Origin: Conus ventricosus
Taxonomy: Eukaryota > Mollusca > Gastropoda > Neogastropoda > Conidae
Direction: 5' to 3'
DNA length: 64,000 nt
Assembly: GCA_018398815.1 (NCBI GenBank)
Contig: CM031626.1
Span: 43,024,450-43,088,449 of the forward strand
This document shows, one piece after another, positions 1-64,000 of the stretch. Under the pieces are notes generated by a model. It saw only the letters and a list, made by a program, of their open reading frames with translations, had not been told where the DNA came from and did no database searches. Numbering within the stretch: the first letter of the stretch is position 1; the number at the start of each line of letters is the position of its first letter. Both the position numbers and the translations under genes were made by a program.

Positions 1-31
1 AATATGGCCACAACGATGGGGGACAACTCAC

Positions 32-107
32 CCACAGCATGGCCGAACAAACTGCGCACTCCCAACGCCAGACCTTCGGCAAACTCTTCAGGCCCCTGAA
101 TGGCTCC
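32..107 (-). CDS. VPS13A: VPS13 exon 16 (last in window), residues 568-592
   Basis: The 76-bp exon starts after a CCTAG acceptor in phase 0 and ends one base into a glycine codon before a GTGAGT donor. It reads [20 protein letters not shown] and then FGHAV, one of the most conserved stretches of the VPS13_C region, directly continuing exon 15 (FYEPYQ). The acceptor lies about 100 bp from a long GACA/GATA array. The remaining C-terminal exons must lie below base 1. Confidence 0.96.
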
Positions 108-1859
108 CTAGGCAACATGGGATAGCACACACCGCTTAACACAAACATCAACACCGCTTAACACAAACATCAACACCGCTTCAACATCTGGTGTGGATGG
201 GGGAGGGGAAGGGGAGAGACAGACAGAGACAGATAGGCAGACAGACAGAGACAGATAGACAGACAGACAGATAGGCAGACAGACAGAGACAGATAGACAG
301 ACAGACAGATAGGCAGACAGACAGAGACAGATAGACAGACAGACAGAGACAGATAGGCAGACAGACAGAGACAGATAGGCAGACAGACAGAGACAGATAG
401 GCAGACAGACAGAGACAGATAGGCAGACAGACAGAGACAGATAGGCAGACAGACAGAGACAGATAGGCAGACAGACAGAGACAGATAGACAGACAGACAG
501 AGACAGATAGGCAGACAGACAGAGACAGATAGGCAGACAGACAGAGACAGATAGGCAGACAGACAGAGACAGATAGACAGACAGACAGAGACAGATAGAC
601 AGACAGACAGAGACAGATAGGCAGACAGACAGAGACAGATAGCAGACAGACAGAGACAGATAGGCAGACAGACAGAGACAGATAGGCAGACAGACAGAGA
701 CAGATAGGCAGACAGACAGAGACAGATAGGCAGACAGACAGAGACAGATAGGCAGACAGACAGAGACAGATAGACAGACAGACAGAGACAGATAGGCAGA
801 CAGACAGAGACAGATAGGCAGACAGACAGAGACAGATAGGCAGACAGACAGAGACAGATAGGCAGACAGACAGAGACAGATAGGCAGACAGACAGAGACA
901 GATAGACAGACAGACAGAGACAGATAGGCAGACAGACAGAGACAGATAGGCAGACAGACAGAGACAGATAGGCAGACAGACAGAGACAGATAGACAGACA
1001 GACAGACAGAGACAGACAGACAGACAGAGAGAGAGAGACAGATAGACAGACAGACAGAGACAGATAGACAGACAGACAGAGACAGATAGGCAGACAGACA
1101 GAGACAGATAGGCAGACAGACAGAGACAGATAGGCAGACAGACAGAGACAGATAGGCAGACAGACAGAGACAGATAGACAGACAGACAGAGACAGATAGG
1201 CAGACAGACAGAGACAGATAGGCAGACAGACAGAGACAGATAGGCAGACAGACAGAGACAGATAGGCAGACAGACAGAGACAGATAGGCAGACAGACAGA
1301 GACAGATAGACAGACAGACAGACAGAGACAGACAGACAGACAGAGAGAGAGAGACAGATAGACAGACAGACAGAGACAGATAGACAGACAGACAGAGACA
1401 GATAGACAGACAGACAGAGACAGATAGACAGACAGACAGAGACAGACAGACAGACAGACAGACAGAGACAGACAGACAGACAGAGAGAGAGAGACAGATA
1501 GACAGACAGACAGAGACAGATAGACAGACAGACAGAGACAGATAGACAGACAGACAGAGACAGATAGACAGACAGACAGAGACAGATAGGCAGACAGACA
1601 GAGACAGATAGGCAGACAACAGAGACAGATAGGCAGACACCACACGAGACAGATACAAATAGAGAAAGAAAGAGACAAAGAGAGAGGGTGGGGAGAGATA
1701 AGGGAGGGAGACAGTGACAAAAATAGACACACACAAAAAAAAGTGAGAGAGACAGAGGGAGATAGAAAGAAATGGAAGAGAGAGGGAGAGGGTCAAGAGC
1801 AAGAGAGGGGTAGAAATGGGTAGAGAAAATGTGTGACTTTACATGTGCATATGTGTGTA

Positions 1860-1892
<33 letters not shown>

Positions 1893-4800
1893 GCATGTGC
1901 ATGAGCACATGTCCATGCATGTGTGCGTGCGTGTGTGCATGCAAAATGAGCACACTCATGCTTGTGTAGTTGTGTATATGTGTGACTATGTGAGAGATGT
2001 GTTCATGAATTTCTGTCTATGTGCATGTCATGAAGGAGAGGTTTAGTACGCTCTGTCTCTTTAGACTGTGATGCTGACTTCCATTCTATGGAAACATGCT
2101 TACCACACTGAAGTATGTATGACAGAAATTGTGTGCAGAGTAGCACAGCAAGAAACCTGAAGGCCAGTTGTGTCACTGAAAGGCATCTCTTCACCAGTCT
2201 ACGTAAACTCTCATCACCTCTGTCACTTGCATACATAACACCTGAACAAAACAAGCTACAAAAAACCTACACCTACACACACAGAGGCCAGTACGCGCAC
2301 ATGCACGCACACACACACACGATAAGATAAGATAAGATAATGTTGCTTATAGCCCAGCCGACCGCAAAGGGCCATATCAGGGCTGTCACCACGTTAAAAT
2401 CAACTCACCAGTCATTTAAAAAAAAAAAAAAAAAAAAAAAAACCTTTCACACATCTTGTTAAATGACATCGTCTACAAACGCACCAGAAACTTTGTTAAA
2501 AATCTTTCTGCCGTAAAATCTTAAATCAGATGAAAAATGTTAATCTCTCTCAAAAACTCGAGGATCACATCAGGCGGAACATCCCTGAACAGGATCTTCA
2601 TGGACTCCGCCGTAAAATGTTTGTGTCTCACATCGTGCAAGTCCCAACACTCTAAAAGAACATGTTTCATTGTGAGTGGCGCATGACATGGAATGCACCA
2701 CGGAGCTTCTTCACTCTTTAAAGGTAGGAATGGGTTAAAATACGAATGGCCGGTGTGCAGCCGGCACAGAACTGTTTCCTCTTTACGATCTCCCGACGTA
2801 GATGGAGGAAGTCCTTAAGGTTTGGACGGATCTGAAAGAGTTTGTTAATTGTCTGTGTGTTCCAATCCTCCTGCCAGAGGTCTCTCACATAATCGTTAAT
2901 TTTGGGTTTCACGTCTGAGCAGGGGATATAAATGTTGGACAGTTTCTCTCTTGTGGCGTTCTTGGCTAAACGATCAACCATTTCGTTCCCGCCGATGCCA
3001 ACATGACCAGGAACCCAAGCAAGAGTAATGTTGTAACCGTCCGCTTTCAACTTGCTAAAAAGTTCGAAGAAATGTAAAAGTTCTGGATGCTGAAGGTTGC
3101 GGCCAGCTATGGCCTCCAAAGCTGACAGCGAATCTGACAGAACCAGAAAGTCCCTCTTTGAAGAATGTGAGATTATCTTCAAAGCCAGTACCAGAGCAGT
3201 AAGTTCAGCAGAAAAACAGAAGCATCGGAATGAATATGTTCCAATAGTATCTGAGAAGGAGCCCCAGGGCAATAGGCTGCACAGGCCACTCCATCTTCAG
3301 ACTTGGAACCGTCAGTGAAAACTTTTTGACAGGATGGAAATTTCGAACAGAGCTCAGCATACAATGCCTTGTATGCCAGAGAGCTGGTAGACTCTTTGCG
3401 AAAAGCTGCAAGATCAAAACGAATCTCTGGTGTGAAAAAGGTCCACGGTGGTTGATCCGGAAACTTGGAAAAATCAGATACTACACCTAGGTCTAGACCT
3501 GCATTCGCACGTGAGGCTGCATACGAAGACCAAACGGCGGAACACAGTTAGGGTCCGTTTTGAAATTTGTTTTGAAACTGAGGGTCAAAGACACAGTCAT
3601 AGGCAGGATTCTGCGGTTCTGAGAACAGTCTGATATAAAATTTAGAGACATTTTCAGCCTGCGGTTGGACAGTGAGGGTTCACCTGCCTCTGCGTACAGG
3701 CTGTACACAGGGGTGGTGCGGAATGCTCCAAGACAGAGACGAAGCCCTTGATGGTGGATAGGGTCCAAGAGTTTGAGGTAAGAGGGTCTTGCAGAGCCGT
3801 ACACAGCACAACCATAGTCCAGTCTGGAACGGACCAAGCTCTGTAGAGGTGCAGCAAAGTTTTCTTATCACGCCCCAGTCGGTGTGCGCTACGACCCGCA
3901 GAATATTCAGAGCTTTCTGGCAAGAAGTTTTAAGGTTTTTGATGTGGCTGAGAAAGTTGAGTTTTTGGTCAAAAATAACTCCCAGGAATTTGGCTTCTTT
4001 TACAACTGGAATGGGGGACTTGTCCAGACGAATTTAAGGATCAGCAAAGAATCGACGAAAATTGTGAAAATGAATTGACTGAGTTTTAGTACGGGAGAAG
4101 GTAAACCCGTTTTCCTCGGCCCACTGTTGGATTCTGTTGACACAAAGTTGGAGTCGACGCTGTACACTGGCGTAGAAGCTCCAACTGCATACAGCGCAAA
4201 GTCATCAACAAACAGAGAGGACTCGGTGCCCAGGCTTACCGATTTGACAATGTCATTTAAATTTTAAATGCTGAAAAGGGCGGGAGAAAGGATGCTCCCC
4301 TGAGGAACACCCAACTCCTGCCCATGGATGTCAGAGAGTGTGGTGCCAACACGCACCTGAAACTGTCGATCAGCTAAAAAATTCTGAATGAACAGAGGCA
4401 GGTGACCCCGAAAACCAAGTCTGTGCAGGTCCATGAGGACTCCTGCTTTCCAAGTGGTGTCGTACGCCTTTTCCAGGTCGAAAAAGATAGCGCCACATGC
4501 GTTTGTTAACAAAGGCATTGCGGATGGTGGTTTCCAGACGGATTAGATGGTCAACCGTCGAGGGGTACTTCCGGAAACCGCACTGTTCACTGGCCAAAAA
4601 GACCATCGGTTTCCAGCTTCCACATCAGACGGGAGTTGACCATCTTTTCCATCAGCTTACAGAGGCAGCTGGTCAGAGCGATTGGGCGATAGTTGGAAGG
4701 GTTGGTAAGGTCCTTTCCAGGCTTTGGAATGGGAATGACCAGGGCTTTCCGCCAGGAAGGCGGAAAGGACCCTGTGGTCCAGATATGGTTATAGACTTGG

Positions 4801-7800
4801 AGAAGAGTCTGGAGACAGCTTTCTGGAAAATGTTTCACAACCTGATAATGAATGTCATCCAGACCAGGGGCAGAATCAGTGCAGGTTTGTAAAGCTAATT
4901 TGAGTTCAGCGATTGAAAAAGGAAGATTATAGGTTTCAGAGTTGTCCGATGTGAAATTGTATGATGATTTCTCTCTAATCTCTTTGTTTCTTAAAAAGAC
5001 TGCAGATTTATTTGAAGATGAGGAGTTCTGTTGGATGTGGAGGCCAACAGATTGGCAACAGCTTGTTTGTCAGTGATCAGAGCATCAGAAAGTTTCAAGT
5101 GATGAATAGAGGGGTTGGTGTTCTTCCCTTTAATTTTTCTAATGATGTTCCAAACTTTTTTCTTGGAAGTTTTAGATATCAGCCTGGAGCAGAAGTTTCT
5201 CCCCGGACCGACGTTTACTGATTTTGAAAGTGTGTCTCGATTTCGCACGGAGTTTCTGATGGGCTCGAGCGTTGGGACCCGAAGGTCGTTGGTATACCCG
5301 ACGCTGAGCCCGTTTGTGAACTTTTGAAATTTGTTGGCAGTCTGAATTGAACCAGGGTGTTTTGGCATTTGGAGTTTGTCGGAAGACACTGGAATACAGG
5401 TTTTAGCACAGTTTATCACAGTGTTAGTCAGAGATTCGACTGGGTCTGGACTCTGAAAAAATCAGTGTCCTGGAATTCTTTTGAAATAGTGGTTGAAAAT
5501 AGATCCCAGTTTGCTTTCTTATAATTGAGATGTTGAGAGACAGAGGCGGTTTCAGTTAATATGGGCTGTAAAGAACAGGAAATGGTCACTTCCGTGCAGA
5601 TCGTCATGGACAGACCACTCATAGTCCAGGACCAGCGAGGGGTCACAAACCGACAAATCTAAACACGAAAGTGAACCTGTGGAAGAGTGGAGGTAAGTTG
5701 GAGCTCCATCGTTCAGACAACACAAATCAAAGTCAGAAAGGACATCCTCAAGAAGCAGACCTCTGGGTGACGAACTGACACTACCCCAAAGAGGATTTTG
5801 ACCGTTAAAGTCACCCAACAGCAAAAAAGGTCGAGGAAGTTCTCCAATCAGACTGACAAGGTCCTGACGACAAACCGGAACAGAAGGAGGTAGATAAAGA
5901 GAACAGATTGTGACAGTCTTGTGGAGAGTGACTCTCGCAGCTACAGCCTGAAGGGAGGTAGACAGAGCGACAGGACTATATAACAGAGTTTTGTGTAGGA
6001 GAAGGGCAACACCGCCCGACAGTCCCAACGTGGATGGTTGTGCAGGTTTCGAAAGAATATTAAAGCCAGAAAGAGTAAAGGTCTTCTGGCTTTGACTTGA
6101 GTTTCTTGAAGAGCCACGACGGAAGGTTTTAGAGACTGACACAGAAGCTGCAGCTCCTCGAAGTTGGAATTTAGACCACGGATATTCCAATGGAATATTG
6201 TATTATCCATGGTGCAGAGGGCGAAAAGGGGAGAGATCAGGTCATCTCCTCATCAACGTCTGCCTCCAATGGAGCGAATTTGTTATTCAGCTTCACTGGA
6301 GTGTGTTGGTCTACAGACCTGCTGGCAGACTTGCCAACAGGCGAAGAAGGTCTGGATTTGGGAGATGGGGGAGGTTTCTTCCTCATCTCCACCATCTCCA
6401 CACTGGGTTGAACTCCCTTGCCCGCACGGGCACTGGACTGAGGAGTTCGAGGTTGGGAGCTGGCTTTTAATCTGCCCAGCAGCAGATGTTGTAGACTGCT
6501 GGGCAGTCTGAGGGGTGGGCGGATTTTTTGCCTCCACCAGGGGCATTCACTGTGGTTTGGGAGGTGGTGGACCTGCTTCCACCAGAGCCGACAGTTCTTC
6601 CTTGCAGTGTTTTTGAAAAGATAAATTCATCAGTCTGGCAGCAGACTGACCGAGTGATACTTTCTTTACGGCCGAAGCATACGAAGATGCTGTGGGCATC
6701 TGACTGCCCACAACCTGTTTACGGGCCTCAAAAAGGAGATTTTCTTTTCAGTTTTAATTCGTGGATAGTAGATTCCTGAATCCAAAGAGGGCAGTTTTGT
6801 GAAGAGGAGGGATGGTCGCCACCGCAGTTAGCACAATGTGCCGGATCTTTGCACGGCCCATCATGGGTTGCCTTGCAGCAAACACCGCACACCTCCTGCC
6901 CAGAACAGCGGTCTCTGACATGTCCAAACCTCTGGCACCGGAAGCATCTCAAAGGGGACGGACATACAGCTGAACACGGACGTTCAGGTAGCCAACTTTG
7001 ATGACCGAGGCAGCACAGGGTTGCAGAAGGTCAGAAAGAGGGTGTTGGGGGCCACTCTCTCTGCACCTTTCTTGACTGTCACCCTGCGCACCTCCGTCAC
7101 ACCCTGGGACGCAAGTTCCGTTTTTATTTCTGCCTCTGAGACACCCGCTAGATCTCTGCAGCGAATCACACCTTTGGATGAATTTAACTGTTTATGGGAG
7201 TCACCCTGATCTCCCTATCCACTAATTTTGTTGCCCTCAACAGCTGTTCGGATTGTTTTCTTGATCGACATTGAACCAGAAACGAACCATTCCTCAACCT
7301 TTGACGGACTGAGGGTCACCTGCTAAGCCTTGAAAGCCCTTTTGGATAGCAAAAGGGCTCAGAGCGGAAAGGGGTCTTTCCTGCTCTGTCCCTTCTACCA
7401 CGAGCCCGGAAGCCCAGAAACCTGTTCTCTGTCGTACCTCCGTGTCAGAATCGCTATCAGAATAACGGTCCCCTGAAATAGGGGATGCTGCTTTCCTCTT
7501 CCTTTTGGGGAGATGTTTTTTGATAAAGCCAGTTTAGTTTAGTATGTTTCAATCTTCCCTTACCCACCCACCTTGGAGTCCAACTAAGGGGCCAGGGGCC
7601 CAAGAAACCAATGTCTTGACCCCTTCCAGGCTTCGGGAAAAGATATACGACAAACAGAAACTACCAACCCTATCCCCCCTGATCATGCTCAACTCCCGGG
7701 GACAGAGAGCTGAGCACTGCAGGGGTTAACTTGGCCAGTAGGGGAACTGTCTGTCTTGACCCAGCCCAAGAAGGGGAGCCGATTAGTACACCCGGGCCAA

Positions 7801-8370
7801 AGTGTAAATTCCTGTCTAGGAGAGGTCCGAGCCAAAGTGATGTGTTGAGAGCGCTGGCCCTCTCAATCACCAGGATCTCATTCCCCTCCGACACAGGTCG
7901 CACCGCACGGCAAACACGGCGGATCTTAAGGAGACCACAGAGAGAAAAGGAGTGTGGAAAAGAAGACTTGAAGAGGAGACGAAGATAGAAAAGGGCCAAA
8001 GAAAGGCAGAAAACAAGAAAAGGAGAAAGGCGGGTTACTCTTAGTCAGGATCCTCACCCTTAGCCTATCTGACATGGAAGCCCTACCAGGGGCATCAACT
8101 TCTTACCACGTTTCGCTTAGGCCATACAGCATCTTCACCTCTCAGGCCTACAAGCAGTGTGAAAAAACCAGCCTATCTCCCAAGTATTGATGCCCCCGTC
8201 AGCATAGCCTAAAGGATCACTGGACCACGCAAACCCTCCGACCACGACAAGGTCGCAACCCCCCGGAGGGACACACACACACAAACACACACACATATAC
8301 ACACTTAAACACACACACACACACACACTCACCTGCTAAGACACAAACACACACACACACTCACCTGTAA

Positions 8371-8414
<44 letters not shown>

Positions 8415-10301
8415 ACACTCACCTGGTAAGGCTCATAGAAGAGGTCTTCAATGCCCTCGGAAAGTCCTCTCAGCAGACCAAAAGGATTGCCCAACACGTC
8501 CAGCCCCAGGACCAGCACGTACATCTGCTTGATGGCCTGTCTCACATATGTACATACCGCTTGCTGTTGACACTGACCAAACAACTGACGCAGAACACAA
8601 TAAGATCAAATGCTACAAATGCCAACACCCTCCAACATGCATAGTTCTCAATGTCTTGATAACAAAGAGATGAACATGACACAAACATTTGTACTTTTAC
8701 TTTTTTTTCAATAAGAAAAAAGCATGAGACCCTTGCTTCATTTTTCATCAACTTTCCACCTGATGAAAGTGAGAGGAACACCATGCACATTACAATGCAG
8801 TGCACACACACACACCACTGAATTCAATTCCGTTCATTTTGTGTCTAGCCCAGCCTATGACCTATCTTATGACCTATCACCCATCCCGGAGTCTTGAAGA
8901 CAGTTGGGGCACCACAGAAGACTTCACAACCAGCTTCCTCCGCTCCTCCCGGTTCTCAGACACTCACAGGCAGTTGCTGAGCATGAGGCCAGTCCAGGCA
9001 CTGATGTTGTCCTCCTGTCTTCTCCTTCTGCCTCCTTGCACTGTTTCTTGTAGAATGGTTTTGGCAAGTCCTGTTGATCTTGATACATCACCATACTATC
9101 TCATTTTCCTTCTTTTGACTGTGGACAACAGTCCTTGTATGGTCCAATGGCTTCTTTACGCTGTCTGGACTTCCAAACTGGTAATGTGGTCTTTGTATGA
9201 GGTAAGGTAAGGTAATGTTGCTTACAGCCCAGCCGACTGCAGAGGGCCACATCAGGGCTGTCACAACACTAAAATCAACTCACAAGTCATCCCCCCCCCC
9301 CCCCCCCCAAAAAAAAAAACGGTTTTCACACATCTCTTTAAATACATCTTCTAAAAACGTATGAGACACTTCATTAAAATCTTTCTTCCATAAGATCTTA
9401 GATCAAACAAAAAACGTTAATCTCTTTCAGAAACTCAAAGATCCTGTCAGGTGGGACATCTCTGAACAGGGTTTTCATGGACTCTGCTGTAAAGTGTTTA
9501 TGTCTCACATCGTGCAACAATCTGAAAGAATATGTTTCACTGTGAGTGGAACATAACATGGAATGCACCACGGAACTTCTTCACCTTTTAAAAGATAAGA
9601 ATGGGTATAAAACGAGTGGTCTGTGTGCAAGCAGCACAAGCTGTTTCGTCTTTACGGCCGCCTCTGGAACATGGTAAAAACTCTTTCAGGTTTGGATGAA
9701 TTTTAAATAGTTTGTTATTCATCTGCAAGTTCCATTCCTCTTGCCAGAGGTCTCTGACGTAAGCCTGTGTTTCGGGTTTCAAATCAGTGTGAGGAATAGA
9801 CAACCTGCTGAACTTTTCCTCCGTGGCACCCTTGGCAAGCTGATCAACCACCTCGTTGCCTCGAATGTGAGATGCCAAGGATCTTGCAGAAGCATCTCAT
9901 CTCTAATGCCTGAATCCTTCTCTCCAGTTCAGCTGTCAGTCCACGTCTCACAGGCCCAGAGAAATATGGCAATGACCAGCCAGCCATGAGGAGCCAAATC
10001 AGGTCTAACACACCCCTGAGATGTCACTAGCACACCCATAGTGACAAGTGATTACTGACATCTATTACTTACAATGAACAGAATTTCACAAGCCTGCCAT
10101 TTTGTTCTGGGAATATTCACATTTCTTCTTACCTTAACCCAAAAATGTTCCCCTTTCCCCAATTTTGCCGAGAAACAACAACAACGGCAACAAATTTCAA
10201 GTATTTTATGGACATTCTCATCTGAGTGTAAAGGCATTTTGAATGGAGGTTTCTAATCCCAGGGAGTTTCAAGAACTTCAGAGGGCCATACAAACCCTGA
10301 T

Positions 10302-10332
<31 letters not shown>

Positions 10333-10826
10333 TGAATACAATGAAAATTCAAACATTTGCGTGGATGTCACTAACCCATGGTCCCCTCCTCCTCATCCAT
10401 ATATGCAAACACATACAGCTGAAATGCACACACACGCCAACAACAACACACACACACACAAACACAACACACACTCACAACTCACACACCTGTCCAGCAT
10501 AGTGCCTGGTCATTTCTCCGATCAGTTGACTCTGATTGTAGAACGAATGCGAGCGCTCAAAATAGCCCAACCTGACACAGACAGAGAACACAGACCACTT
10601 GTCACATCATTGAACTGTCCTGTCACAATCAGTATTTTGCAATGCACAGATCACCGACTTACACTCTATTGTTTCTATCTCCCTGACTTGTTTTGAAGTG
10701 ATTGTATCCATTCCATGACTTACACTTTTTTCTCCTAGAAGTGATTGTGTGTGGCTTCCTGACTTACATCGAAGTGACTGCATACATCCCTTGACTTATG
10801 CTGACTTGACTGTGTCTGTTCTTACG

Positions 10827-10881
<55 letters not shown>

Positions 10882-13862
10882 ATTTCAACTTTATGTTGAA
10901 GTAATTGTATTTATGTAAGCTGAAAACATGGTATCTATCCCCCTGACTTATGTGGAAGTGGTTTTACTGACCCCCTGACTTTTACTAAAAAGACTGCATC
11001 TGTTCTTGCCGACCCTCTGACTTATACTAAAAAGACTGCATCTGTTTCTGCCGGCATACACTGAAGTGGCTGCATCTGTCCCCAACATATGTTGAAGTGT
11101 TTGTACCTTCTCTGACCTATGCTGGAGCGACTACATTCAGCCCTGACTTATGTTGACATGATTGCATCTGCCCCACAGACCTACGCTCAAGTAACTGTAT
11201 CAATACCCTGACTAATGTTCAAGTGATTCTGTCTGCCCCACAGACCTACGCTCAAGTAACTGTATCAATACCCTGACTAATGTTCAAGTGATTCTGTCTG
11301 TCTCCCAGACTTACACTGAAGTGGTTGTTTATCTTTCTTCTGACCTATGTTGGGGTCATCTTTCTTCTGACCTATGTTGGGGTCATCTTTCTTCTGACCT
11401 ATGTTGGGGTCATCTTTCTTCTGACCTATGTTGGGGTCATCTTTCTTCTGACCTATGTTGGGGTCATCTTTCTTCTGACCTATGTTAGGGTCATCTTTCT
11501 TCTGACCTATGTTGGGGTCATCTTTCTTCTGACCTATGTTGGGGTCATCTTTCTTCTGACCTATGTTGGGGTCATCTTTCTTCTGACCTATGTTGGGGTC
11601 ATCTTACCAGTCACTGTGATTTATGTATTGAAGTGCTTTCTTTCTGTCGACTGTATCTGTCCCTTTGATTCATGTTGAAAAGACGGTTTCTACCCAACCT
11701 GACTTCTTGAAGTGATTCTGCTATCCCCTGCTTCAAATTATCCTTCCCAAACACACACACGCATGCATGCACGCACGCTCGCACTCACTCACTCAATCAC
11801 ACACACACACAGAGACTGACTTGAAGACGACGTCCTGCACGTCAGTCAAGACCACGCCCACACTCTGCAGGAAGACGCTGATCACTCCTGCCTGGATTTC
11901 CACCGGCTTGCCGTCACTGCTGCCTGCCCCGGTCTGCAGGGAGAAACTCAGGTGAACCTGGAACACACAGTGACATTCCCATCGTTTTAACCATCAGCTG
12001 AACCTGGAACACACAGTGACATTCCCATCGTTTTACCATGAACCTGGAACACACAGTGACATTCCCATCGTTTTACCATGAACCTGGAACACACAGTGAC
12101 ATTCCCATCGTTTTACCATGAACCTGGAACACACAGTGACATTCCCATCGTTTTACCATGAACCTGGAACACACAGTGACATTCCCATCGTTTTACCATG
12201 AACCTGGAACACACAGTGACATTCCAGTCGTTTTAACCATGAACCTGGAACACACAGTGACATTCCCATCATTTTACCATGAACCTGGAACACACAGTGA
12301 CATTCCCATCGTTTTACCATGAACCTGGAACACACAGTGACATTCCCATCATTTTACCATGAACCTGGAACACACAGTGACATTCCCATCACTTTACCAT
12401 GAACCTGGAACACACAGTGACATTCCCATCGTTTTACCATGAACCTGGAACACACAGTGACATTCCCATCATTTTACCATGAACCTGGAACACACAGTGA
12501 CATTCCCATCGTTTTACCATCAGCTGAACCTGGAACACACAGTGACATTCCCATCGTTTTACCATCAGCTGAACCTGGAACACACAGTGACATTCCCATC
12601 ACTTTACCATGAACCTGGAACACACAGTGACATTCCCATCGTTTTACCATCAGCTGAACCTGGAACACACAGTGACATTCCCATCGTTTTACCATGAACC
12701 TGGAACACACAGTGACATTCCCATCGTTTTACCATCAGCTGAACCTGGAACACACAGTGACATTCCCATCGTTTTACCATCAGCTGAACCTGGAACACAC
12801 AGTGACATTCCAGTCGTTTTACCATCAGCTGAACCTGAAACACACAGTGACATTCCAGTCGTTTTACCATCAGCTGAACCTGAAACACACAGTGACATTC
12901 CCAGCATTTTACCATGAACCTGAAACACACAGTGACATTCCCAGCACTTTACCATGAACCTGAAACACACCCTGACCGCCTATCGGTCGCAGGAGGGGAA
13001 GGGATGGAAGGGCCGCGGTTTGTTTAAACAGCGCACTTCTGCCGACAGCTGCCAGCTTCCTCGCGCTAACCTCCCACAAGCTTTCCTCCCTACGCGTAAT
13101 GTGATACTAACTGTCTGGCTGATAGTGTGCTGAAAACAGGATGCTGTGTTTCTTCATTAATACTTTGTGCCAGAATGCAACGGACTGTGGTTGATTTATG
13201 TCACTGTATTGTGGGGTCTCTAACTGACAGAACAATACCAAACATGAATGCGTCTTCTTTCATATGCATTGCTGACAAGCACCACAAAGATTTGCCAACA
13301 AAAAACGATTGAAGCAGACTAACGAACACACAGAAATTTTAACTCAGTGGAGAGCATGCGTTCCTGAATCTATCATGCTCAACCTGATACATATTGGACA
13401 TGCATATCTTTCCTTTACAACAGACAGAAAGTTATTCGCGGGACTCCTACCTGACAGCTGGTACTAGGCCAAAATAAACAGTCACTGTCGGCACTGGTCA
13501 GCTTCACGGGGAACACGGCAGCGGTTTCCCTACCACGGCCTAGGCATGTTTTGCTTGTTTATATGCGTGCTCTACATGCTTGTGACGCATGCCGAAACTG
13601 ATTCTATCACAGCCACACCATGCTCTTAGTAAAGTAAGATTTTAGCATGCCACACATGCAGATGTCACAGCCACACCATGCTCTTAGTAAAGCAAGATTT
13701 TAGCATGCCACACATGCAGATGTCGGTCATAAACAATGAAATGCTTCCTAACTGACCTTGTGCTTTCGCCCGTTCGAATCATTTGAAACTGATGTCACAT
13801 ATACACACACCAATGCAAAATGTTTTCTCATTTTCATCTTCATGGTGAGCCTACTCATGACT

Positions 13863-13924
<62 letters not shown>

Positions 13925-13925
13925 T

Positions 13926-13971
<46 letters not shown>

Positions 13972-14871
13972 TGACAGAAACCCACACACCAACAACAGCG
14001 GTCGATGGTGACTGACAAACTGACGTCCACACACTTTCATTAGTATCCAAGCATACATCAGACATGTCAACACATTCAAGTGCCGAGTTGGATGTGCTAG
14101 CTATGACTGGTAAGGTTTGTGTAGAGAATGTTCTTGGCTTTTTCACAGGGGTCGACACCGATGGAGAAAATGATGACACACTTTCATCTGTGTGCAAGCA
14201 AAGATCAGACTGATCTAAACATTCTTGAGCAGATCTTTTGAAGGGTCAGCTCTTCTTTGTTTTCCGACGACCAAGAAGGCCGGCTGATTGAAAGAATCGA
14301 CATGATGTACACTGACTCAAAGAAAGATCTGGATCGAAAGTTGTCCAGATTTCTGACATTCTCTCTATGTCACGAGCAGCATTTTTTTTTGTAGTATAAC
14401 ATTGAGAATGTGCTGACATGTGTCTCGTTTTTTTTCAGTTTATGGTAGCATTTTATGCAAATATACTTGAACTGTTTGCCTTCTTCATCACCATAAATAT
14501 CTAGAGTGCAATACTGCAACAAATCATTGGAGAAGTTGACACAAAGTCTAGCGTTTAATCCTTTATCTTGTACCTTTCTGAGCACACGACTGCCGCACAC
14601 ACGGCACAACAACTCTACACGTCTTTTGCGTTCACTGAAGTTGTGTTTAAAACGCCTCCGCCACTGTTGGCGCTACAAACACGCACACATACGCACATAC
14701 AAAAGATCGGAATGAAGTAGGCCTACACGAAAGCAACAAGACTAGCCAATGCAGGGTTGGTCACACACACACGCGCGCACGCACATACACAAACATACAC
14801 ACACACACAGAGACACACTGACAGACACACATACACGTGTACACACACACACACACACACACACACAGAGC

Positions 14872-14908
<37 letters not shown>

Positions 14909-15039
14909 GAAGGAAAGCAATCGCTTGGTGGAATGTCTCGGCAAGCAGGAACTAAAGAGCACGATTTTCATCTTGGCCGGACAGCTGTGGGGGAGAAGTG
15001 CAGGTGGTTGCAGAAGTTCTGCTGTTTATCCATGAAAAC

Positions 15040-15071
<32 letters not shown>

Positions 15072-18000
15072 CACTCCCACTCCACCCTCCACCTACACCC
15101 TCTGGTTTTCCTTTACCTTGATGGGGGAGAAGTGGAGGTAGTCAAAGTTCTGTTCTTCAGCCATGAAAACCTGCCCCCCACCCCCACCCCCCTCCCCTCA
15201 CCTCCCATTCCACCCTACGCCCTCTGGTTTTGCTTTACCTTGATGGGGGAAACGTGGAGGTAGTCACAGAAGTTCTTCTGTTCTTCATCCATGAAACCCT
15301 GCCCCCCCCCCCCCCCCCTCCCATTCCACCCTACATCCTCTGGTTTTGCTTTACCTTGATGGGGGAGAAGTGGAGGTAGTCGTAGAAGTTCTTCTGTTCC
15401 TCAGCCAGGGACAGCCCTGCCACCTCCATCAATGACTTCTCCGTCAACTCCACGTCCTGCTTCAGCTGTATCGTCTGTGGCGACATGACAACAGTCAAAC
15501 CAGTCATCAACACATACAGTCATCAACACAAACAGTCAAACCTGTCATCAACACAAACAGTCAAACCTGTCATCAACAACTTCTCCTTCACCTCCTCGTC
15601 TTACTTCCGCTATACCATCTGTCAGAACATAACAGACTCAAACCTGTCATGAACGACTTCTATGCAGAACTATGCTTACCCTCTCTGGACCTAAACGCAA
15701 TACATCAAGCTGTAAAGAGTAATCTGAAGGTGAAAAGTGTATCTCAGAGACTGCTCTCCGAAACGTCCACACATGCAGAGTAACTCAACAGATTCACGAT
15801 CAGATTCTTTGAGCAACTTCCTTCACATCGCAGCAGGGACTGAAACGACAGCACGCCCACCAAAATTGATAATCCTCCTTTCCATTCAGCAACATCACTG
15901 CCAGACAGACTTTCAGAAGCATAACGCTACTGCAAGCACATTCAAACCACAGAGGGCGCTTGTCATTTCCAGTACGCCCGCTGTGCTCTCAACCAATTGT
16001 GAGACCATAAATGGGGCTCTTTCACATGTGGAATTCTGACGATCTCTCTTTCACATGTGGAATTCTGGCAATCTCTCTTTCACGTGTGTAATTCTGGCAA
16101 TCTCTTACATGGAATGTAGTGTAAGGAAGTGTGTTAGTCAAATACAGCCCTCAAAGATGTAAACTATTATGCCAACAAAAATGCAATCAATCCTGACCAA
16201 AGTGGAAGCTAAGCAGGTGCGCCTCTTCCACCTCCACATCATGTTACAGCTGTACTGTAACACCGTATACTCTATCCTCAACACTTTCCATCCACCTCCA
16301 CATCATGTTACAGCTGTACTGTAACACCGTATACTCTATCCTCAACAGTTCCCATCCACCTCCACATCATGTCACAGCTGTACTGTAACACCGTATACTC
16401 TGTCCTCAACAATTTCCACCTCCACATCATGTCACAGCTGTACTGTAACACTGTATACTCTATCCTCAACAATTTCCACCTCCACATCATGTCACAGCTG
16501 TACTGTAACACTGTATACTCTGTCCTCAACAATTTCCATCCACCTCCACATCATGTCACAGCTGTACTGTAACACTGTATACTCTATCCTCAACAATTTC
16601 CACCTCCACATCATGTTACAGCTGTACTGTAACACTACATACTCTATCCTCAACAGTTTCTTCACCATCTCTACATTCTAAACAGAGTCAACACAGTAAA
16701 ACACAAAAATGCTAACTCACCTCCTGTTCCCGTGGCAATGGCTCATTGGCCGCAAAAAGTTCCAGAATGGCATTGAGGAATCCCTGGTCCACCTTCAGGT
16801 TCATTTCCTGGATCAGCACCTTGAAATACCTGTAATAATATTATCAGACCTCTGTCAGCACCTTGAAATACCTGTAATAATATTATCAGACCTCTGTCAG
16901 CACCTTGAAATACCTGTAATAATATTATCAGACCTCTATCAACACCTTGAAATACCTGTAATAATATTATCAGACCTCTATCAACACCACGAAAATCCTG
17001 TAATAAGAGAATCACACCTCAATCAAAGGCTTCATGTATTTTGTCATAATCACACCTGAACTAATACCTTCAAGTACCTGTAATGATAAAACAAAATCTC
17101 AATTAACACCTTGAAATAAATGTCATAAAAAGAATTGTAACTCAGACAGTATCTTAAAATCAAAATGATATTTTTCTTTACTCAGACTGTATCTTAAACT
17201 CAAAATGATATTTTTCTTTACTCAGACTGTATCTTAAAATCAAAATTATATTTCACTTTACCCAGACTGTATCTTAAAATCAAAATGATATTTCACTTTA
17301 CCCATCTTTCTACCAGTACGGTTTCCTTCACCCATCAAAGCGGATTTTCTACAGGCAACTCACTTGCTGCCATGGGATCTTTTACATGTGCTAAACTCCT
17401 GACGTACACAAGACTCTGGTTTATCATCTCCTCCGAAAAATAACATTCTGACCAACACAGAAGATCTGTTGAAGAGGGGAGAGAAACCTGGCCCAGACTG
17501 ACTGGATACATTCTGCCTTCTCAGGCAAAGTACCTGACCCACCAGGACAGGTGTGGCAGGCCTCTGAGACACGAAAGTCAAGGCGCACTCACTTGATCTG
17601 ACTGACGGTGCTGTGTTCGTGTTTCCTCATCATCACGCTGAGCTCCGTGAAAGGTTTGGGTACTGCAACAAGGTGAAAGGTAGTCTGCTTTGAGAATCAC
17701 AAATCCACATAAGTTTCTCACAAAAAGGTAAGGATAAAGCCGGCTCTGACGACTGCATATTCTGTCTATTTTCTCACATGGGGAGGGATAAACTCAGCTC
17801 TGTCGGTTGCATCTCCTATTTTCTCACCAGGGGAGGGATACAGTCAGGACTGTGGGTTGCATCTCATATGTTTTCACAAGGGGGAAGGACAAATTCAGCT
17901 CTGTGGGTTGCATCACCTATTTTCTCACATGGGGAGGGATAAACTCAGCTCTGTGGGTTGCATCTCCTATTTTCTCACAAGGGGGAAGGACAAACTCAGC

Positions 18001-20774
18001 TCTGTGGGTTGCATCTCCTATTTTCTCACAACGGGGAAGGACAAATTCAGCTCTGTGGGTTGCATCTCTTATTTTCTCACATGGGGAGGGACAAACTCAG
18101 CTCTGTGGGTTGCATCTCCTATTTTCTCACAAGGGGAGGGATAAACTCAGCTCTGTGGGTTGCATCTCCTCTTTTCTCACAAGGGGAGGGATAAACTCAG
18201 CTCTGTGGGTTGCATCTCCTATTTTCTCACATGGGGAGGGATAAACTCAGCTCTGTGGGTTGCATCTCCTATTTTCTCACAAGGGGAGGGATACAGTCAG
18301 CTCTGTGGGTTGCATCTCCTATTTTCTCACATGGGGAGGGATAAACTCAGCTCTGTGGGTTGCATCTCCTATTTTCTCACATGGGGAGGGATAAACTCAG
18401 CTCTGTGGGTTGCATCTCCTATGTTCTCACCAGGGAGGGATACAGTCAGCTCTGTGGGTTGCATCTCCTATGTTCTCACACGGAGGAAGGACAAATTCAG
18501 CTCTGTGGGTTGCATCTCCTATTTTCTAACCAGGGGAGGGATACAGTCAGCTCTGTGGGTTGCATCTCCTATTTTCTCACATGGGGAGGGATAAACTCAG
18601 CTCTGTGGGTTGCATCTCCTATTTTCTCACATGGGGAGGGATAAACTCAGCTCTGTGGGTTGCATCTCCTATGTTCTCACCAGGGGAGGGATACAGTCAG
18701 CTCTGTGGGTTGTATCTCCTATGTTCTCACACGGGGGAAGGACAAATTCAGCTCTGTGAGTTGCATCTCTTATTTTCTCACATGGGGAGGGATAAACTCA
18801 GCTCTGTGCGCTGCATCTCCTATGTTCTCACACGGGGGAAGGACAAATTCAGCTCTGTGGGTTGCATCTCCTATTTTCTAACCAGGGGAGGGATACAGTC
18901 AGCTCTGTGGACCCCTTGTCCTGTCCACACTGTCACAACCAGGGAAGGGACAGAGCCAGTTCTAAGGATTACACGTCCTCTGCACATTCTCACAACATGG
19001 GGATGGACTAACTCAGCTCTCAAGAACACATGTCCTGTCTACTTTCTCACAACACAAAAAGGGAGCAAGTCGGCTCTAAGGATCACGTGTCCTTTCTACT
19101 TTCTCACAACACTGAGAGGGATTAGAAGGATCGAGTGAGCTCTTGAGGATTACATGTCCTTTCTATGTTCTCACAACAGTTCATCCACCTAAAGGCTCCT
19201 TTGGTGCATACCAGCATGCTTCTATACAGATAGCTTATCCCCTCAAACCCCCCACCCCCACCCCACCCCCATTCTCACACACAAACACACTTATGCACAT
19301 TCCATCTTGTTCTTCCTCCTTTAACTGATAAGGAAGCGAGCATGTGCATGCCACACTTACACACACACACTTATGCACATTCCATCTTGTTCTTCCTCCT
19401 TTAACTGATAAGGAAGCCAGCATGTGCATGCCACACTTACACACACACACTTATGCACATTCCATCTTGTTCTTCCTCCTTTAACTGATAAGGAAGCGAG
19501 CATGTGCATGCCACACTTACACACACACACTTAGGCACATTCCATCTTGTTCTTCCTCCTTTAACTGATAAGGAAGCCAGCATGTGCATGCCACACTTCC
19601 ACACACACACTTATGCACATTCCATCTTGTTCTTCCTCCTTTAACTGATAAGGAAGCGAGCATGTGCATGCCACACTTACACATACACACTTATGCACAT
19701 TCCATCTTCTTCTTCCTCCTTTAACTGATAAGGAAGCCAGCATGTGCATGCCACACTTACACACACACACACACTTATGCACATTCCGTCTTGTTCTTCC
19801 TCCTTTAACTGATAAGGAAGCGAGCATGTGCATGCCACACTTACACACACACACACACACTTATGCACATTCCATCTTGTTCTTCCTCCTTTAACTGATA
19901 AGGAAGCGAGCATGCGCATGCCACACTTACACACACAAACACACTTATGCACATTCCATCTTGTTCTTCCTCCTTTAACTGATAAGGAAGCGAGCATGTG
20001 CATGCCACACTTACACACACACACACTTATGCACATTCCATCTTGTTCTTCCTCCTTTAACTGATAAGGAAGCCAGCATGTGCATGCCACACTTCCACAC
20101 ACACACTTATGCACATTCCATCTTGTTCTTCCTCCTTTAACTGATAAGGAAGCGAGCATGCGCATGCCACACTTACACCACAAACACACTTATGCACATT
20201 CCATCTTGTTCTTCCTCCTTTAACTGATAAGGAAGCGAGCATGTGCATGCCACACTTACACACACACACACACTTATGCACATTCCATCTTGTTCTTCCT
20301 CCTTTAACTGATAAGGAAGCCAGCATGTGCATGCCACACTTCCACACACACTTATGCACATTCCATCTTGTTCTTCCTCCTTTAACTGATAAGGAAGCGA
20401 GCATGCGCATGCCACACTTACACACACAAACACACTTATGCACATTCCATCTTGTTCTTCCTCCTTTAACTGATAAGGAAGCGAGCATGTGCATGCCACA
20501 CTTACACACACACACACACTTATGCACATTCCATCTTGTTCTTCCTCCTTTAACTGATAAGGAAGCGAGCATGTGCATGCCACACTTACACACACACCAC
20601 ACACACTTATGCACATTCCATCTTGTTCTTCCTCCTTTAACTGATAAGGAAGCGAGCATGTGCATGCCACACTTACACACACACACCACACACGTATGCA
20701 CATTCTCTTTTGTTCTTCCTCCCTTAACTGATAAGGAAGCGCGCATGTGCATGGCACACTTACACGCATACCTA

Positions 20775-20807
<33 letters not shown>

Positions 20808-20812
20808 ACACA

Positions 20813-20868
<56 letters not shown>

Positions 20869-23363
20869 GTGGAACTCACCACTGTCAGCAGCCACAGACT
20901 TGGGGGGTGGAAGGGGAGAGAGAACAGTAGGGAAGACTGCATGACTCAGCTGATTGTCCAACTGCAGACAAAACACATCACACCGGTCTATTCCTTTAAC
21001 ACACACACTGTCCAACTGCAGACAAAACACATCACACCGGTCTATTCCTTTAACACACACACTGTCCAACTGCAGACAAAACACATCACACCGGTCTATT
21101 CCTTTAACACACACACTGTCCAACTGCAGACAAAACACATCACACCGGTCTATTCCTTTAACACACACACTGTCCAACTGCAGACAAAAACACATCACAC
21201 CGGTCTATTCCTTTAACACACACACTGTCCAACTGCAGACAAAACACATCACACCGGTCTATTCCTTTAACACACACAGTGTCCAACTGCAGACAAAACA
21301 CATCACACCGGTCTATTCCTTTAACACACACAGTGTCCAACTGCAGACAAAACACATCACACCGGTCTATTCCTTTAACACACACAGTGTCCAACTGCAG
21401 ACAAAAACACATCACACCGGTCTATTCCTTTAACACACACAGTGTCCAACTGCAGACAAAACACATCACACCGGTCTATTCCTTTAACACACACACTGTC
21501 CAATGCAGACAAAACACATCACACGGTCTATTCCTTTAACACACACAGTGTCCAACTGCAGACAAAACACATCACACCGGTCTATTCCTTTAACACACAC
21601 ACTGTCCAACTGCAGACAAAACACATCACACCGGTCTATTCCTTTAACACACACAGTGTCCAACTGCAGACAAAACACATCACACCGGTCTATTCCTTTA
21701 ACACACACAGTGTCCAACTGCAGACAAAACACATCACACCGGTCTATTCCTTTAACACACACACTGTCCAACTGCAGACAAAACACATCACACCGGTCTA
21801 TTCCTTTAACACACACACTGTCCAACTGCAGACAAAAACACATCACACCGGTCTATTCCTTTAACACACACAGTGTCCAACTGCAGACAAAACACATCAC
21901 ACCGGTCTATTCCTTTAACACACACAGTGTCCAACTGCAGACAAAACACATCACCCCGGTCTATTCCTTTAACACACACAGTGTCCAACTGCAGACAAAA
22001 CACATCACACCGGTCTATTCCTTTAACACACACAGTGTCCAACTGCAGACAAAACACATCACACCGGTCTATTCCTTTAACACACCACTGTCCAACTGCA
22101 GACAAAACACATCACACCGGTCTATTCCTTTAACACACACACACACACACAAAAGTCTTCTCTCTTGTTTGACAATTTCTTGTAGCTGAGGAAGAAAATA
22201 AATGAAAAGATCCGCAATTGCTCCCCGCCCTCTTCGAGGAAGAAAATAAATGAAAAGATCCGCAACTGCTCCCCGCCCTCTTCCGATCCAGGCCTCACAC
22301 AATAAACAACAATCCATTGTTCAATGCTTTGTTAAAAACAAATCAAGTTCTTTCTCAGAAATAAATGAAAAGAAAGCAAGAAAGACTAGCAAAGAAAAGA
22401 AAAGTCTGAGAGAAAAGAAAAGTCTGAGAGAAAAGAAAAGAACAGCTATCCGTTCAGTGTCTTCAAGGAGACATCACTGCCTGCAGAGCAGTCCATGTAC
22501 ATCCACACCATGTCTGCCGAGTCCTCAGGTCAGCATGTGCAGGCATTACGCCCAAACACATAAACCAGTGAGCAATGAAACAGGACAGAGATACGAACAC
22601 CGGATCATGGATGAGAGTTGGCAGATATCTGACCTACTTGTTGATCTATGGTGCTGATCAAGTCATCTGAACCTGGATGTGTGAGAGAGAGAAAGAGAGA
22701 GAGAAAGACAGAGCATGTGTGTGTGAGTGTGTGTGTGCGTGTGAGTGTGAGAGAGACAGACTGAGAGATTGTATGTGTGTGTGTGTGTGTGTGTGTTGTG
22801 TGCGCGCGACTGTCTGTCAGACAGAGAGCGAGAGACAAACCAAGAGAGACTTAGAGAGAGAGCGAGTTATGACTTGCCAACTGATCTACCTATAAGGAGT
22901 TGCTGGGAGGGCCGTCATCTATGACTAGGAGGCTGACCCTACCTGGATGCGGTTGATCTTGGCATGGAGTTGCAGCTGGTGGGGGGACGTCTTGTACTGC
23001 ACCCAGATTCCGTTCTCAAAGCTGCGACGAATGGAGAAGGTCTTGGGCTTGATGACCGTCATGTCGGCAAAGTCCACCTGCACCATCACCAGGCCAATCA
23101 TTAACTGCAGAGTCTCCTACACTTGCACAAAATTTGACTTTCCAGAGCTCCAAAGGAGCAAAAGTTCAAACCCTTCAAATCCTAAGGAGGTGTACTGGGA
23201 GGGGGGATGGATGGGCTAACGGGTATAGGGACGTGACGTCCACCACCACCACCACCCTCCCCCATTCTCCTCCCTTGCGAAGAAGTTTACACGAGGTCTC
23301 ATGACGACAGTGTCGTCTGCTACCGTATTAATTAAAACCACGACAAGCACTCTGGGGATCACG

Positions 23364-23431
<68 letters not shown>

Positions 23432-24656
23432 GGCATGCACACATGCACGTGCACACACACACGCACGCATACACACACACGCACGCACATATACACACGC
23501 ACGCACGCACGCGCGCGCACACACGCACACACACGCACACACACACACACACACACACACCACACTTTTTTATCCAAATTTTTTTTCCACATGATTTTTC
23601 CTCTTTTACATTTCTGTGAACATGCAGAAATGTGGGAACCCTGCTTCTCCCCACTGCAAACCATATGAGGTCCCTGTCCATACAGCAGAATACTGGGCAT
23701 TGACAACATTCACTGCCCTGCACCACACACCCACTGCAAACCATATGAGGTCCCTGTCCACACAGCAGAATACTGGGCATTGACAACATTCACTGCCCTG
23801 CACCACACACCCACTGCAAACCATATGAGGTCCCTGTCCATACAGCAGAATACTGGGCATTGACAACATTCACTGCCCTGCACCACAGGGGGATGCACAG
23901 TAAGCTCATCTCCACTTCAGGATGATTCTTCTAGGTACATCTGCACTGCAAGATGTCAGCAGGTACAGCTGTAGATGTAGCTAGCAAATACTCTGCACCT
24001 AGACATGATGCCTGCAAATACATGTGGAATGGCTTTTGTGATCCCTGCTGGTTTGAAATTACAGGCACTGAGACTCCATATGAGACTGTGACATGGATAT
24101 GAGGAAATGTGTGGAACAACGAAATGAAAAAAAAAAAAAACTAAGTAAAAAAAGAAAGCAACTAGACAACAATATCACCAACTGGTTTTTTCCCTATTGG
24201 TGTAAACTGTATCTGTTGGAAACTCTCTCTACCATAGGAGAGGTCAACAACTTGATCTATGAATGTAACACACAGAGAAAATGACCTCATTTTGTATATG
24301 AATATCACACACACAACGTGACCTCATTTTGTTTACATATGTCACACAAGATTACCTCATTAACTGCTTCTGAACATTACACAAGATTACCTCATTTTAA
24401 GAAGATGACCTGTTACGAATGTTAAACACACTGGATGATATCATTAACAAGAAACTTAAAACTCTATCGTGGGAGGGCCAGGCAATTATGCAACCCAATT
24501 CAAAGAAATGATAACCTTGAAATCCATGAACTTAACTGCTAGGCAACAAAAATGATACATGAAGAAACTAAACAGGATAGGAAAAGACATGACACAGAGA
24601 CAGAAGAGACAGAGACAGAACTTATGGACGAAGGGGAGAAAATAGGACAGAAAAGC

Positions 24657-24737
<81 letters not shown>

Positions 24738-26215
24738 CTTTGTACAGCACAGTGGACAAAGAACTGACAAGACAAAGCCCGAGCAGCAGGAAGACCCAGA
24801 CAGTTGAAGACACAGGTGGGGAGCTCTGGTGATGGTCTCGTAAAACCACAGCATGCGATGAGGAAGGAGTATGTCATGAGACAATATCTTACTATCATGT
24901 ATTGTCCCTAACCTCGTTTAATTCCATTTAACTCCATTTCCCATACAGTCATTTGAATGAGACCATAAACCGAGGTTCCGTGTGTGAACACACATGTAAC
25001 ACCTCGCGCACACGTAAAATCCCATCACCAACTTCAGAAGAGAAGGCCAGTTTGGCCGTTGGTATGGATGACACATAACACATAGCATGTACCCTGCGTG
25101 AGAAATGGAAAGAATGAAGGAAGTAAGGGAACTGAGTGAACAATATTGACCGGATGACACGGGAAACGACTGAACGAAGCGCCAGCTGGCAGCTCTTCAG
25201 TCAGCACCACACAGGTAGGCAGCCTGTTGTGTAAATGACTGTGGATTGTAAAGTGCTTAGAGCTTGGTCTCTACCCAAGGATAGGCGCTATGCAAGTATT
25301 TATAATAATAATAATCCTAAAAATGATTTTTTTTAATACACAAATGAGTTGTTGTTTTTAAAAAAAAGAACAATTATATAAACAAGACAAAATCTGAATC
25401 AAACACCTTCCATCTCCAGAGCAACTTTCAACAGACAGGTTTGTGTTTCAAAAGGAGGCATTAAAGGAACCCTTTATCATGTGTGCTGAATACGGCTTTA
25501 AGATTTCTCTGAAGTGAGGACAGCAGGATCATCAAGTGTCAGCCCTTTCACTCCATGAAGAGATCATCAAGTGTCAGCCCTTTCACTCCATGAAGAGATC
25601 ATCAAGTTTGTGACTGGATCATGCTTCCCTGCTGATGAGGAGTTTCACACAAACAGAAATGAAACTCTGAACATTCATGTATATCAATCCTGCTCAAAAG
25701 AAAGATGTTTCTGATATCAAAACTAAAGATGAGCACACCGGATGAATGGAAACGAAATTTGAATAAAATGATACAGCAAAATTTGTCCAGAAATTTAAAA
25801 GGTGGAAATGTAAGAGCAAAGGCCTATAGAGGCCAGCAACTGGGTATGAATTTCCACAAGGATTACAAAATCATTCTAAATGAAATCCTTAGTTTAATAA
25901 AGCACTGCACTACACAAGCCTAAAGGACTCAAAGGTTGTTGCAAGACAAGCAGAACTAAAAGTTATGTATATGAAGGAATTGCAAGTTTGAACCAATTCC
26001 CCCCACTACTAATTTGTTCAGCATACGACAGTTAGCATGCTATTGTTCTTCCTCTCTACTTACTTGTTCTGCGTAAACAATCCCTGCATTGTTTTAAAAA
26101 TACACACAAAAGGTGAACAGGAGCAGGATGGGGGCGGGGGGGTGGGGGGTGGGGGGGGGGGGGGAGGATAGGGCAGGAGTTGAGCAGGTTGATAAATCTA
26201 TCTACCTACCTACCT

Positions 26216-26293
<78 letters not shown>

Positions 26294-29200
26294 ATGCATG
26301 CGCGCGTGTGTGTGTGAGAGTGTGTGTGTTTAGAAAGACACACACATATATTTCAAGGATCTATGTGCACATGCATACCTTATAAAACAATTACGAGCAT
26401 AGTAATTATGTTTTGGGAATTAAAACGCTATCTCGAGAAAAGGAAACAACCAAACATCAATAACAAGGAAACAAAGGATCTCAACACAAGAAACTGAAGT
26501 CATCCACAGGCTAACAACACACAGTAAACTGAAGTCATCCACAGGCTAACAACACACAGTAAACTGGACATGCCAGAGGAAGGGAGAAAAACATGCCAAG
26601 CACAGCAACAGGAACAGCTGAGCGCTGTCGCCATTAACCCAGGTAAGCTATATCTGTGTTCATCTCTGTGTGGTCCAAGTTCAAGACAACAACAACAAAA
26701 AACAGAACAAACAAACAAAACACACCCATCGGTTTAAAAACATAACATTTTCTGACTGTACGTCTTTTTTTCTTTTTCCTTTTCTTTCTTTTTTCTTGAT
26801 GGTGCTACATACACATGTCAGGGCCAGGAATGTGTAGCAATCAGGAACTTCCTCACTGCTACCTATGGTCTGGAAAACACACGCCCACAACTCCAAAGGA
26901 ATGCTGCTTATGACACCCAAATCGCCTAGCAGATTCCTTGGAGTACTGGGCGTGTATTTGTTTTCTTGTGGGAGCAAGAGTTACCCTACTTGTTTATTGT
27001 TAACTGTTTGCTGTTCCCTGCCTGAAGACAGTCTAATTCAACTGTTGCCAAACTAAAGTGGTGTAAGAAAAAAAAAAGGATTCCTTTTTCTTTTCAATGG
27101 GATTTACTTGGACTGCAAAACCTGAAGAAGTAACTTGACTCAGCTTTCACCAACTGATGTGGTCTAAGCTGCATCAAGTCAAGACATTTAACACGCATTC
27201 CGGCATAGCAATACATGACTGATATGACGAAAACTGCTACAGTAAGGCCTGAAGGCCAACAGACTGTTCATTAACTAGTAAAGCCCACTGTAACAACAGA
27301 ACTTCAAACAGCCAATCCAAACAGACGATGCAATGCACTTCTTATCCAAAGCTTCTCTCTTTCTAGCTGCAGTCTCAGACTAAATACCAAGAGTGACTTG
27401 TCACAATCGTCCGACACAGACTAGGCAGTACAAGCTTGACAGGGTTTATCTGGTCACACCACTATGCGCTGTTTTTTTTCTGCTTTTTCTTTTCTGTTCT
27501 TTTCTTTTTAGTACCAATGGATGTCTCATCAGGCTAAAGCACTAAAGTTCCCTCGTTTGTTCGGTGTGTTGCCTTTCTGAATGTGCTAGGTGAGTGGGCA
27601 CAGCCAGCAGCATTACTTTGCAGTTACATTACAAACACAATTTACCTCCCTTGTTCATTTTTTTTTTTAATTTGTTGTTTTGTTTCTCTTGTCTGATGAT
27701 GACCTCAGTTGGGCTCTGTTTGTTCTTTCTACACCGTGTTTCATGCAACAAAACCTCAACGACAGGCCTAGCAACTCAACAAAACCTCAACGACAGGCCT
27801 AGCAACTCAACAAAACCTCAACGACAGGCCTAGCAACTCAACAAAAAAAGGAAACAAGGAAAAAGAAAGAAGAACATGGCCGACACGTCATAAACCTTGG
27901 CGCCAGGGAGAAAATCCAGCAGACATCACCACCAGTGCTTATGGCTTTTCAGTCAGCACCTTCTCCCACATTTGCCTCCAACCCTCTGAATGGAATTCCC
28001 CAAACCCATCATTCTCCTGCAGCACTATCAATTCACAAGTCCAAAGCTGACATGCCTTCAGGCCACGCAAACTGAGGACACTCTGTCGTATAAATTGTGT
28101 GCTCCACTCCCATCTCATGCGTTGAAAAATAATGGATGAGTAAAACGTAGGCATGTGATCTCTCTTATGCCGATCGCAAATCTGATAGTTACAGTAGTAG
28201 TAGTGCTTCCATTTTTGCCCGCTGTAGAGCTGGACAGAAACATTCTTTCATACACACACATTCTTTCTGAACATACCCATGCGTTACAGCTTCCCCTCCC
28301 CTATCAAAGTTTTTTTTTTAAAGCCTTTTCTTTTCTCTTGTTTCCGTCTGTTACAGGTAAGATATTCGTTGACTTTTTATCTATGTGTGCGTGTGTTTGT
28401 GCTTACTTCTTGCCCTACCCACCCGCTTTTCCCTTTTGTCCTACCCATTTCTTCTTGTTTATTAAAAGATCGACTATACAGATCCTCTTCTCCTTAACTT
28501 TTGTCTTTTAACTGCACCCTTTATTAATCAAAAAAATTTCCTTCTCCTTTATTGTTTAAATTTTTAAGCTATTTCTTTTAAGTAGGCTATTCTTCACATT
28601 TCTTTCATTCAGCAGGGTTTTTTTCTCTTTTTTTTTTTTTTTTTCTAATTCCTTCTCTTTTTCACTCTACTTCTGCTGGTTTTTCTTCCCCGCCGCTCTT
28701 TGGTGCGGACTTAGCAGTGCTAGGTGCACTTGTGGTGCGGAACCTTGAAGGAAGCCAAGGTGGGGTTAAAGCCGCCCACAAAATGCACGGAGGGCAGCTC
28801 GATGCTGGGCACCGTCAGGGTCTGCTCCTGCAGGTCCATCTGCTCCCATTCAGGGCATCAGCACCGCAAGAGTTAACTCCCCCATACTGTGGGGTTGGAG
28901 AAAGGGATGGAAGGAGGGAAAAGAGTTGGGGAAGGCGGAGAGGGGCGGCAGTGAAGGTTGTGTCTATGTGTGGAAGTGTGTATGGAAACATCAGCTGTGT
29001 ACTGGGTTGCATGGAGATGAGAGAGGTAGGGTGGGTGAAAAATGGGGGTTATAGGGAACGGGGAAAAGAGGGGGGAGAGACAAAGGTATACAAGTTCACA
29101 TGTAATGCATTCCAGACAAAGGTATACAAGTTCACATGTAATGCATTCCCTTAACTGGTTTTTGTAAGCTTTCCCTTGGTTGAGTTGCAAAGTGAGACGA

Positions 29201-30293
29201 CTGCAGGCGGAAATCTAAACAAATCTTAAATAAATGTTAGCGAACCGCCCAGAGAACGTGGACAAACGAGTCACAAGACAAAACAACGCATTTCGACCTC
29301 TTAGGTCTTCTTCAGGTGAGACATAAACGAATAAAACAACGAAAATTCACTTAGCTTTGATCGCCTTCTTCCTTGCGCTGAACTCTGAAGTGATCTGAAG
29401 CGATCAAAGCTATGTGAATTTTCGTTGTTTTATTCGTTTATGTCTCACCTTTAAGTTTCGCAATTGGCCTTTTTTTTTTTTTCTTCTTTCACTCTTCAAT
29501 GTGAACTGCCTGCTGAAATTCCCGGGTAGGGTGGAGGATGGCTTGTGATGCCACGACAACAGATTCTGCTGTTGACCATTCTCTGGATCAGCAAACCAGT
29601 CTTGCAGCATCTTTCGTTCTGAGGGGCTCTGTTTCCCTTCTCCTGAATTACAGCCTTCTGTGGTGTGTGGCTGACCAGTAGTTGTACAGGTAAATCATAT
29701 CAGAACCACTCCTTGCCCCGCCCATCCCCATGTGGTGTGTGGCTGACCAGTAGTTGTACAGCTAAATCATATCAGAACCACTCCTTGCCCCGCCCATCCC
29801 CATCCCCGCCCCTCCCCGAACTGACCGACTTTTTTATCTTGTGGTTCAGGATGATGATGACCGTGACGGCGTCTTGTTGAGCGGCAGTTGACTGAAACTT
29901 CTGCCAGACTCACCCAGTCTTCGTCTCCATTCGCTCCCTACCTCCTCCCATCCGCATCCTGCTCACCCCCCCCCTCCCCCCCCATTCTTCCCCTCCCCCC
30001 TCCTTCCTTTCCCTCCTGACTGTCTTCAGAACAGTATGGCTGCAAGGGAGTCCACTCTGACATGTCTGCCAGTCCCCCCCCCCCCCCCCCCCCCCCCCAC
30101 ATTCTTCCCCTCCCCTCCTTCCTTTCCCTCCTGACTGTCTTCAGAACAGTATGGCTGCAAGGGAGTCCACTCTGACATGTCTGCCAGTCCCACCCCTCAC
30201 TCCCCACCTGTTCTTCTTTCCTTGCCTTGCCTGCTCAGTCACTTCCGTCTGGTTCTTCGGGATGATATGGCTGGAAGGTTGGGGGGTGTATTT

Positions 30294-30344
<51 letters not shown>

Positions 30345-30472
30345 ATGTGTGTATGTGTGTGTATGTGTGTGCGCGCTTGTACCTGTGCATGTGTATGTGC
30401 ATGCATATGTATTTGTGTGTGTGTGTCTGTATGCGAGTGTGTGTATGTATGTATGTGTGTATGCATGTGTGT

Positions 30473-30521
<49 letters not shown>

Positions 30522-33500
30522 TCTTGCCAGGCCCAGTCGCCTCCTTGCCTCATCTCCCTCACCCTCCTCCCCATCAGGATGACATTTCTCCCAGGCCCAG
30601 TCGCCTCCTTGCCTCATCTCCCTCACCCTCCTCCCCATCAGGATGACATTTCTCCCAGGCCCAGTCGCCTCCTTGCCTCATCTCCCTCACCCTCCTCCCC
30701 ATCAGGATGACATTTCTCCCAGGCCCAGTCGCCTCCTTGCCTCATCTCCCTCACCCTCCTCCCCATCAGGATGACATTTCTCCTAGGCCCAGTCGCCTCC
30801 TTGCCTCATCTCCCTCACCCTCCTCCCCCATCAGGATGACATGTTGACATTTCTCCCAGGCCCAGTCGCCTCCTTGCCTCCATCTCCCTCACTCTCCTCC
30901 CCATCAGGATGACATTTCTCCCAGGCCCAGTCGCCTCCTTGCCTCCATCTCCCTCACTCTCCTCCCCATCAGGATGACATGTTGACATTTCTCCCAGGCC
31001 CAGTCGCCTCCTTGCCTCATCTCCTTCCTGCCTTCCCCCTCCACTCCCCACTCCACGCGCTCATCACACACTCAGACTCCTTTACCCGATGTACTTTTCA
31101 ACTAAAATGAGTGTTTTCGACAGAGCGTGTGTATACGTCTTCCAAACTTTCGCCAAGCGGGAGGAGGGGGTGGGTGGGTCATATTCATCTACCACCATTC
31201 AGCAGAAAGCAGAGGGATACCTGTTCTTTCGGTACGTAGTGTCAAAACAGTTTTTCCCTATACAAACTACATTCACATCTGATCCATCAGCATACACTGG
31301 CACAACTTCAGGCTTCCTCACCACTTTCTTTCAGTATTTTAGTGCCTGTAGTCCTCACCATTGTTTCAACGTACTGCTATGTCAGCAAAGACACAGATGC
31401 AGCCAGATGCGATTTTGTGCATAACATGGAGAGTTGCTCTTTGGTAATAGCACAAACACAGTGGTTACAAGCCACAGGTTACATTACCACTCAAAAACTT
31501 CATCTCGCCATTTGTTTTCAGTTCATCGTATTAATCCTATTTTCACCAAATGTGTACAAAATTCGACAAAATCGTATCCTTCCCCTGCTCCTAGACTGAC
31601 CTCCATTTTGTTCTCCAGGATGACACGGTTGTGAGGAGTCTTGCCGACCAAGATTTCATTCTGGTATTTCTGCCATGCCGCCTCAAGGATGTGGCACTCC
31701 TTCAGCTTCAGGGCGCGGTATCGCCGCTTACGTCGTTCCTCCCAGATGATGCCAGAGCTGTCCCAGCAAGCACGCGCGCACACAAACACACACACACACA
31801 CCAGTCCAGTTTAAAATAATTTTACAGGTTATTTTTTTATCAACAAACACAAAAGTTAAATGACTGTTTCCCTGGCTCTTAGTGAAAGAGGACATTTAAG
31901 AATGAACGAAGTAAAATTTTAAAAAAGAGAGAGAGACAGAGACAGAGAGAGGGAAAGAGAGGGAGAGAGAGAGAGAAGCAAGAGGAGGACAGACGATTAA
32001 TCTGAACAGAACATGGTAATACACCTTCAGAAAAAAAGTACACCACCAACGAATCATCAAAGAAATGAATAAATGAAGTATCCTGCTAATTTCTCTGCTA
32101 AAGATGGGACAATGTTACATCAAGCAGGAGACATTAAGAAGGTAAAGAAAAAACATTGTGAAAAAAGGGCAGAAAATCACCCAGTAAAAAGCAGACTGTG
32201 TCCTTAGAGGTCAAAGATCATAGAGATGCAGAGCAGAAACATTATGAAAAAAGGGCAGAAAATCACCCAGTAAAAAGCAGACTGTGTCCTTAGAGGTCAA
32301 AGATCATAGAGATGCAGAGCAGAAACATTATGAAAAAAGGGCAGAAAATCACCCAGTAAAAAGCAGACTGTGTCCTTAGAGGTCAAAGATCATAGAGATG
32401 CAGAGCAGAAACATTATGAAAAAAGGGCAGAAAATCACCCAGTAAAAAGCAGACTGTGTCCTTAGAGGTCAAAGATCATAGAGATGCAGAGCAGAAACAT
32501 TATGAAAAAAGGGCAGAAAATCACCCAGTAAAAAGCAGACTGTGTCCTTAGAGGTCAAAGATCATAGAGATGCAGAGGAGAAACATTATGAAAAAGGGGC
32601 AGAAAATCACCCAGTAAAAACAGACTGTGTCCTTAGAGGTCAAAGGTCATAGAGATGCAGATGAGAAACTGAGCAAAGGTCATAGAGATGCAGATGAGAA
32701 ACTGAGCACAGGACATAGACATGCAGATGAGAAACTGAGCAAAGGTCATAGAGATGCAGATGAGAAACTGAGCACAGGACATAGACATGCAGATGAGAAA
32801 CTGAGCAAAGGTCATAGAGATGCAGATGAGAAACTGAGCACAGGACATAGACATGCAGATGAGAAACTGAGCAAAGGTCATAGAGATGCAGATGAGAAAC
32901 TGAGCACAGGACATAGACATGCAGATGAGAAACTGAGCAAAGGTCATAGAGATGCAGATGAGAAACTGAGCACAGGACAATTACAAAAGGTAAAAAGGAG
33001 CTACTGAAAACAGAACAGGAAAATTATGAAGGTTATGAGGAGACACTTGTTGACAGAGGAACATCATGCAGGTAATGAGGAGACACTGTCAACAGAGAGG
33101 AAAAAATTATAAAGGTAATGAGGAGACACTGTCAACAGAGAGGACAAAATTATAAAGGTAATGAGGAGACACTGTCAACAGAGAGGAAAAAATTATAAAG
33201 GTAATGAGGAGACACTGTCAACAGAATACAGGAATTACAGAGGTAATGAGAAGACATTGCTAAACAGAAGAGAAAAATGATAAAGGTATTCAGGAGATGC
33301 TGTCAACAGAAGAGAGGAATTCTAGAGGTCATAAGAAGATGCTGTCAACAGAGGAGAGGAATTATAGAGGTAATAAGGAGACGCTGTCAACAGAGGAGAG
33401 GAATTCTAGAGGCCATAAGGAGACGCTGTCAACAGAGGAGAGGAATTATAGAGGTCATAAGGAGACGCTGTCAACAGAGGAGAGGAATTCTAGAGGTCAT

Positions 33501-36500
33501 AAGGAGATGCTGTCAACAGAGGAGAGGAATTATAGAGGTCATAAGGAGACGCTGTCAACAGAGGAGAGGAATTCTAGAGGTCATAAGGAGACGCTGTCAA
33601 CAGAGGAGAGGAATTATAGAGGTAATAAGGAGACGCTGTCAACAGAGGAGAGGAATTATAGAGGTCATAAGGAGACGCTGTCAACAGAGGAGAGGAATTC
33701 TAGAGGTCATAAGGAGACGCTGTCAACAGAGGAGAGGAATTCTAGAGGTCATAAGGAGACGCTGTCAACAGAGGAGAGGAATTATAGAGGTCATAAGGAG
33801 ACGCTGTCAACAGAGGAGAGGAATTATAGAGGTAATAAGGAGACGCTGTCAACAGAGGAGAGGAATTCTAGAGGTCATAAGGAGACGCTGTCAACAGAGG
33901 AGAGGAATTATAGAGGTCATAAGGAGACGCTGTCAACAGAGGAGAGGAATTATAGAGGTCATAAGGAGACGCTGTCAACAGAGGAGAGGAATTATAGAGG
34001 TAATAAGGAGACGCTGTTAAACAGAAGAGAAAGATTATACGACTGTACACTGTGAACTAGCTACCTAGGGGAATGAACAGGAATCAAACGATGAACAAGG
34101 GCTGAGAAATGTAAAGAAAGGGGGACAATCTGCAGAAAGCAGCCAATGAAGGTGGAGGAGGAGGGTGGAGGGATGGGGGTGGAGGAGAAGGGTGGAGGAG
34201 GAGGGTGGAGGGATGGGGGTGGAGGAGAAGGGTGGAGGAGGAGGGTGGAGGGATGGGGGTGGAGGAGAAGGGTGGAGGAGAAGGGTGGAGGAGAAGGGTG
34301 GAGGAGGAGGGTGGAGGGATGGGGGTGGAGGAGAAGGGTGGAGGAGGAGGGTGGAGGGATGGGGGTGGAGGAGAAGGGTGGAGGAGGAGGGTGGAGGGAT
34401 GGGGGTGGAGGAGAAGGGTGGAGGAGGAGGGTGGAGGGCTGGGGGTGCAGCAGAGGAAGTCGGTCAAGATTTTGAGTCTCACCTAAATTCAAAAGAACAG
34501 ACTATAGATAACTGTACCACACAACCAGCCTGCCAACAGTTAATCCAACCAACCAATCATCCAGCCAGCCAAGCACCTACCCATCAAGCCAGCCAGCCAG
34601 TGAGCAACCTGTCCACCACGCCATCCACCATCTACCCTTATAAATAGTTCCCAACCTGTCCACCAAGCCATCCACCATCTACCCTTATAAACAGTTCCCA
34701 ACCTGTCCACCAAGCCATCCACCATCTACCCTTATAAACAGTTCCCAACCTGTCCACCAAGCCATCCACCATCTACCCTTATAAACAGTTCCCAAGCTAG
34801 CCAGCAAGTCAACCAGCTGTTCATCCAACCAACCAACAATCCATTCATCCTACCATCAAACCATCTATCCAGTCAGCAATCCCTCCCTTCCTCCAACCAT
34901 CCCCACAGCCAACAGACCATCCATACATCCTACCAAGAATCCAGCAACTTATCCATCAACCCATCCTACCACCCAACCATCTATCCAGTCAGCAATCCAT
35001 CCCTTCCTCCAGCCATTCACAAAGTCAACAAACAACCCACCCACCCAACCAACAATCCAACCTTGTGGCAAACCAACCAGCCTGCTCAATCCATGCATCT
35101 TGCCGTCACCTACCAATCATACCAGCCATATAAACAGCTGCCAAGCTAGCAACCAAGTCAACCAACCAGCTATCCAGCCATCCAACCCACAATCCAGCAT
35201 TTCATCCATCCATCCATCCATCCTGCCCAACCATCTATCCAGTCAACGATCCCTCCCTTCCTCCAATTATCCACACAGCCAACCAACCAAAAATCCTCCA
35301 ACTATCCACACAGCCAACGGACCGTCCATCCAACCAACCAACAATCCCATCTTCTGGTAAACCAACCAGCCAACTTGATTCATCTATCAATCCATCCTGC
35401 CTACCACCTGCCTATCAAACCAACCATCCATCCATCCACCCGTCAATCAAACCAACCAACCAACCATCCATCTGATATCCACTCAACCAGCCAGCCAGCC
35501 AACCAGCAATCCAGTGAGCCATCCAACCAATCCATCCATCCTGTCAGCCTACAAACTGACCAATCCAAGGAAAAACCTCCACCATGCGTTCACTGAACCA
35601 TCCAGTAAATAACCAACTATTCAATCCTCCATCCAACCTGTCAAACATCCAGCTAAACAGCCAACCAGCCAAAGGACAACCTCCACCCCATCTCCACCCC
35701 TTCCCCCCACCTCCCCTGACCTGGTGATGCCGAGGAAGGCCACCTCGGAGTTGTTGTAGTTGTTGACCAGAGACAGGCCGAAGCCCTGAAGCTGCAGGTT
35801 GATCTCCTGCTCAACCTGCTCCAGCTCTCCTGCCTGAACAATCAGATCCCAGGCATCGCGCAATATTGAGACATGACTCAACACCTGATCGTTAAGACAG
35901 TGATTATCATTACTGTGTCTGTCATATTAACCAGTGACATGTTGTTACGACAGCAGCCCTGAAAAAGAAAAGTATTTTCCTCAGGTGGAAAAAAAAAAAA
36001 GAGTAGAAACAAACTTCATGTGCCAATGGCGAGAACATGTCAATGTAACAAAATTTGCCGCTCATCGTTACAATCTAACCGGCAGCTTTTCAGATCCAAT
36101 CATCTAATTCTATGGCATGTCATAATCAATACAACAAGTGTTACCGACACCTTAAATCTTCAAAATGTTGGATATTTGTTGTTTCTTTCTTTTTTTTTCT
36201 CCTTTTTTTGAAAATACAATTGTCTGAGGAACAAAAATTGTGCCCGTTTACTTTAAATTTTGTTATTAATGTCAGGGAGAGCAGAATCGATCACTTTTGT
36301 CAGTCTTTGTCCCTGTTTTACACAATACATTGTGAAATTTAAAGTTATGAAACATCTCTGATTATGTGGCTAGTATCTTGCATTGTTTGTGGCGCAAATT
36401 TTTCAGGCTCACGATTAAAACATTTATTTCCCAATCCAAAATTCTGAAGGACTGACTAAAGGCTAAATTGGAACTATCTTACTTTTAAGGGTTGAAGAGG

Positions 36501-39500
36501 ATAGTTACAATGTGTCTGTCATTTGACCCAATAGCTGACGGTGATGACAGGATCATCATAATGTGTCCTACAGAAGATCTTGTTGCTGACCATGATGCCA
36601 AGACTATCAGGATACATAATCAGTCTGCCAAATTTCCTGAAGTTCGGCATCATGCCACGCCAACCTAAATCACCTGCAGATTCTCAGGGTTTGTGAAAGG
36701 AAGAAACAACATGATACTGACGGGAGAAAACAAGACTGTTGCATCCACAAAAGGCACTAACTTTTCCCAAAAATGATCAAACGCAACGCATTAAAAACAT
36801 TATCAAAAACAAAAGAACAGAAAACAAATCAAAATGGAAAACAGTCAAGAGAACGAAAATAAAGATATGCACAACATAATTCTGAGAAACAAGTTGAACA
36901 GGAAAAAAACCTGTAAAGTATGTACACTTTAAAAACAAAATAAGTACTTGGGGGAAAAAAAACAACTTATGAACAAAAAGTAAACAAACAAATCAATCAC
37001 AGCTTACCAAAGATGCATCAATTGCCTGTCATGTCAATTTTACACACACACACACAAACACACACAAATCTTGAAGAATAATCATGAACACTTGTAAAAG
37101 TACAAACTAAGGAATTAATTCAGAACGCAATCATGAACCAACTCACATACACGCACACCACGCCCAAACACTTATCAACCAACTCACATACACGCAAACC
37201 ACGCCCAAACACTCATCTGCGCACCACATCAAGTACCGACCAATGGAGGACATGTACAAAAGGGGCGTATACGTAGAGACAAAACAATTTATTCAGGATG
37301 CAAGCACGCACTCATATACAAGCCACCAAAGTCCAAATGTTCAGTTGCACAGCACTGAGTGAATCCACAAGCATGCAGGTCAGACTCCTACACACAGAGA
37401 CATACATGCATTCCCTTAAAGGCCCCTCCCTGCCTACACACATACACAAAGGAAAGGCGTCGTAGCAAAGAAAACATTCACCTAAGAAGTGACACATTCC
37501 TGGATCCAAGGTTCCAGACTCACACTGATTTCCTTCCCCCCTTTTCCCCAGATCTGAAGTGGTGGACTGAGACAGCAAGCACAGTGTGCGTTCTGCCAGA
37601 CTTTGTGTGTCTGGTCTACTTGGACAGTCCTCTGAAGCCAGGCTTTGTGTGTCTGGTCTACTTGGACAGTCCTCTGAAGCCAGGCTTTGTGTGTCTGGTC
37701 TACTTGGACAGTCCTCTGAAGCCAGGCTTTGTGTGTCTGGTCTACTTGGACAGTCCTCTGAAGCCAGGCTTTGTGTGTCTGGTCTACTTGGACAGTCCTC
37801 TGAAGCCAGGCTTTGTGTGTCTGGTCTACTTGGACAGTCCTCTGAAGCCAGGCTTTGTGTGTCTGGTCTACTTGGACAGTCCTCTGAAGCCAGGCTTTGT
37901 GTGTCTGGTCTACTTGGACAGTCCTCTGAAGCCAGGCTTTGTGTGTCTGGTCTACTTGGACAGTCCTCTGAAGCCAGGCTTTGTGTGTCTGGTCTACTTG
38001 GACAGTCCTCTGAAGCCAGGCTTTGTGTGTCTGGTCTACTTGGACAGTCCTCTGAAGCCAGGCTTTGTGTGTCTGGTCTACTTGGACAGTCCTCTGAAGC
38101 CAGGCTTTGTGTGTCTGGTCTACTTGGACAGTCCTCTGAAGCCTCACATGAGCCCTCCTAAGATTTCAGAGTTGCATTAGTAGATACATCTTGGTGTCAG
38201 CATGGAATTCAACCCAAATCATCAACAACGTCAGCAGAGGCTACTTCAGCTGGGGCTACAACATCAGGTGGGGCTACAACGTCAGCTGGGGCTACAACAT
38301 CAGGTGGGGCTACGTCAGCTGGGGCTACAACGTCAGCTGGGGCTACAACATCAGGTGGGGCTACAACATCAGGTGGGGCTACAACGTCAGCTGGGGCTAC
38401 AACATCAGGTGGGGCTACGTCAGCTGGGGCTACAACGTCAGGTGGGGCTACAATGTCAGGTGGGGCAACGTCAGCTGGGGCTACAACATCAGGTGGGGCT
38501 ACAACATCAGGTGGGGCTACAACGTCAGGTGGGGCTACAACATCAGGTGGGGCTACAATGTCAGGTGGGGCAACGTCAGCTGGGGCTACAACATCAGGTG
38601 GGGCTACAACATCAGGTGGGGCTACAATGTCAGCTGGGGCTACAACATCAGGTGGGGCTACGTCAGCTGGGGCTACAACGTCAGGTGGGGCTACAAGGTC
38701 AGCTGGGGCTACAACGTCAGGTGGGGCTACAATGTCAGCTGGGGCTACAACATCAGGTGGGGCTACAACGTCAGGTGGGGCTACAAGGTCAGCTGGGGCT
38801 ACAACATCAGCTGGGGCTACAACGTCAGGTGGGGCTACAACGTCAGCTGGGGCTACAACGTCAGGTGGGGGCTACAACGTCAGGTGGGGGCTACGTAAGT
38901 TGGGGCTACAATGTCCGGTGGGGGCTATGTCAGCTGGGGCTACAACGTCAGGTGGGGCTACAACGTCAGGTGGGGCTACAATGTCAGGTGGGGCTACAAC
39001 GTCAGCTGGGACTACAACGTCAGGTGGGGCTACAACATCAGGTGGGGCTACAACGTCAGGTGGGGCTACAACGTCAGGTGGAGCTACAACGTCAGGTGGG
39101 GCTACAACATCAGGTGGGGCTACAACGTCAGGTGGGGCTACGTCAGCCGGGACTACGTCAGGTGGGGCTACAACGTCAGGTGGGGCTACAACGTCAGGTG
39201 GGGCTACAACGTCAGGTGGAGCTACAACGTCAGGTGGGGCTACAACATCAGGTGGGGCTACAACGTCAGGTGGGGCTACGTCAGCCGGGACTACGTCAGG
39301 TGGGGCTACAACGTCAGGTAGGGCTACAACATCAGGTGGGGCTACAACGTCAGCTACGGCTACAACGTCAGGTGGAGCTACAACGTCAGGTGGGGCTACA
39401 ACGTCAGGTGGGGCTACAATGTCAGGTGGGGCTACAATGTCAGCTGGGGCTACAGCGTCAGGTGGGGCTACAATGTCAGGTGGGGCTATGTCAGCTGGGG

Positions 39501-42500
39501 CTACAACATCAGGTGGGGCTACAACATCAGGTAGGGCTACAACGTCAGGTGGGGCTACAACGTCAGGTGGGGCTACAATGTCAGGTGGGGCTACAATGTC
39601 AGGTGGGCTAATATGTCAGGTGGGGCTACAACGTCAGGTGGGGCTACAAGGTCAGGTGGGGCTACAATGTCAGGTGGGGCTACAATGTCAGGTGGGGCTA
39701 CAAGGTCAGGTGGGGCTACAATGTCAGGTGGGGCTACAAGGTCAGGTGGGGCTACAACATCAGCTGGGGCTACAACATCAGCTGGGGCTACAATGTCAGG
39801 TGGGGCTACAACGTCAGGTGGGGCTACAATGTCAGGTGGGGCTACATTGTCAGGTGGGGCTACAGCGTCAGGTGGGGCTACGTCAGCTGGGGCTACAACA
39901 TCAGGTGGGGCTACAATGTCAGGTGGGGCTACAACGTCAGGTGGGGCTACAACGTCAGGTGGGGCTACAATGTCAGCTGGGGCTACAACATCAGCTGGGG
40001 CTACAACGTCAGGTGGGGGCTACGTAAGCTGGGGCTACAATGTCCGGTGGGGGCTATGTCAGCTGGGGCTACAACATCAGGTGGGGCTACGTCAGCTGGG
40101 GCTACAACGTCAGGTGGGGCTACAACGTCAGCTGGGGCTACAACGTCAGCTGGGCTACAAAATCAGCTGGGGCTACAACGTCAGGTGGGGCTACAACATC
40201 AGCTGGGGCTACAACATCAGCTGGGGCTACAACGTCAGGTGGGGCTACAACGTCAGGTGGGGCTACAACGTCAGGTGGGGCTACAGCGTCAGGTGGGGCT
40301 ACAACATCAGGTGGGGCTACAACGTCAGCTGGGGCTCCAATGTCAGCTGGGGCTACAACGTCAGCTGGGGCTACAACGTCAGGTGGGGCTACAACATCAG
40401 GTGGGGCTCCAATGTCAGCTGGGGCTACAACATCAGCTGGGGCTACAACGTCAGGTGGGGCTACAACATCAGCTGGGGCTCCAATGTCAGGTGGGGCTAC
40501 AACGTCAGGTGGGGCTACGTCAGCTGGGGCTACAATGTCAGGTGGGGCTACAGCATCAGGTGGGGCTACGTCAGCAGGGGCTACAACATCAGCTGGGGCT
40601 ACAACAAATCGCCCACTTTGTTATACCGCACCTATCTGAAACGCAAAACAAGTCTGGAAGCAGAATCTGAACTTTCAAAATTAATGATACTCAAATGCAA
40701 TGCTGACACAGAGGAACCAAACTTGTTCGTATTTTGATCCACATCAATTGTGAACTTAAATGCACCCCGCAGACTTCTGAACGGAATTTTAAGCATGTCC
40801 TTTCAATGTCTAGCCAAGTCAAGAATATGCTTGTGCACATGCACAGCGGCCCAACTAAACCCACATAAAGGAACTGACAGAAAAAGCGCCATCTGTGGTG
40901 AGATTTCAAAGAAAAGCCCACCAGGTGAAGTCAACCAAAACCTTTCCAGACAGGAAAAACATGTGCGTTGCCACACTGTTGTTCCAGGTGAAGTCAACCA
41001 CAACCTCTCCAGACAGGAAAAACGTGCGTTGCCACACTATTGTTCCAGGTGAAGTCAACCACAACCTCTCCAGACAGGAAAAACATGCGTTGCCACACTA
41101 TTGTTCCAGGTGAAGTCAACCACAACCTCTCCAGACAGGAAAAACGTGCGTTGCTGCACTGTGAAGGTGAAGTCAACCACAACCTCTCCAGACAGGAAAA
41201 ACCTGTGCGTTGCCACACTATTGTTCCAGGTGAAGTCAACCAAAATCTCTCCAGACAGGAAAAACGTGTGCGTTGCTGCACTGTGAAGGTGAAGTCAACC
41301 ACAACCTCCCCAGACAGGAAAAACGTGTGCGTTGCTGCCCTGCTGTTCCAAGCTCTCCACAGGGACTGCAGCCCAAAGGTTTGATCCAGAGAAATCTGCT
41401 GTGACCATAGAGTTATGCAGTCAACTATAATTCCCATGGCAGGTCAAGCAATTTTTCAAAACCTTTACAGCAAATCTGGTAAAGGCGAGGTAAGGTAAGG
41501 TCAAGTTGCTTATAGCCCAGCCGACCGCAAAGGGCCATATCAGGGCTGCCACCACGTTAAAATCAACTCACAAGTCATGGTGAAGGCGATGGGTCAAAGA
41601 AAACTGGCGGCCTGTCGTAACGATCCGTAAAAATCACCTGCCCCTACGCAATGGTCCATGTTCCAACCAGTCAAAGAATGATCAACTTTACACGCATTAT
41701 CGGTGGTTGGTGCTTACTGGTGTTGCATGAACCAGCCAAAAAAAAAAGAGTTGATACCAGTAAACACAGATCCTGAATACATTGCCATGCAATGCAAAAC
41801 ATCACAATACACAACACACAGAGAAAGCATGAACAATGAATAGTCAAATTATAAGACCTGAATCATTATATTGTCTGATAAGTACATAAGCAGCATTGGT
41901 TATTCTTTTCTTTTTTTTTCTGAGAAGATCATCCTTCACCAGAAAAAGATAAGAACCACAAAACAAACATCAGAAAACAATAGAAAAATTGGACAGACAA
42001 AAAAAGAAAAAGGCAAACTAGACTTCTTAACCCCCACCCCCGCCCTACCCCATCCCTGACATATCAGCGATTGCTTGATCAACACAAAGATAAACGTCCT
42101 TTAAAAAAAAAAAATTTTAAACAGAAAAAAAAAAGGGAGTGTTTGGGGGGGGGGGGGGGGGGGTCATGGCTTCAAGGGAGACAACTGCACCTCCTGAGCA
42201 CTGGCGGCGATGGCCAGATCTTCAGTGAAGAGGAGCATTCGCTGCAGGCCATCCAGGAAGGAGACCCAGTACACCTTGGTCTCATCGTCAGCAAAGAACT
42301 CATCCATCCCATCCTGAGAGACAGACATATTGCTCAAGGTGATTAGTTGTCTTGTTTTTGTATCACACACACACACATATACTCCACACTCTCTCCCACT
42401 CATGCACACACACACACGCACACACACACACACGCGCGCGCCACACATTCACACACGCATGCACACACAGAGTAACATGTGCACATGCACCACACATACA

Positions 42501-42550
42501 CTAAACCTTAAGTCCAAAACACTTGCACATACACACACATTCGTCAAATG

Positions 42551-42616
<66 letters not shown>

Positions 42617-45600
42617 GAACACACACACACATGCACACACCCACATCCCCACCCACCTGTATGAGGTCATTTTTGATGTCCTTCTTCTTGCCGCAGGTCC
42701 AGACCAGCTCTCGTTTGCCCAGGGCGTTGTCCCAGGTGTAGGTGACAGCCTCACCTGCCTTCAGCGTCAGCCCTTTCTGCTGCTGCCCACTGGCAGTCGT
42801 ATACATGACAGGATGTTACGTACTGATTGTCATGCGACATAGAGACATTAGACATGAATGTTATGACATATCCGACATGTCAACAGATCACATGAAATGT
42901 TACACACTGACATATCCAGACATGACATGTTACACATACCATGAATGTTACACACTGACATATCACAGACATGACATGTTACACAGATATATCACGGACA
43001 TGACATGTTACACACTGATATATCACAGACATGACATGATGTTACATGCATACATGAGACATGACTGATGTTACCCACTTAGTCCAGACATGACTGATGT
43101 TAACAACGTATGTCACAACATGCTGATTTTCACAGAATACATGCAGACATGAATGATGTTGCCAAAAAATATCCGAAATGAATGAGTTACACACTGATAT
43201 ATCCAGCATGGATAAATCACACCTGTTATCACAGAATGACATGCACACAGAATGTACGGGAATGACTGATTTACCAAATATATCCAGACAGACAGTTTTT
43301 TGGATTCTCTCTTGAGGGACAAAAGCCGTAGGGCAAAAAGTTTGGCTGGTTGGGTGGCACTGTCTTCATTTTTCCGTGGGCAGGGGGGGTTTGGGTGTGG
43401 GGGGGTGTGTCGGAGCTGGGGGGTTTGGTGTTTTTTGCTGGTGGGTCTGCAGTCTGAAATAGGGGGGGTAACCCCTGGGGGATTACTTTGGGTGTTATGA
43501 GCTGATCCTGTGTCTAATTTCCCTTGTTCAGGACAGTTATTCCCTTGATTCTTAAGGGGTTTTTGTCCTGGCGTGCCTGTACCCACGTCAACACGCGCAG
43601 GCCTCCAGGGGGGTACAGGTGTCTAAGGGCAGGTGAAGACAGGTTTTGGGTCCTCCCAGCCCCTTGGGTGTTTTTTTTCTTCTTTCCCTTAAAATGGTGA
43701 CCCTGGCACGGCGCCGCAGGTAACCGGGAAAAAAGCTTAAGTTGCTCAGGCTTTGCTTTTGCCCCAGTGGCAGAACCAGTCAGCCACCCACTTCCAGAGC
43801 GCTCACAAAAGACGCTGTATGTGTGTGTGTGAGTGGGGACGCTTCGAGAGTGAAACATATTAAGTTTATTTCTGGCAGTTGTTTTTGGGACTATAATTTT
43901 GTGTTGTCAGCAATAGCTCGTGAGTACTTTGAAGTGAAACAAAAACTGGCATTTCGCCCAGCTTGTGAGTACATAATTAAGAGGGGGGGTTTTTTTAAAA
44001 AATTTCTACGCTTTGGGGCGAGGCTGGCGTGGGGTCTTTTGGCTTTTAAACGAAGTGGGTAAACTTTCAGATTTTGTAAAAAATTCATTTTAAATCTTTA
44101 CCCTTTTTAACCAAATATTTTTTTCATTTTGTTTTTTTATGTTTGGTTGTTGTGGGTGGTTGGGGTGGGAAAAAAAAAAAGAAAAAAACAGAAAAGAAGG
44201 GGGGGGAAAGAAAAGGGAAAAAAATTTAAAAAAAACTTATTAACAAAAAGGAAAAAAAAGGGGGAGAAAGGGGAAGGGGGGGGGGGGTGGGGGGGGGGGT
44301 GGGGAGGGGAGAGGAGGGGGAGAGAGAGAGAGAGGGAGGAGAGGGGGGGGAGGGGGGGTGGGGGGGCCCCGGAAAGGATTATGGAACAAAACGGTCATTC
44401 TCTCATGTACATTTAGAATTTTTTTAAAGGTCTTTTTTTTGGGAATGTGTGGGAAAAGGTTAAGAGAAAAAGAAAGATAAAAAAAAATCAGTGGAAAATT
44501 TTTTTGGTGTTGCTTCGAAAAATTTTCCAATGGAATGTTCGGGAAAGTGGGAGGAAGTCATTCAAAAATAGTCTTGTGTTTTGTGAAAAAACTTTTAAAA
44601 AAATCTAAAAAAAACCGAAAAAAATTAAACTACAGAAAGGCCGTGCTTTGGGCAAAATTTTGAAAAAGCCTCAAAATTTGGCCCCTGTTTGATCCCGTTT
44701 TTTGTCAGTCAGGTGCACTATGGTCACTTTCAACAGCAGAGTAAAGGTGGGGGCCCAGAAAAAAAGATAAAGAAAATTGCCCGTTTAAACAGTATTCCAA
44801 CCAGCAAAAGAAAGTGCCAATAAAAAATGATTTGATAGTGATATTTTTTTTCTGTCTCTTGGCCACTACTCCGGAAAAGTCCCCAGAAACTGTTCAGGGA
44901 TTTGTTGAAAAAGAAAAGTACATAAGTCTATCCCAAATTTCCAAAATTAAAAAGTGTAATAATTCCTTAAGTTTAAGGGTTTAAAAGTTCTTTCAAATTG
45001 CAAGAGATCAAGTTGAATTGCATTTTGAATGGGTGTTATAAAAGAGAAATTTGCCTTTTTTTCCAGATTATGCTTTAATTGATAAAAATTTGGTTTTAAA
45101 AATTTTTTTAAGAAGGAGAAGTAACTACGAAATAAACTAAGTTTTGTTTAGATTTTTTTTCAAAAATGTACCCCTGTTAAAATGGGGGGGGGGGCGGGGT
45201 TTGGGGGGGGGGGGGGGGGTTTGGGGGGGGGTTTTGGGGAGGGAGGGGGGCAACGAAAAAACCTGCAGGTAATATTTGTAACACAAAGGGTGATTGAGGT
45301 GAGGGCCACACCCGAGAATGGCCCAAAAGCAGTTTTTTGTTGGTTAAAAATGAAATGAAAGTTATGTGATGAGAATGGATTTGAACCCAACAGCTTTACC
45401 CACAAGGGTTTGGTAAAATGGTGTGTGTGTGCGTCGTGGTCGTGGTGCGTGCTTTTGGGTGTGGGTTTTTGTGGTTTTGTTGTGTGTGTTTTGTGATGGT
45501 TGTGTGGTTGGTGTGTGGGGGTTTTGGTGTGTGTGTGGTTGGTTGTGTGTGTGGGGTGTGTTTGGGTGTGTGTGATCGTTTTGTTCTGTTAAACTGATGA

Positions 45601-48600
45601 GTCAGTTTCATTCGCTTTTCTTTTCTCTTCTCTCCTCTCTCTCTCTTCTTTCTCTCTTTTATCTCCTTTTCCTTCCCCCCACCCCCCCTTTTCTCTGTCC
45701 TCTCCCTTTCCCCCCCTTCCCCCCCCAAAATGTTTCGATGCTGTCCCTTGTATATGTTTGTGTGTGTTGTGTGTGTGTGTGTGGGTGTGGGTTTTTGGGG
45801 TTTTGTGTTTGTTTTTTATTATTTAAAACTGCACGTGTTTGTTCGTTTCTCTCTCTTCTCTTCTTTTCTTCCCTCTCTCTCTTCTCTCTTCTCCTCTCTC
45901 TTTTTCTCTCTCTCTTTCTCTCTTCCCCCCCCCAGCTTATGCCGTGTGCCGTGTATTGTAATTTTTAGTGTGTGTGGTGTGTGTGTTGGGTGTGTGGTGT
46001 GTGTGTGTGTGGGGGGTGTTTTGTGAGAGGGGGGAGGAGGAGGGTGTGTGTGTGTTGTGTGGTTGTGAGAGAGAGAGAGAGAGGGGGGGTGGTGTGTGTG
46101 TGGAGGGGGGGGGAGAGAGGAGGGAGAGAGGAGGAAAGAGAGAGGGGGAAGGAGAGAGGGAAGAGGAGGAGAGGGAGAGAGAGAGAATTTTTTCAGTTTT
46201 GGTGCAACCATTTTCATGTGAAAAATTTTTCTTGATCTGCTTTTTTGATTTTTTTCATGTACAAAACTATTGGCATGGGATTTTCATAATGATTATTAAT
46301 CAGTCCCCCCTCCCCCTCCCCTCTCCTCCCTCTCTCTCTCTTCTTTCATGTTTTATTGATTTTGTGGAAAAAAGGGATCCGTGTGTTGTTTCTTTTTGTA
46401 TGTATTCTCAATCGTATCCCCCCCACCCCCCAAATTCCCCCCCTCTTTCTATGTCGATTCTCTCTCCTCTTCTTCTTCTCTTCTCTCACTCTCTCTCTCT
46501 TTTCTTCTCTTCTCTCAGTTTTTTCTGCCGCCCCGGGGTTTCATGTGATGTTTCTTTTTTTCCCCATTGATTTTAAATGGTAAAATTTTTTTGCAGTGTT
46601 TGTTAGTCAGTTTCTCAACCTTCCTCTTCACTCTTTTTGTTCTCTTTTTCTCTCTTCTCTTCTTTCTCTTCTCTTCTTCTCTTTTTCTCTCCAGCACACA
46701 CGCACACAACACCCCACACACACACACAACACCCAACAACCCACAACAACAACACAAAAAAACACACCAACCACCCCGATTTGGGGTTTCAGCAGTTTTT
46801 GTCAAGGTGGTTTGTTTTTGTTTTGTTTTTTTCCCTGTCAGGTGTTAAAAAATTTTATAAAACCCCCAAACTGTAATGTTAATAAATAAGAGGGTATTGA
46901 CGGTAAGTTTGCTTTTATGTAATATTGTGAGTGGGCGATGTTGCTGGCGTTTTGGGGCTTGTGTGTTGTGTGTGTGTGTGTGTGGGTGTGTGTGGCGCAT
47001 GTGCGCGGCGCCCCTGCCAGGTAGTGCGTGCGTTGTGATGTGTAAGAAATTGTGTATGTGTAAGAATAAACCCTTTGAGAAAAGCGTCACAGTGTGTTGT
47101 GGACAAAGGCAACCCCCTGTTCTCGGTGTAACTGCCTCCCCGTTGGCGGTGGGAAATTGGTCGCTTTTGGGCGAACAGCCCAAAGCGTGGTAGTTCGTAT
47201 TTCCCCGTTTCATTTCAACGCTTGGGGCCCCTTTCTCCAGACACTAGGGTTTCAGTAAGAGTGGAACCTAAAAAGACCCCCCTGGTTGGCTGCCCGGGAA
47301 CAATTTGTTATTTGTTTTCCCTCTCCGTTTTGAAGAATTTGCTCAAGCGATTAATGCAGCAGTCAGAAACTGCCGTGCTGGAGAAGGTCCAGTGGGGGTG
47401 AGGAAAGACCATGCCCCAAGGGGAAAACCCGTTGACGTGGGAAGCTACAACTTTGGATTTCTCTTGAGGGACATAAGACCCTATGGCGAAAACTTTGGGT
47501 GTGTTGGAGTGGGATGTTTATTGTGTGGGAGGGGGGTTGGGTTGTGGGGTGTGCCCGGAGGGGGGGGGGTGTTTTTTTGCGGTGGGTTGCAGTCATGAAA
47601 AAACGGGCTGGTAACCCAGGGGGATGTCTTTGAGGGTTTGGTGCTCCCGTGTTAAATTTTCTTTTCAGGAGAGTTTTGTCCTTATATCTTTTGGGTGTCC
47701 CGCGGTGCCGTCCCTGAAAACCCGGAGGCCCCCAGGGGGGTACAGGAGGTAAGGGGGAGGTGAAGACGGCTTCTCTGGGCCCCCCCAGCCCTTGGGGTTT
47801 TTTTTCTTTTTGCTTTAACTGGCGACGGAGAAAAATCCCGTGGCGGTGAGGAAAGACCCCCTGACCCCAGGGAAAGTCCCGTTGACAGTGGGAAAGACTA
47901 CAACTTTGGATTCTCTCTTGAGGGCACATAAGACCGTATGGCGAAAGCTTGGCTGTGTCTGGAGTGGCACTGTCTTCATCTGTCCGTGGGCAGGGGTGGT
48001 TGGGTCTGTGGGGTGTGCTCGGCAGCTGGGGGGTGGTTGTTTTTCGCCGGTGGGCTCTGCAGTCATGAAATACGGGCTGGTACACCCATGGGGGATGCTA
48101 CTTTGAGGCTGTTATGAGCTGCATCCTGTAGTCTAATTTACCTCTGTTCAGGAGCAGTTATGTCCCTTGATATCTTAATGGAGTGTCCTGCGCGTGCCTG
48201 TACCCATCGTCAACACAGCGCAGGCCTCCAGGGGTGTACAGGACTCTCTAAGGGCAGGTGAAGACAGTCTTCTCTGGGTCCCCCCCTCGGGTGTTTCTTT
48301 TTCTTCTTTGCCTTAACTAGGCTACCTGGAGAAAGGTCCAGTGGCGGTGAGGAAAGACCCATGACCAGGGAAAGTCCTGTTGACAGTGGGAAAACTACAA
48401 CTTTGGATTCTCTCTTGAGGGCACATAAGACGTTATGGCGAAAGCTTGGCTGTGTCTGGGTGGCACTGTCTTCATCTGTCCGTGGGCAGGGGGGGTTGGT
48501 CTGTGGGGTGTGCTCGGCAGCTGGGGGGGGGTGTTTTTCGCCGGTGGCTCTGCAGTCATGAAATACGGGCTGGTACACCATGGGGATGCTACTTTGAGGC

Positions 48601-51600
48601 TGTTATGAGCTGCATCCTGTAGTCTAATTTACCTCTGTTCAGGAGCAGTTATGTCCCTTGATATCTTAATGGAGTGTCCTGCGCGTGCCTGTACCCATCG
48701 TCAACACAGCGCAGGCCTCCAGGGTGGTACAGGACTGCTCTAAGGGCAGGTGAAGACAGTGCTTCTCTGGGTCCTCCCCAGCACTTCGGGTGTTTTTTTT
48801 CTTCTTTGCCTTAACTAGCTGACCTGGAGAATGGTCCAGTGGCGGTGAGGAAAGACCCACTGACCACAGGAAAGTCCTGTGACAGTGGGAAAGACTACAT
48901 NNNNNNNNNNNNNNNNNNNNNNNNNNNNNNNNNNNNNNNNNNNNNNNNNNNNNNNNNNNNNNNNNNNNNNNNNNNNNNNNNNNNNNNNNNNNNNNNNNNN
49001 AGATGTCTCTGAGCGCCTGCCCGTCTGTTCTCACCGTATCATCGGGTAAGCGTATCTTCATCCAACAGTGGGCCTGTAGGAGAGGGACATCACTTCTTCT
49101 TTTTCCGCACCTGTGCCTCTGTCCTCTCGACTGGACAGAGGGAAAGAAAAGTCTTTTAAAAAAACCCGCCTCTTCTGTCACCCAGGGGTAGCGGGTAAGC
49201 TCAGTTTTCGTGGTTTGTTTGTTTGGTTTTTGTTGTTGTTAGCAGGCTTATTTTCTTTTTTGCGAAATTTTCGTGTTTAAAAATTGTAAAAGAAATATTG
49301 TTGAGACCTTTTCTCGGGTTTTAATTCAATCTTTAACCTGGCCATTCTAAATTATTTCCAAAATTCTTTCTCCTGTTTAGCACCTGGTGATGCGGTAGTG
49401 GGTGGGGATGGGAGAGAACCTGGTGATTCGGGGTTTTGGAACTTGCTTGGTCCGCTCGTCCGCCCCTGTAAACATTCCCCGGGACTCTTATTCTTGGGCC
49501 CAAACCGTCTTTGTGTGTGCAAGGAGAACGAGTTTTATGTCGCGAGTGTGCGTACGCATGATTTGTCGTTCGGAATGCGTGGTTGGAGATTTGTGTTATT
49601 TTTGAAATTTTGGCTATAAAATGTGACAATTATGCCATTAAATTTATTATTTGCAAATGGGGTGGCAGTTATTAAGCGATGGTCGCTGTGTTGGTTTATT
49701 TCCTAAGAAAGGAAATTGTTAAACGGAGTGAGAAAGGGTGAAGATAATTCATATTTGTTTTTATAGCCTATTGATTTTTAAAGCAGTCCCTTACCTGCTT
49801 CATGTGAGAAGACCCTAGTGAACATTCCTGATTCGATGGTTTACTGTGTTTTTGCTCAGGTCTGTGTTGAGCTGGGGTTATTGGTGCATTTAGTAGGCTT
49901 CCCCTCGCCCACATGCAGTGGCTGTTAAATTTAACACATGGGTCAGACTGTACTGACGGGCGGGGGTTTAGTACCCTTCCTCCTTCCCCCTTCCTTCTTC
50001 CTTCCCTCCCTTTCTTCTCTCCTCCCAGCTACGTTTCCCCCCCCCCCCCCCCTCCCGGGGGCTTCACCCGGAGTCCGGACTGGATGGTGCCACGGCTGGT
50101 TGAGGCCACGCTCTGGCTGGGACCGCGGACTGGATGGTGCCACGTGCTGGTTGAGGCCACGCTCTGGCTGGGACCACGGACTGGATGGTGCCACGGCTGG
50201 TTGAGGCCACGCTCTGGCTGGACCGCGGACTGGATGGTGCCACGCGCTGGTCGACCACGCTCCCGGTCGGACCCGCGGACTGGTAGAGGAGCCCGCCGTC
50301 TGACTGGGCCCGGGCCCTGACCCCCGTCCAGGACCTCCAGTAAAACGCCACGTTTCTCTCCCCCCCCCCCCCCCCCCCTTCCGGACGGGGCTCTTCACTG
50401 CCTGCTTGTGTGTTTGAGGGTGGGCGGCTTGAGCGACTCCCTGCGAGAACCGACCCGGGTTTGGAGCACCTAGTGCGATAGGTGCTCCCCTAGACTTGAC
50501 AGAGGGAGGGTGTGGAGGCACTCCAGGGTGTGGGAAGGGATGGATGCTGGAAATGTTTCTTTATAATTGTGTATATGTCATATGTGCTGGGAAAAGCTGT
50601 AATTTTTGATTGTGTACGTCCCTATGGCGAAATGTTTTTTTATAATTTGTGCATGTTGTGTGTGTTGGAATGCTTGATCGTGATTGTCATGTTGTGTGCG
50701 TTGGAATCTTGATTGTGATTGTGCATGGTGCGTGTGTTGAAATATTTATTTGCGATTGTGTGTGTTGTGAATAAATGGGGTGTTGTATCGTAATCTTTAT
50801 TGTGTGGTCTCTTGCGGGGCGTGTGAGGTCAGTCACTCCCTTCACTCCCACCTAGACCGATCCTGTCAGGGCAGACCTCCAGGGTCGGTCGTGACAACAT
50901 GTTACACACCGATGTATCACAGACATGACATGTTACACACTGATGTATCACACACATGACATGTTACACACTGATGTATCACACACATGACATGTTACAC
51001 ACTGATATATCACAGACATGACATGTTACACACTGATGTATCACACACATGACATGTTACACACTGATGTATCACAGACATGACATGTTACACACCGATA
51101 TATCACAGACATGACATGTTACAGACTGATGTATCACCGACATGACAGGGTGTTACACACTGATATATTCCAGACATGGCATGATGTTACACAGTGATTG
51201 ATCACAAACATAACCTCCTGCTACACACCACCAGACCGGCCCCATGTTGAAAATGAAAGAGGAACAAAGGTCTGGAGGCCAGCATACGCCCCCCAGTGGG
51301 GTCAGGGAAACGCCCCCTAAATCAAAGACTGTTAATACGCGTGCAAAATTCATCCCAGAAACTATACAGACCCACTTCTAACAGCCACTGATGACCCTCT
51401 CCCACTGTCTTTTGAAGTCAGTAAATGAAGCTGTCTGAAATCTGTAATATGAACAAATATCACTGAAGAAAGCTGTTCCAGACATTATGGTCAGTGTACA
51501 TGTATGCCACTGTGCGTGCGTGCGTGCATGTGAGCATGCGTGTGTGTGCATGTGTGTGTGTCTGTGCATGCATGCGCGCGTTTATGAGTGTGTGTGTCTT

Positions 51601-54600
51601 TGTAAGAGAAAGACAAAGGGAGAAAGAGAGAACGAGTGGGACTGAGGTAGAGAAAGAGAGAAAATATCACAGAATTTTAAGACCGATTTAACACCTCTGA
51701 CTGATGTGTCAGATACACAGACAACTGAACTGGTTTGTCACAAGTCACAAACAAATAAATCAAGTTTCAAAAAAACAGCAAGCAGATTCTGTTCTATCAA
51801 GAACTCCATAGAAAGTAGTTCAGACTGTGTGACAGCATTTGAATCGGAGGCAGTCGTCAGACAAAATGTTCTTTTTAGTATCAGCTCCACAGCTTTTCAT
51901 CTTCATGTGTCCGCCTACCTCATGAGCGCTCTCAGGAGCTGTTTGCTGTGCTCTACTTCATGTTGTGTTATCTTTTCTTCTTCTCTTCTCTCTCTCTCCC
52001 AGTCACACTCACCTGTGCCAAGACCTGTGCCAAGACAGTCGCCAGTCTGAATAAAGTATTATGGACTGTGGTGTGTCTCTATTTGACGCCGGGAGCGCAG
52101 ACACAACCAGCCGTGTCTCCCTGATGATCCCGACCCAGCGGGCGAAAGGCCTCGGAGCAGGCAATACAAATATATCTGCCTTCAAAAGGGATTGCGATGG
52201 CTCCCTTATGCAGCTAGTTAAGAGTTTTCATATCTGTAACATTTTTTTTTTTTCATGTTCCCAGTTTCTCCATCTTCAAACTCCCCTCTCCCCTCTCCCT
52301 CCTTAAGTCCAAATCTTTGCCAGGTCATTACTATGAAGACAGTTCAGTTGTTGGCCTGCGCTTGTTTTCCCCCACTATTAGATTGTTCGTCTATGTATTT
52401 GTCTGACTTTATTCAAGTTTAAAAGGCTGTGCCAGTCTTGAATAAAAGTTACTCTGTGTTAGGTTTCCTTATGGGAGCAAAACATACCCCACTTGTTTAC
52501 TGTTTATCATTTACTGTTCCCTACCTCATTTCATTTCCGATTTTGCTTTGATTAAATTGAGGTTATTTGTATTTGTTTCTGTCCGTCTGTGTGTTTGTCT
52601 TTTGATCTCCCTTGCATCTTGGGTGGATCCTCAGGCGTAGGCTCAAAGACTGTCCCCTACATTTAAAATTATTTGCATAATGTCTTTAGTTTTACAGCAA
52701 CTTTTTTCCTCCCCACACTTTCGTTCGGTTGCATTTACTACTCTTCGCTGGCTGCTTTGAGGGTGCTATTGGATTCTTTTTGCACCCATGGTGGTGAGAA
52801 CACCACTGTATTATGGACTGTGGTGTGTCTCTATTTGACGCCGGGAGCGCAGACACAACCAGCCGTGTCTCCCTGATGAGTTCCGACCCAGCGGACGAAA
52901 GGCCTTGGAGCAGGCAATACAAATGCATCTGCCTTCAAAAAGGATTGTGATGGTTCCCTTATGCAGCTAGTGAAGAGGGTTTCATATCTGTATTATATTT
53001 TCTTAATTTCATGTTCCCAGTTTCTCCATCTTCAAACTCCCCCCCCCCCCTCCTTAAGTCCAAATCTTTGCCAGGTCATTACTATGAAGACAGTTCAGTT
53101 GTTGGCCTGCGCTTGTTTTTCCCCCACTATTAGATTGTTCGTCTATGTATTTGTCTGACTTTATTCAAGTTTAAAAGGCTGTGCCAGTCTTGAATAAAAG
53201 TTACTCTGTGTTAGGTTTCCTTATGGGAGCAAAACATACCCCACCTGTTTATCGTTTACTGTTCCCTACCTCATTTCATTTCCGATTTTTCTGGGATTCA
53301 TCCCATAGCACTACTTTCCACTGTAGGTTTTCACTGACTTTCACTGCAAAGTGAGGCAACTGCTGGCAGAAATGTAAACAAATTTGAAAAGCTGTTTATT
53401 GGTAAAGCTCCACCGAAAAACGCCGACTAACGAATCACAAGACATTTGTTCGTTTGTCAACATTTTCCGGCGAAGCTTTATCAACAGTTTTTCAAAAATG
53501 ACTTTCATTGATCGACTTTGTGCTACATGTGCTTAAAATCAGCATGGAATTTCACAAGATGCAAAGCATATAAACATACTCCCAGTTTATCTTGAATACA
53601 AGTACTTTCTGAGATATTCCATGAAGAAGAAAAAACATTTTGGGCCGTTATAGCCGTCAGTAACAGCTCTTCTGGTAAAATAACACATCGGGCATCATCC
53701 GTGACCCATAATGAACATACCTACAAATTTTCAGAAAGATCGGCCCAGAAGTTTTGTCTGGAGCATGAGGAACACATTTTGACCACGGACAGACACACGA
53801 CTGGGAGTACGAAAAGGAAAAAAAAAAAGGAGAAAAAGCCATTGCTCGACTGCTCTCAAACAGCAAGGGTCTTCTTACAGACAATGATTTCAGTCAAACA
53901 ACTAAAAGGGATGGTCACATGTAAGCTGGAACGCATGTCTGTGATGAATGCTTTCCCTTGACCTATCTCGGCTCAGTCAGTCGGCCAATCAGCAAAGGCC
54001 TTGCGTCTAGTTTGTCAGAAGCGAAATACTGACTGGCTCTTGCAATTCAGAAACCTCGCCTGACAAGACTAGCAAAACCACCAGTACTGCCTGAATGTTA
54101 ACACAGGTGATGGACAACATGGTTTTCTCACAGCCGTATACCATGGATTTTCAGTGTCAAACACTGAACCCTACAAACTTGATGTTGTGCAAAATTTTAA
54201 ACACATCAGAAAGCTTGCACTGCTTTTTGACGCTGTAGAAACGAGACACTTTCAGCAGCAGGCACTTGTTCGCCATCAAAAGGTCAAAGTAGCACTGATT
54301 CATATCTCTGTGTCAACATGAAATCAATGCAGGCTGTCAGCAAGTTCACCATGCAGACTGCCGGTGAAGTATCCCATTTCATGCTGCAGACCATCATCAA
54401 CAGCTAATTCATTGTTCAGAAAAGAGAAAAAAAAGGAGATTCAACAATATACACACATACATCGATCGATTGATCTATCGATCTATGCACACAAACACCA
54501 TACAAAATCACAATGAATCTCATTGATGAAAGTCACTTCTTAGATAAACCAATGCACAGTCCACTACATGTGAAACCCCCCCAGAATTTTTTGTTCGGGG

Positions 54601-54910
54601 TATAAAAACTAAAATGTTAATTTGGTGATATATTACATTTCAAATGATGTGCAACTCTGATGATAAGATGATCAGAGACAGAAAGCGAGAGAGAGCGAGC
54701 AAAACAAGCCTATAAATTCACCTCTGGTGGAAAGTCAGTGAGCAATTGTGGGTGTTGTTGATGACAATGACGGTGGCCAGTCCAGCACGATATGTGCGAA
54801 GTGTGGTGATCATGGACGATTCTGACACCTGGCAGTCAGCGTTGATTCCGCCATACTGCACATCACACACACACACACACGCACGCACGCACGCACGCAT
54901 GCACGCACGC

Positions 54911-54960
<50 letters not shown>

Positions 54961-57900
54961 AAAATGCATTCATCAAATTTTCACACGCATTTTCAAGAAG
55001 TCATAATTCAAGGAAAGAATGTGAAATTTCAATATGCAATTCTGACAGTAAAAACCCTTCATTCAAGCGAAACAGAAATAATCTAAGACTATTTTGGGGG
55101 CGTTCTGGATATTTCAAAAATTGCTCTTCTGGGAAATATGGTGGTGAAACATAAACTTTTCTCATACTTACCTGTCCAAACAAATGCCTTATGGTATTCA
55201 GTACGTAACATCACCATATTCTTGGGATCCTCAATAGAACTAAACTGGCAGAGGAGGTAGCTGACCACGCCTCCTTAACCAAGTGATCACCCTAGAAATC
55301 CCCATGTCATATAAAAAGATGACAACACGCTGCAGTTTTCTACTTTTCTTCAGCCAGGAAACGTGCCCCTCTCCGTTCTTTTTCTTCGAACTGTGCATGT
55401 TTTTGAGCCTGTGGTCTCTCTAGCAGCCTTTTAAGCTTGCTTTCCTATCCTATGTTGAAACCTTTCTCCTAGCCTTCTCCTGAGAGGATTTCTACTGGGA
55501 ACATCAGCTAGCTATGCTGTATTACCACTGGCCTGCAACAATCAATGCCACCGATGTATACTGTGGCTTCCATTGGTATGTCCATAACTGTATCTTGGAC
55601 TGATACTGTTTGTTTCCTGAGCCGACTCCTCACGTCACATGTGATGTATACTGTGGCTTCCATTGGTATGTCCATAACTGTATCTTGGACTGATACTGTT
55701 TGTTTCCCGAGCCGACTCCTCACGTCACATGTGATGTCCACAAGCTGCCACAAACACCACCTCCTTTCTGGCATGAAGTGTTCACCCTACATGCCCTGTA
55801 ATGCGTGTGAGAATGGGTTCAGCGTGACATGGCGGTGGTTCGTTCATGATTATGATGTCAACGTGAATGTTCATGACCATAGCTCTAGCCCTGCTCTGCC
55901 AGTGCTGGCAAGGCATACGCCCATCACCCCCACCCACACCAGTCAGACATCAGGCCCCAGGTGCAGGGAGACAGACGCCCATCACCCCCACCCACACCAG
56001 TCAGACATCAGGCCCCAGGTGCAGGGAGACAGGCCAGAGTGTTCCCCCTTCCCAAGTCACACTCTCAACTGCACTCAGGTGGTATAGTAAATTTGTTGTG
56101 GGGCAAGCCAGTTGCTTTTCACATGGATGGGAACGACAAGTGTTTGTAATACTGAAAAGGTTGCGGCCGGGGTCAAGGGGCCGTTCAAGGCCCCTGGTGG
56201 GGTGCAGGGGCAACACCCTGCTGGGAGGTCTGATGAATACTTGACATTTAAGGACAGTTTACTGCGTTCTCCTTTGATACAAACCCTGAATTTCATATTT
56301 TACTGTATTAAGAGTTAAAACTATTTCAGACAAAAAACAACAGAACAACTAAAAAAACGTCCAACTGAGTCAAGGCAGAAGAGTAAAAACAAGTATGGAT
56401 CGGAGAGCGAACGCATCCATCAAAGTGCGATAGGGGGGGAGGGATGGACAAAATGCCAATTGGGAAATCTGTATGATGCGGAACTACTCCCAGCCATGTG
56501 TTCAGCTCCACTCCCCACAGTGCCTTTTCCGGAGGTCATCTCCTTTTCCTGACTCTGTGTACATGTTTTCTTCTTTGTACCTTGGCAAGGTGAATTCCAA
56601 CAGGCACTGTTTAACTTCATACCCTTCTGTCACACTCAATCCACTCCCCTCCTGGCCTGGCCTGGACAGACAACATTAGCTCAGGGTCCCTGAAGACAAT
56701 GTCCAGAGCTTCAATTCAAGGGCCATGCTGAGGCATTCTCGTATGGGTTCACCTCCTCTCTCTTCAAGTGAGCATGCTTCACACCAACGTTTCAGTCCTC
56801 TTGAACAGGTAAGTGTAAAGACTGTAAGTAAGGAAGACTGTAAGAATTTTACCACTAAAAGTAGCTGCATGATATACTTACATCCAAACACTGAGAAATC
56901 CCTTGCACATCCCCACTTTGCTGGGAAAAGGTGAGAAAACTAATATATGTTTACAACTTTGTATATGACACGAGGACTTCAAGGCTGATCACTCAAGCGG
57001 ATCCAGCAAATTATGGCGGTGGGGTTACTCCCTGCTCTCCTGTTTCCGTTTTCTTCAAGATCCTTATAATCTGGTGCTGTTCTAAGCCAAGTGGAAAGAA
57101 GACGTTTGTCTGGACAGGTAAGCAGACTGTAAAACCTTCAGTAGCAAATTTTTTTTTTTTCATTCTGTAAATCAACAATTTACAAAGTCTACATCATTTA
57201 AAATCATTCCTGAGAAAGAAAAAAAAAGCATGCCAGGATTTACATGAAGAAAAAGCATGCTTACACCAAAAAAGAACAACAACAACAACAAAAAAAACCC
57301 ACAGGTTTCAGAAAAAGATAACAGCTTCCCAGTTTTTGACCAGCTGGTAAAGCGACTTCCCAGCTGAAGACAGTCAAGCACTTGCCCCTACACACAGGGC
57401 TACATGCATACACATTCACTCACCAGTCACGCACAAACATTCTCACTCAGTACCTGGTTGTCCAACCTCAGCAGTGTGGTGTGAGCCTGATTGATGAGAA
57501 AGTCGCCTGTGACCTCTTGTGTGTCCTTTACCTTGGCCTTGACCTTCACATCTTTGCTACTGGCTTGAGGCCAAAACGACTGACACTGAAAAGGGGAGAA
57601 AAAATTTGAATGAGGGTGACAGCAGGGAAACAAACTTCTTTTTTTTTTCTAATGTCATGGGATAATCTTAAGATAAATGTCATGGGATAATCTTAAGATA
57701 AATGAAACACGTTTGTCCCATTCTGGAACAACCTGGACGGACAAGTGTTTTTTGCACTTGAGGATAATCAGGCTTAATGAAGATTTGAGTTTTGACATTT
57801 GGGATAATCAGGATGGGATAGTAAGAATGGAGAGTTTTCAAGGGTTTCACATTTTGGGATAATCAGTGCAGATCGTAATTAGGTGTTTCCATTTAGGAAT

Positions 57901-60900
57901 AACCAAGATAGATGTCAATCAAGCTAACACACTTGGGAGTTATCAAGATAGTTGAAAATCCCGACTTTTTTTCAATTTGGGGATAAATAGGAGACATCCA
58001 ATAGTCTGGAATGATGATCAGGGTGGACAGAATCAAGACAGGAGACATCCAAGAGTCTGGAATGATGATCAGGGTGGACAGAATCAAGACAGGAGACATC
58101 CAATAGTCTGGAATGATGATCAGGGTGGACAGAATCAAGACAGGATACATCCAATAGTCTGGAATGATGATCAGGGTGGACAGAATCAAGACAGGATACA
58201 TCCAACAGTCTGGAATGATGATCAGGGTGGACAGAATCAAGACAGGATACATCCAATAGTCTGGAATGATGATCAGGGTGGACAGAATCAACATGTCCAT
58301 ATTTCAAGATGACCGGGATGGACACTTTTTTTTCTCCTTCAAAGCTTGAGATAACAAAGGTGGAAGAAACTGGAGGTGTTCATAATGTCGGATAAACTAC
58401 ACCACCATCACAATCCTTCAACAACTGCATGGCTCTGTACACCACCATCACAACCATTCAACAACTGCATGGCTCTGTACACCATCATCACAACCATTCA
58501 ACAACTGTACACCACCATCACAATCCTTCAACAACTGTACACCACCATCACAATCATTCAACAACTGCATGGCTCGTGTGCTGACTTAATAAGGATGAAT
58601 GGAATTCATATTTGATAAACTACACCACCATCACAATCATTCAACAACTGCATGGCTCGTGTGCTGACTTAATCAGGATGAATGAAATTCATATTTGATA
58701 AACTACACCACCATCACAATCATTCAACAACTGCATGGCTCGTGTGCTGACTTAATAAGGATGAATGGAATTCATATTTGATAAACTACACCACAATCAC
58801 AATCATTCAACAACTGCATGGCTCGTGTGCTGACTTAATAAGGATGAATGGAATTCATATTTGATAAACTACACCACCATCACAATCATTCAACAACTGC
58901 ATGGCTCGTGTGCTGACTTAATAAGGATGAATGGAATTCATATTTGATAAACTACACCACCATCACAATCATTCAACAACTGCATGGCTCGTGTGCTGAC
59001 TTAATAAGGATGAATGGAATTCATATTTGATAAACTACACCACCATCACAATCATTCAACAACTGCATGGCTCGTGTGCTGACTTAATAAGGATGAATGG
59101 AATTCATATTTGATAAACTACACCACCATCACAATCATTCAACAACTGCATGGCTCGTGTGCTGACTTAATAAGGATGAATGGAATTCATATTTGATAAA
59201 CTACACCACCATCACAATCATTCAACAACTGCATGGCTCGTGTGCTGACTTAATAAGGATGAATGGAATTCATATTTGATAAACTACACCACCATCACAA
59301 TCATTCAACAACTGCATGGCTCGTGTGCTGACTTAATCAGGATGAATGGAATTCATATTTGATAAACTACACCACCATCACAATCATTCAACAACTGCAT
59401 GGCTCGTGTGCTGACTTAATAAGGATGAATGGAATTCATATTTGATAAACTACACCACCATCACAATCATTCAACAACTGCATGGCTCGTGTGCTGACTT
59501 AATAAGGATGAATGGAATTCATATTTGATAAACTACACCACCATCACAATCATTCAACAACTGCATGGCTCGTGTGCTGACTTAATAAGGATGAATGGAA
59601 TTCATATTTGATAAACTACACCACCATCACAATCATTCAACAACTGCATGGCTCGTGTGCTGACTTAATAAGGATGAATGGAATTCATATTTGATAAACT
59701 ACACCACCATCACAATCATTCAACAACTGCATGGCTCGTGTGCTGACTTAATAAGGATGAATGGAATTCATATTTGATAAACTACACCACCATCACAATC
59801 ATTCAACAACTGCATGGCTCGTGTGCTGACTTAATAAGGATGAATGGAATTCATATTTGATAAACTACACCACCATCACAATCATTCAACAACTGCATGG
59901 CTCGTGTGCTGACTTAATAAGGATGAATGGAATTCATATTTGATAAACTACACCACCATCACAATCATTCAACAACTGCATGGCTCGTGTGCTGACTTAA
60001 TAAGGATGAATGGAATTCATATTTGATAAACTACACCACAATCACAATCATTCAACAACTGCATGGCTCGTGTGCTGACTTAATAAGGATGAATGGAATT
60101 CATATTTGATAAACTACACCACCATCACAATCATTCAACAACTGCATGGCTCGTGTGCTGACTTAATAAGGATGAATGGAATTCATATTTGATAAACTAC
60201 ACCACCATCACAATCATTCAACAACTGCATGGCTCGTGTGCTGACTTAATAAGGATGAATGGAATTCATATTTGATAAACTACACCACCATCACAATCAT
60301 TCAACAACTGCATGGCTCGTGTACTGACTTAATAAGGATGAATGGAATTCATATTTGATAAACTACACCACCATCACATCACAATCATTCAACAACTGCA
60401 TGGCTCGTGTGCTGACTTAATCAAGATGAATGGAATTCATATTTGATAAACTACACCACCATCACAATCATTCAACAACTGCATGGCTCGTGTGCTGACT
60501 TAATAAGGATGAATGGAATTCATATTTGATAAACCACACCACCATCACAATCATTCAACAACTACATGGCTCGTGTGCTGACTTAATCAGGATGAACGGA
60601 ATTCATATTTGATAAACTACACCACCATCACAATCATTTAACAACTGCATGGCTCGTGTGCTGACTTAATAAGGATGAATGGAATTCATATTTGATAAAC
60701 TACACCACCATCACAATCATTCAACAACTGCATGGCTCGTGTGCTGACTTAATAAGGATGAATGGAATTCATATTTGATAAACTACACCACCATCACAAT
60801 CATTCAACAACTGCATGGCTCGTGTGCTGACTTAATAAGGATGAATGGACTTCATATTTGATAAACTACACCACCATCACAATCATTCAACAACTGCATG

Positions 60901-61612: not shown

Positions 61613-61682
61613 CTGTCATACACGTACAACAAGGTAGAGGTGTTGAAACATATCACATGAATACTTCCATACTGTTAGTCTA

Positions 61683-61949
61683 TTACACACACACACACAC
61701 ACACACAAAACATGCATACATTCACACACACACACTAAACATACATACACTCACATCAAACACACACACACACGCACGCACACACACACACACGCACGAA
61801 CGCACGCACACGCACGCGCACACATGCAAGCACGCACACACACACACACAACATACACATTCACTTACACACACACACACACACACAAACACACCATACT
61901 CACACGCACACACACACGCACACACACATTCACACACACGCACACATTC

Positions 61950-62020
<71 letters not shown>

Positions 62021-62115
62021 ATACTAACACACACAGGCGCACACACACATACTCTCTCATGTGTGTGAACATTGTCCTGTAATGCCACACACACACACAC
62101 GCATACACACACAAA
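61683..62115. repeat. long imperfect (CA)n with ACACGC variants
   Basis: About 430 bp, pure CA at 61955-62020. His/Thr and Cys/Val open frames here are compositional. Confidence 0.96.
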
Positions 62116-62163
62116 AGTGTTACCATTTTCAGACATGGCAAACCACGTTTTTGTCTCAGTCTC

Positions 62164-62736
62164 TGACTAGGACACTCTACATTATAAAGCCCCTAGTCTG
62201 GGGCCAAACCAGTGCTACATCAACTCAGGACACACTGCATTATAAAGCCCCTAGTCTGGGGCCAAACCAGAGCTACATCAACTCAGGACACATTGTATTA
62301 TAAAGCCCCTAGTCTGGGGCCAAACCAGAGCTACATCAACTCAGGACACATTGTATTATAAAGCCCCTAGTCTGGGGCCAAACCAGAGCTACATCAACTC
62401 AGGACACTCTGCATCATAAAGCCCTAGTCTGGGGCCAAACCAGAGCTACATCAACTCAGGACACATTGTATTATAAAGCCCCTAGTCTGGGGCCAAACCA
62501 GAGCTACATCAACTCAGGACACATTGTATGATAAAGCCCCTAGTCTGGGGCCAAACCAGAGCTACATCAACTCAGGACACTCTGCATCATAAAGCCCCTA
62601 GTCTGGGGCAAACCAGAGCTACATCAACTCAGGACACATTGTATGATAAAGCCCTAGTCTGGGGCCAAAACAGAGCTACATCAACTCAGGACACTCTGCA
62701 TCATAAAGCCCCTAGTCTGGGGCCAAACCAGAGCTA
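62164..62736. repeat. 58-bp minisatellite, 10 copies
   Basis: Unit CATTATAAAGCCCCTAGTCT, GGGGCCAAACCAGAGCTACA, TCAACTCAGGACACTC. It contains the imperfect palindrome CCCCTAGTCTGGGG. Two forms alternate irregularly: CACATTGTAT and CACTCTGCAT. Confidence 0.96.
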
Positions 62737-62799
62737 GGAACTGTGCAGGCCAGTTGCTAGGTGATAGCAGTCACATCAACTCATTCCCTCCAGGCCTGA

Positions 62800-63400
62800 A
62801 CAATGCTCTGTCAGCACTGAACAGTGCCACCAACCTCCTCCCAGCACTGCTCTGTCAGCATTGAACAGTGCCACCAACCTCCTCCCCAGCACTGCTCTGT
62901 CAGCATTGAACAGTGCCACCAACCTCCTCCCCAGCACTGCTCTGTCAGCATTGAACAGTGCCACCAACCCCCTCCCCAGGACTGCTCTGTCAGCATTGAA
63001 CAGTGCCACCAACCTCCTCCCCAGCACTGCTCTGTCAGCATTGAACAGTGCCACCAACCTCCTCCCCAGCACTGCTCTGTCAGCATTGAACAGTGCCACC
63101 AACCTCCTCCCCAGCACTGAACAGCGCCACCAACCTCCTCCCCAGCACTGAACAGCGCCACCAACTCCTCCCCAGCACTGAACAGCGCCACCAACCTCCT
63201 CCCCAGCACTGAACAGCGCCACCAACCTCCTCCCCAGCACTGAACAGTGCCACCCACTCCTCCCCAGCACTGAACAGCGCCACCAACCTCCTCCCCAGCA
63301 CTGAACAGTGCCACCAACCTCCTCCCCAGCATTGAACAGTGCCACCAACCTCCTCCCAGCACTGAACAGCGCCACCAACCTCCTCCCCAGCACTGCTAGG
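62800..63400. repeat. two-length minisatellite (45 then 31 bp)
   Basis: Seven 45-bp units (CTCTGTCAGCATTGAACAGT, GCCACCAACCTCCTCCCCAG, CACTG) are followed from about 63110 by nine 31-bp units lacking CTCTGTCAGCATTG and reading AACAGCGCCACC. One internal deletion created the short form. Confidence 0.95.
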
Positions 63401-63588
63401 GCAACAGACCTAATCTCTTCAAACCATCATCACTCCAGAAACTATGCATGTTACAGTTCTCTAATATGAAAGAGCTGAAAATAAGAGCTTTGTTTATAAA
63501 ATGTCAAAGATTTGACATCTCTGAACCAAAATCGAGTCTGATGTTTACATTCGAACACAGAGTCATGTACAAAGGAAAATTAAGTTTG
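63401..63588. other. unique intron segment
   Basis: Nothing recognised. No VPS13 exon is seen here or between 63813 and 64000. Confidence 0.5.
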
Positions 63589-63812
63589 AATTCATCGATC
63601 GCTGAGCTGAAGTTCCAGCCCTGTGTTAAAGTCTGAATTCATCGATCGTTGAGCGTGAAGTTCCAGCCCTGTGCTAAAGTCTGAATTCATCGATCGCTGA
63701 GCTGAAGTTCCAGCCCTGTGCTAAGTCTGAATTCATCGATCGTTGAGCTGAACTTCCAGCCCTGTGCTAAAGTCTGAATTCATCGATCGCTGAGCTGAAG
63801 TTCCAGCCCTGT
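63589..63812. repeat. minisatellite of about 47 bp, 5 copies, with ATCGATCG palindrome
   Basis: Unit GAATTCATCGATCGCTGAGC, TGAAGTTCCAGCCCTGTGCT, AAAGTCT, alternating ATCGATCGCTG and ATCGATCGTTG. Confidence 0.95.
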
Positions 63813-64000
63813 GCATGCCATATTGGATCTAAGGTGAATGGAAAGAAGACACAAAAAGCTAGCACACGTCAAACACCTAGTGGTGTTGACTGTCAATAAA
63901 CAAAATGAACTGTTTGAAAATGGAAAGATAAAGAAGCAAAGTCTGACTAGCCTCATCCCCACCCCCTCCCCCCAGACGGCAAAAATGGCTGTTTAGGGTT

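Follow-up and report, generated by a model that had tools for sequence, protein, structure and literature searches.

VPS13 exons in the window

The window, that is, the whole stretch of 64,000 nucleotides of Conus ventricosus DNA that was analysed, carries exons of a VPS13 gene on the minus strand. Using a stretch of human VPS13C in tblastn, we have placed eleven exons (a-k) between approximately 42.3 and 8.4 kb, the boundaries being set by hand and exon a beginning at an arbitrary point; the phases are consistent and result in an open reading of 418 amino acids. An earlier, approximate stitch of 408 amino acids made without exon f matched human VPS13C and VPS13A with E values of 1.7e-84 and 2.2e-72, respectively, and the exons that flank the array described below are predicted to encode a continuous VPS13-like protein. 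Exon e (20880..20961, minus strand; 82 nt, phase 0 to 1) is placed by the 11-exon model and by alignment to human VPS13A and VPS13C. It corresponds to what a previous sequence-only reading had named exon 9, a label that followed that reader's own numbering and that denotes the fifth of the 11 placed exons, the assignment to VPS13 being correct. Its upstream partner, exon d (22943..23077, minus strand), ends with the peptide ...AKINRIQ and the donor CAG/GTAGGG (junctions are marked by a slash), and the junction peptide ...NRIQ/LDNQL... aligns without gaps to human VPS13A and VPS13C, neither of which has an insert at this point. Exons g (16721..16829) and i (11821..11957), both on the minus strand and both from the 11-exon model, and exon h (15474-15355, minus strand) are also considered below. 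Compared with Pfam, the two-exon peptide gave a sub-threshold match only, and an Rfam scan of the window at gathering scores yielded no match.

Other features were noted around these exons. Pieces of a non-LTR retrotransposon lie on the minus strand at 2700-6200, past the last VPS13 exon found, with endonuclease, reverse transcriptase and RNase H above the Pfam cut-offs and a second reverse-transcriptase piece below the cut-off. A VPS13 intron holds an open reading frame of 100 amino acids (14373-14672) with a weak, sub-threshold Pfam match to zf-AD. Tandem repeats make up 42% of the window (145 TRF rows), and include an array of 83-bp units extending over 2.7 kb (58538-61275) and one of 18-bp units extending over 2.4 kb (38246-40605).

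A 54-bp array over the acceptor of exon e

The acceptor of exon e lies within a tandem array (array A; 20955..22142, minus strand) to which TRF assigns a period of 54, 22.0 copies and 98% matches. Each unit is composed of 47 intron bases with terminal TGTTTTGTCTGCAG followed by TTGGACA, which are bases 1-7 of exon e, and the array as read from one haplotype totals the authentic copy, with its junction at 20962/20961 on the minus strand (20961 being the exon base), plus 21 upstream copies. The earlier proposal that the acceptor and the first seven exon bases are repeated 21 times upstream in a 54-bp unit is thus borne out by both the motif count and TRF. The motif CTGCAG/TTGGACA is retained in 20 of the 21 upstream copies, the sole exception being copy 10 (first base 21503), which has lost the G of the AG. 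Considering the 23 bases from -20 to +3, the acceptor is identical to the authentic one in 17/21 upstream copies; among the other four, the AG is absent in one and an extra T is found in three (copies 4, 8 and 16, with five T before the acceptor instead of four). With a 30-mer that spans the exon e junction, 18 matches at up to three mismatches are obtained in the window, one of them being the authentic site, whereas 100 shuffles give a mean of 0. Copies 1-4 have their first bases at 21015, 21069, 21123 and 21177; four copies had indeed been predicted here, at values (about 21018, 21072, 21126 and 21180) that are three too high. Beyond copy 4 the intact acceptors span 21232-22095.

The four units on the exon side are mutually identical and exact in length. 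Over the whole set of 21 units only two types of substitution are found, G8C (11/21) and T34G (1/21), each of which alters a residue, together with six indels, all of one base and none of three; three of these six are the identical extra T, which perhaps reflects one event that was later copied, and deletions occur in two units. A higher-order repeat of 217 bp (4 units, 97% matches by TRF) is also found within the array. We have considered this block as a sign of an amplification step that is not a multiple of three and set it aside, as ungapped self-comparison gives 0.68 at 217 versus 0.79 at 54.

A GT run is found at the upstream edge of the array, and the authentic acceptor is preceded by 1.18 kb of array sequence only. 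Using a loose motif, candidate branch-point adenines are found in the unit near -17, -26 and -35. One may also speculate that the units contain microintrons, as a GT..AG stretch of 47 nt runs from ACA/GTGTGT to CTGCAG/. Directly upstream of the array, the minus strand at 22200-22186 reads TATTTTCTTCCTCAG, which by eye and unscored resembles a strong acceptor, and a 48-bp duplication (22150-22290) adjoins this stretch.

Arrays at other VPS13 junctions

Related structures were found at three other exons of the gene, all on the minus strand. Array B, identified by TRF and motif search, has a 42-bp unit that covers the exon g acceptor (TTATTACAG/GTATTTCAAGGTGCTGA...) and a TRF span of 16812..17025, the structure as a whole being noted over 16812-17110. 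The motif search, which missed older degenerate copies upstream, detected five upstream copies, the farthest of which (17077) lies beyond the TRF span; degeneracy grows with distance from exon g, and each of the upstream copies hits a stop at one shared early codon. Array C (11953..12970, TRF and motif search) has a unit of 40/45/46 bp that covers the exon i acceptor (GTGTGTTCCAG/GTTCA), with 24 upstream copies, none of them open in frame and 20 of them carrying the authentic 23-base acceptor. Taking the three acceptor arrays together, the authentic 23-base acceptor is present in 40 of the 50 upstream copies found and the frame is open in 4/50, all of which belong to array A. Array D (15054..15407, TRF) is of the opposite type, as the 3' end of exon h and its donor (ATCAAG/GTAAAG) are repeated downstream, with donors at 15355 (authentic), 15239 and 15117 and long G runs separating the copies; extension of exon h to either of the latter two donors meets a stop. 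Upstream of exon h, local alignment revealed in addition a lone degenerate copy of its acceptor and exon start (15565..15633), whose score of 32 exceeds that of each of 200 shuffles (19 or less) and which falls below the threshold of the junction survey described next.

In this survey, one 40-base probe per junction was compared with random intronic probes drawn from 8.4-42.4 kb. Local copies were found for 5/21 VPS13 junctions unfiltered, and for 4/20 after removal of the donor of exon k, a low-complexity GT run, by a filter also used on the random probes; counting the degenerate exon h acceptor copy, the proportion becomes 5/20. Among the random intronic probes, 124/300 have local copies. 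The probability of observing four or fewer of 20 junctions at the random-probe rate is 0.04, a value that is uncorrected and that relates to probes which are non-independent since the arrays are long. Accordingly, junctions are not preferred targets, and a targeted amplification of splice sites is rejected, local copies being more frequent for random intronic probes than for junctions. Junctions might even be spared, as selection on the exon side would lead one to expect.

Reading frame of the array

In the frame of exon e, the unit of array A reads as 18 residues, with three Cys and no stops. When copies 1-4 are taken as acceptors, stop-free inserts of 54, 108, 162 and 216 nt result, and translation of the joined exons identifies these copies (20962..21177, minus strand) as the only ones that keep the frame open; indeed, exons b, c and d joined through copies 1-4 to exons e, f and g form an open reading. 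Translation thus confirms that the unit equals 18 codons without a stop in the exon frame and that the four nearest copies are exact, as well as that splicing to them would add 18, 36, 54 or 72 residues in a reading that stays open through exons e, f and g. The resulting exon would measure 136-298 nt, which is an ordinary exon size, and copy 5 would result in 353 nt and a stop. All of the 16 other intact copies run into a stop, both those that are out of frame (copies 5-9 and 17-20) and those whose insert is divisible by three (copies 11-16 and 21). A frame shift had been predicted for all copies past an insertion near 21186; this applies to copies 5-9 and 17-20 but does not hold throughout, as copies 11-16 and 21 are back to multiples of three.

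The background against which this open frame is to be read was obtained from 40 arrays of the window, array A included, whose period lies between 20 and 200 and whose copy number is 2.5 or more, overlapping rows being represented by the shortest period. The consensus is divisible by three in 16/40 of them, and of the 240 frames of all 40 arrays, 57 (0.237) are open and belong to an array of this divisible type. Since the six indels of array A are all single-base, its frame has not been kept. Given this together with the 0.237 background, the unreadable sister arrays and the stops met by the exon h donor extensions, we judge that the open frame is not meaningful; it probably arose by chance beside exon e. 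Selection on the reading frame of the array is rejected on account of the one-base indels and the unreadable sister arrays.

Origin of the array and splice choice

Judging from the sequence, array A is very probably a neutral minisatellite of the kind named mirage (see below), with the authentic acceptor mainly used. Indeed, out of the three options that had been offered for this locus, a neutral minisatellite that seeded on the junction provides the best fit to the sister arrays, the 42% repeat content and the one-base indels. Against it count that the length of the unit is exactly divisible by three, that the unit is open in the own frame of exon e, that the four exon-side units are identical and exact in length, that their use would give exons of ordinary size, and that units of the IFI6 minisatellite are reported to be used as donors (PMC4526556).

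The array would have originated in a local tandem duplication that extended from within the intron GT run to just past base seven of the exon, a start within the GT run being suggested by the run at the upstream edge, and such a duplication would have copied the entire 3' splice site. Slippage or unequal exchange would later have raised the array to 22 copies. The copy on the exon side would be the authentic acceptor, maintained by selection, and the remaining ones would drift as intron. As nothing but array lies within 1.18 kb upstream, the authentic acceptor, if used at all, very probably takes its branch point from within the unit, so that every intact copy should hold a complete acceptor module. 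The authentic acceptor would be the favoured one since no other copy directly precedes the complete exon, with a donor 82 bases away, and it would yield most transcripts, the nearest copies being used at most at a low level. Such low-level use is plausible from the exon sizes predicted for copies 1-4 and the stop met by copy 5. As the acceptors are near identical, the choice must come from exon context or position and not from the sequence of the acceptor itself. The same reasoning extends to arrays A, B and C, which amount to a natural experiment on acceptor choice: with the authentic acceptor shared by four fifths of the upstream copies found, the choice cannot be explained by acceptor sequence alone and has to depend on exon context, on the distance to the donor or on position. 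The arrays also represent intermediate forms of interest to models in which repeated splice sites lead to exon extension or intron gain. In respect to VPS13 function, array A adds nothing so far.

An alternative is a decoy or regulatory array, in which the distal copies would compete for the spliceosome and divert part of the transcripts to nonsense-mediated decay, the level of VPS13 being thereby tuned through the length of the array. The decoy option of the sequence-only reading stands in a descriptive sense, as 17/21 upstream copies equal the authentic 23-base acceptor. Both this near identity and the fact that 16/16 intact copies past copy 4 run into a stop agree with a regulatory role, as does human ABCA7, in which a longer VNTR accompanies reduced expression and more frequent skipping of the following exon (PMC5954066). 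However, in ABCA7 the share of unit-retaining transcripts is constant across VNTR lengths (PMC5954066), and in amphioxus no aberrant mRNAs are reported to arise from the mirages of Adh and TnC (PMC3902484). We consider a regulatory role of this kind improbable.

Slightly less probable still is a functional insert of variable length, for which some tissues would splice exon d to copies 1-4 and thereby add 18, 36, 54 or 72 Cys-rich residues. The reading through copies 1-4 into exons e, f and g is open, over the 23 acceptor bases three of these four copies are identical to the authentic site while the fourth differs by an additional T, and exons of 136-298 nt would result. However, an open frame is not rare at this locus (0.237), arrays B and C are unreadable, the frame is not conserved deeper in array A, and an insert would break a stretch that aligns gap-free in human VPS13A and VPS13C. 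The suggestion that a protein region of variable length is emerging here consequently finds no positive support, in view of the open-frame background, the six one-base indels, the unreadable sister arrays and the lack of the insert in both human proteins. It is quite unlikely that individuals with different array lengths make VPS13 proteins carrying from none to four or more Cys-rich inserts of 18 residues each; if true, a coding repeat would have been born straight from a splice acceptor via copies 1-4. A mis-assembly that inflated the copy number can be practically dismissed: long near-identical arrays do assemble poorly and the window translations reveal a block of undetermined bases at about 48.9-49.0 kb, but the units bear distinguishing variants (G8C in 11/21, the extra T in three, deletions in two) and like structures are found at other VPS13 junctions.

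Comparison with known systems

The neutral minisatellite that we favour has counterparts in published systems, which are compared here as described in the available portions of the respective reports. In amphioxus, the globin and Adh3 genes have tandem repeats across exon-intron boundaries that were named mirages, in which AG or GT signals are present in many copies, haplotypes differ in length and either exon boundary can be hit, and for which an intron-gain model was offered; Adh3 data and globin RT-PCR suggest that they leave regular splicing undisturbed, cryptic use being possible (PMC3087553). A TnC mirage was added later, the Adh and TnC mirages being reported to yield no aberrant mRNAs, together with imperfect repeats of mirage kind in PGBD5 (PMC3902484). 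As in the mirages of Adh3, BflGb6, BflGb9 and TnC, the unit at the present locus comprises intron end and exon start (47 + 7 bases in array A), or exon end and donor; splice signals occur in many copies (AG in 20/21 upstream copies of array A) and in several units; and both acceptor and donor types are found, with acceptor arrays at exons e, g and i and a donor array at exon h. The differences lie in the numbers, arrays A and C having 22 and 25 copies including the authentic ones versus 3 and 6 units in the amphioxus BflGb6 haplotypes (PMC3087553), in the occurrence of three acceptor arrays in one VPS13 gene, and in the unit of array A, which happens to be readable.

Among human genes, ABCA7 intron 18 contains a VNTR whose 25-bp unit begins with the donor GT of exon 18, and transcripts retaining one unit amount to 2 ± 1%, a figure assigned by its order in the text (PMC5954066). 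As in array A, the splice site of an exon is part of a minisatellite, and transcripts that retain a unit exist at a low level in ABCA7, as would be plausible for array A; unlike array A, which involves an acceptor and 54 bp, the ABCA7 repeat involves a donor and 25 bp, and use of the unit shifts the frame (PMC5954066). In IFI6 (6-16, G1P3), minisatellite units are reported to act as multiple splice donors, with two downstream units in use (PMC4526556, citing Turri 1995). The likeness to array A lies in repeat units that act, or in array A may act, as alternative splice sites, and the reported use of IFI6 units as donors makes use of repeat copies possible (PMC4526556); the differences are that donors are concerned and that actual use is reported. 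Variable internal tandem repeats at exon-intron boundaries of human segmental-duplication genes, which may create new introns or isoforms, concern recent paralogs, and the portion of that report at hand describes no array of one acceptor (PMC2812944). Among the titles listed by our literature searches, none concerns a VPS13 acceptor array of such kind, from which we do not claim its absence from print. Array A is thus a further example of an already known kind of repeat, unusual in its copy number, in the recurrence of such arrays at several VPS13 junctions and in the open frame beside the exon.
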